Shown: positions 1 through 44,188 of the stretch, piece after piece | Layout: each line of letters begins with the position of its first letter | Numbering within the stretch: the stretch's first letter is position 1 | Assembly: GCA_002049545.1 (NCBI GenBank) | Contig: LLYT01000012.1 | Location: forward strand, 1-44,188 | From: Deltaproteobacteria bacterium tcs-42 | GTDB lineage: Bacteria > Desulfobacterota > Desulfuromonadia > Desulfuromonadales > Geopsychrobacteraceae | Direction: 5' to 3' | DNA: 44,188 nt | Position numbers and translations under genes: made by a program | Notes under the pieces: model-generated | Seen by the model: only the letters and a program-made list of their open reading frames with translations | Told to the model about the DNA's origin: nothing | The model's database searches: none

Positions 1-53
1 GGCAGATAAAACTCTTCAAAGGCCAGTTGTTTGTCGGACGATGTTCGATACAT
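1..53 (-). CDS. Transposase, N-terminal fragment (runs off window)
   Basis: Reading the minus strand from an ATG at 53 gives MYRTSSDKQLAFEEFYLP and then the window ends. The start resembles the N-terminus of IS5/IS1182-like DDE transposases, which often open with a short 'xFEEFYLPFGG' type segment. Only 17 codons are visible, so the family is a guess from memory of such proteins. A T-rich imperfect hairpin lies upstream at about 152-176 and may mark the element end. It fits the accessory character of the next 3 kb. Confidence 0.4.
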   Translation of the reverse strand, partial: MYRTSSDKQLAFEEFYL

Positions 54-418
54 AAAGTGACCGTCAGGTGCAAGGGTTTGAAGGGTAACCACTCAATTTC
101 CTTGCGGATTTTACCACAAAAACGGGAACTTTTACAAATAGTTTCAGGGAGTTAGGCTTTTTTCAGGAAGCCCTACTTAACTTTCAATAATTCTATCACT
201 TCACGTTCAATGGGACAGGCACCTGCGGAGCCAGTCCCTGCGGACAACGGTTCCAGTTCTGCATTTTGAATATTTCACGTTCAGTCATTGGTGTATCAAC
301 ACACTCTGTCCATGGTTGAAACAAACAGATCTTGAAACTTAAGCCTTCTGTTTTTCCCACCTTGAATCCTGATCAAGATCGACAAACCTCAACATATTAT
401 TAGCCGCGGTCACAATCT
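54..418. other. Non-coding stretch beside the transposase fragment
   Basis: I see no convincing gene here. It holds an imperfect inverted repeat (AGGCTT...AAGCCCT) near 153-175 that could be a terminator or the insertion-sequence end, and one copy of the GGGACAGGC palindrome (listed separately). The rest is AT-rich with frequent stops in all frames. Confidence 0.5.
212..238. repeat. REP-like palindrome, copy 1 (GGGACAGGC family)
   Basis: The 27-base unit GGGACAGGCACC-TGC-GGAGCCAGTCCC folds on itself as an imperfect palindrome. The identical 27 bases recur at 3058-3084, a variant at 1274-1300 and a decayed half at about 1958-1985. All four flank toxin-antitoxin genes. Such units are of the REP type, in other species mobilised by IS200-like Y1 (RAYT) transposases. 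None is encoded in this window. Confidence 0.8.
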
Positions 419-493
419 GTGAAAATCTGTAATACCAAGAACAAATATCCATGATTTTAAGCCTTTATACAACAGATCCTGACAGATTTTCAC
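419..493. repeat. 75-bp MITE-like repeat, copy 1
   Basis: The element is bounded by perfect 12-base inverted ends, GTGAAAATCTGT at 419 and ACAGATTTTCAC at 482-493. The interior (AATACCAA...AACAGATC) is closely matched by a second copy at about 1996-2071. The right end abuts the 3' end of the broken hicA. It has no coding capacity and is probably a non-autonomous mobile or REP-type element. Confidence 0.75.
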
Positions 494-499
494 CCCGGC

Positions 500-726
500 C
501 TACCTGCCTTTAAGAAAATCGTCCGGTTTTATGTCAGCCTGTTTCAAGATCGCTCGCAATGTTCCCTCAGGCATATCCCCCGGATGATTCGGGATCGTGG
601 TAAAGCGCTTCGTCTCAGGGTTGCACCAGATTTCATGACTCCCGGCAGCGTGCCGATCAAAAGAAAACCAAACCCTCGAAGTCGTTTGACGATGACCCTG
701 TACCTGAAGCCGGCCAGTCGTCCCAT
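500..726 (-). pseudogene. hicA: HicA mRNA-interferase toxin, frameshifted
   Basis: HicA toxins are small dsRBD-fold ribonucleases that cleave mRNA. The first frame gives MGRLAGFRYRVIVKRLRGFGF. A one-base slip in a T-rich tract then moves the rest into another frame, which reads FDRHAAGSHEIWCNP, TTIPNHPGDMPEGTLRAIL and KPDDFLKGR before TAG at 500-502. Together the two pieces make a full-length HicA including the catalytic-type 'GSHEIW' histidine. Adding one T near 'GGTTTTCTTTT' restores a single frame. The gene follows hicB by one base. The ORF track lists only the shifted 60-residue version. Either the toxin is dead or there is a sequencing error in the homopolymer. Confidence 0.8.
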
Positions 727-727
727 A

Positions 728-958
728 TTAGTCCCCTACAACCATCTGCATATCGAAACTCTTCTTCACAGGCTTCAATTTCGGCTTCTCTTTGCGTTCG
801 GCCTGTGCCTCGAGAAGCCTGCGAGCCACATCGCGTGCGATTTCGAGGGTTTCGTTAACAGTACGCCCCTGAGCTACCAAACCCTGGACATCCTCTGAAG
901 TAGCAAGGTACACACCTTCAGGTAATTTTTCGACATGGATCTGAATCATCCGTTCCAT
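728..958 (-). CDS. hicB: HicB-family antitoxin
   Basis: This 76-residue protein has the short HicB-like fold: a degraded RNase H-like beta-alpha-beta domain (MIQIHVEKLPEGVYLATSEDVQGLVAQG) followed by a helical segment and a charged tail. HicB binds and blocks HicA and usually represses its own operon. A good ribosome site (AGGTGAG) precedes the ATG. It sits upstream of, and one base from, the frameshifted hicA. The order hicB-hicA is one of the two common layouts. With its toxin broken, it may be a solitary antitoxin. Confidence 0.75.
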   Translation of the reverse strand: MERMIQIHVEKLPEGVYLATSEDVQGLVAQGRTVNETLEIARDVARRLLEAQAERKEKPKLKPVKKSFDMQMVVGD

Positions 959-1191
959 GTTTGCTCACCTTTCATAATGTAGGGGGGGGTAGAGTAGAGA
1001 ACTGGTTCTTTCGCCGCAGGTTCAGCATATCTGTTTCCGCCCCTTTCGTTTGACTGTGCCTTAAGTCTTTGATTCAGTATTTCTTCGCCACGAGCAACTG
1101 AACCAAAAATACCTAACCTGGTAACACCGTACCTTTTTGCCAAGTCGTCTCGATGTTGGGCTAATATCTCTAATACTTCAGCTCTATTCAT
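946..1191 (-). pseudogene. MNT-type nucleotidyltransferase, truncated remnant
   Basis: Residues 1-37 (MNRAEVLEILAQHRDDLAKRYGVTRLGIFGSVARGE) match the start of minimal nucleotidyltransferases, the antitoxin part of HEPN-MNT modules, including the GSxARGE glycine-serine motif. The downstream metal-binding DxD that must follow is missing. After 'GEE' the frame runs into sequence with no family resemblance and overlaps the hicB start. The real homologous part is about 1081-1191. I read it as a deletion remnant. No partner HEPN gene is beside it. Confidence 0.7.
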
Positions 1192-1273
1192 ACAAAACCT
1201 CTGAGGGGGAGCAGGTACCTTTTAGTGAGGGGATCCCTCTCTCAACCCACTTACAATCTCTTCATTTCTGAAA

Positions 1274-1300
1274 GGGACAGGCAACCTTGGAGCCAGTCCC
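1274..1300. repeat. REP-like palindrome, copy 2 (variant)
   Basis: GGGACAGGCAACCTTGGAGCCAGTCCC keeps both arms of the 27-base family seen at 212-238 and 3058-3084, with changes in the centre. It lies between the nucleotidyltransferase remnant and the RelE-like toxin gene. A related GGGGGAGCAGGTACC motif lies 75 bases before it at 1204-1218. Confidence 0.75.
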
Positions 1301-1325
1301 TCTACGGCCACATTGCAGCACTGAG

Positions 1326-1604
1326 CTATCGTTTCAAATCCCGGTACAAGTTTTCATGTGATCCGAGGAGTAATAACAAACGTGTATTGGGATCGTATTC
1401 ATAGGCCAGCAATGTCAGTTGACCTCTGCACTTGAACGTGTAGACGAAAACCCCGGCCAAATCCCCCCTTTTGGCTGCCCCCAAGGTTGGATCCCGGACA
1501 ATATCGGCAACGGCATCATCCACATCGGCTTTCTGGTTTGCATGCAAGCGCTTATAGGCACGTTTAAACATGGCACTTTGTTGCACCGATATATCGTTAC
1601 TCAT
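1326..1604 (-). CDS. RelE/ParE-family toxin
   Basis: From the internal ATG at 1604 this encodes 92 residues (MSNDISVQQSAMFKRAYK...NLYRDLKR). It has the RelE/ParE layout: two N-terminal helices (FKRAYKRLHANQKADVDDAV), then beta strands with 'GDLAGVFVYTFKCRGQLTLLAYEYD', and the C-terminal 'LLLLGSHENLYRDLKR' that many RelE-like toxins carry. I chose 1604 because it overlaps the stop of the preceding antitoxin (ATGAGTAA) as expected for a translationally coupled pair. The track's longer start would run well into the antitoxin gene. Target is probably ribosome-bound mRNA or gyrase; the sequence does not tell which. Confidence 0.8.
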   Translation of the reverse strand: MSNDISVQQSAMFKRAYKRLHANQKADVDDAVADIVRDPTLGAAKRGDLAGVFVYTFKCRGQLTLLAYEYDPNTRLLLLLGSHENLYRDLKR

Positions 1605-1830
1605 CAACCCTCTGGCCTTCAGCAACAAAAGGTGTGGCAAGCGACGCCCCCTCTGCACGTGCGATAAGAAGATCCCGAATAAAATCGACGGAAAGATCGG
1701 GATTATCTAAAGCGGTTCTGCCAACCAGGGCCCAGAACTCTATTTGCCCTGCAATGGTGCGACGTTCTGCGCGTGCTTGAAACCTTGCCTGATCATACAA
1801 TGCATCATCTATACGTACCGGCTTGCCCAT
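1597..1830 (-). CDS. ParD-like antitoxin
   Basis: From MGKPVRIDDALYDQARF at 1830 this encodes 77 residues. It resembles the ParD-like antitoxin family (short N-terminal ribbon-helix-helix type DNA-binding segment, then a helical toxin-binding region 'ERRTIAGQIEFWALVGRTALDNPDLSVDFIRDLL'). The start at 1830 has a clear GAGGTG ribosome site, unlike the upstream in-frame start in the track. The gene precedes and overlaps the RelE-like toxin, the usual antitoxin-first order, and it likely autoregulates the pair. Confidence 0.75.
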   Translation of the reverse strand: MGKPVRIDDALYDQARFQARAERRTIAGQIEFWALVGRTALDNPDLSVDFIRDLLIARAEGASLATPFVAEGQRVDE

Positions 1831-1912
1831 ATTTTTCACCTCGAATCGATTTGCCACAAATGTAGTATCAGTATAAGACAAGTTAAGTTGCAGCGCAAGA
1901 AATCGCTGTGAT

Positions 1913-1985
1913 GAGCAGGTACTATTCCCCGACTGTCAACTCGACTTTACGTGCAAAGGGACAGGCACCCTTGCCCCCCCCTTGG
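1913..1985. repeat. Composite repeat: GGTACTATTCCCC motif plus decayed GGGACAGGC unit
   Basis: GAGCAGGTACTATTCCCC at 1913-1930 is followed 27 bases later by GGGACAGGCACCC, whose right arm is lost in a C-run. The same pair of motifs, in the same order but with 39 bases between them, recurs at 2994-3084. They therefore look like parts of one composite repeat. Confidence 0.65.
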
Positions 1986-1995
1986 ACCCCAATCT

Positions 1996-2071
1996 GATAA
2001 AAAATCTGTAATACCAAAACGAACATCTACGGTTTTTAGCTTTTAAACAACAGATCTTGACAGATTTTCAC
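1996..2071. repeat. 75-bp MITE-like repeat, copy 2
   Basis: AAAAATCTGTAATACCAA...AACAGATCTTGACAGATTTTCAC matches the element at 419-493 over nearly its full length, with the left end slightly decayed. The two copies enclose the hicBA, nucleotidyltransferase remnant and ParD/RelE genes. Confidence 0.75.
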
Positions 2072-2179
2072 TGCGGCAAATATTGTCTCTATATTTTAGC
2101 CTTAATCACAATCCAGATACAGGAGATAGGTGTTTAATATTTCTCTTCCAAACCAATCTATAGGTATTTATGTGCATCA

Positions 2180-2944
2180 TTATCTTAACCCTTCAGACTT
2201 TTCCTTAACTTTTAAATATATTTCTTTGATTATATCTTTATGATTCAAAATATTATTTATAGCCTGACACATTTCTTCGGGTTCATCATCATATTGGTGT
2301 GAAATTTCATTTCTTATTTCCCGTAGGTTCATCCACTCCTTAGCGCTACTTATAAAACCTAATTTTTCCAGTTTATTCAGCAAATCAATAAATGGTAACA
2401 CCTCGTCGGTTGGTTCATACGCTTTTAGTAGCAATCTGAAAACCTTGTCACCCAATGTATCTTGCAGCTTTGCAAACCTAAAAAGGTACTGATCAATATC
2501 CTGAACCTCGTCTTTAGTTAGATTTTTATATTTACTAACCGATATAGGAAGAATGGTAGAAATATCACCATAAGCCTCTTCCACTCGCTGCAGATGCTTG
2601 TCACATTCGTTGAAATATCGATTTATTTTAATCTTTGTCAAATCCAATTCTATCCCCTTCTTTGCTTCAAGGTCTATTACTCTGTCGGTAGCAGAAGAAA
2701 AGACAACATCTATTTTTTGCTCTCCAATAACATCTTGCAGTCTTGATAAAAAATCTATCTTTTTATCAAACTTGTCTGCTCCATCATATTCAATAAACAG
2801 ATCAATATCTCCACCTTTTTTGTTATCATCAACTCTGCTGCCAAAGAGGTAGATTTTCACGTCTGAGCCAAAAACACGGTGATTTAATTTTAAAATATTT
2901 TCTATCTCAAATTGCGATAATCTCATTTTTTGCCCTATAGACAC
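2180..2944 (-). CDS. Single-chain MNT nucleotidyltransferase-HEPN protein
   Basis: Residues 1-105 form a minimal nucleotidyltransferase: the motif 'YLFGSRVDDNKKGGDIDLFI' supplies the GS and the metal-binding DxD, and 'KIDVVF' a later strand aspartate. Residues 110-254 are an all-helical HEPN-like domain with 'REIRNEISHQYDD', which fits the RX4HXY motif of HEPN RNase toxins. In two-gene HEPN-MNT systems the nucleotidyltransferase neutralises the toxin by AMPylating the tyrosine of that motif. Here both activities are joined in one 254-residue chain. The first codon in the track is GTG (2944). An ATG at 2926 with an AGGG six bases upstream is equally good. The gene is clearly richer in A+T than the LPS genes, suggesting transfer. 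A HEPN-fold protein without RNase activity is possible. Confidence 0.75.
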   Translation of the reverse strand: MSIGQKMRLSQFEIENILKLNHRVFGSDVKIYLFGSRVDDNKKGGDIDLFIEYDGADKFDKKIDFLSRLQDVIGEQKIDVVFSSATDRVIDLEAKKGIELDLTKIKINRYFNECDKHLQRVEEAYGDISTILPISVSKYKNLTKDEVQDIDQYLFRFAKLQDTLGDKVFRLLLKAYEPTDEVLPFIDLLNKLEKLGFISSAKEWMNLREIRNEISHQYDDEPEEMCQAINNILNHKDIIKEIYLKVKEKSEGLR

Positions 2945-2990
2945 CTAACAGGTCAGCAACTGCGGTTCCAACCAATAAAGTCACGAAACC

Positions 2991-3084
2991 TGAGGGGGAC
3001 CGGTACTATTCCCCGGCTTTAAACTCAAGTTTTAGCGACTTCAACTTCACAATCAAAGGGACAGGCACCTGCGGAGCCAGTCCC
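2991..3084. repeat. Composite REP-like repeat, copy with both motifs intact
   Basis: TGAGGGGGACCGGTACTATTCCCC (imperfect palindrome) is followed by a 39-base spacer and the full 27-base GGGACAGGCACCTGCGGAGCCAGTCCC palindrome at 3058-3084, identical to copy 1. It lies directly upstream of the MNT-HEPN gene and marks the right limit of the repeat-rich islet. Confidence 0.75.
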
Positions 3085-3102
3085 TTTGGAATCCAGATGT
3101 GG

Positions 3103-3250
3103 TTATTCCTGCTTAAAAACAAAACCATGAATTTGGGTATAATACTTCTCAAAATCATCTAAATGGTGCTTGATAATTGATTTCACAATATCGCCATTAA
3201 CTTCTTGACATTCATTAATAAAAAAAACCAACAACCATCGGCCGCTGATC
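3103..3250 (-). other. Possible coding remnant in an otherwise empty gap
   Basis: The gap between the repeat and the Wzz-like gene has a minus-strand frame without stops that ends at 3103 and reads INECQEVNGDIVKSIIKHH and LDDFEKYYTQIHGFVFKQE. Composition looks protein-like, but it has no ATG and ribosome site in a sensible place and I recognise no family. It could be the 3' end of a lost accessory gene or chance. The G-rich inverted repeat GGGGGCTTCCCC at about 3257-3268 is next to the Wzz-like gene's stop and might be a weak terminator without a T-run. Confidence 0.25.
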
Positions 3251-3268
3251 AAAGCAGGGGAAGCCCCC

Positions 3269-4483
3269 TTAACCTCGTTGCTGTTGCCGTACCTTGATCA
3301 TAAACTCGGCGATGAAAGCGAGCATAACTCCAGCCATGAGGCCCAACATTGCTGCCAGCGCCACGATAAGGGCCTTGCTTTGACCAACAGGCTTTAACGA
3401 GCGCACCGCTATACTTAAAGCCTTAGTATCCTGATATAGATTAATCTTATTTTCTGCGGCAGCAATTGCATTTCTCTGCTGTTCCTGTTTACTTAAACGC
3501 TGCGCCCGCAAATTGATCAGTTGGCTTTTCGCTTCATCTATTTTTGTTCCTTGTAGTTTAATTGCACGTTGAATTTCTGCAAACTGACCTTCCAACTGCT
3601 GTTCTTCATTCTCCATGGTTACATTTAACCGCTCTCTTAATGTTGCCGATCGTCTTTCATTTTGCTGAATATCGCTGTTCAGCATCAAAAAAAAAGTCAT
3701 AGCCTGCGTAGCGTCATCAACATCAGTAAGTGCGCTATTACGTTTAGAGTAAGACAATTTTAAATTTTTTCCGATAGAGGCAATCTGTTCAGTTAATAGT
3801 TTTTTTGTCTGATCCAGCCCTTTTTTTTGGGAAAGAAGAATTTTTTTCTTATCCTCAAATTCTGCCAATTTCATTTCCGCAGACTCAATTTTGCGTTGCA
3901 AAGATGTTTCTTGCATCCCAAATAATTTTGGATTCTCCAAGTCTTTAAGGATATTACGACTTCTTTCAACTAAAATTTCGTACTGCATTTTCGCTGCCGC
4001 TAAAGTTTCACTATGATTCGCAATAAGTGACATAATTATCGAGTGGTGGAAGTCATCAACATACTGATCATCATCTGCCCCCCCTTTTGATGTAATCATG
4101 ATAATGTTGCTATTTTTTTGTTCTTTAGCATCGACAGAAACTAACCGGCCATTGTGTTTGGTGCTTAACTGCCGATTGGCATCGGGAATATAAACTTTTT
4201 CTAGTTTCAATTTAACACTGCTGGTTCCTTCTATCTCTAACTTTTTAAACGTATTGTCATCTTCAACAAGAGATGTCCCAATTTGCAAAGTTGTTGTGTA
4301 TTCATAGGAGTCCTGTTTCAACAAAACGTATGCGCCACCAACGGACAAACAAAAAATGACAACACCGATGATCAAATATTTCCGTTTCAATAAAATTTGA
4401 AATAGCTGCACTAAGTCAATTTCATCATCAGCGATCTGGCGGGGAAACACTTCTTGCTCTTGTCCATTTAAATGCTTTTCCAT
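3269..4483 (-). CDS. Wzz-type polysaccharide chain-length regulator
   Basis: This 404-residue protein has the polysaccharide co-polymerase layout: a short cytoplasmic N-terminus with 'DDEIDLVQLFQILLKRKYLI', a first membrane helix at about 36-55, a long periplasmic coiled-coil region (about 160-350, rich in K/E/Q heptads), and a second membrane helix at about 371-395 near the C-terminus. Such proteins set the length of O-antigen or capsule chains made by a Wzy polymerase in the inner membrane. There is no fused tyrosine kinase. It is the last gene of the LPS/surface-sugar block, 135 bases after the epimerase gene. Which polymer it regulates cannot be told here. Confidence 0.8.
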   Translation of the reverse strand: MEKHLNGQEQEVFPRQIADDEIDLVQLFQILLKRKYLIIGVVIFCLSVGGAYVLLKQDSYEYTTTLQIGTSLVEDDNTFKKLEIEGTSSVKLKLEKVYIPDANRQLSTKHNGRLVSVDAKEQKNSNIIMITSKGGADDDQYVDDFHHSIIMSLIANHSETLAAAKMQYEILVERSRNILKDLENPKLFGMQETSLQRKIESAEMKLAEFEDKKKILLSQKKGLDQTKKLLTEQIASIGKNLKLSYSKRNSALTDVDDATQAMTFFLMLNSDIQQNERRSATLRERLNVTMENEEQQLEGQFAEIQRAIKLQGTKIDEAKSQLINLRAQRLSKQEQQRNAIAAAENKINLYQDTKALSIAVRSLKPVGQSKALIVALAAMLGLMAGVMLAFIAEFMIKVRQQQRG

Positions 4484-4618
4484 AATTAAACCATTTCATA
4501 ATAACGTTTAGAAAACAGGGGGGGATTAACAGCAAAGGAAAAATCGTAACAGCAACCTCTGACAAATTTCTGACTTCACCGTTCCGAACACATATTATTT
4601 TACAAACCTCGTATCGCT

Positions 4619-5626
4619 TCAGGTTGGATAGAAGTCCCGATACCACTTAACAAACCGCTCCACTCCAACCTCAATCGAAGTTTCCGGTTTAAAGCCAACA
4701 TCGGCGACCAATGCTTCAACATTGGCATAGGTCGCAGGAACATCACCTGGTTGCAGCGGCAACATGTTCTTAGCCGCTGTCTTTCCCAGCGCCGTTTCCA
4801 TCACTTCGATCAGGTGCATCAACTCAACGGGATTGTTATTACCGATATTATATAGACGGTATGGTGCACCACTGGTGCCCGGGTCTGGTTCGACTCCCGA
4901 CCATTCTGTGTTGGCTGTTGCAGTGTGGTCAAGGGTGCGCACTACCCCTTCGACAATGTCATCAATATAGGTAAAATCGCGCTGCATTTTACCGTAATTA
5001 AATACATCAATCGGCTCACCAGCTAGGATTGCCCGGGCAAACAGGAACATGGCCATATCGGGGCGTCCCCAAGGCCCATAGACGGTAAAAAAGCGTAAAC
5101 CGGTGGTTGGTAATCGATACAGATGGCTATAGGTATGGGCCATCAGTTCATTCGATTTTTTACTCGCTGCATACAACGATAAAGGATGATCAACATTGTC
5201 GTGGACCGAAAACGGCATGGACGTATTGGCACCGTAAACCGAAGAGGATGAGGCGTAGACGAGATGCTTGATGTCGTTATGACGGCAACACTCGAGAATA
5301 TTGATAAAACCGTGGATATTGCTGTCGATATAGGCGTAAGGATTGGTCAAGGAGTAGCGGACACCCGCCTGGGCCGCCAGATTGACAACCTTGTCAAATT
5401 TCTCCTGCTTGAATAAATCTTCAATCCCCTGGCGATCAACCAGATCGAGCTTGATAAAACGGAAGTTGTCCTGCCCTTCCAACTGTTCCAGGCGAGCATG
5501 CTTCAGGTTGACATCATAATAGTCATTAAGATTGTCCAGCCCGACAACTTCATCCCCACGCGCAAGGAGATATTTTACCAAATGAAAGCCAATAAACCCT
5601 GCAGCACCTGTGACTAAAATTTTCAT
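4619..5626 (-). CDS. NAD-dependent sugar epimerase (UDP-glucuronate 4-epimerase-like)
   Basis: From the ATG at 5626 the protein is 335 residues, an extended short-chain dehydrogenase. It shows the NAD site GAAGFIG near the N-terminus, the SSSVYG serine segment, and the catalytic YAASK. The pattern '[17 protein letters not shown]' and 'RPDMAMFLF' is typical of UDP-glucuronate 4-epimerases, which make UDP-galacturonate for capsule, O-chain or core. The track starts at an upstream TTG. I prefer MKILVTG because it sits right at the Rossmann strand with GGA seven bases upstream. It neighbours the Wzz-like gene, consistent with surface polysaccharide supply. Confidence 0.8.
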
Positions 5627-5669
5627 AGCGTTGTCCAAATCTCATTGTCGCGCAAGTACGCATCTGAAA

Positions 5670-5702
5670 CATAAAACCGGGAGGGAAATATTCCCCTCCC
5701 GG
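5670..5702 (-). terminator. Rho-independent terminator after comEA
   Basis: On the minus strand, CCGGGAGGG and CCCTCCCGG form a perfect 9-bp stem around an eight-base loop and are followed by TTTTAT. It lies 40 bases past the comEA stop and before the epimerase gene. It should end transcription of comEA and isolate the epimerase-wzz pair, which would then need their own promoter. Confidence 0.8.
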
Positions 5703-5743
5703 CATTGTAACGACGAAAGCGACCAAAATACAGTAACTATTGA

Positions 5744-6025
5744 CTATTCCTGCTCTTCTACAGTTAATTGATCACGCAGCTTTACTAGAGTTTTATCACC
5801 GATGCCATTAATTTCAACGATTTGACCGACACTGGTGAATTTATGTTGATTACGATATTCAACTATTTTTTGTGATTTTACCTCACCGAGACCTTTTAAT
5901 TCGGCCAGTTGTTCAACAGTGGCAGTATTAAGGTTGACTTTACCCTGAGCTGATACAGGCAGTCCGACAAAACATAAAGCCAAAACCAACAGACCGGTCA
6001 CAAGTAAATTTTTCACTTTTCGCAT
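5744..6025 (-). CDS. ComEA-like helix-hairpin-helix DNA-binding protein
   Basis: A 93-residue protein with a signal peptide (about 1-26, ending VSAQG) followed by a single ComEA-type (HhH)2 domain: 'VNLNTATVEQLAELKGLGEVKSQKIVEYR' and 'FTSVGQIVEINGIGDKTLVKLRDQL'. Family members bind double-stranded DNA in the periplasm during uptake, but short stand-alone forms are common in species not known to be competent. It has a strong GAGGGG ribosome site and is followed by a good terminator, so it is probably its own transcription unit. No other competence gene is in view. Confidence 0.85.
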   Translation of the reverse strand: MRKVKNLLVTGLLVLALCFVGLPVSAQGKVNLNTATVEQLAELKGLGEVKSQKIVEYRNQHKFTSVGQIVEINGIGDKTLVKLRDQLTVEEQE

Positions 6026-6171
6026 AATAAACCCCTCATATAGTTAGTGTTTTAGATTGAACGGTTGAACGGTAGAATTACTTTACAAAGAATGGCCCCC
6101 TTCGCATGTGTCCAGAATGAACACTGATGTGAGATTAACATCGAACAATGACAATGCAAAGAAAAAAATGA

Positions 6172-6768
6172 TTATTCTTCCGCTGCAACAATCATCTCAG
6201 CAACTGCCGGAAGATCATTCACTATTTCTGCCCGATAAGTTGCGACAGCCTCCTCAAAATCTCTACCATGACCAGTTTTAACCAGATAAGAACAACAACC
6301 TGCTGCATGCCCAGCCTGGATATCAGCAAGTTTGTCACCGACCATAAATGAGTTTACAAGGTCTATATTTAGTTCTTTCGCAGCTTCCAGTAACATTCCA
6401 GGCTTACCTTTGCGGCATTCACAATCACAGCGATACTCCCCCTGTCCACAGGTTGGATGATGAGGACAAACATAGATCCCAGCAAGAGAAACATTATACT
6501 GTTCCAGCAAGTTCGTCATATGGAGATGGAGTTTTTCGACTTGGTGCGGGTTAAAGTATCCGCGGGCAATCCCAGATTGGTTAGTCACAACGACCAGCAG
6601 GAAACCTGCCTGCTGAAGTTTTTTAAGAGCTCCTGGCACACCTGGGATAAATTCAAAATCATCGACATGAATCAGATAATCTTTTTCAACGTTGATGGTT
6701 CCATCACGATCTAAAAATACTGCTTTGTGGAGCCGTTTTTTCTTATCCTCCCCTGATACCTCATTCAT
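6172..6768 (-). CDS. gmhB: D-glycero-beta-D-manno-heptose-1,7-bisphosphate 7-phosphatase
   Basis: HAD-family phosphatase that removes the 7-phosphate in ADP-heptose synthesis. It shows the DxD nucleophile motif FLDRDGTIN, the threonine/serine motif VVTNQSG, the zinc loop 'CPHHPTC...CDCECRKGKPGM' typical of GmhB, and 'FMVGDKLADIQAG' as the last motif. I start at MNEVSGED (6768), giving 198 residues with an 8-base overlap with hldE. The track's upstream start would reach far into hldE. It acts in the cytosol between the two reactions of HldE. Confidence 0.9.
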   Translation of the reverse strand: MNEVSGEDKKKRLHKAVFLDRDGTINVEKDYLIHVDDFEFIPGVPGALKKLQQAGFLLVVVTNQSGIARGYFNPHQVEKLHLHMTNLLEQYNVSLAGIYVCPHHPTCGQGEYRCDCECRKGKPGMLLEAAKELNIDLVNSFMVGDKLADIQAGHAAGCCSYLVKTGHGRDFEEAVATYRAEIVNDLPAVAEMIVAAEE

Positions 6769-8230
6769 CAGCGTATCGTTGAATAATTGTTTCAACAATA
6801 TTGGTCGTCGATTTGTCTTCAACAAATTGAATCAGCTCAACTCGACCCCCATAACTTTCAACAAGCTCTTTGCCGACAACCTCTTCCACTTGATAATCTC
6901 CGCCTTTTACCAGAACATCTGGGCGTATGCTCTGCAGCAATTCCAACGGGGTATCCTCTTCAAAAACAACCAGATAGTCAACACAGCCCAATGCAGCAAG
7001 AATCTGAGCTCGCTCTGACTCATCCAAAAGAGGACGTTTATCCCCTTTGAGCCTGCGGATCGAAGCATCAGAGTTGAGACCCAGTACCAATAGATCTCCA
7101 AGTTGACGAGCTTTTTGCAGATATTTCACGTGCCCAACGTGTAGCAAATCGAAGCAACCATTGGTAAAAATTATCTTCATCCCCTTAGCACGTTTATGTT
7201 CCAGTATCACTGCCATAGCTTTGGCAGTTTGAATTTTTTGCTCAATATCAGAATACTGCTGCTTTGCCGTTTCAAGAACTTCAGTGGAGGACACAGATGA
7301 AGTGCCAACCTTACCAACAACAACCCCGGCACCAATATTAGACAACCAACCAGCATCCATCATATTCAGTCCGGCAGCCAATCCAAGGCCAAGAAGTGCT
7401 AAAACGGTATCTCCCGCACCAGTGACATCAAAAACCTCGCGTGCCTGAGTCGGCAAGTGTTTCACCCCCTCCTGAGTAAATATTGACATCCCCTCTTCAC
7501 TTCGGGTAATCACCAGGGCACCGAGTTTCAGTTCCCCCATCAAACTGTTTCCCACCTCTAACAAGGAGGAATCATCCACGATCTTGACACCAGTCGCCAA
7601 TTCGACTTCTTTTCGATTCGGCGTTAATAAAGTTGCTCCGCAATATTTAGAGTAATTCTCCCCTTTAGGGTCGACAACAACTGGAATTCCTTTGAGTCGG
7701 CTAAAAGCAAAAATAGCCTTTAGAACTTTGTTGGTCAGCACCCCCTTGAGATAGTCGGAGACAAGAATCACCTGAAAATTTTCACGACACGTTTCAAGGT
7801 AAGCAATAATCGCATTTCCTGCCTCTTCATCAATATCTATCCGACATTCTCGATCGATGCGTAAAACCTGTTGATTACTCGACAGGACACGCGTCTTACG
7901 GGTTGTTTTGCGTCCTTGATTTAAAAATATTCCATCGTTTTTTATATTCAAATTGTTTGTAATATCTACCAACTTATGTCCATCTAAATCATCACCGATA
8001 ACACTGACAACTGAAACATGACAACCCAACTCAAGTAAGTTAACAGCGACATTGCCTGCCCCTCCAAGTCGCATATCTTCTTTAACAACATCGACAACTT
8101 GCACAGGCGCTTCCGGGGAAATTCGATCGGTACGACCCCAGACATATTCATCAAGCATCAGATCACCAATCACTAATGCATTTAAGTTTGACATTTTAGA
8201 AAAGAAATCTTCTATCTCAAAACTGTTCAT
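6761..8230 (-). CDS. hldE: Bifunctional heptose-7-phosphate kinase / heptose-1-phosphate adenylyltransferase
   Basis: At 489 residues this is a full-length HldE. Residues 1-320 are the ribokinase-like kinase, with 'GDLMLDEYVWG' near the start and the anion-hole motif GAGDTVLA. Residues 345-489 are the cytidylyltransferase-like adenylyltransferase, with 'FTNGCFDLLHVGHVKYL' containing the HxGH signature and 'KGGDYQ'. It performs the first and last of the three GmhB-flanking steps toward ADP-heptose for the LPS inner core. It lies between gmhA (20 bases upstream) and gmhB (overlapping). Confidence 0.93.
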   Translation of the reverse strand: MNSFEIEDFFSKMSNLNALVIGDLMLDEYVWGRTDRISPEAPVQVVDVVKEDMRLGGAGNVAVNLLELGCHVSVVSVIGDDLDGHKLVDITNNLNIKNDGIFLNQGRKTTRKTRVLSSNQQVLRIDRECRIDIDEEAGNAIIAYLETCRENFQVILVSDYLKGVLTNKVLKAIFAFSRLKGIPVVVDPKGENYSKYCGATLLTPNRKEVELATGVKIVDDSSLLEVGNSLMGELKLGALVITRSEEGMSIFTQEGVKHLPTQAREVFDVTGAGDTVLALLGLGLAAGLNMMDAGWLSNIGAGVVVGKVGTSSVSSTEVLETAKQQYSDIEQKIQTAKAMAVILEHKRAKGMKIIFTNGCFDLLHVGHVKYLQKARQLGDLLVLGLNSDASIRRLKGDKRPLLDESERAQILAALGCVDYLVVFEEDTPLELLQSIRPDVLVKGGDYQVEEVVGKELVESYGGRVELIQFVEDKSTTNIVETIIQRYADE

Positions 8231-8250
8231 TCTTAACCATCTTTCAATTA

Positions 8251-8826
8251 TTATTTATCAGCATCAAAGGCTTCATCAACCAACAGACAAAGCAAGTGTA
8301 TCAGAACAATATGGCCCTCCTGAATATGGGAAGTAATGGCACTCGGAACCGTCAATGCGTGGTCCACAAATGGGGCAATTCGTCCCCCTGAACCACCAAG
8401 AAAACCAACTGTCGTACAGTGATGTTCTTTCGCAGTAAGGAGTCCTTTCAAAACATTTTCGGAGTTACCACTGGTAGAAAAGCCAAGAACCAAATCCCCT
8501 GGTTGAGCCAATGCTCGAATCTGACGACAAAAAATCTCGTTAAAGCCATAATCGTTACCAACTGCCGTTAATATTGAACTATCAGTTGTCAAGGCAATGG
8601 CTGGCAAGGCCTGACGTTCAGTAACAAAGCGACCGACAAGTTCTGCAGCCAAATGTTGCGCATCAGCTGCCGAACCACCATTTCCCATTACCAGAACCTT
8701 TTTCCCATTTTTAAGCTGTTGCACGAGAAAAGGTGCAACACGTTCCAGAGCAGGAGCTAATTCAACTTTCATCTGCTCTGTAACTCGATTATGTTCGTCA
8801 AAGTATTCACATACTTTTTTTTTCAT
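8251..8826 (-). CDS. gmhA: Sedoheptulose-7-phosphate isomerase
   Basis: SIS-domain isomerase that makes D-glycero-D-manno-heptose 7-phosphate, the first step of heptose synthesis. The motifs 'GNGGSAADAQHLAAELVGRF' and 'LGFSTSGNSENVL' are diagnostic, as are the late 'HIQEGHIVLIHLLC' residues of the metal/active site. The track's start is TTG at 8841. The ATG at 8826 has GGAG upstream and gives the family-typical 191 residues. It heads gmhA-hldE-gmhB. Confidence 0.92.
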   Translation of the reverse strand: MKKKVCEYFDEHNRVTEQMKVELAPALERVAPFLVQQLKNGKKVLVMGNGGSAADAQHLAAELVGRFVTERQALPAIALTTDSSILTAVGNDYGFNEIFCRQIRALAQPGDLVLGFSTSGNSENVLKGLLTAKEHHCTTVGFLGGSGGRIAPFVDHALTVPSAITSHIQEGHIVLIHLLCLLVDEAFDADK

Positions 8827-8851
8827 TGTTTCAAACTCCAAACATGATGGA

Positions 8852-9598
8852 TCATTCTGCCGACAAATGATTATAGCCAGACATCAATGACTGCCAACAA
8901 TGATCACTAAAAGCAAAACTTCCATCCTGACCACCAAGTTTTCTCAGTGATCTTCGTAAGCGCTTCAAATTGAACACTTTCCAAGCTCCGTCTCGACGAA
9001 TTTTACCGCGATCAAAGTCTAACAAAAAAACTTCACCAGCTCTATTGAGAAGAATGTTATGCGCATTTAAATCGGCATGGTAGACGCCTCTATTATGAAA
9101 GCGTCTAATACACGCACCAACAGAAAACCAGCTAGCCATATCAAGTTCATCAACATTAAGTACAGAAGCCAATGTCTTCACTTCAGGAATCTGTATAGTG
9201 ATCAAATCTGCCCGATAAAATACAAATGATTTCTTTACCCCAGCAGCAACTGGCCGTGGCACAGGAAATCCTTCTGAGAACAATTTTTCGAGCAGATGCC
9301 ACTCTTGCCACGAACGGCTTTTTTTCAGCGACAGGCCAAAGTACTGATCATGGAGGATTTCACCAATGAGTCCCCCACGCCGATAATGACGTAATACACG
9401 ATCCTGCCCCTCAATTGAATGAAAATAGCATGATCCACGTCCACCGACAGGCTGGTCGACAATGCCTTTTTGTGTTAGATATTCGAGATCAAAAAGGCGC
9501 GCTGATGGAACGTGAATCAATTCAGCATCATAAAGAATCCAATAATCGCCATTCTTCTTCATTTGAGGTTTAATCAACAATGAAACTTCCCCTGCCAT
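8852..9598 (-). CDS. kdkA: 3-deoxy-D-manno-octulosonic acid (Kdo) kinase
   Basis: A small eukaryotic-like kinase fold of about 248 residues. It has 'GSCYFHSI' and 'VLRHYRRGGLIGE' (N-lobe with the lysine/arginine segment), 'FSEGFPVPRPVAAG', the catalytic loop HADLNAHNILL and the metal motif LLDFDRGKIR. This matches the KdkA/RfaP-like LPS kinases that phosphorylate Kdo in the inner core. I start at the ATG at 9598, six bases below the track's GTG, because AGGTG lies just upstream. An ATG at 9562 is an alternative that would avoid overlapping the divergent GT9 gene. With 9598 the two genes overlap head-to-head by 19 bases. Confidence 0.8.
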   Translation of the reverse strand: MAGEVSLLIKPQMKKNGDYWILYDAELIHVPSARLFDLEYLTQKGIVDQPVGGRGSCYFHSIEGQDRVLRHYRRGGLIGEILHDQYFGLSLKKSRSWQEWHLLEKLFSEGFPVPRPVAAGVKKSFVFYRADLITIQIPEVKTLASVLNVDELDMASWFSVGACIRRFHNRGVYHADLNAHNILLNRAGEVFLLDFDRGKIRRDGAWKVFNLKRLRRSLRKLGGQDGSFAFSDHCWQSLMSGYNHLSAE

Positions 9599-10632
9599 CG
9601 GCACCTAAAAAACTTTGTATCCTCAGGTTTTCAGCGATAGGTGATATCAGCCATGTCCTGCCAACACTGAATATTCTTCGAGCAAATTGGCCTGAAACAA
9701 AGATCACCTGGATTATTGGGAAAGCCGAGTACGGACTTGTCAGGGATATTCCCAATGTAGAATTCATTATATTTGATAAATCAAGAGGTTGGAAAGCCTA
9801 TAATGACCTCATGAAAGACTTGCATGGACGAACATTTGATCTTCTCCTCCACATGCAGGTTTCATTACGTGCCAGCCTTGCCAGCCTTGCCATTAAAGCT
9901 CCGATACGCCTCGGATTTGATCGCAAACGGGCAAAAAACCTCCAATGGTTGTTCACAAATCACAAAATTGCAGCCATACCAAAGCAACATGTCTTGGACA
10001 GCTTTCTAGAGTTTCCAAAAGCCCTTGGACTGAATGCCAATTCCATAAATTGGGACATCCCGATTCCGACTGCAGAAACAAATAAAATGATGGAATTACT
10101 GCCACAGGGTCAGCCAATCCTCGTTATTAATCCCTGCTCCAGTATGCGCATCAGAAATTACCGTAACTGGAATATCGAATCATACGCAAAAATTATTGAA
10201 TATGCTTCTGAAAAATATGGAATGGTAACGGTACTAACAGGTGGCCCATCAGAGAAAGAGCTGGAATACTCCTCTGCAATTACCAAAATAGCACATACAA
10301 AAACATTAAATCTGGTTGGGAAAACTAACCTCAAGCAACTTCTGGTTATCCTCAAAGCCGCTACGGTTGTCATCGCACCAGATACTGGGCCAGCCCACTT
10401 AGCTAATGCAGTTGCAACACCTGTTATTGGTCTTTATGCGACCTCCAATCCGGACCGAACCGGCCCTTACCATAACCGCGATCTAACTGTTAATAAATAC
10501 CGGCAAGCAGTGCAAAAAGAGCTCAATAAAAATGTGGATGAAATCCCCTGGGGAAAAAGAGTGCGTAATCCAGAAGCAATGAATTTCATTCAGGAAACAG
10601 ACGTCATCAAAAAACTGGAGAAAGTCTGGTAA
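9580..10632 (+). CDS. GT9 family LPS heptosyltransferase
   Basis: This 350-residue protein begins 'CILRFSAIGDISHVLPTLNILR', the N-terminal signature of GT9 heptosyltransferases. It continues with 'INPCSSMRIRNYRNW' and the nucleotide-sugar binding 'APDTGPAHLANAVATPVIGLYATSNP'. It should add L,D-heptose from ADP-heptose to the Kdo or heptose of the core at the inner membrane face. It most resembles WaaC/heptosyltransferase I types, but the acceptor is not certain. It is the only plus-strand gene in the LPS block, overlaps the start of kdkA and ends exactly where the convergent RfaY-like gene ends. Confidence 0.85.
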   Translation: MKLPLPSAPKKLCILRFSAIGDISHVLPTLNILRANWPETKITWIIGKAEYGLVRDIPNVEFIIFDKSRGWKAYNDLMKDLHGRTFDLLLHMQVSLRASLASLAIKAPIRLGFDRKRAKNLQWLFTNHKIAAIPKQHVLDSFLEFPKALGLNANSINWDIPIPTAETNKMMELLPQGQPILVINPCSSMRIRNYRNWNIESYAKIIEYASEKYGMVTVLTGGPSEKELEYSSAITKIAHTKTLNLVGKTNLKQLLVILKAATVVIAPDTGPAHLANAVATPVIGLYATSNPDRTGPYHNRDLTVNKYRQAVQKELNKNVDEIPWGKRVRNPEAMNFIQETDVIKKLEKVW

Positions 10633-11367
10633 TCAATTCAATAACGATTTCATTCGCCTGCGCATTCGCCTTATTCCAATTTTAAGTCCAAAAAGCGACG
10701 AGGCAATCTTGAATTTCACTGATCCTTCAATCTTTTCAGGAAGGTAGGGCTGTGCCTCTGGACACTTCCCAAGAAAGTCAGAAAGTTCCATATAAGCCTT
10801 AATTTTTGGAAGAAAAACAGACTTTTTAAGTTTAAAATCGATAAACTGAACGTTATCTCTATCAATAATAAAATTCACTAATTGTGGATCTCCACGCAGA
10901 TAGCCTTTTTTATGAAGTTCAATCAAAGAACTAAGAATTCGTTGAGCATCGACATCTTGTCCTGGCACCCCTTCAAGATATTGATAAATAACAAAACTCT
11001 CCACAACACATCCCAGCCATCGACGTTCAGCCGCCAATATTGGCGTAGGCCCAATCATGGATAACTCCATTAACTTGAGTTGGCTATTAAAAATACGACG
11101 ACTCTCAGAAGGGCGAAATAGGGTCAAAAAGCGTTCCCATATTCTGCCATTACGGGCACGAGGGATTTTTAGTATCAAGTTCTGATCGCCAAAACAGAAT
11201 TGGGCACTGAGTGTTCTTTTGTTGTCACGATATTTTTTCTGAAAGGTTAACGTTTGATCAATGACAGCAGAGACCAGCTGGATGGCCAGGTCGGAGGAAT
11301 ACGTGGTCACGATGGCATACTCTCGAAAAATCAATTTATCAAAGGAGTTACCTACAGAATCAATCAT
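10633..11367 (-). CDS. LPS core heptose kinase-like protein (RfaY/WaaY family)
   Basis: The 244-residue sequence has a degenerate kinase fold: a lysine-bearing strand 'GDQNLILKIPRARNG', the catalytic loop 'KGYLRGDPQLVNFIIDRD' and the metal motif 'VQFIDFKLKK'. The RGDPxxxNF form of the loop is typical of WaaY-like core kinases. The C-terminus is basic (RRMRRRMKSLLN), suiting membrane association. Its ATG overlaps the upstream glycosyltransferase stop (ATGA). It converges tail-to-tail with the heptosyltransferase gene with no spacer. Confidence 0.75.
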   Translation of the reverse strand: MIDSVGNSFDKLIFREYAIVTTYSSDLAIQLVSAVIDQTLTFQKKYRDNKRTLSAQFCFGDQNLILKIPRARNGRIWERFLTLFRPSESRRIFNSQLKLMELSMIGPTPILAAERRWLGCVVESFVIYQYLEGVPGQDVDAQRILSSLIELHKKGYLRGDPQLVNFIIDRDNVQFIDFKLKKSVFLPKIKAYMELSDFLGKCPEAQPYLPEKIEGSVKFKIASSLFGLKIGIRRMRRRMKSLLN

Positions 11368-12188
11368 TTCAAAACAATACCAAAGTGATCACAAAGTGCA
11401 TTCCACTGAAGACGATTACCATCTTCGCGGACATTCGTCTTCAATAAAGAATTTTTCTGAGAGCCAATCAACGGAATCGGTTTCGGCAATGATGATGATG
11501 AATGTCTGACTGCTGTGCCTTGCAAAAAAGACATCGCCTTAAACCATAAATCATCTGCTTTAGGTGCTAATTTCAAGAACAGTTCAGAGTCAATCGCCTG
11601 AGGCACTAATGCTCCTGGAGGATAAAGGACCCCTCCGTACCCTATAGCCATAAATTCAGGATCTGAAATTCCACCTTCTTTGACCACCGGCCACTGCTTG
11701 TAAGGAAGCAAATCCCCGCTATGGCCATCATGCATGATACGCCGACATTCGTGGGCGATAATATCGTGGGGATAATCAATATGATCAGCATATAACCGCT
11801 CGAGCCAGGTTCGTTCATAGATCAGATCATCATCACAGGTCACCAAAATCTTGGTAGGAAATTCCTGCAACGAGTGAATCAGTTTTCGATGTGAACATGT
11901 CAGCTCGACATAACGTATCTCAAACAACTCTGACTGTAAGCTACTCAAGCTTAAAGGCAGTTGATTGTGCAGATCATGGTTGAGCCAGAGAACAATCTTT
12001 TCTGGTTTACGAGATTGATTCAATACGCTACGAATCGTCAAATGGAGCGTGCTTAAACGAGAAGGAATCGAAGTTAAAGTGACAACTATTGGAAGTGGAT
12101 TACTTGATGGGGCACACAAGGCATCACGATCAAGGAATTTCATGCAGGTCGCTGCCATAAAAGAAGGCCAGTATTCCTTTAGCTTCAT
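11364..12188 (-). CDS. Glycosyltransferase, GT-A fold, LPS cluster
   Basis: About 274 residues from MKLKEYWPS. It has an N-terminal GT-A-like segment 'PIVVTLTSIPSRLSTLHLTIRSVLNQS', the acidic metal site 'LVTCDDDLIYERTW' near residue 120, and a conserved 'GYGGVLYPPGAL' region that resembles galactosyl/mannosyl transferases of O-chains. The start at 12188 overlaps the upstream GT2 gene by four bases (ATGA); the track's M five codons earlier is also possible. Sugar and linkage cannot be read from the sequence. Confidence 0.7.
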   Translation of the reverse strand: MKLKEYWPSFMAATCMKFLDRDALCAPSSNPLPIVVTLTSIPSRLSTLHLTIRSVLNQSRKPEKIVLWLNHDLHNQLPLSLSSLQSELFEIRYVELTCSHRKLIHSLQEFPTKILVTCDDDLIYERTWLERLYADHIDYPHDIIAHECRRIMHDGHSGDLLPYKQWPVVKEGGISDPEFMAIGYGGVLYPPGALVPQAIDSELFLKLAPKADDLWFKAMSFLQGTAVRHSSSSLPKPIPLIGSQKNSLLKTNVREDGNRLQWNALCDHFGIVLK

Positions 12189-13021
12189 GGAGAAATCTCC
12201 CAATCCTGAAGGTGCTGGTCTATTCCCAGGGTGGCCTTGATTTTTTTAGTCCTTTTCGTTTCAGCGCGAACTTCATAGCTATTCTGGAGCATCTCTTTAG
12301 TTATATAGCCACGTTTATGGTCAAGGTGGACACAAATAGCCGAATATCGAATCCGCTTCGGCATTAAACCCAGATGGCACAAACGATCTCCGAACTCACA
12401 GTCCTGACCGCCATATTGCATCTGTTCTTCAAAACCATTGACAGCAAGGGCAAATTCTTTATAGCACGATGCACTGTGGCCATTCCATGTTGGCCTTGCA
12501 GGGCTGATCCTATTGAGAAATTCAGCCCACTTTCCACGTGCCGTCAGTTTCAAAGTCTTATGGGTCTTTTTCAAACCTTTACCAAGAAGCCAAGTTACAT
12601 CAAAAGCACGTTGCGTAATGATATCATCCCGAGTAATTGCCTGACTGACGTTCATCGGCAATTTAAAGTAACCTCCAGAAAGATAATTATTACGATCAGA
12701 ATATTGGAGATGTTGCTCAACAAAATCCTCACGCGGAATACAGTCTCCATCGGTAAAAATCAGATATTCACCCTGAGCAGCGATAATTGCCTTATTCATA
12801 ATCTGACACTTTTGAAAACCATCATCTTTATGCCAAACATGGTGAAGAGGCACTGATAACTCTTCCCGCATCCGATCAATAAGTTCTCGGGTCTCGTCAC
12901 CTGAACCATCATCGGCAATAACAATCTCAAATTCTTTAACTGTTTGCACAGAAAACCCCCATAAAACTTTTTCAAGCCACTTAGGGGAATTATAGGTCGT
13001 AAAAATAACACTTGTTTTCAT
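12185..13021 (-). CDS. GT2-family glycosyltransferase
   Basis: A 278-residue GT2 enzyme. It has the nucleotide-sugar site 'SVIFTTYNSPKWLEKVL' and 'FEIVIADDGSGDETREL', the DxD-type 'IFTDGDCIPREDFV' around residue 90, and a C-terminal galactosyltransferase-like segment 'NGFEEQMQYGGQDCEFGDRL'. Family members with this tail transfer Gal/GalNAc or related sugars in core or O-chains. It is transcribed just before, and coupled to, the next glycosyltransferase. Confidence 0.8.
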   Translation of the reverse strand: MKTSVIFTTYNSPKWLEKVLWGFSVQTVKEFEIVIADDGSGDETRELIDRMREELSVPLHHVWHKDDGFQKCQIMNKAIIAAQGEYLIFTDGDCIPREDFVEQHLQYSDRNNYLSGGYFKLPMNVSQAITRDDIITQRAFDVTWLLGKGLKKTHKTLKLTARGKWAEFLNRISPARPTWNGHSASCYKEFALAVNGFEEQMQYGGQDCEFGDRLCHLGLMPKRIRYSAICVHLDHKRGYITKEMLQNSYEVRAETKRTKKIKATLGIDQHLQDWEISP

Positions 13022-13067
13022 GATTTAACCATGTCTGGTGTTCATTCAGGGTTTTCAAAGGAGGAAC

Positions 13068-13712
13068 TTAACACGATTTACAATATTGACGATATTCAGT
13101 GAGACGGTCAAGAGCATCCACATGAACACATCCAACCTGTGCAGGGAAACGCAAGTTCAATATTTTGGCAATGGCAAAACGATGATAACCGGAGCCCGCA
13201 AAGTACGGCTTACCATCAGGTCCGATGTGAATCAAAATCCCTCCACGTTCCCTATAGTTATCTTCGACCAAATCCCCTTGCGGCATAAGGGAGTTCGCCT
13301 CCTTGGTAAGATCAAAAACCCTGTCCAGGATATCAAATCTTTTTTCAACATCAGCCAAAGTACTCAAGCCATCGTACACCCGTGTTGACGATTCAGAAAT
13401 CTTTTGCAAAGTATAGTCAAAAGCACCCGCATCTTTCCAACTCAAACCATCTACCCAATGGCGATAACAATAATTGTATTTTGGTATTTCGCTCAGCAAT
13501 TGAATTGCTTTATCTGGCCATTGATCAACAACCATACCAGATGCCGATCGAACGCTGCGGCGATAGAAATTGGTGAAATCGCTACAATGTAAAAAAGAAC
13601 CACAACATTCAGAATCTACCCACAACAATTCAGCGTATCTGGGGGAATCAGAACCAAATCGAACACGGTTAAATGAATCTCTGACCAGAGACCTAAGATA
13701 GTGTTTAACCAT
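13068..13712 (-). CDS. Unrecognised protein with a C-terminal ParB/sulfiredoxin-like segment
   Basis: I recognise no characterised family. From MVKHYLRSLV (8-base overlap with the ligase-like gene) it is 214 residues, soluble-looking. The C-terminal part 'ILIHIGPDGKPYFAGSGYHRFAIAKILNL' followed by 'FPAQVGCVHV' has the GxHRxxxA pattern of ParB/sulfiredoxin-like folds, which bind nucleotides. The N-terminal half has aromatic-rich stretches (IPKYNYCYRHWVDGLSW). Its position inside the LPS cluster suggests a role in surface-sugar assembly or modification, but this is inference. It could also be a regulator. Confidence 0.5.
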   Translation of the reverse strand: MVKHYLRSLVRDSFNRVRFGSDSPRYAELLWVDSECCGSFLHCSDFTNFYRRSVRSASGMVVDQWPDKAIQLLSEIPKYNYCYRHWVDGLSWKDAGAFDYTLQKISESSTRVYDGLSTLADVEKRFDILDRVFDLTKEANSLMPQGDLVEDNYRERGGILIHIGPDGKPYFAGSGYHRFAIAKILNLRFPAQVGCVHVDALDRLTEYRQYCKSC

Positions 13713-15009
13713 ATTGATCTTTCCATATAAACGAAACAAGAACAGCTATAACAAGATTAAAAGTATAAACTCCGGTCCAGTAAAACATATATGATTCAAA
13801 AAAATTGACGATCAGCCAAAAAACAAAAAAGAGGATAAAAAAAAGATAAAAATCGGACGGCAATACTTTATTCTTCCATGCAAGATATGATCGCTTAATG
13901 AGCCAGAACAAAAGAACCAGATACAGGCCAGCTCCAAGAAAACCATAGCGCACCAACATCTCGAAATAACTGTTGTGCAAATGGCCAAAATGACCATTGG
14001 TATATGCTTGCAACCACTCCGTATGACGCATCACCAAGCTACCGCCATTACCTCCCCAACCAACGAGAGATCTTTGTGAAATCCACTCCAGAGCCGCACG
14101 CCATGACTGAACTCTGATTCCTATACTACCGGTAGACAAAGCATCAAGATCGCCGACAAGAAGATATTTTACCTCTACTAACTCACCCTTGTAACGCTGG
14201 ACAACACCATCAGAAAAGAATATAGCCGCAACAATCAAGGCCATCCATATTCCTAGAATCGTCACTCTCTTCAAGACAAGACGGAAACCAACGAGATCAT
14301 TATTGATAAATAACCGATACAAATAAGGGAGGCCAACTAAAAGCAACAGAAGCAAAAGAGAAATAAAAACGGAACGAGTCTGTGAAGACAGAGTGACAAA
14401 AAGAAAAAACAAAACTAAAATAGCCCATGAAATGCGTCGAAAAATAAAAAATCGGCCTTGAGCAAAAAAGCGCGTATAAAAAGAGACCAAACCTAAAAGT
14501 CCAGTACCAAATAAAACACCAGTGTGTTGCGCATTTTGGATATTAAAGTCGATCCTTGCTCCAGCTAAGCCTACAGCAATTTCCTTAAAACCATCTCCCA
14601 TGGCCCATGGTGACAGGCAAAGACCGACTAGAGCCAACCCCCAGAAAACAAAGATATTCCGTTTTGAAGCAAAAATCCAAAAAGCAAAAATAAAGAAAAT
14701 GAAGTGACGTGCAAGATGTTCTAACCGCGGGGAACTTTCAGCCCAATCAGGATATTCCAGAACTGAAAAAGACCAGGAAGCTAGCTGTACCAATACAGCT
14801 GCAAACAACAAATAAACTGGCAAAGACTTTCTAAGCGGCCCTCCATAACGAAAAAAACCATAGAGCCCTGTCAGAATCAGAAGAGGTTCTAAAGCCTTAT
14901 AGAGATCATAATATGAAATCTTCAGTAAAGCGTAAGCAAAGATTAGTAACAACCCAAGCAAATTAATCCAACGAGGCATTATGGTAGAATTCAGTTCTAA
15001 ACTATTCAT
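13705..15009 (-). CDS. O-antigen ligase / Wzy family membrane protein
   Basis: A hydrophobic protein with about 10-12 membrane helices and a large periplasmic loop. The loop region carries 'IRVQSWRAALEWISQRSLVGWGGNGG' and 'FGHLHNSYFEMLVRYGFLG', the motifs of the WaaL/Wzy superfamily with the invariant loop histidine and asparagine. In an LPS cluster this is likely the ligase that joins O-chain or oligosaccharide to the lipid A-core; a Wzy polymerase is the alternative. I prefer the ATG at 15009 (GGA upstream, 434 residues) over the track's TTG at 15057. Confidence 0.75.
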   Translation of the reverse strand: MNSLELNSTIMPRWINLLGLLLIFAYALLKISYYDLYKALEPLLILTGLYGFFRYGGPLRKSLPVYLLFAAVLVQLASWSFSVLEYPDWAESSPRLEHLARHFIFFIFAFWIFASKRNIFVFWGLALVGLCLSPWAMGDGFKEIAVGLAGARIDFNIQNAQHTGVLFGTGLLGLVSFYTRFFAQGRFFIFRRISWAILVLFFLFVTLSSQTRSVFISLLLLLLLVGLPYLYRLFINNDLVGFRLVLKRVTILGIWMALIVAAIFFSDGVVQRYKGELVEVKYLLVGDLDALSTGSIGIRVQSWRAALEWISQRSLVGWGGNGGSLVMRHTEWLQAYTNGHFGHLHNSYFEMLVRYGFLGAGLYLVLLFWLIKRSYLAWKNKVLPSDFYLFFILFFVFWLIVNFFESYMFYWTGVYTFNLVIAVLVSFIWKDQYG

Positions 15010-15057
15010 GGAATCCGCATAAGCAAAGAAATCAAGACAAAATGATTCATAGATCAA

Positions 15058-16128
15058 CTAATTACCAAAAAAGACTTTTTCTGTTTCGCGTAACATTTTA
15101 CCCAGGCTGAATTGAGTTACAATCCAATCTCTCAACAAAGATGAATCAAACGTTGATCGCCCAGAGATTATAGATTGAAGCCCCTCAGCCATTGACTCAG
15201 TGTCTTCAATCTCAGTAAGGATTCCGTATTTACCACCATTAAGAAGTTCATCGCTTCCCGGCACCTTAGTTGAAACAACAGGTTTACCATAGCTCAATGC
15301 TTCATTAAGAACATTGGCCATTCCTTCATTTCGCGAACACAATAAAAAAACATCAATACTACGAAAAAAAAGTGACATATCATCTTGATAACCAAGAAAG
15401 TGAATTCGTGAAGACTCTACCCTTGTCCCAATATCGTCTCTAATTTGTTGCTCAAATTCGCCCCGCCCAACATGGACAACGTGTGCTGTCTCTGGGAGGT
15501 GCGCTAAAATATCAGGCAACAAATCGAATCCTTTTTGTGGACTGAAACGACCGGCACAACCAATGATGTTGGCATTATCTGGCAAACCAAACAGAGTTTT
15601 TAGATCCAATCGCGCCCCATCAGGGTCAGACAAAACAAAACCGTTGTAAACACGAAACAAATTGTTATCGTCAAAAAAGGTCGTTTGTCCTAATAATTCC
15701 TTTTTTAACGAATCACTATTGACCAAAACCTTAGCTTTTAAAAATCCAAATATGAAGCGATATTTGATCGTATTGATATTTCTTGAAATCCCAAGATATA
15801 AAATAATTCTAGGCACTCCAGCAAGCCGACCAGCAAGTGACACTAACCACCAATCTTTTTTCAACGCAGCAAAAATAACATCAGGGCCAATTTTTCTAAG
15901 TAACCGTACATACCTGATCAGAACAGATAAATTAAGATCTCCACCACGCGATGGAACTTCAGCCACTGAAACATTCTTTAAACCTGCAAACCGATCGGCA
16001 AAATAATCGTTAAGTAAAATGACGTAAACTTCAAAGCCGCGCTCACCTAAAAAACGGGCTCGTAATAAAACATTTTTCTCTATCCCGCCCCAAACTTTTG
16101 ATGGGCAAAACAAAACTGTTTTTTTCAT
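15058..16128 (-). CDS. GT4-family glycosyltransferase
   Basis: At 356 residues this is a GT-B glycosyltransferase. The N-terminal domain starts 'VLFCPSKVWGGIEKNVLLRA'. The C-terminal domain has 'IIGCAGRFSPQKGFDLLPDIL' and the E-x7-E donor site 'SRNEGMANVLNEALSYGKPVVSTKVPG'. It likely uses a nucleotide-activated hexose in core or O-chain synthesis at the cytoplasmic membrane face. It lies 39 bases from the Trm112-like gene and directly before the ligase-like gene. Confidence 0.85.
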   Translation of the reverse strand: MKKTVLFCPSKVWGGIEKNVLLRARFLGERGFEVYVILLNDYFADRFAGLKNVSVAEVPSRGGDLNLSVLIRYVRLLRKIGPDVIFAALKKDWWLVSLAGRLAGVPRIILYLGISRNINTIKYRFIFGFLKAKVLVNSDSLKKELLGQTTFFDDNNLFRVYNGFVLSDPDGARLDLKTLFGLPDNANIIGCAGRFSPQKGFDLLPDILAHLPETAHVVHVGRGEFEQQIRDDIGTRVESSRIHFLGYQDDMSLFFRSIDVFLLCSRNEGMANVLNEALSYGKPVVSTKVPGSDELLNGGKYGILTEIEDTESMAEGLQSIISGRSTFDSSLLRDWIVTQFSLGKMLRETEKVFFGN

Positions 16129-16167
16129 CGAACTGCCAAATCAAAAAAAAACGGGTTAGAGTACAAA

Positions 16168-16353
16168 TCAATTCCCTTCTGCGACGCGACTACATTCGGC
16201 TTCATCAATTAACATCACAGGAATCCCATCTCGCACAGGGAAACGTAGGTAACAATTCGAACAATGAATCGACTTTCTGTCTTCATCCAATTCGACAGAT
16301 TGTTTACATTTTGGGCAGGCCAGTATATCCAGTAATTCTGGTTTTAAGCTCAT
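16168..16353 (-). CDS. Trm112-family zinc-ribbon protein
   Basis: A 61-residue protein, 'LKPELLDILACPKCKQSVELDED' then 'IHCSNCYLRFPVRDGIPVML'. Two CxxC pairs bind zinc, as in the YcaR/Trm112 family. In many proteobacteria this gene sits next to lpxK and kdsB, as it sits next to lpxK here. Its role is thought to be a small partner or activator protein, poorly defined in bacteria. A strong GAGGAG site favours the second of two ATGs. It overlaps or abuts the lpxK stop. Confidence 0.85.
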   Translation of the reverse strand: MSLKPELLDILACPKCKQSVELDEDRKSIHCSNCYLRFPVRDGIPVMLIDEAECSRVAEGN

Positions 16354-17420
16354 CATGATCTCCTCACGAAAGTTTGTACCATTTCTCTGAATGCATCTTC
16401 AGCATTAATATCTACTGCCATCGGCACCTGATAACAAGGAAGAGAAAACATCTCTTTCTTCAACTTAACAGCGTCCTTTTCAGTTGTTATCATTCCTTCA
16501 CATCCCGCTGCGGCAGACCTGATTTCAGCTTGTAAACTTTGATCATAATCGCAGTGATCACTCAACGAGAGGCTGTTTTCAATAACCAACCCATCATATT
16601 TCAGAGCTAAAAAAAAACTCTGAGGATCAGCAATTCCAGCAAAAGCAAGCAATTTTAGTTTTTTCAATTCATGAAAAGAAAGTTGTTGACCCGACAAATC
16701 AACAGCAAAGTTTTCCAACTGATGGCGACAATAAAATATCTGCTTGTTTTCTAAAGAAAAACGGGGGATCTCTTCAGCACGTGTCAAAAGAAGAACATCG
16801 GCTCTTCTTAGTGCATTTGGGAATTCACGCAACAATCCAGCCGGAAGCGGCCAGCCATTGGCACAAGGATTTGAGGCATCAAGCAGAACAAGATCCAGAT
16901 CCCGTTCCACCGCACGATGCTGAAATCCATCATCCAGAATTACTACATCAGCCCCATAGTGGTCGACAGCAACTTGAACACCTGCTGCCCTTTTACGAGC
17001 AATCAGAACTATAGCTTCCGGATTTTTATGAGCCAGCAAAAAAGGTTCATCACCGGACACTTCAGCCTCAAGTAATAGTCCTTCCCCATTTGAGACGACC
17101 CCGACTTTCCCGGAAAAGGTTCCACCATAGCCCCGACTGACAACGGCCGGTTTTTTTCCTAGGCTAAGAAACTCCTTGACCAGCCAATCAACTACCGGCG
17201 TTTTTCCTGTACCTCCAACAGCAAGGTTCCCAACCGATACCACTGGAACTTCTGCACAAAAACGGGAAAAGATTCCCCAATCGTAACATTTGTTACGTAA
17301 CCAACTTATTAGTCCATAAATAGCTGAAAACGGCAACAACAGCAAAAAGACAAGCCATTCTAATGGCTGTCTGGCACCTTTTAAAGCAGTTCGACGATGG
17401 AGTTGCTGTAACTTACTCAT
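16353..17420 (-). CDS. lpxK: Tetraacyldisaccharide 4'-kinase
   Basis: LpxK phosphorylates the 4' position of the lipid A disaccharide at the inner membrane. The protein is about 355 residues with an N-terminal membrane helix (WLVFLLLLPFSAIYGLISWL), the P-loop 'VGNLAVGGTGKTPVV', 'SRGYGG' and the catalytic 'VILDDGFQHRAVERDLDLVLLD'. The ATG at 17420 shares one base with the waaA stop (TGATG). The track's start one codon earlier is TTG. It follows waaA and precedes the Trm112 gene. Confidence 0.93.
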   Translation of the reverse strand: MSKLQQLHRRTALKGARQPLEWLVFLLLLPFSAIYGLISWLRNKCYDWGIFSRFCAEVPVVSVGNLAVGGTGKTPVVDWLVKEFLSLGKKPAVVSRGYGGTFSGKVGVVSNGEGLLLEAEVSGDEPFLLAHKNPEAIVLIARKRAAGVQVAVDHYGADVVILDDGFQHRAVERDLDLVLLDASNPCANGWPLPAGLLREFPNALRRADVLLLTRAEEIPRFSLENKQIFYCRHQLENFAVDLSGQQLSFHELKKLKLLAFAGIADPQSFFLALKYDGLVIENSLSLSDHCDYDQSLQAEIRSAAAGCEGMITTEKDAVKLKKEMFSLPCYQVPMAVDINAEDAFREMVQTFVRRS

Positions 17421-18715
17421 CAACTGTTCATATACCTGGCAACATGACGCATTGTCCGTTCTGTCGCTCCAGCATTTTCAACAATTAAAGAACGACCGGC
17501 TTCTCCCATCGCCCGGCAACGGGCAGGATCGTTGAACATAATAGTCATTTTTCGAACAAGATCGTTTTGATTTGCAACCTTTATTCCGGCACCGGAGCGG
17601 ATCAATTTAGCGGAAATTTCTTTAAAATTTTGCACATAGGGGCCAAAAAGAACCGGTTTTGCCAACAATGCCGCCTCCAGCAAATTATGACCGCCAACTG
17701 GCACCAGACTGCCGCCCACAAAAACCAGGTCAGCAGTGCTATATAGATCAAGAACTTCACCCATAGTATCGACAAGGAGAACTTCACCGGGGGAAAGCAG
17801 CTCACCATCCACCTGCAATGAGCTACGCAGACGGTATCGTAATCCGGAATCCTTGAGCAACGCCTGCACGTCCCGTTTTCGTTCAGGGTGCCGTGGAATT
17901 AAAACCAACAGCAGAGCCCGGTCAACCTTTGAGGCAATTTGCCGGTATGCCTCAAGAAGTTGTTTTTCCTCCCCATCGTGGGTACTTCCTGCAACGAGTA
18001 TCGCGACATCTTCGGGCAAGCGATATTGCTTTTTTCTTCGCTTAACCTCTGCTTCAGTCACATCCTTTAACTGGAAATCAAATTTAAGATTCCCAGTATT
18101 TTCGATTTTCCCACCTGGAGCCCCCAAAACGGCAATTCTCTCGGTATCCTCTTGTGATTGCATACAAAATGCAGAAAAACTTTCCAGCATCGGCCTTAAC
18201 AAAAAACGTAAAAAACGATAGCGTGGGAATGAACGATCAGACAGCCGTCCATTGATCAGAATCAATGGGATATCACGGAGTGCTGCCTGCCGGATAAAAT
18301 TAGGCCAGATTTCGGTTTCAACAATAATGATCAGCTCTGGGCGGACTAAATTCAATAAACGTCTTATCGAAAAACTCAAATCGACCGGAAACAAAATGGA
18401 AAGATCAACAAATTCACTTTGCCGGGCAGTTGCCAAACCGGTTTTGGTCATGTTTGTAACCAGCAGAGCATAGTCAGGATAGTCCTCTTTTATCCTCCGT
18501 GCCAACAATAAGGCAACCCGGGTTTCACCTACTGATGCCGCATGAATCCAGACAATTTTTTTCTCACCCCATATTTCGATTTTTTTATTTTTATAATAAC
18601 CCAAGCGCTCACGAATACCGCCAGATTCCTGTCTGGTTACAATCCGTTGCAGAGAAAAAAAAGGGAGCAGAAAAAAAGCCGCCAAAATCAACAGAAAGTC
18701 ATATAGCAGATACAC
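17420..18715 (-). CDS. waaA: Kdo transferase
   Basis: WaaA (KdtA) adds Kdo to lipid IVA. The 431-residue sequence has an N-terminal membrane anchor (LLILAAFFLLPFF), 'VWIHAASVGETRVALLLARRI', 'IIIVETEIWPNFIRQAALRDIPLILINGRLS' and the GT-B donor region 'LVFVGGSLVPVGGHNLLEAA'. The start codon is GTG with GGAGTC upstream, and it overlaps the end of the acyltransferase gene by 17 bases. Whether it adds one or two Kdo residues cannot be seen. Confidence 0.93.
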   Translation of the reverse strand: MYLLYDFLLILAAFFLLPFFSLQRIVTRQESGGIRERLGYYKNKKIEIWGEKKIVWIHAASVGETRVALLLARRIKEDYPDYALLVTNMTKTGLATARQSEFVDLSILFPVDLSFSIRRLLNLVRPELIIIVETEIWPNFIRQAALRDIPLILINGRLSDRSFPRYRFLRFLLRPMLESFSAFCMQSQEDTERIAVLGAPGGKIENTGNLKFDFQLKDVTEAEVKRRKKQYRLPEDVAILVAGSTHDGEEKQLLEAYRQIASKVDRALLLVLIPRHPERKRDVQALLKDSGLRYRLRSSLQVDGELLSPGEVLLVDTMGEVLDLYSTADLVFVGGSLVPVGGHNLLEAALLAKPVLFGPYVQNFKEISAKLIRSGAGIKVANQNDLVRKMTIMFNDPARCRAMGEAGRSLIVENAGATERTMRHVARYMNS

Positions 18716-19364
18716 CGTAAGACTCCAATCGCTGTTCAGCCCGTTGTTGGTTCTCCTGCATAGCTTTATTTAACCGCTCGCGGAAACCAATCACCCCTTC
18801 CTGCTTATCAAAATACAACGGCTCCCCAAAAGAATAGACTCCACGGCTGAATGGATACGGAACCAGAAACCGATCCCAAGATTTAAACCGATGTCCACGG
18901 TTGCAAACAAACGTCATGGGGATAACCGGGCGACCACTCATCCGTGCCAACTGAATAACGCCATCCTTGAGTTCGTGTCTTGGCCCCTTGGGTCCATCAG
19001 GAGTTAAAACGATATCAGCTTTTTCTTTACATAAATCGAGCATTTCTTTAAAGGCAGCCCTGCCGCCACGAGAAGATGATCCTCTGACCGCATCCTGATC
19101 AAAATACTTCATTGTCCGGGCGAGGAGTTCACCATCCTTTGAAGAACTGATTAATAGCTTTGCACGTTTACCCGGATAGCCAAAAACCAATAATAACAAC
19201 TGATCATGCCAGAATGGAATAATGGCCGATTCATCACACTGCCAGGTGCTACGTAGATGATCCTCCCCCAGAGTCTCATTTTTCAAGAGTAAATGAAGTA
19301 GATGCATCACCCGCGAGGCAACGAAGGGAACAAATCTTAACAGGAGTCGATCACCAATCTTCAT
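18699..19364 (-). CDS. DUF374 lysophospholipid acyltransferase-like protein
   Basis: From MKIGDRLLLRFV the protein is 221 residues. It has the acyltransferase-type 'IPFWHDQLLLLVFGY' (H(x)4D-like HDQLL), 'LISSSKDGELLARTMKYFDQDAVRGSSSRGG' and 'LTPDGPKGPRHELKDGVIQLARMSGRPVIPM', which define the DUF374 family often found between msbA and waaA in these bacteria. It probably provides a late lipid A acylation in place of classical LpxL, but this is inference. The ATG overlaps the msbA stop (ATGA). Confidence 0.82.
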   Translation of the reverse strand: MKIGDRLLLRFVPFVASRVMHLLHLLLKNETLGEDHLRSTWQCDESAIIPFWHDQLLLLVFGYPGKRAKLLISSSKDGELLARTMKYFDQDAVRGSSSRGGRAAFKEMLDLCKEKADIVLTPDGPKGPRHELKDGVIQLARMSGRPVIPMTFVCNRGHRFKSWDRFLVPYPFSRGVYSFGEPLYFDKQEGVIGFRERLNKAMQENQQRAEQRLESYGVSAI

Positions 19365-21115
19365 CCACTCTGCTCCCCGAACTGTGTATCGCAAAGCCGC
19401 TTATATAGACCATCATGTTCAAGAAGTTCCTGATGGCACCCGGATTCAACCACCTCACCTTTATCCAGAACCAGAATCCGATCTGCGTGCATAATAGTAG
19501 AAAGTCGATGGGCAATAATAAGTGTCGTCCGGTTTTGCATCAAATTACCGAGGGCTTGCTGAACCATCGCTTCACTTTCTGTATCCAAGGCGCTGGTTGC
19601 TTCATCCAACAGGAGGATCGGTGCATTCTTCAAAATAGCCCTGGCAATACAGATTCTCTGTCGCTGACCACCGGACAGGCGGACACCACGATCACCGATC
19701 TGTGTCTGATAACCTTCGGGCAGTTGTTGAATAAATGTATCGGCATAAGCCTGAGTGGCGGCTGTCTCTACCAGCGAGAAATCGGCACCAGGTTGTCCAT
19801 AGCGGATATTGTTGGCAATACTATCATTGAACAGAAATGTTTCTTGATCTACCAACGCCAGATTAGCATGTAAACTCTCTTGAGTTAATTCACGGATATC
19901 GTAGCCATCAATCAGGATCTGTCCCTGTTGTGGATCATAAAAGCGATTCAACAAGCCAATCAGAGTACTTTTCCCGGCTCCGCTTGATCCTACCAGAGCG
20001 ACAACTTCGCCGGGCTTGACCTCGACAGAAAAATCAACCAAAACAGGATCATCGTCATAAGCAAATTTGACATGCTTAAAACTGACATAACCTTGGCTGC
20101 GAGACAAATCAACGGCGTTGGGAGCATCGACAATTTCAGGCCGATTATCCAGCACCTCAAAAACTCGTTGAGCGGCACCCAGAGCGTTCTGAATAGTGTT
20201 GTTAACCTTGGTTAGCCGTTTAAGGGGGGTATACATCAATAGAATCGCGGCCAGAATAGAAAACAATTCTCCCTTGGTCATTGCTTCCAGCGCAACCCGA
20301 TTCAAGCCGTACCAGAGAACAGCTGCAACCCCGAAAGAGGTCATTATTTCCATAACCGGTGATGAAGCCGCTGAATATTTGAATGTTTTACGGATAAAAT
20401 TGAGAAAGCCGGCATTATTTTGAATAAACTTCTGTTCCTCACGCTCTTCGGTCGCAAATGCCTTGATGACCTTGATACCGGAAAAGCTCTGTTCCAGGAC
20501 ACTGGTCACTCCTCCCATAGCATCCTGACCGCGGCGGGAATATTTTTTAATCCTCTTACCAAGCACTGCCGCAGGCCAGACAGACAGAGGGATAACTACA
20601 AAAGCCATTAATGCCATCTTCCAATCGGCATAAAAGGCATAACCGGTCAGAGCTAACAAGGTCAGAGTCTCACGCAATAAAGTCACCAGTACCGTTGCAA
20701 GTGCAGCTTGCATCACATTGACATCATTAAGGATTCTTGACATCAACGAACCTGACGAGCTGCTGGTGTAAAAACGCATCGATAATTTTAGCGCATGACC
20801 AAAGGTTTGGTTACGAATATCCTGGATTGCATATTGACCAGCCGTACGGATATTGTATTCCTGAACATAGCGTGATAACCCCTTAAAAGTTGCCAGACCA
20901 ACAACCAGAAAAGGGACCAGCTTTGCCAATCCCAGATTCCCGGCAATAATCAAGTCATCAACAAAGGGCTTGACCAGATATGCCAGAACGGCATCTGAAG
21001 CAGCGACTCCCATGGAAGCCACCATCGATAGCGCAATAATCCATTTATACGGCGCGGCATATCCGACAAGGCGGAGATAAATATTTTTTTGTTTCCCTGT
21101 TAGCAAGCTAAACAA
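19361..21115 (-). CDS. msbA: Lipid A export ABC transporter MsbA
   Basis: The half-transporter (584 residues) flips lipid A-core across the inner membrane. Residues 1-320 contain six membrane helices. The ATPase follows, with Walker A 'ALVGSSGAGKSTLIGLLNRF', Q-loop 'VDQETFLFND', signature 'RLSGGQRQRICIARAI', Walker B 'ILLLDEATSALD' and H-loop 'LIIAHRLST'. The track start is TTG at 21115 immediately after a GGTAGGG; a TTG three codons on has better spacing, so the exact start is open. It lies 6 bases after lpxB. Confidence 0.93.
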   Translation of the reverse strand: MFSLLTGKQKNIYLRLVGYAAPYKWIIALSMVASMGVAASDAVLAYLVKPFVDDLIIAGNLGLAKLVPFLVVGLATFKGLSRYVQEYNIRTAGQYAIQDIRNQTFGHALKLSMRFYTSSSSGSLMSRILNDVNVMQAALATVLVTLLRETLTLLALTGYAFYADWKMALMAFVVIPLSVWPAAVLGKRIKKYSRRGQDAMGGVTSVLEQSFSGIKVIKAFATEEREEQKFIQNNAGFLNFIRKTFKYSAASSPVMEIMTSFGVAAVLWYGLNRVALEAMTKGELFSILAAILLMYTPLKRLTKVNNTIQNALGAAQRVFEVLDNRPEIVDAPNAVDLSRSQGYVSFKHVKFAYDDDPVLVDFSVEVKPGEVVALVGSSGAGKSTLIGLLNRFYDPQQGQILIDGYDIRELTQESLHANLALVDQETFLFNDSIANNIRYGQPGADFSLVETAATQAYADTFIQQLPEGYQTQIGDRGVRLSGGQRQRICIARAILKNAPILLLDEATSALDTESEAMVQQALGNLMQNRTTLIIAHRLSTIMHADRILVLDKGEVVESGCHQELLEHDGLYKRLCDTQFGEQSG

Positions 21116-21121
21116 CCCTAC

Positions 21122-22288
21122 CTAGGAAATTGAAGCACACATCTCTGCAGCGATAGCAGCAACCCGTACGGAACAACCTGGCTCACCGAGCAACCGCCGC
21201 ACCTCTTCCAGATCTTGACCCATTGTTTCGATATAATCTTGATCTTCGAGCAAACGTAAAACTTCACGAGACATTGCAGCAGGTTCTGCCGCATCTTGAA
21301 TAAATTCACGGACAACGCCACGACCGGCAACAATATTTGTCAATCCAGCGTATTCAATTTTAATTAACCGCCTGCCGATGGCGTAACTTAAAGGTGCTAC
21401 TTTATACAAAATAGCCATCGGCGTTCCCACCAGAGCTATCTGCAAGGTAACAGTCCCCGATACAGTCAAAACTGCATTACAGGCAGCGGCGACTTCATAA
21501 ATATTTTCTTCAACAATAAAAACTGGCAACCCTGCGGCTGACAACTTTTGTTCGAAAAGGTCGCGCGCTAATGAGGGGGCAACTGGCAGTAAAAATTTAG
21601 CGTCTGGCTTTTGTTGGTGGACAAGCTGAGCCGTATCAATCAAACTTTCCAGAATATGCTCTATTTCACTATTGCGGCTCCCGGGGAAAATCCCGACAAT
21701 CTGCTCATTGACCCCGATTCCAAGGTCGTTTCGTAACGAACCTTGTGGTTGGTTAGCTACAAACTCATCCAGCAAGGGATTGCCAACATATTCTGCTTTG
21801 ACCCCCAGAGATTGATAAATTTTTGTTTCAAAAGGAAAAATCAGTGCCAGTCGATCAACCCGTTCAGCAATAACCCTTGCCCGCCCACTCCGCCAGGCCC
21901 AGACCTTGGGGCTGATATAGTAAAGGACTGGTATGCCGGCGGCTTTCGCAACCTTGGCAAGGCGCAGGTTAAAGTCAGGGAAATCGATTAAAACCAATAA
22001 ATCGGGGCGTTCGGTTTGACGAATAACCCGCTTCAGCTGTTTAAAACGCCGCAAGATCTTCGGTAACTGGCGGACAACTTCAACCACCCCCATAACCGAC
22101 AATTCATCGGAAGGAAAAAGAATTCGGCACCCTGCAGCCTGCATCTTATCACCACCGACACCATAAAAACTTAAGTGAGGATGATGTTCAGCGGCAGCCT
22201 TGATCACATTGCTGCCATGCAGATCCCCGGAGGCTTCTCCGGCAACGATCATCACTCTTCGGGACGGTTTAATCTTCGCTTGTACCAT
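21122..22288 (-). CDS. lpxB: Lipid-A-disaccharide synthase
   Basis: GT19 enzyme that condenses UDP-diacylglucosamine and lipid X. The markers 'RVMIVAGEASGDLHGSNVIKA', 'FYGVGGDKMQAAGCRILF', 'LIDFPDFNLRLAKVAKAAGIPVLYYISPKVWAWR' and 'PLSYAIGRRLIKI' are all present. I take MVQAKIKPS at 22288 (388 residues, the usual size). The 17 extra residues in the track are not family-like. It follows lpxA directly; in Geobacter-type clusters lpxI and a Gfo/Idh gene often lie between them, and they are absent here. Confidence 0.93.
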   Translation of the reverse strand: MVQAKIKPSRRVMIVAGEASGDLHGSNVIKAAAEHHPHLSFYGVGGDKMQAAGCRILFPSDELSVMGVVEVVRQLPKILRRFKQLKRVIRQTERPDLLVLIDFPDFNLRLAKVAKAAGIPVLYYISPKVWAWRSGRARVIAERVDRLALIFPFETKIYQSLGVKAEYVGNPLLDEFVANQPQGSLRNDLGIGVNEQIVGIFPGSRNSEIEHILESLIDTAQLVHQQKPDAKFLLPVAPSLARDLFEQKLSAAGLPVFIVEENIYEVAAACNAVLTVSGTVTLQIALVGTPMAILYKVAPLSYAIGRRLIKIEYAGLTNIVAGRGVVREFIQDAAEPAAMSREVLRLLEDQDYIETMGQDLEEVRRLLGEPGCSVRVAAIAAEMCASIS

Positions 22289-22372
22289 AGAATCTACAGA
22301 CCTAAAAAACAAAAGGCGAGAGCCATTCGGATCTCGCAACCTTTGTTCCCCAATAGAGCTGTCTTGACATCG

Positions 22373-23146
22373 CTAACGTGCCAGTCCACGCTCACTTTTT
22401 TTCAAAAAATCGAGATAGGTTGCAACTTCTGACACAGAGACATCAAATTGCTCCTCAATTTTGACAACAGCGTCTTCAAGCTTGAGATTCGAACGAAAAA
22501 CCAGTTTGTAGATATTCTTGATATTGGCCAATGCTTCACGACTGAAACCGCGACGCTTCAAACCGGTCAGATTTAAACCGACCACTTTAGCTCGATCCCC
22601 CTGAACAATGGCATAGGGAACCACATCCTGACCGATCATCGAACCACCACTGGCCATCACATGGCATCCGACCCGGACAAATTGATGCACTGCACTCAAA
22701 CCACCAAGGATCGCATAGTCATCTACTTCGACATGTCCGGCCAGAGTCGCTGCATTTGCAAGAATCACATGATCTTTAACGATGCAGTCATGGGCCACAT
22801 GGGCATAAGCCATCAGGAGATTGTCATTGCCAATTGTTGTTATCCCGCAGCCATCCTCGGTTCCCAGATGGATGGTTACAAATTCACGGATCCGGTTACG
22901 ATCGCCAATTTTCAAGTAAGAGACCTCTCCGGCAAATTTCAGATCCTGAGGAATCGCACCAATCGACGCAAACTGGAAAATCTGGTTATCACAACCAATT
23001 TCGGTATACCCCTCAATGACCGCATGGGGTCCAACCGTTGTCCCAGCACCAATTTTCACATGCTCCCCGATAACGGCATAAGGACCAACAGTGACTGAGG
23101 GATCGAGTTCTGCCCCGGAGGCAATAATTGCCGTTGAGTGGATCAT
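22373..23146 (-). CDS. lpxA: Acyl-ACP:UDP-N-acetylglucosamine O-acyltransferase
   Basis: LpxA starts lipid A synthesis. The 257-residue left-handed beta-helix is clear from hexapeptide repeats (GPYAVIGEHVKIGAGTTVGP), the catalytic histidine segment 'LLMAYAHVAHDCIVKDHVILAN' and the C-terminal helical domain 'GLNLTGLKRRGFSREALANI'. It comes 12 bases after fabZ. Confidence 0.94.
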   Translation of the reverse strand: MIHSTAIIASGAELDPSVTVGPYAVIGEHVKIGAGTTVGPHAVIEGYTEIGCDNQIFQFASIGAIPQDLKFAGEVSYLKIGDRNRIREFVTIHLGTEDGCGITTIGNDNLLMAYAHVAHDCIVKDHVILANAATLAGHVEVDDYAILGGLSAVHQFVRVGCHVMASGGSMIGQDVVPYAIVQGDRAKVVGLNLTGLKRRGFSREALANIKNIYKLVFRSNLKLEDAVVKIEEQFDVSVSEVATYLDFLKKSERGLAR

Positions 23147-23158
23147 AATTACTCCAGT

Positions 23159-23596
23159 TTACTTGTCTGCAAAAGTAGCTTTCAATTCAGCGTCAGCGAC
23201 TTTGGTATCACCAACATAAGCGGTCCCCTTGAACTGGTATATTCCCCGCCGCCTGGACAGCAATTCCAGTTCCATCCGCAAAACATCACCGGGAAGAACC
23301 GGTTTACGGAAACGAGCCTTATCGATACCGACAAAATAGGTAACTTTGTCATCGGCAATATCATCGAGAACTGTCACGTAAGCCCCTCCTACCTGCGCCA
23401 TCGCTTCTACAATCAAAACCCCCGGCATAATAGGATGGTCAGGAAAGTGTCCCTGGAAAAAGGGTTCGTTGACCGTCACATTTTTATAGCCATTAACTCT
23501 CGCCCCTTCTTCAACTTCCTCGATTCGATCAACCAGGAGAAAAGGGTAACGATGCGGCAAAATTTTCATAATCTGTTGAATATTCATGACAAGCAT
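23159..23596 (-). CDS. fabZ: (3R)-hydroxyacyl-ACP dehydratase
   Basis: Hot-dog fold dehydratase of fatty acid synthesis that competes with LpxA/LpxD for hydroxyacyl-ACP. It has '[14 protein letters not shown]' with the catalytic histidine and '[26 protein letters not shown]' with the catalytic glutamate. The first ATG (23596) has AGGAG seven bases upstream, inside the lpxD end; the second ATG three codons on is possible. The order lpxD-fabZ-lpxA is the usual one. Confidence 0.94.
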
Positions 23597-23597
23597 A

Positions 23598-24629
23598 TCA
23601 GGTCTCCTGCAATAGCGCCTCGAGTTCCTCGAGACGCTTCTTCATTTGTTTCATTTCCTTACGCATTTCGGGAAGCTTGGGCAATGCCATTGTCGCTCGA
23701 AGCCATTGTTTGTGTGGCATCAAAGGCAAGCCGGACAAGACCTGATTCGAAGCAACATCATTTGTCGCCCCTCCCCGTCCACCAATCATGACATTGTCAC
23801 CAACCGTTAAATGACCAGCAGCCGCTGCCTGGCCGCCAAAGGTACAATGTTTACCAATTTTGGTACTCCCGGCAATGCCACTTTGTGAAACCAGGATACA
23901 GTCTTCACCAATCTCCACGTTGTGGGCAATCTGGACCAGATTATCGATTTTAGTCCCGCGGTGGATTCGTGTCTCACCTAAGGCAGCACGATCAACACAA
24001 CTGTTCGATCCTATCTCAACATCATCTTCCAGCACAACAATCCCCACCTGTGGGATTTTGTAGTAACCGTCCCCATCTGGCGCAAAACCAAAACCATCAG
24101 AACCAATCACCACCGCTGGCTGCAGAATGACCCGATCCCCCAGACGACAACCTTCACGCACAACTGACTTGGCATGCAGAAGACAACCCTCTCCAATTTT
24201 GACATCGTCATAGATAACGACCCCGGGATAAAGGGTTGTTCCGGCACCGATTGTGACCCTCTCACCAACCACACAACCGGGATAAACAGTCGCGGATTCA
24301 TCAACATCTGCAGACTCAGCAATCCAGGCACCCGACATAATCCCTTTAACGGGTCGCTGTGGAACCTGCAACAAAGTCAGTATTTTGGCAAATGCCAGAT
24401 AGGGATTTTTACAGACGATCAGGTCCATCCCCGGGGCTTCAACTCCGGGGACAACAATCACTGCCGAGGCCCTGCAATCTTTCAATTGTGCAAGATATTT
24501 CGGATTTGCAACGAAGGTAATATCACCCTCTTGCGCCTGATCAATAGGTGCAACCCGGTCAATATCGAGCTCAGGATTTCCACTGACTTCACCCTCAACC
24601 AGATCTGCTAATCGTTGTAATTTAGCCAT
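23598..24629 (-). CDS. lpxD: UDP-3-O-(3-hydroxyacyl)glucosamine N-acyltransferase
   Basis: The 343-residue enzyme adds the second acyl chain in lipid A synthesis. It has an N-terminal uridine-binding domain (about 1-100, '[26 protein letters not shown]'), hexapeptide repeats from about 105, the active-site '[24 protein letters not shown]' histidine, '[23 protein letters not shown]', and a C-terminal coiled helix '[22 protein letters not shown]'. ATG 24629 with AAGGAA upstream is better than the GTG one codon earlier. Confidence 0.94.
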
Positions 24630-24647
24630 CACGAAATTCCTTAAGAA

Positions 24648-25166
24648 TTATTCTGATTTATAACTCTTATCGTAAGCCTTGATGAGTTCATCGGTTAAAT
24701 CGTTCATATGATCGGCGATATAGACAAGTCCTCCTTCACTTTTCTCGAGAACCATCGCATAACCACCATCCTTGCCCATTTTTTTCAGGATGACCGAAAG
24801 ATCTTTCAAGATCGATTGGGTCAGTTTTCCATCTTCTTGTTGCAGCTTCCGTTGCGCATCTTGCTTGAACTTTTGCAATTCCGCGACACGTTGCTGGTAT
24901 TCCCGAACCTTCTCCTGCTTGGCACTGTCGGAAAGAAGGGCAGCCTGTTGTTCAAGCTCCCCCTTTAACTCCAGGAACGCACCCTCTTTAATTTTAAACT
25001 CTGTTTCGTACTCTTTGGCCTTTGCTGCAATTTCACTTTTTGCTTCAGCACCGGCTTTGGACAGATTCAATGCTTTCTGCAAATCAACATAGGCAATTTT
25101 CATTTCAGCAAAGGCTGGGGTAACAAACAAAAGCAGTGCAACTAAAGCGAATAAAATTTTCTTCAT
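24648..25166 (-). CDS. skp: Skp/OmpH periplasmic chaperone
   Basis: A 172-residue protein with a signal peptide (MKKILFALVALLLFVTPAFA) and the Skp start 'EMKIAYVDLQKALNLSKAG', then a long charged coiled coil (about 45-130) and a short C-terminal strand region. Skp trimers hold unfolded outer-membrane proteins on their way to BamA. AGGAG precedes the ATG. It follows bamA by 24 bases, the classic order. Confidence 0.9.
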   Translation of the reverse strand: MKKILFALVALLLFVTPAFAEMKIAYVDLQKALNLSKAGAEAKSEIAAKAKEYETEFKIKEGAFLELKGELEQQAALLSDSAKQEKVREYQQRVAELQKFKQDAQRKLQQEDGKLTQSILKDLSVILKKMGKDGGYAMVLEKSEGGLVYIADHMNDLTDELIKAYDKSYKSE

Positions 25167-25190
25167 GACTTTCTCCTGTAATCAAACCTG

Positions 25191-27425
25191 TTAGAAGGCT
25201 CTTCCAATAGTAAATTCAAATATCGATTGTTTTTCATCATTTCGGGGCGACAGGTTATAACCCCACTCAAAGCGTAACGGCCCCATCGGACTCTGCCAGC
25301 GAATGCCAGCTCCGACACTGCTACGCATATCAGAGAAGTACTCCTCATCATCGGTCCAAGCATTGCCAGTATCGAAAAATAAAACTCCTTTCAAACCAAG
25401 ATCTTTGGCCAGCGGGAAAAGATATTCAAAGTTGAAATATCCCATTTTTTCCCCACCAACAAAACTGCCACTTTCATCTGTCGGGCCAACCTCCCGATTT
25501 TCAAATCCCCTGAGAGTTCGAATCCCCCCGAGGAAAAATCTTTCGGTGATTGAGACATCATCGCTGTTTGTAGAGACAACGTAACCAACCTCACCATGAA
25601 TTGAAAAAACGGTCCCCCAGAACAGTGGGAAAAAATGTCGGTGCTCAGCAATTGATTTAACAAATTCTTCGGTTCCCCCAAGCCCTGCATACTCCAAACT
25701 CAGCTTGGTAATTCCACCACGGCTGGGATCCTGGTAATAATCGGTACTATTACGAATCCACTCGGTTGTAATTGATGAGAGGGTCGAATCACCTGCCTGC
25801 TCCTGAACCCAGAGACTGGCAAACGGGGAAACATTGAGGATCTCCTGCTGCTCATAACGATAGGTCAAGTAAGCCTTTGAGTTTCTGGTCACGGGATGAC
25901 CCGCCCGGATCGATCCACCGGTACGGAAGTCGTCGTAATCATCGTATTCCCGCTCAGACTTATAAACTTCGCCGCCCAGCGTCCAATTGGTATCGAGAAA
26001 GTGCGGATCACTGATCCCGACTGAATACGTCGTACTGGTTGAACCAAAAGAGCCACTGAGGCTAAGACGCACCCCATAACCCATAAAGTTATCCTGAGAA
26101 AGGGACCCCTGAGCCATGAGCTTGTCGACCGAAGAATAACCAAGACCTATTGAAAATGTCCCCGTGGGTTTTTCCTGGACCTCAACATCAAGAACCGCTT
26201 GACTCTCATCAGAACCAGGCTTCTGCGTGACATTGACCTCATCAAAGAAACCAAGATTCCGGACCCGGCGTTTCGCATCCTTCACCCTGCTGGCACTAAA
26301 ACGGGACCCCTCAAGCAGAGGGATTTCACGGCGGATAACCTTGTCGCGGGTCTTTGTATTACCGCTGACCTCAATCCGCTCAACAAAAATCTGGATCCCC
26401 TGCTCGACCTCCAGATTTAAATCTATCAGCAAGAGCTTCTGGTCTTTATTGGTCAATGGTGCCACATTTGCGTAAGCATAACCACTATCTGCGTATAAAT
26501 CTGTCAACGCAAGAATACTATCGTGCAACACTGACCGGCTGAAGATGTCTCCGGGTTGCAGTTTTACCAGACGCAGGAGCTTTTCCTCTGGATACATCAA
26601 ATCACCAGAGACATTGACCTTGCCAACTTTATACTGCGCCCCTTCATCAATCTCAATCAGGATATCCAGATGTTTGTCATCGATCAGAGAAACCTGTGCC
26701 GGCTTGACCTTGACATCCTGATAACCTTCATCGTGGTAAGCAGCCTTGATTCTTTGAATATCCAGATCCATAGTGTCTTCGAGGTACGCCCCCCGGCCAG
26801 TGATCCAGGACAGAAACCAGCGCTCGCGAGTTTCGATCTTTTTGATCAGATCCCCTTTATCAAAAACCGTGTTGCCGACAAATTTAATATCACGGATCAG
26901 AACTTTCTCTCCCTCATCAATTCCGAAAGTGAGCGTCGCTTCATTTTTTAAATCGGTTTGCAATTCCGGTTCGATTTTTGCTGCGTGAAAGCCATCTTCA
27001 ATATAGGCGTTCTTGATCTCCTGGATGCTCTGTTCAACTTTTGCACGGCGATATATCGAAGGTGTTCTGATTTTCACGAGAGGACGCAACTTTTTCCTGG
27101 AAAGCTCTTCATTTCCGCTGAATTCAATTTTGCGGACCAAAGGATATTCGTGGACCACAAAAGTGAGAATCTTTGCTCCCTGCACCTCGGTCAGTTCAGC
27201 AGAGATATCGGCAAAACGTTTCAAGGTAAAGATACTATGGATGGCCTGATCAATCTCCTCAAGAGAAACCATATCACCGGGCTCGATTGAGATAACTGCC
27301 AGAATCGAGGATGACTCAATCCGCTTGTTTCCCTCGATCTGGACATCGGACACTTTAAAATCCTCAGCAGCGGCAAACACTGCAGCGCTTAGCAGACAAA
27401 GTGTCAATAGTACTTTCTTCAACAT
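25191..27425 (-). CDS. bamA: Outer-membrane protein assembly factor BamA
   Basis: The 744-residue Omp85 protein has a signal peptide (about 1-20), five POTRA domains (about 22-415, with recurring 'IEGNKRI', 'FSGNEEL', 'FVGNTVF', 'VSGDLMY', 'VSGNTKT') and a 16-strand barrel ending 'QSIFEFTIGRAF' with the terminal phenylalanine. The barrel carries the lid-loop arginine motif 'GGIRTLRGFENREVGP'. It folds outer-membrane proteins, including the LPS inserter that this LPS pathway needs. Confidence 0.94.
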   Translation of the reverse strand: MLKKVLLTLCLLSAAVFAAAEDFKVSDVQIEGNKRIESSSILAVISIEPGDMVSLEEIDQAIHSIFTLKRFADISAELTEVQGAKILTFVVHEYPLVRKIEFSGNEELSRKKLRPLVKIRTPSIYRRAKVEQSIQEIKNAYIEDGFHAAKIEPELQTDLKNEATLTFGIDEGEKVLIRDIKFVGNTVFDKGDLIKKIETRERWFLSWITGRGAYLEDTMDLDIQRIKAAYHDEGYQDVKVKPAQVSLIDDKHLDILIEIDEGAQYKVGKVNVSGDLMYPEEKLLRLVKLQPGDIFSRSVLHDSILALTDLYADSGYAYANVAPLTNKDQKLLLIDLNLEVEQGIQIFVERIEVSGNTKTRDKVIRREIPLLEGSRFSASRVKDAKRRVRNLGFFDEVNVTQKPGSDESQAVLDVEVQEKPTGTFSIGLGYSSVDKLMAQGSLSQDNFMGYGVRLSLSGSFGSTSTTYSVGISDPHFLDTNWTLGGEVYKSEREYDDYDDFRTGGSIRAGHPVTRNSKAYLTYRYEQQEILNVSPFASLWVQEQAGDSTLSSITTEWIRNSTDYYQDPSRGGITKLSLEYAGLGGTEEFVKSIAEHRHFFPLFWGTVFSIHGEVGYVVSTNSDDVSITERFFLGGIRTLRGFENREVGPTDESGSFVGGEKMGYFNFEYLFPLAKDLGLKGVLFFDTGNAWTDDEEYFSDMRSSVGAGIRWQSPMGPLRFEWGYNLSPRNDEKQSIFEFTIGRAF

Positions 27426-27533
27426 ATGTGGCCTTCAGTATAAAATGACAAAAAAAAAAGATTCTTGCGCAAAAACTTCATGGAATGGTTACACAATCAA
27501 AAAACGCGATTATAGGGAATCACACCAAGAACT

Positions 27534-28226
27534 TCAATTCAAATTATCCCCGGCAAGCACCCCATCTTCAATGCGTAATGTCCGATCAAGGCTATTTGCC
27601 AGAGAGGTATTATGGGTAACAATGATCATCGTCAGGCCACGAGCCTGATGCATCCGATTGAGCAACTGCATAATTTCATCGGAAATCCGGCTATCCAGAT
27701 TTCCGGTCGGTTCGTCCGCCAATATCAATCGGGGCTCACGAATCAAAGCCCGCGCAATGGCAACCCGCTGTTGCTCCCCACCCGACAAAGTGCCGGGTTT
27801 GTGGGTCAGGCGATGCTCTAAACCAACTTCTGCTAAAATCGCAGAGGCCCTCTGTGCTGCTTCTGCTCGTCTTGAGCCACCAATCAAGAGGGGCATCATG
27901 ACATTTTCCATCGCGGTAAATTCGGGTAACAACTGATGAAACTGGAAGACAAAACCAACGGTACGATTACGGAAAGCATCCAATTCTGCCCCACGCAACG
28001 CAAACAAGCTATCACCTTCAAACAACACCTCACCGGAAGTGGGGTGATCCAATCCCCCCAGAATATGCATCAGGGTTGTTTTCCCGGCACCGGAGGTACC
28101 AACAACAGCAACCCGCTCGCCAGCGCAGATTTTGAGATTGACACCACGCAGAACATCAATCACCCCGCCCGGTGTTGTGAAACTCTTGCCAAGGTCGGCA
28201 ACTTCAATCATCGCCCGCTCATTCAT
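27534..28226 (-). CDS. lolD: Lipoprotein-release ABC transporter ATPase LolD
   Basis: A 230-residue ABC ATPase of the MacB/LolD type. It shows Walker A '[22 protein letters not shown]', Q-loop '[21 protein letters not shown]', the signature '[21 protein letters not shown]', Walker B '[15 protein letters not shown]' and '[10 protein letters not shown]'. It powers extraction of outer-membrane lipoproteins with the LolC/E-type permease, whose gene overlaps it by eight bases. The cluster also encodes outer-membrane lipoproteins that would be its clients. Confidence 0.9.
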
Positions 28227-29469
28227 AGCGCAATGCCTCGGTTGGATCCATGCGCGAGGCTCGCCAGGCAGGATATATGGTTGCCAGCAAACAAATACTC
28301 ATAGCCATCACCATGACGACAACAACATCGCTGACAATAATTTCGGAAGGGAAATGCTCCATCCCGTAGACAGCTTGATCAAATATTCTGATGCCAAAAA
28401 TTTGTTCGAGAAATTTGATAGCCGCATCGGCATAATTTGCCAGAAAAACTCCCAATGCAGTTCCAAGCCCGGTCCCCACAGTACCGATGATAAAGCCCTC
28501 CATTATAAATATCTTCATGATACTGCGTGCATTGGCACCCATAGCCCGCAGAATGGCGATATCACGATTCTTCTCCATCACCACCATAATCAGGGTGGTC
28601 GCAATGTTAAAAGCGGCTACCAGGACAATGATGCCCAGGATAATAAACAGACCCAATTTTTCCAATTTAAGGGCCGACAAAAAGGAACCATAAATACTTT
28701 GCCAGGGGCGAATTACCGTGGGAAATTCAAATTGCTCAGCCAAAGAATCGGCAACCTGAGGAGCCCGATCATACCGATCAACCTCAAGTTCAACACCACT
28801 GACGAGCCCCTTTGAATCAAAAAATTCCTGCGCAACCAGTAAGGGAATATAGGCATAAAAACTATCGACCAGGCTGCTCTGCTTTTCAAAAATAGCGACC
28901 ACCTGAAACGGCTTCATTTTGGGAATCATGCCGAAGGGAGTCATGGTGAATAGCGGGGGAATGACATTGATAGAGTCACCGACAGCAACCCCCAGGCCAC
29001 TCGCCGTGTCAAGCCCGATAATGATTCCGGGTCGATCCCCTGTCGCAGAATAGAAAATTTCGTGAACCGCTTCCCCATCCAGAGTCAGGAGCGGTTGGGT
29101 AAAAATCTTGTGTGCCGCACCAACCCCCTTGACACTGACCGCCGAGACGTTCCCCCGGGATAACAACATCGCTTCTTGCGCAACAAATGGAGTCGCAGAA
29201 AGGACATGTGGTGTTTGACTTGCAGCCTCAACCAGCTCCTGCGGGTTTTCAATCCCATCACCGAAGCTCTGCATCAAGACATGTGGAACATTACCAAGGA
29301 TCTGTTGACGCACGCCGTCGGTAAAACCGGTCATCACCGCCAGAACCAGAATCAGCGCCGCAACACCAAGAGTCACCCCGGCAATCGAGATAAAGGAAAT
29401 AACCGAAATAAAGGTCTGCTTCCGCTTGGCACGCAGATAGCGGAGGCTGATAAACCATTCGTAGGACAT
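28219..29469 (-). CDS. Lipoprotein-release permease LolC/LolE family
   Basis: From [23 protein letters not shown] (ATG 29469, AAGGAT upstream) it is 416 residues. It has one N-terminal membrane helix (about 22-48), a large periplasmic MacB-like domain, and three C-terminal helices (about 265-400) ending '[18 protein letters not shown]', the FtsX/LolE signature. There is only one permease gene, so the transporter is probably a homodimeric LolF-type unit rather than LolC+LolE. Confidence 0.88.
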
Positions 29470-29508
29470 TAATATCCTTTTAAGCAAAATTTTGCGACGC
29501 CAGCAAGA

Positions 29509-30993
29509 TTAGCTGATTTCAGGGCGGAGCTGCGGAAACAAAATCACATCGCGAATCGAAGCCGAATTGGTCAACAGCATAACCAGCCGATCAATACCAA
29601 TTCCCTCACCTGCGGTTGGTGGCAACCCATATTCAAGCGCCCGAATATAATCCTCATCCATCTCATGCGCTTCTTCATCCCCGGCTGCCTTCTCCTCAAG
29701 TTGATGGAGAAACCGTTCTTGCTGATCCAGCGGATTATTCAACTCGGAAAAAGCGTTGGCAAGTTCACGACCGACAATAAACAGTTCAAACCGATCCACC
29801 ACTTCGGGGTTTTGATCATTTTTGCGTGATAATGGAGAAATTTCGGTTGGGTATTCGGTAATGAATGTCGGTTGCCAGAGGTTCGGTTCAACCACTTCAT
29901 CAAAGATCTCAGCCAAAAGTTTACCATGGCCGATTCTGCTCTCTAATTCCAGGCCAAGTGATTGTGCGTAGGCAAGTGACTTTTCTCGATCATCAAGGAC
30001 TGTCATATCAGCAGAGCCGTATTTAACGATCGACTCCTTCAAAGTCAAACGATCCCATGGCGGAGTCAGATCAACATCTTTATCGCCATAAGGGATAACC
30101 ATGCTGCCACACACCTTATTTGCCACATGCGAGATCAACTCTTCGGTAAAATCCATCAAATCATCATAGGTTGCATAAGCCCGATAAAATTCCATCATGG
30201 TGAATTCCGGGTTGTGCTGAATCGAAATCCCCTCATTCCGGAAGTTCCGGTTAATTTCAAAAACCCGATCAAAACCACCAACGACCAAACGTTTCAGATA
30301 GAGTTCTGGGGCAATTCGCAAAAACAGATCCATATCCAGAGTATTATGGTGGGTCACAAACGGCTTGGCTGTTGCCCCGCCTGCAACTTGTTGCATCATC
30401 GGCGTTTCAACTTCAAGATAATCGCTATCCAACATATATTCGCGGATCAGATTGACAATTTGGCTGCGCTTACGAAAGACCTCACGGACTTCGGGGTTGG
30501 CAATCAAATCGAGATAACGCTGCCGGTAGCGGGTTTCGACATCGGTCAACCCATGCCATTTTTCGGGTAATGGCAAGAGCGATTTCGTCAACAAACGGAT
30601 TTCTGCAGCTCGTAACGACAGCTCGTCAGTTTTGGTACGAAACGGAGCACCGACAACGCCAACGATATCGCCGATATCAAATTTCTTGAAATGGTCGAAA
30701 AACTCTTCACCGACCTGATTACGCGCAACGTAAATCTGCATGATGCCACTACCATCCTGCAGTTGCAGAAAGGCCGCCTTGCCAAAATCGCGACGGGCGA
30801 TAATCCGCCCGCCGATTCGATATTCAACCTCGGTCTCTTCCAGTTTTTGCTTGTCATCTGCGCCATGTGCAGCATGGATCTGCCTGGCCGTATGGTTGAC
30901 ACTAAAATCGTTGGCAAAAGGGTTGATACCAGCAGCCTGAAAAGTATCGATTTTATCTCGCCGCTGCTGCAATAATTCGTTCAATTCTTCCAT
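29509..30993 (-). CDS. lysS: Lysyl-tRNA synthetase, class II
   Basis: The 494-residue enzyme has an N-terminal OB-fold anticodon domain (about 50-165, '[21 protein letters not shown]') and a class II catalytic core with motif 2 '[26 protein letters not shown]' and motif 3 '[24 protein letters not shown]'. ATG 30993 has AAGGAAT at good spacing; the track's longer start lacks support. It sits upstream of lolC, as in several Geobacter-like genomes. Confidence 0.94.
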
Positions 30994-31075
30994 AAATTTA
31001 TTCCTTAACTGTTCAATTTGGTGCAGCAAGATAACCTCAGCACCCCGGTTTCGTCAAGGTAGAAAGGCGGGTCAG

Positions 31076-31486
31076 CTATAATCCCTCAAATGCTGTCAAA
31101 GCAGTCCGAAACTCAGTTGGCATCCGGCACGGCTTACGGGTTTGATAGTTGAAACAAATCAACGGTGTTTCTCCCTCTGCAGTCAATTCATCAGCACGTT
31201 CAACCCGATACTCCATCAGCCAACTGGAACGCTTCAATTGCTTCGATTTAACACCTATATTCAACTGATCGCCGAGAAACATCTCTTGACGAAAGAAGAC
31301 GTGCGCTTCGGGCATAATGATTCCGCAACTGCCAAGGTCAATCTCAGAATAAGGTCCCAGTTCCGCCAAATAGGCAATTCGAGCATCTTGAAAGAAATTC
31401 AATACCGCTGAATTGGCTACGTGACCTCCATAGTTGATATCAGCGACACCCACGCGATAAGAAAATTGAAATCGAAACCCGTCCAT
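31076..31486 (-). CDS. Acyl-CoA thioesterase, hot-dog fold (4HBT-like)
   Basis: A 136-residue hot-dog protein: 'FSYRVGVADINYGGHVANSAVLNFFQDARIAYL', with the aspartate-containing 'VADINYGGHVANS' of 4-hydroxybenzoyl-CoA thioesterase-like enzymes, then 'EAHVFFRQEMFLGDQLNI'. It likely hydrolyses an acyl-CoA or acyl-ACP; the substrate is not evident. GGAG precedes the ATG, and it follows mutM by 11 bases. Confidence 0.75.
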   Translation of the reverse strand: MDGFRFQFSYRVGVADINYGGHVANSAVLNFFQDARIAYLAELGPYSEIDLGSCGIIMPEAHVFFRQEMFLGDQLNIGVKSKQLKRSSWLMEYRVERADELTAEGETPLICFNYQTRKPCRMPTEFRTALTAFEGL

Positions 31487-31497
31487 TTAATACTCCA

Positions 31498-32313
31498 TCA
31501 ACGTTGGCACGTCGGGCAAAAGAAGGTTGATCGCTGGCCCAGACGCTGGTTATGAATCGGTTGGCCACAGATGGGACATGCTCCACCACCACGACCGTAA
31601 ACCTGCAGTTGCTGAGTAAAATACCCCGGTTTCCCGTCGGCCTGATTGAAATCACTGATCGTCGTCCCACCAGCATCAATTGCTTGGTGCAAAATCTCCT
31701 TGATTGCATCCGCTAATTTTTCATACCGGTTGAGTCCAACCCGTCCGGCGGCTCGATCAGGCCGAATTCCGGCACAAAACAGGGCTTCACTGGCGTAGAT
31801 ATTCCCCACCCCGACAACTCTCTTCTGATCCATGATAAATTGCTTGACGGTCAATTTTCTCCCTTGGGCAACAGTCCAGAGATAGTGACCGGAAAAAGAA
31901 TCGCTCAATGGTTCAGGGCCAAGATTCCAGAGTAATGGATGGCGAAATGGATCGCTATCGGTGTAGATGAAAGCACCAAATTTACGCGGATCGGTCAAGC
32001 GGAGAGATTGCCCATCGGTAAAAATCAGATCGACATGGTCATGCTTCTGTTCTGTGGACCCCGCCTCAACAATCCGCAAACTTCCCGACATCCCCAAATG
32101 CAAAATCAACGTTCCATGATCACAGAACAAGAGAAGATATTTGGCTCGTCGTTCAACTCTGTGGATTTTCTGTCCGGGAAGTTGATGGCAGAGAGCCCGG
32201 TCGAGTGGCCAGCGTAATTTAGCGGTTCGCAGGACACATTCAAGAATCGTGCGATCCGTCACATGGGGGGTGATTCCACGCCGGGTTGTTTCTACTTCAG
32301 GCAATTCGGGCAT
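31498..32313 (-). CDS. mutM: Formamidopyrimidine-DNA glycosylase
   Basis: Fpg/MutM removes oxidised purines from DNA. The 271-residue protein starts MPELPEVETTRRG with the catalytic Pro2/Glu3, has the conserved lysine in 'RVERRAKYLLL', the helix-two-turn-helix 'VVGVGNIYASEALF', and the C-terminal zinc finger 'CPICGQPI...FFCPTC'. It is in the middle of an envelope/transport operon, a housekeeping insertion seen in other bacteria too. Confidence 0.94.
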   Translation of the reverse strand: MPELPEVETTRRGITPHVTDRTILECVLRTAKLRWPLDRALCHQLPGQKIHRVERRAKYLLLFCDHGTLILHLGMSGSLRIVEAGSTEQKHDHVDLIFTDGQSLRLTDPRKFGAFIYTDSDPFRHPLLWNLGPEPLSDSFSGHYLWTVAQGRKLTVKQFIMDQKRVVGVGNIYASEALFCAGIRPDRAAGRVGLNRYEKLADAIKEILHQAIDAGGTTISDFNQADGKPGYFTQQLQVYGRGGGACPICGQPIHNQRLGQRSTFFCPTCQR

Positions 32314-32374
32314 AGTTTAAGTTCAGGTGATTTGAGGCTTCAGGCTGAAGGTTCAAGCCTACAACCTGCTGTTC

Positions 32375-32782
32375 TCAAAAGCGGATCTTTTGCGTTGCAT
32401 TATCAAAGTGGTGAAAATCGATTTGATCCGGCACACCAGAGTAATCATCTTCTCCCAGTTTCTGTGCCGAATGGTAAAACCAGCGCTCGTCAGATTCAAT
32501 CAACAAAGCGAGCTCGAAAAAAAACTGTGGTCCCGTTTCGGTGGCCAATTCCATCAACAGGAGCACCTCGACTTGCCCCTTATCAACAACCCGCTGTCGC
32601 AGGCATCGCCAGCTTTTTATCGCAACAGAGCGCAACTGTTGCTGGGCAAAATGGAGATAGGTATCACAATCACCAAACTGTTGCAAAAATGGTGCATCAT
32701 TATGATAGCTGTCATAAACAGCCACATAGTCACCACTCTTTAAAGCAGAAAAGCGATTGTCCAAAAACTGTTGAACTGTCAT
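32375..32782 (-). CDS. YchJ/SnoaL-like small protein
   Basis: This 135-residue protein resembles the NTF2-like middle domain of YchJ (UPF0225) proteins: 'FLDNRFSALKSGDYVAVYDSYH' and a C-terminal strand 'FFELALLIESDERWFYHSAQKL'. The YchJ zinc-binding SEC-C motifs are absent. Function is unknown. Its ATG overlaps the dppC-like stop (ATGA), so it is co-translated with the transporter. A short inverted repeat (AGGCTT...AAGCCT) follows its stop at about 32335-32361. Confidence 0.55.
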   Translation of the reverse strand: MTVQQFLDNRFSALKSGDYVAVYDSYHNDAPFLQQFGDCDTYLHFAQQQLRSVAIKSWRCLRQRVVDKGQVEVLLLMELATETGPQFFFELALLIESDERWFYHSAQKLGEDDYSGVPDQIDFHHFDNATQKIRF

Positions 32783-33633
32783 TCTTTGAGCCTGGGATCG
32801 AGAGCATCACGAATCCCCTCGCCGAGAAGGTTGTAGCCCAGAACTGTGATCAAGATTGCCAGGCCGGGGAAAACCGATAGCCACCAGGCACTGCCAAGGG
32901 TCTGTTTCCCGATAATCAACATGTTCCCCCAGGAAGGGGTCGGCGGTTGAACCCCGATACCGAGAAACGACAGGGCACTTTCGGTCAAAATAGCCCCAGC
33001 GACACCAAGGGTCGCAGAGACAAGAACCGGTGATATGGCATTGGGGAGAATATGACGAAAGATCAGGCGCAGATCGGAAGCTCCCAGTGCCTGTGCAGCA
33101 AGGACAAAATCACGCTGTCGCAAACTGAGGAACTCGGCGCGGATCAATCGAGCCACCCCCATCCAGCTGGTCAATCCAATCACAATCATAATATTCCAGA
33201 TCGATGGATCAAGAAACGCAATCACCGCCAGAATGAGAAAAAACGTCGGGAAACAAAGCATAATGTCAACAAAACGCATCACCAGTGCATCAATCCAACC
33301 ACCGTAATATCCAGCCAGAGAACCGAGGATGATACCGAGTAAGGTTGAAATTCCGACCGCAACAAATCCAACCAGCAATGAAATTCGTGCACCATAGAGC
33401 ATCCGGACAAACACCTCACGCCCCAGATCATCAGTACCAAAGGGGTGCGCTATACTTGGTGGCAAAAGACTTTGACTGATATCAATAGCAGCGGGGTCTG
33501 AATGAGTTAACGAAGCAACTGCAGCCATCAGGAACATAAGGGCAACAATCCCGGCACCGACCAGAGCCATACGGTTCTGACGTAACTGTCGCCAGACCAC
33601 ATCAAAAAGAAAAGTACCCCGAGATCGTGACAT
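32779..33633 (-). CDS. Peptide ABC transporter permease, DppC/OppC type
   Basis: The 284-residue membrane protein has an N-terminal helix, five more helices, and the EAA loop 'LRQRDFVLAAQALGASDLRLIFRHILPN' that couples to the ATPase. The N-terminal 'HPFGTDDLGREVFVRMLYGARISL' is typical of DppC/OppC. It should pair with the DppB-like permease 660 bases upstream, from which it is separated by the MshEN-domain gene. No DppD/DppF ATPase gene lies in the window. Confidence 0.9.
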   Translation of the reverse strand: MSRSRGTFLFDVVWRQLRQNRMALVGAGIVALMFLMAAVASLTHSDPAAIDISQSLLPPSIAHPFGTDDLGREVFVRMLYGARISLLVGFVAVGISTLLGIILGSLAGYYGGWIDALVMRFVDIMLCFPTFFLILAVIAFLDPSIWNIMIVIGLTSWMGVARLIRAEFLSLRQRDFVLAAQALGASDLRLIFRHILPNAISPVLVSATLGVAGAILTESALSFLGIGVQPPTPSWGNMLIIGKQTLGSAWWLSVFPGLAILITVLGYNLLGEGIRDALDPRLKE

Positions 33634-33635
33634 AA

Positions 33636-34259
33636 TCAGTTAAACTTTACCCTTTCAATATCAAGGACACTCAATACACCCTTTTCTTTTAAAAGATCGA
33701 GCAAGCGGTCGAGACGGGGATCGTGGGGAGAGATATCGGCAAGATCAACCATTCCATGCTCAACAATACTTTTTTTAACTTCATCTTCGGCCGGTTCAGG
33801 TGGCTTTGGCATCTCTTTGGGGACATTATTCTTAATGGCCTGACAGATTTCATCTTCAACCGCCAGCACCGGAATGATCTTACACCCGGTTGCAAACTGC
33901 AGATCATCGATTAACTTGAGGTTGGTCGGATCGGTCATCGCGACACGCAAGATTTTTTCGTGACCGGTTTTACGTAATTCAATCGGAATCACCGCCAATT
34001 CCAACATCCGTTCAGCAGATAACAACGCCATGAGTTGCTCAGAAACCTCAAGCTCCTGTAAAGAAACCCGGGAGTACTTGACCTGCGTTTCTAAAAACTC
34101 GAGAATCGTCTCCTCAGGGAGATAACCCAGCTTAACCAGAGCTTTGCCAATCTGCCCCCCCAGGTTCCGTTGCATAGAGAGGGCTGATTCAAGTTGGAAC
34201 TGATCAATCAATCCGGCTTCCAACAACATTTCCCCTAAACGGTTTGTATTAATTTGCAT
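33636..34259 (-). CDS. Stand-alone MshEN-domain protein (predicted c-di-GMP receptor)
   Basis: From the ATG at 34259 (AGGGGG upstream) it is 207 residues with no ATPase domain. Residues 6-29 read RLGEMLLEAGLIDQFQLES... through ALSMQ and match RLGxxLx10LxxxLxxQ, the c-di-GMP-binding repeat of MshE-type GspE/PilB N-terminal domains. After exactly five residues comes a second repeat, QIGKALVKLGYLPEETILEF...TQ. The rest to about 120 ('VIPIELRKT', 'VAMTDPTNLKLIDDLQFATG') is the usual T2SSE_N fold. The tail (130-207) has a proline/acidic linker and a short helical segment. It lies between the two permease genes and may tie the transporter to c-di-GMP; this is inference. Confidence 0.8.
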   Translation of the reverse strand: MQINTNRLGEMLLEAGLIDQFQLESALSMQRNLGGQIGKALVKLGYLPEETILEFLETQVKYSRVSLQELEVSEQLMALLSAERMLELAVIPIELRKTGHEKILRVAMTDPTNLKLIDDLQFATGCKIIPVLAVEDEICQAIKNNVPKEMPKPPEPAEDEVKKSIVEHGMVDLADISPHDPRLDRLLDLLKEKGVLSVLDIERVKFN

Positions 34260-34289
34260 AGTTCCCCCTGTCATTCATAGTTTTTTTCA

Positions 34290-35285
34290 TCATGATGAAC
34301 CTCCCCCCTGTTGACTGTGCCGGATACGCGGATCGGCCAGGGCATAACAGATATCTGCCAACAGGTTTCCGAGCAGAGTCAACACCGCACCCATCACCAG
34401 AATCCCCATAATCAGGGGATAGTCCCGCATCATAACACCATCGTAAAAAAGTTTCCCCATCCCGGGAATGGCAAAAATTGTTTCAAAGATCACACTACCG
34501 CCAATGAGACCCGGGACCGAAAGCCCGAGAATAGTGATCACCGGCAACAATGCATTGCGTAGAGCGTGATGATAAATAACCGTTCGCTCCGACAGCCCCT
34601 TAGCTCGAGCTGTCAGGATATAATCCTGGCGGATAACTTCGAGCATATTGGAACGCATATAGCGTGAAAACCCTGCCAGCCCGCCAATTGCAGACACAAA
34701 TACCGGCAAAACCAGATGGCTGATCCGGTCAAGCAGTTGCCCCCCCCAGCTCAAATATTCATAGCCGAGGGACTTTAAGCCAGACACCGGTAGTAGCCCC
34801 AGGCGAACACCAAACCAATCCATCAACAGCAGTGCCAACCAGAACGAAGGCATAGCAAAACCGGTAAAAACCAGCACCGTGGTGGTTCGATCAAAACCCG
34901 AGTTGCGGTGAATGGCTGAAAGAATCCCCAGTGGCACCGATACAGCAAGAATCAGGAGAATCGAAAGTAGATTGAGTAAAATTGTCACCGGCAAACGTTC
35001 CAGAACCTTGTCCAGAACGGGTCGGCGATCGGTGGCAAAGGACTCCCCAAAATCGAGCCGCACCAGGCGTGACAACCATTGTCCATATTGAACATAGAGC
35101 GGCTGATCAAGCCCATACTGAGAACGCAATCGTCCCTGCAGCTCAGAACTGGCCTGCGGATTAAGCTGAGTTTGCATATCGGTCGGCTCTCCCGGTGCTA
35201 AATGGATCACGACGAACGAAATCAATGTGATCCCCAGAAGCAGGGGGACAAGCAACAACAGACGTTTAGCAATATAACTCAACAC
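34290..35285 (-). CDS. Peptide ABC transporter permease, DppB/OppB type
   Basis: A 331-residue permease beginning '[23 protein letters not shown]', with 'HLAPGEPTD', six membrane helices and the EAA loop '[27 protein letters not shown]'. I place the start at GTG 35285, with AGGTAG six bases upstream and five bases after the binding-protein stop. The track's start would overlap that gene by 40 bases. It forms the translocation pore with the DppC-like protein. Confidence 0.9.
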
Positions 35286-35290
35286 AAAAA

Positions 35291-36949
35291 CTACCTGGAA
35301 TATTTCTGTTCCACCTGCGGCACAAACCACTGGTTGAAATTATAGCGGATTCCGGCAGGAGCCGCCTCTACATTACGAAAACGCTTGGAAACAGCCGGTA
35401 AGGCCTCGCCAACATAGAGGAATGTATACGGCTGCTCCTCAGCCAGTATTTCCTGAAAACGATCATAATAGATCTTACGCTGTGGCAGATCAAAAACCCG
35501 CCGCCCCTCTTCCAGCAAACGGTCAACCTCAGCATTTTTAAACCCGATAAAATTAAGCTCACGAGGCCCGGTCTTGCTGGAATGCCAGATATTATACTGA
35601 TCCGGTTCCGGTCCACCCGTCCAACCGAGGATCGTTGCATCGAAATTTCCCGGATTTATAAACTCCTTGAGAAATGTCGCCCACTCAATAATCCGCAGTT
35701 TCACCGCGACCCCAACCTCCTTGAAACGGCGCTGGATAATTTCACCCGTCTTGGCACGCAGATCGTTCCCCTGGTTGGTGACGATCGTGAAAGCCAGCTC
35801 TTTGCCATCTTTATCCAGAATGCCATTCCCATCGGTATCCTGCCAGCCGGCCTGCGCAAAAAGCTCGCGCGCCTTCGCAGGATCGTACGAATACTTTGGC
35901 ACGGCACCATTATAGACCCAGGTATCGGGTTTGTACGGACCCGTTGCGACACTACCATAGCCCAACAGAACTCCATCAATAAGTTCCTGCTTGTTGATGG
36001 CATAGGAAAGTGCCTGCCTGATCCGTTTATCCTGGAAGAGGGGGCGATTCAAATTATAGCCAAGGTAAGTATAACCAAAGTTCAGATAACGGTACTTATT
36101 ATACAACCGCTTAAACGCGGGCGTATCGGTTTGCCGATCAAACTGCAATGGCGAAAGTCCCATAAAGTCAAGACTTCCGGTCTGCAACTCAAGAAACTGT
36201 GTAGAAATATCGGGAATAATCCGATACACAACCCGCTTGATGTAAGGCTGCCCTTCAAAATAGTCGGGATTCGACTCAAGGACAATTTTTTCACCCCCAA
36301 CCCATTCAATAAACCGGTATGGACCTGTTCCCACCGGTTTGCGCGCCAGTTGGCTTTTGGTGATATCGGTCCCCTGCAAAAGGTGTTTCGGATGAATCGG
36401 TGTTGCCCAGCTGATTAAAGCCGGGGCATATGGCTGATCATAGTGGACAACAAAAGTATGTGGGTCGGGTGCTTCAACACCGGTGACCTGTTTGAACGAT
36501 TCAGCATAAGCTGTCGGAGTTTGCGGATCGATATAGAGCTGATAGTTAAACTCGACATCTGCCGAAGTCAACGGTGTACCATCGTGCCACGTGACCCCTT
36601 CGCGCAGGTGAAAAGTGAGGGTCAGGTTATCCTCAGAAATCTCCCAACTTTCAGCCAGTTCACCTTCAATCTGCAGATTTTTGTCGTAACGGACCAGACC
36701 ACTATAGATCAGGCCATTGATCGAACTGGACGCAGAATCCGACGCCAATACTGGCAACAGAGTGCTGGCATCGCCAATCGACGCCTCAATAAAAGTATCG
36801 CCAAATTCAGGGACCAGCGCCTCGGCAACTCCCGGATGATTCACCTCATCAGAGTCAGTGCAGGCACCAAGAAACAATAACATCACGCCGACAAACAGGA
36901 GATCAAATAGATATTTTTTTCTCATCAGAAGCCCCGATATTTTCTTCAT
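35291..36949 (-). CDS. Peptide-binding lipoprotein, DppA/OppA type (SBP_bac_5)
   Basis: The 552-residue solute-binding protein has a lipoprotein signal with lipobox LGAC near residue 30, then the family-5 pattern: '[29 protein letters not shown]', '[26 protein letters not shown]', '[11 protein letters not shown]' and '[20 protein letters not shown]'. It captures peptides or similar solutes in the periplasm for the permeases downstream. Its ATG overlaps the stop of the preceding lipoprotein gene (ATGA). Confidence 0.9.
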
Positions 36950-37701
36950 GGCAATGTCTCAAGGGGGATATTTACCGGCTTTTCCAGAGAGAATTGTGCT
37001 ATATCAATCCCTCCGTTGACCCTCAATTCAGAGAATTTCATTTTGACCCGGGTCTGCTCAAGAGGCATGGCAATTTCAATCGTATAGGGAAATTGATCCT
37101 TTTCTGAAAACTTCTGGTAATCGACCGAGAGATACTTTTTTCCGCCACTATAGTAGCGACAACCGATCAACTGTAATTGCCGGTCAAACAATAATTCCTG
37201 ACGCTGATCACTTCCCGACAGAACCAACATCAAAGCATCAGCTGACATCTCAACGCTGCTGTGTTGATAAGCGGTCACTGGCGGATCATAGAGTAACAGT
37301 TTCAATAAATCTTCAACCTTCAGGGGGACCCGGGAAAAGCGGACAATATTTTCATAACTGGCGGGGCCACGCAGAAACCGACCAGGGACGCTGGTATTGA
37401 GAAGGACCGATAATACATCACCATCCGAGGTCATTTGTAAAACCAGCTGACCGAATCCGGTTAACACATCGGCCCGTAACCGATTTGGTTTTTCTAACAA
37501 GAGAAACTGTTGAGTGGAATAATACTTATCCCCGCTCTGCAGCGAAACTCCGGCAGCCCCATCCAATGATAAATATTGACCCGAGTCAGAGGCCATCCTG
37601 GTTAATAATTGGTCGGCCGTTGGCAGCGTCGTCCAAACCGGATCGGCAGGGCGGATGCAACCCGTCAGAAGGATCAGCAGAAACAGAAATAGCCAGCGCA
37701 T
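36946..37701 (-). CDS. LolB-like / DUF4292-type outer-membrane lipoprotein
   Basis: A 251-residue protein with signal and lipobox LTGC at about 11-15. The rest is predicted beta-rich: 'LSLDGAAGVSLQSGDKYYSTQQFLLLEKPNRLRADVLTGFGQLVLQMTSDG', a pattern like the LolB/LolA half-barrel. LolB receives lipoproteins at the outer membrane. Because lolCD lie in the same strand block, such a role is attractive, but the resemblance is by fold pattern only and it may instead be a DUF4292 protein of other function. It shares one base (TGATG) with the TPR gene stop. Confidence 0.6.
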   Translation of the reverse strand: MRWLFLFLLILLTGCIRPADPVWTTLPTADQLLTRMASDSGQYLSLDGAAGVSLQSGDKYYSTQQFLLLEKPNRLRADVLTGFGQLVLQMTSDGDVLSVLLNTSVPGRFLRGPASYENIVRFSRVPLKVEDLLKLLLYDPPVTAYQHSSVEMSADALMLVLSGSDQRQELLFDRQLQLIGCRYYSGGKKYLSVDYQKFSEKDQFPYTIEIAMPLEQTRVKMKFSELRVNGGIDIAQFSLEKPVNIPLETLP

Positions 37702-39440
37702 CAGTCCTCCACTGCTAACGTTGCTTTCAGTTTGTCTTCAATCTGTTGCGCCTGTGGATCTAACTCCAGCGCACGTCGATACGCAGCAGCTGCTGCGTCC
37801 CAAAGGTTCATGGCACGATAGAGGTCCCCTAAATGTTCATAAATGACAGCATCGTCAGGATGTAATTCAGTCGCCTTTTCAAGCTGTTCACGGCTCTCAG
37901 AATAACGTCCCATTTTAAAATAAACCCACCCCAGGGTATCATGAACATAGCCACTGGGACTTATCGCTAAAGCTTTTTGTGCCCTGGACAAAGCTAATGG
38001 CAGATCAATTTCTTTTTCTGCCTGGTGATAAGCGAGAAAATTCAGTGCATTCGAATGAGCATCATCGAGCAGTAGAATTTTTTCCATTGTTGCTACCGCC
38101 GCCTGACGATTTGCGAGTTTTTCATATAACACGCCGAGCTGGTAAAGCAGCTGGACGGCCTCAGGATTCTTTTCAACACCGGCCAAAGCAACCGCGATCG
38201 CCGCTTGGTGATCTTCCCGATCTCCGAGAAAAGCGACCAGATAATAATAAACCTCGGTTTGGTGGATATCGTCCTGAATCATCCGCCGCAATATAGCTAT
38301 CGCTTGATCATCCCGATCTGACTCCTTGTACAAGTAAGCCAATTGCAACCTGGCTTGCGGATCAATTGGAGATTCACTGCTGATCAGCTCCAAAGCAGAA
38401 ATCGCTTCTGTCACCTTCCCCTGACCCGACAAAGCCATGGCCAGATAATAACCAATGCTGTCGTGATTATTATCCGCTTCAAGCAGTAAACGGAAGGTGT
38501 TCTCAGCGTCGATCCAGTTTTCCAGCTCCAGTTGAATCAATCCAATCCGGTTAAGGATCTGTAGATTCTCAGGATACTGTTGCCATACCGCCTGAAACTG
38601 GACGAGAGCAGCGTCTAATTGGTGCCGGGCAAGGAAATATTGCGCCAAATGCTGCCGAACCGCCGCCGCTCTCGGGTTACGGGCAACGATGGTCTGATAC
38701 AGCTCAATGGCACCATCCGGATCGCGCTGCTCCAATATTTTTCCATATTCAAGAGCCGCCTGCAGATGGTCCGGTTGCCGTTTCAATAACTGCTGATAAA
38801 CTGCAGCGGCCTTGTCTAGCTGCTGGTTTTCCAGATAAAGGCGTGCCAGGGCCAGCTGTGCCAAACCGGCTTCCGGGTGCTGCTTTTGCAGTGCCTCCAA
38901 TACAGAGGTTGCCTCGTCTTTCCGGTCCAGCCGGGTCAGAGCCATTGCCAAGCGTAGCTGTAATGCCCCATTCTCAGGCTCCAACTGTAACGCATGACGA
39001 AAATGATCGATTGCAAGCACATAATTCTGTTGCTGGCTGAGAACGTCTCCCAGCAGCTCATGTCCGGCCACACTCTCTGAATCTCGCGCCAGAAGAACTT
39101 CCAAAGCAGCAACCGCCTGCTCCGGTTGCTGCAGATGCAAATAGGTCCTGGCTAGAAGCAACTGCAGGTAATCGGATTGAGGATCAAAGCTGATCGCCCG
39201 ATTAAGGGCAGCAATGGCCTCTTCCCAGCGATTTTCTGCACCTGCCATTCTGAATTGGCTGAAAGCGAATAACGCTTTTGCCTCGGGATCATCCAGTTCT
39301 GACCGATACTCAACCGCAGCACGATAATTTTGATCCGGTCGTTGCGATACATGGGCAGCACTGCAGCCGGAAATCAGAAGCAGGAGAGGAAGCAACCTGA
39401 ATACTATTTTTTCAACCCGCTTAAGGTATTGAATCTTCAA
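37701..39440 (-). CDS. TPR-repeat lipoprotein
   Basis: The 579-residue protein starts with a signal peptide and lipobox ISGC (about residue 26), then consists of about 14 tandem tetratricopeptide repeats (for example 'LLARTYLHLQQPEQAVAALEVLL', 'YEHLGDLYRAMNLWDAAAAAYRRALELDP'). TPR lipoproteins serve as scaffolds in the periplasm or at the outer membrane. It is the first gene of the long minus-strand block, preceded by a candidate promoter. Its partner is unknown; the LolB-like neighbour is a candidate. Confidence 0.85.
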   Translation of the reverse strand: MKIQYLKRVEKIVFRLLPLLLLISGCSAAHVSQRPDQNYRAAVEYRSELDDPEAKALFAFSQFRMAGAENRWEEAIAALNRAISFDPQSDYLQLLLARTYLHLQQPEQAVAALEVLLARDSESVAGHELLGDVLSQQQNYVLAIDHFRHALQLEPENGALQLRLAMALTRLDRKDEATSVLEALQKQHPEAGLAQLALARLYLENQQLDKAAAVYQQLLKRQPDHLQAALEYGKILEQRDPDGAIELYQTIVARNPRAAAVRQHLAQYFLARHQLDAALVQFQAVWQQYPENLQILNRIGLIQLELENWIDAENTFRLLLEADNNHDSIGYYLAMALSGQGKVTEAISALELISSESPIDPQARLQLAYLYKESDRDDQAIAILRRMIQDDIHQTEVYYYLVAFLGDREDHQAAIAVALAGVEKNPEAVQLLYQLGVLYEKLANRQAAVATMEKILLLDDAHSNALNFLAYHQAEKEIDLPLALSRAQKALAISPSGYVHDTLGWVYFKMGRYSESREQLEKATELHPDDAVIYEHLGDLYRAMNLWDAAAAAYRRALELDPQAQQIEDKLKATLAVED

Positions 39441-39461
39441 AAAAATATTCCCCGATACAAG

Positions 39462-39491
39462 AGTATAATGATAAACATTAAGTGTCGATAA
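39462..39491 (-). promoter_or_regulatory. Candidate sigma-70 promoter for the TPR-transporter operon
   Basis: On the minus strand a TTATCG box (39486-39491) and a TATACT box (39462-39467) are 18 bases apart, about 20 bases before the TPR gene start. The -35 is weak. There is no closer upstream gene on this strand, so a promoter is expected here. Confidence 0.35.
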
Positions 39492-39547
39492 GTAGCATAC
39501 TCATTTCGCGAGGGTCAAACCCTTTAGAGTTCAGCTGCACATCTTTA

Positions 39548-39639
39548 CAGAGCTGAAATTTCTGGTAAAATCCAACCATGTGTAATCTGTAACGCTTTGG
39601 CAAAAACACATGGGATGGCTCGACAAAAATTCAGCTCTG
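39548..39639. repeat. Nested long inverted repeat
   Basis: CAGAGCTGAAATTT at 39548 pairs with AAAATTCAGCTCTG ending 39639 (13 of 14), and inside it CCATGTGT (39576) pairs with ACACATGG (39606). The 92 bases could fold into one long interrupted stem. It may be a mobile-element relic, a regulatory RNA structure or an operator region; no coding frame fits. Confidence 0.55.
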
Positions 39640-39647
39640 CAAGTCCT

Positions 39648-39685
39648 GGTGGTTTTCTCAGGGTCGAAGGCCTGAGAAAACCACC
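39648..39685. repeat. Perfect 15-bp stem-loop
   Basis: GGTGGTTTTCTCAGG and CCTGAGAAAACCACC form a perfect 15-bp stem around GTCGAAGG. No T-run follows on either side, so it is unlike a simple terminator. It sits in the divergent region between the TPR and symporter operons, nine bases after the nested repeat and 12 bases before the MITE-like element. Confidence 0.75.
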
Positions 39686-39697
39686 GTAATTCCGTAG

Positions 39698-39849
39698 CAG
39701 GCTGTTGAAAAACAGCCTGTGGAGCCCATGGACGGGCGACCAAAATCGAGAGCTGGTTTCTAAGTCCTTGATTTTGTGAGCAAGACGGAAATCGCTTTTT
39801 CGGCTTGCGGAGTTGAAAAGGCCCAGGATGGGACTTTTTCAACATCCTG
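39698..39849. mobile_element. 152-bp MITE-like element
   Basis: The segment begins CAGGCTGTTGAAAAA and ends TTTTTCAACATCCTG, imperfect terminal inverted repeats (14 of 15). Each end also folds locally: CAGGCTGTTGAAAAACAGCCTG on the left and CAGGATGGGACTTTTTCAACATCCTG on the right. It has no gene; the 115-residue minus ORF of the track over it looks like noise. I recall similar 'GCTGTTGAAAAAC' repeats in Desulfuromonadales intergenic regions, which is memory, not a search. Confidence 0.65.
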
Positions 39850-39994
39850 GTAGAGGAGACTTTTTGTAACGCCATCAACCTGTAATTATTGTTGTATTTC
39901 TACTCTTTCACGATTAGTCTGTAAACTATGACTTCGACACAAAAAACATCCATGTCAATTTTCTGGAATCAGTGGACATAAAAGAGGTCCGGCG

Positions 39995-40246
39995 ATGAAA
40001 GAGCCTCAAGGAAATTACATCAGAGAAGCCTGGATCCTTTGTCTGATTCTGGGCTTGATCATGATCAACTTTCCCTTCATCCATATATTCAATACTAAAC
40101 AGTTGCTGTTCGGTATGCCGAAACTTGTTCTCTACTTCTTTATCGGCTGGCCGGTATCGATAGCCGTTATCTGGCTTTTTGTCCGGTACATCGAAAGGGA
40201 CTCGCAAGATGGCTCTACATCACTGCAAGACAAGGGCGACCCATGA
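39995..40246 (+). CDS. Small two-TM protein upstream of the symporter-sensor (CbrX-like)
   Basis: An 83-residue membrane protein with helices at about 11-31 (WILCLILGLIMINFPFIHIF) and 43-64 (LVLYFFIGWPVSIAVIWLFV), separated by a short loop. It has a good AGAGG ribosome site and overlaps the next gene by four bases (ATGA). Pseudomonas cbrA is likewise preceded by a small overlapping gene, cbrX, which couples its translation; this may be the counterpart, or a small subunit of the transporter. No sequence match could be run. Confidence 0.65.
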   Translation: MKEPQGNYIREAWILCLILGLIMINFPFIHIFNTKQLLFGMPKLVLYFFIGWPVSIAVIWLFVRYIERDSQDGSTSLQDKGDP

Positions 40247-43200
40247 TTTCAGCAAAATCGGTCCTGTTCATGTCGGTGATCTCCCCTACAACGGTTCTGC
40301 TTGTCTCACTTGGCTATTTGGCGCTGTTGTTTCTGATCGCCTCCTATGCGGAAAAGTGTCGCAAAACCGACAATTGCCTTCTGAAAAACGCAAATGTTTA
40401 TGCATTGTCGCTAGCAGTCTATTGCACCAGCTGGACATTTTACGGCAGCGTTGGCAAAGCCGCCTCCAACGGCCTGGAATTTCTCCCGATCTATTTAGGA
40501 CCAACCCTGATTGCTTTTGCCTGGTGGTTTCTGCTGCGCAAGATGGTCCTCATCAGTAAGCAGCAAAATATTACCAGCATTGCCGATTTTCTTTCCAGTC
40601 GCTACGATCGCTCCACGCTTCTTGGTGCTATTGTCACACTGTTTGCCGTCTTCGGCATTACCCCCTATATCGCCCTACAGTTGAAAGCCATTGCCCAGAC
40701 ATTGGCTATTCTGTCGATGCCGGTAACAGCTCCCGATACAGGTTTATACGATTTCACAGCCAAACTTCCGGGAAGCATTGATATCGCATTTTTTGTTGCC
40801 ATGCTGTTGGCTCTGTTTGGCGTGCTATTTGGTGCCAGAAGCCTGGACGCATCAGAAAAACATGAGGGACTGGTCGTCGCAGTTGCCTTTGAATCTCTGG
40901 TTAAATTGATCGCTTTTCTTGCCGTCGGTATTTTTGTTACCTATGGTCTGTTTGATGGTTTTATCGATGTTTTCCAGCGCTTTTATGAACAATTTCCAGA
41001 ACGTCGCGACCTGCTCCTGCTTGGCACTGAACGGACCCCCTACACCAAATGGTTTACACTTATTATTCTGTCGATGACGGCTGTCATGTTTCTGCCCCGA
41101 CAGTTCCACATCATGATCACAGAAAATATCGATGAACAGCATATCAAATCTGCCATGTGGAAATTTCCAGCTTACCTTTTCCTGATCAATCTGTTTGTTC
41201 TGCCAATCGCCCTTGGAGGTTTGATCATCAATGGTGGTGACACGACACAGGCCGATTATTTTGTCCTGACTCTGCCAATGTCTGCGGGACAGCCATGGTT
41301 AGCTCTGCTGGTCTTCATTGGTGGGCTGTCTGCCTCTGCCGGAATGGTCATGGTGTCTGCAGTCACGATAGCAACCATGATCCTGAACCAGTTGGTTATG
41401 CCGATCATTCTGAAACTGAATGTCAAAGCGCAAAATATCTCCGGGCTGCTGATCAGCATTAAACGCCTTGGTATTCTTGGTGTCATCTTTATTGGTTACT
41501 TCTATTTCAAAATCATTGGCAGTTCCTACGCTCTGGTCAACATGGGGCTGATATCTTTTGCTGCGGTGACTCAGTTTGCGCCAGCCGTAATTGGTGGGCT
41601 TTTCTGGAAAAGGGCGAATCGCAAAGCCGCCATATCGGGAATCAGCCTGGGTTTTGTCCTGTGGTTTTATACCCTCCTCATTCCATCATTTGTCCGCTCC
41701 GGCTGGCTCAGCTCAGAGATTCTACAAAATGGCCTCTATGGTATCAACCTGTTGAAACCCCTGGAGCTATTCGGCTTGCGTGGGTTTGATATGTACACCC
41801 ACTCTCTGTTCTGGAGTATGCTTTTCAATCTGGCAGCCTACCTGACGTTATCATTCTTTGCCAGACAGACAGAGTCGGAAGAGATGCAAGCCGAAAGATT
41901 TGTTGATATTTTTGTCGAGCAGCCGACACAACCAGCAAAGCTCAAGCGCATCAGCAAAGCACCAACCGTTATGGAATTTGTCGAATTAATGTCCAAATTC
42001 ATTGGTAAAAAACCGGCCCAAGCTGCTATAGCCGATTTTTTAGACAATCAGGAAATTGATGCCAAGGGTAATCTTTCCGATCATGAAATACCCAACCTGA
42101 AAAGCTTCACACAACGCACCCTGGCCGGTCACGTCGGTGCCGCTCCTGCGAAAATCATTCTCGAAAACTATCTGTCCGCTCGCGGTAGTCAGATGGAAGA
42201 TATCTTCGATATATTTGGCACAGTCACTATCAGTCATGCCTCCAGCCGCGAGCAATTGAGTGTCCTGTATGACACTGCACAAATTGTTTCCAGCGGAGGA
42301 GATTTTCAGAAAATCAGCGACAATATACTGGAACTGCTTGCGCAACAATTTAAATTTGACCTTTGTGTGATCCGCTTTCTCGAACCTGAATCGATGACAT
42401 TGATGGTCAAGAGTCTGGTTGGTTCAGCAACGGAACATCTAGGCCAGTTTGAGCGAAATCTCAATATGGATACCTACATCGGGCAGGCGTTCCTGTCTAA
42501 TGCCACTACAGTTGTCAATGATGTCGACTATATCGACAAGCCTCTTTCAGCACAACACATGAAGCGTGATGGGATCACCTGTCTGGCTCACACTCCAATC
42601 GTTTTTGAAGGGGACCCCATTGGAATTCTGTCGGCTTTTTCCAAAACCACAAAAGGGATCTTTACCAGGGAATTCATTGCCCTGTTTGAAAATTTGGCCG
42701 GGCAGGTCGGAATTGCGTGGCGCAACGATCAACAACTACAAAAACTTTTACGCGGTCGTGAACAGGAACGGGAGATGCAGATTGCCAGAGAGATTCAAAA
42801 AACTTTCCTCCCTGCAAACCTCCCCGATCAAGAAAATATCGCTATTGCCGGACTCTGTGTCTCTGCCCATCAAGTTGGCGGAGACTATTACGACATCATT
42901 GAACGCGATAATTCATCATACGACTTGATCATAGCCGATGTGTCAGGGCACAGTATTGGTTCAGCGCTGATCATGGCTGAAACACGCACTTTCATCCATG
43001 CCCGTATGGAAAGCATCAAACATCCGTCTGAAATGTTGCATGCTCTCAACGGCTATTTCCTTAAAGATCTGGATCGCTCCGATCAGTTTGTCACCATGTT
43101 TTACCTCCATTATAATTCACTCACTCATCGGCTGATTTATAGCAATGCCGGTCACAACACGCCGCTTCTCTGGAAAAGTCGGGAACGGAAAATCGTAACT

Positions 43201-43494
43201 CTGGATACCGAAGGGATGATTTTCGGGATCAAAAGCGATATTTCTTTTGAGCAGAAAGCGACAGACCTCGAACCAGGAGATATTCTCCTTCTGTACACAG
43301 ATGGAATTATCGAAGCTGAAAACAAAGACAAGGTCTTCTTTGGAATCGAAAGATTGGGAAAGCTGCTTGAAGAATGCGATGATTTGCACCCTCAAGAACT
43401 GATCGATCAGATTATGACCCAGGGACGAATGTTCACCGGAATGCGACATTTCAATGACGACATTACTCTCGTTGCCATGAAGGTTTTAAAATGA
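40243..43494 (+). CDS. SLC5 symporter-STAC-GAF-SpoIIE phosphatase fusion
   Basis: Residues 15-550 form a sodium:solute symporter with about 13 membrane helices; 'YCTSWTFYGSVGKAASNGLEFLPIYLGPTL' is the CbrA-type SLC5 N-terminus. Residues 585-660 match the STAC linker of transporter-coupled sensors ('FIGKKPAQAAIADFL', 'FTQRTLAGHVGAAPAKIILENYL'). A GAF domain follows (about 670-830), then a helix 'EQEREMQIAREIQKTFLP' and a SpoIIE-type PP2C phosphatase (about 850-1082). The phosphatase metal residues are all visible: VGGDYYD, IADVSGHSIGSAL, LLLYTDGIIEAEN, NDDITLVAMK. CbrA ends in a histidine kinase; here the output is a serine phosphatase. The likely target is the STAS protein encoded 184 bases downstream. 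The solute is unknown. Confidence 0.85.
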   Translation: MISAKSVLFMSVISPTTVLLVSLGYLALLFLIASYAEKCRKTDNCLLKNANVYALSLAVYCTSWTFYGSVGKAASNGLEFLPIYLGPTLIAFAWWFLLRKMVLISKQQNITSIADFLSSRYDRSTLLGAIVTLFAVFGITPYIALQLKAIAQTLAILSMPVTAPDTGLYDFTAKLPGSIDIAFFVAMLLALFGVLFGARSLDASEKHEGLVVAVAFESLVKLIAFLAVGIFVTYGLFDGFIDVFQRFYEQFPERRDLLLLGTERTPYTKWFTLIILSMTAVMFLPRQFHIMITENIDEQHIKSAMWKFPAYLFLINLFVLPIALGGLIINGGDTTQADYFVLTLPMSAGQPWLALLVFIGGLSASAGMVMVSAVTIATMILNQLVMPIILKLNVKAQNISGLLISIKRLGILGVIFIGYFYFKIIGSSYALVNMGLISFAAVTQFAPAVIGGLFWKRANRKAAISGISLGFVLWFYTLLIPSFVRSGWLSSEILQNGLYGINLLKPLELFGLRGFDMYTHSLFWSMLFNLAAYLTLSFFARQTESEEMQAERFVDIFVEQPTQPAKLKRISKAPTVMEFVELMSKFIGKKPAQAAIADFLDNQEIDAKGNLSDHEIPNLKSFTQRTLAGHVGAAPAKIILENYLSARGSQMEDIFDIFGTVTISHASSREQLSVLYDTAQIVSSGGDFQKISDNILELLAQQFKFDLCVIRFLEPESMTLMVKSLVGSATEHLGQFERNLNMDTYIGQAFLSNATTVVNDVDYIDKPLSAQHMKRDGITCLAHTPIVFEGDPIGILSAFSKTTKGIFTREFIALFENLAGQVGIAWRNDQQLQKLLRGREQEREMQIAREIQKTFLPANLPDQENIAIAGLCVSAHQVGGDYYDIIERDNSSYDLIIADVSGHSIGSALIMAETRTFIHARMESIKHPSEMLHALNGYFLKDLDRSDQFVTMFYLHYNSLTHRLIYSNAGHNTPLLWKSRERKIVTLDTEGMIFGIKSDISFEQKATDLEPGDILLLYTDGIIEAENKDKVFFGIERLGKLLEECDDLHPQELIDQIMTQGRMFTGMRHFNDDITLVAMKVLK

Positions 43495-43571
43495 TCATTG
43501 ATGGAAGTCCACCTCACGGCGTTACGGCGTTTTGTTCAGGACCTCGACACACCTCTTCTCCGCTGAAAAAC

Positions 43572-43598
43572 CCCCAGGCCGTCCAGGGGAGAATTTTT
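43572..43598. terminator. Possible bidirectional terminator after the symporter-phosphatase gene
   Basis: CCCCAGG-CCGT-CCAGGGG folds as a hairpin with one A-A mismatch and is followed by GAGAATTTTT on the plus strand; on the other strand it is followed by GTTTTTC. It is weaker than the comEA terminator. It could separate the STAS gene from the upstream transcript, which fits the promoter candidate right after it. Confidence 0.4.
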
Positions 43599-43600
43599 AC

Positions 43601-43629
43601 TTAGTTATCGACCGAAAATAGGGTACAAT
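43601..43629 (+). promoter_or_regulatory. Candidate promoter for the STAS gene
   Basis: TTAGTT (43601-43606) and TACAAT (43624-43629) are 17 bases apart and 48 bases before the STAS start codon. The -10 box is good, the -35 weak. With the hairpin just upstream, the STAS gene may be transcribed on its own as well as by read-through. Confidence 0.4.
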
Positions 43630-43677
43630 CAACAGCGTAACGTAAAAACCACTAAATTCGAATAAGGGAGATCTTGC

Positions 43678-44013
43678 ATGCAGTTAAACATGACCGAACA
43701 GGACGATATTGTCATAATAAGCGTCGAAGAAGAGCGAATGGATGCCCATAACAGTGGAGACCTTAAAGAACAGATGCTGCAACTGTTTGACGAGGGGAAA
43801 TGTAGCCTGATCATTGATTTGAATGCGGTCCGCTTCATCGATTCGTCGGGTCTTGGTGCTTTGGTTTCCGGCTTCAAAAATGCCAGTGCCCGTGAAGGAA
43901 GTCTCAAGCTCTGCTGCTTGCAACCGCAAGTCCGTTCGATGTTTGAACTCACACGTTTACATCGGGTTTTTGAAATTCACACAAATCAGAATGAAGCATT
44001 GGGTAGCTTCTAA
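43678..44013 (+). CDS. STAS-domain anti-sigma-factor antagonist
   Basis: A 111-residue single STAS domain. 'LIIDLNAVRFIDSSGLGALVSGFKNA' contains the DSSGLG loop whose serine is phosphorylated by anti-sigma kinases in SpoIIAA/RsbV-type proteins. AAGGGAG precedes the ATG. Dephosphorylation by a SpoIIE-type phosphatase frees such proteins to capture an anti-sigma kinase, and the phosphatase is encoded immediately upstream. No RsbW-like kinase or sigma gene is visible; the window turns into an insertion sequence right after this gene, so the partner may be displaced. Confidence 0.9.
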   Translation: MQLNMTEQDDIVIISVEEERMDAHNSGDLKEQMLQLFDEGKCSLIIDLNAVRFIDSSGLGALVSGFKNASAREGSLKLCCLQPQVRSMFELTRLHRVFEIHTNQNEALGSF

Positions 44014-44019
44014 CTGTTG

Positions 44020-44066
44020 AGTGCCACGACATCGTAGACACTTTTTAGTGCCAGGACATCGTGAAC
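44020..44066. repeat. Direct repeats at the end of an insertion sequence
   Basis: AGTGCCACGACATCGTAGAC (44020) and AGTGCCAGGACATCGTGAAC (44047) are near-identical 20-base units 27 bases apart. Their position just beyond a transposase-like 3' end suggests the terminal transposase-binding repeats of an IS481-like element. The first begins seven bases after the STAS stop codon, so the element lies almost against that gene. Confidence 0.6.
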
Positions 44067-44079
44067 TCAACCGAATATT

Positions 44080-44188
44080 TTAGCGAATTTTGTAATCAAA
44101 TTCTTCAATCTGAACTTTGTCCAGATAGAGTTTCAACCTTTGTTCTTTGACATCGATAGTAGCCACCACGTATTCGAGCTTTGCTTCC
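44080..44188 (-). CDS. IS481-like transposase, C-terminal fragment (runs off window)
   Basis: The minus strand reads EAKLEYVVATIDVKEQRLKL and YLDKVQIEEFDYKIR before TAA at 44080-44082. Tails of the form 'VVxTIDxxxQxLxVYLDGE' with a final beta-strand pair close many IS481-type integrase-like transposases. Only 36 codons are visible, so the family call is provisional. The adjacent direct repeats support a mobile element. Confidence 0.5.
   Translation of the reverse strand, partial: EAKLEYVVATIDVKEQRLKLYLDKVQIEEFDYKIR

Follow-up and report, generated by a model that had tools for sequence, protein, structure and literature searches.

A stand-alone MshEN protein encoded between dppB- and dppC-type permease genes, a candidate c-di-GMP-sensing subunit of a peptide ABC importer

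The MshEN domain, whose four-helix bundle binds c-di-GMP, is characterized by a 24-residue motif for which a consensus has been published, and the same work describes 3',3'-cGAMP as a further ligand that the domain can bind (Wang et al., 2016, PMC5013675). The C-terminal subdomain of PilF changes its orientation when the ligand binds, and the GSPII-B domain of the Thermus protein binds with an affinity of 6 nM despite having K and L at motif position 1 (PMC11731258), so this position tolerates change. Outside pili and secretion, MshEN is likewise found in NfrB (MshEN-glycosyltransferase), MshEN-REC and MshEN-GAF proteins, all of which are fusions. Among ABC importers, the OpuC osmolyte importer is controlled by c-di-AMP via CBS domains, a case of a cyclic dinucleotide acting directly on the importer. 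Here, we describe within the window (i.e., the whole stretch of 44,188 nucleotides that was analysed) a protein that shares with Vibrio cholerae MshE, PilB and Thermus PilF the two 24-residue motifs, the 5-residue spacer, the C-terminal subdomain and the key Leu/Gly/Gln residues, whereas it lacks the traffic-ATPase domain, bears a short conserved tail instead and is encoded with an ABC importer. Unlike NfrB and the other fusions, it stands alone in a transporter operon; its likeness to OpuC is an analogy of working only, since there the nucleotide and the domain are others, and the domain is fused to the ATPase, whereas the protein described here is separate.

The gene (33636..34259, minus strand), for which a preliminary description of this DNA had given exactly the same interval, starts with ATG at 34259, stops with TGA at 33638-33636, is preceded by a ribosome-binding site (AGGGGG) just 5' of it, and encodes 207 aa. 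The product matches the Pfam MshEN model (PF05157; E 4.9e-15, 55.7 bits against a cut-off of 23.1) and, with 60.3 bits (cut-off 38; E 1.1e-16), the NCBIfam c-di-GMP motif NF053729, while its PDB matches comprise PilF, PilB and c-di-GMP-bound MshE. MshEN was the sole domain found in the Pfam search, and the C-terminal Walker domain of the GspE/PilB/MshE traffic ATPases is missing, as had been proposed from the first inspection. A chance or spurious ORF was ruled out by the curated model scores and by conservation, and a truncated PilB by a tail unrelated to the ATPase and by a separate PilB-type match in the genome. With neither a signal peptide nor a membrane helix detected by eye, the protein is presumably cytosolic.

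Motif I (residues 7-30; 34170..34241, minus strand; RLGEMLLEAGLIDQFQLESALSMQ) matches every named position of the published consensus (PMC5013675), and is followed, after a spacer of exactly five residues (RNLGG), by motif II (residues 36-59; 34083..34154, minus strand; QIGKALVKLGYLPEETILEFLETQ), a near match; the two repeats initially reported are thus present as 24 + 5 + 24 residues with the conserved Arg/Leu/Gly/Leu/Leu/Gln. Departures in motif II (Q for R at position 1, I for L at 2, Y at 11, and I for L at 17) are mostly conservative, and at position 1 R predominates among the orthologs. According to the Pfam alignment range and conservation, the MshEN C-terminal subdomain extends over residues 62-144 (33828..34076, minus strand) and includes a conserved Asp110 (of AMTDP). 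Residues 146-207 comprise a linker, which is variable, and a tail (residues 179-205; 33645..33725, minus strand; DPRLDRLLDLLKEKGVLSVLDIERVKF), which is conserved, looks helical and has a pattern, L..L...L..KG.ls..e, that recurs phylum-wide. By analogy with described MshEN domains, 3',3'-cGAMP is another conceivable ligand.

On the same strand, domain matches identify a dppA-type lipoprotein solute-binding protein (SBP_bac_5; 35291..36949) and two BPD_transp_1 permeases, of dppB type (34290..35330) and dppC type (32779..33633), between which the MshEN gene is placed, as previously noted, with gaps of 30 nt on the dppB side and 2 nt on the dppC side, where dppC starts just past the MshEN stop. 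The listed dppB ORF overlaps dppA; since homologs begin near residue 16, its start is likely a GTG at about 35285. The peptide transporter operon of the preliminary description therefore holds for dppA-dppB-MshEN-dppC and not for the ATPases, as the dppD/dppF genes (oligo_HPY), expected of Dpp/Opp importers, are absent from the window and found elsewhere in the genome. The substrate, judged from the family, would be di-/oligopeptides. Compared with usual Dpp/Opp importers, this gene set contains an additional second-messenger-receptor gene, with a presumably cytosolic product. Farther along the window (40243-43494, plus strand), a 1083-aa protein combines a many-helix, symporter-like N-terminal half with GAF and SpoIIE phosphatase domains, and a protein of similar length occurs near the same locus in a relative (L157, 12677-15889).

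The genome containing the window (2.55 Mb, 121 contigs) has 19 GGDEF and 7 EAL matches, and c-di-GMP is thus probably made and degraded in this organism. Three other MshEN-like matches were detected, assigned by eye as MshEN-GAF-like, MshEN-REC and a 565-aa PilB-type protein. Three Dpp-type permease sets are also present, of which only the window's is accompanied by MshEN. A dppD-dppF pair standing alone, without neighbouring permease genes (contig C57, L121:7049-9033), probably supplies the ATPases of the window's DppABC; in other families, the DppD/F encoded beside MshEN are nearest to this pair.

The preliminary description had made its proposal dependent on gene order being conserved in related genomes, and conservation was found from the family (dppB-MshEN-dppC) through the order (MshEN-dppC) to nine further families in other classes of the phylum, well beyond the range named in that description. 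An ortholog at E <= 1e-40 was detected in 36/44 same-family genomes, including Desulfuromusa and Geopsychrobacter metagenome assemblies, and dppB and dppC flank MshEN in every same-family locus read, wherever the contig reaches; two genomes of this family (G001, G038) keep dppB-dppC and miss the MshEN gene. Across the order, where the MshEN tree follows the families, MshEN lies directly upstream of dppC in 46 of the 50 tree rows. In G133 and three loci of f3, the MshEN gene does not adjoin dpp. The f3 loci L073, L074 and L085 (G055, G049 and G048, respectively; L085 stops at a contig end) group on a long branch as sister to the dpp-linked MshEN and lack an adjoining dppC. Since fpg and a 135-aa ORF, for which a link to the transporter is not plausible, are likewise kept after dppC in the order, synteny at this level alone is weak evidence and partly inertia.

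A profile of the order's MshEN proteins was run over the phylum (395 genomes), and outside the class all short-frame matches listed were read, setting aside PilB pieces or contig-end fragments by tail sequence and position (L204, L207, L208, L209). Outside the class, dpp genes adjoin a stand-alone MshEN gene at 25/27 loci (23 genomes, 9 families); these are not independent events, the loci being picked by query similarity and related by descent, and the two others (L181, L187) both belong to f65. By our estimate, about 1% of random genes would be expected to adjoin a dpp cluster. The differing arrangements are a stronger argument than the count of 25/27, and include dppA-dppB-MshEN-dppC-dppD-dppF (L186, L193), dppB-MshEN-dppC-dppD-dppF (L188, L195), dppA-dppB-MshEN-dppC (L179, L192, L206), MshEN-dppD-dppF (L182, L183, L184, L190, L194, L196, L197, L199), MshEN pairs before dppD (L180, L191) or dppC (L185), and five consecutive MshEN genes of unequal motif quality between dppB and dppC (G326, L203:2072-6366). 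The MshEN stop and dppC start overlap by 4 nt in L179, L186, L192 and L203, and Pfam confirms the dpp neighbours in L186 and L203. DppB/DppC of the three genomes compared (G447, G359, G326) have 61-68% identity to the window's, against about 30-38% to the two other Dpp systems of the window's genome, and are orthologs of the window's, the linked permease of f65 being more distant (45%). The phylum tree is compatible with one or with several origins. On the other hand, Geobacterales have the transporter but not MshEN, as do most of the other phylum genomes inspected, and, among the best 30 of the dppC orthologs common in the phylum, MshEN adjoined 7; hence, MshEN is an optional module of the Dpp importer and is not required for transport.

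An unlikely reading, albeit one with some weight, is that the protein is a c-di-GMP binder with a target other than the transporter, working in surface polysaccharide, the outer membrane or pili and placed in this operon for expression only. MshEN elsewhere serves pili, type II secretion and the NfrB glycosyltransferase, and in several families of the order a gene of this kind is located just upstream of it, either galE or ugd (f3, f17, f18) or an OmpA or TSP3-repeat outer-membrane gene (f3, f9, f14, f15, f19, f20), with dppB occupying that place in f1, f8, part of f17 and one f9; moreover, G133 has MshEN with OmpA, a phosphomannomutase-like gene and galE, and no dppC there. However, the tie with dppC outlasts these changes of upstream gene, and OmpA adjoins dppC also in genomes without MshEN (G101, G135, G044), which suggests that a single permissive site received these genes in separate insertions. 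Outside the order, polysaccharide or OmpA genes were not seen to recur, and a surface-polysaccharide cassette, suggested by the galE/ugd/OmpA neighbours, was rejected as the primary reading, given that at phylum level only the dpp link recurs, and kept as a rival. The dppB/dppC junction is itself occupied by different genes depending on the family (galE, ugd, OmpA, apgM-like). MshEN stays with dppC even where the two permease genes are far apart, dppB being 18 kb from MshEN-dppC in G105 and about 800 kb away in G059; in G105 (L146, L158), an 18-kb sugar-nucleotide/polysaccharide cluster separates dppB from OmpA-MshEN-dppC.

It is rather improbable that the role of the protein is structural, in the docking or assembly of the permease-ATPase complex, with a fold borrowed from MshEN and ligand binding secondary or lost in some lineages. 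In favour of this reading, MshEN/GspE N-domains are docking modules, the tail is conserved, lineage-specific tandem copies occur, and motifs are weakened in some linked copies, such as those of f38, in which the final Gln of motif II is replaced by His, and those of some f1 genera, with Met/Leu at position 1. Nevertheless, the ligand-contact positions are the best conserved of the MshEN domain: the mean top-residue frequency in the order and phylum sequences was 0.83 at the 12 published contact positions and 0.56 elsewhere in the motif region (permutation p about 1e-4), while the C-terminal subdomain averaged 0.53, the tail 0.40 and the linker 0.17. In addition, the relaxed full two-motif pattern is retained in 82/111 aligned linked copies (39/44, 26/35 and 17/32). 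Finally, a gene order due to historical inertia, with no functional link, is very improbable: vertical inheritance explains much of the conservation within the order, where fpg and the 135-aa ORF persist as well, but inertia predicts neither duplication in place nor that, once the operon is split, MshEN accompanies dppC in certain clades and dppDF in different ones.

In this context, we lean towards the protein being a c-di-GMP-sensing accessory subunit of a DppABCDF-type peptide ABC importer, as judged from sequence and gene order. A functional tie between receptor and peptide transport is supported by MshEN lying beside Dpp genes, despite differing arrangements, from family to phylum. The c-di-GMP control of peptide uptake initially suggested is thus supported in part, and better than at its proposal, in that this conserved adjacency points to the tie, while control itself is a prediction and in many relatives the transporter lacks MshEN. 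In the proposed mechanism, the 53-residue four-helix bundle would bind c-di-GMP with sub-micromolar affinity, as in other MshEN domains, and the C-terminal subdomain and tail would attach to the transporter from the cytosolic side, at DppC loops or at the DppD/DppF ATPases (in the source genome, the lone pair on contig C57), on the model of the MshEN of PilB/GspE, which is seated at a machinery of the inner membrane. Movement of the subdomains relative to each other, driven by the ligand, could then raise or lower transport.

The open-licence papers searched describe no MshEN-dpp link. We give an even chance to the broader proposal that a peptide importer with a dedicated c-di-GMP-receptor subunit exists in several classes of this phylum, in which the messenger would gate uptake directly at the protein level. 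Most known c-di-GMP outputs concern motility, pili, secretion, polysaccharides and transcription, to which direct control of nutrient import would be added if this proposal is true, and stand-alone MshEN proteins would gain a concrete and readily testable target. In brief, our data suggest that peptide uptake may be tied to the attach-or-swim signal in these bacteria, which are important in electrode biofilms and in the cycling of metals and sulfur.
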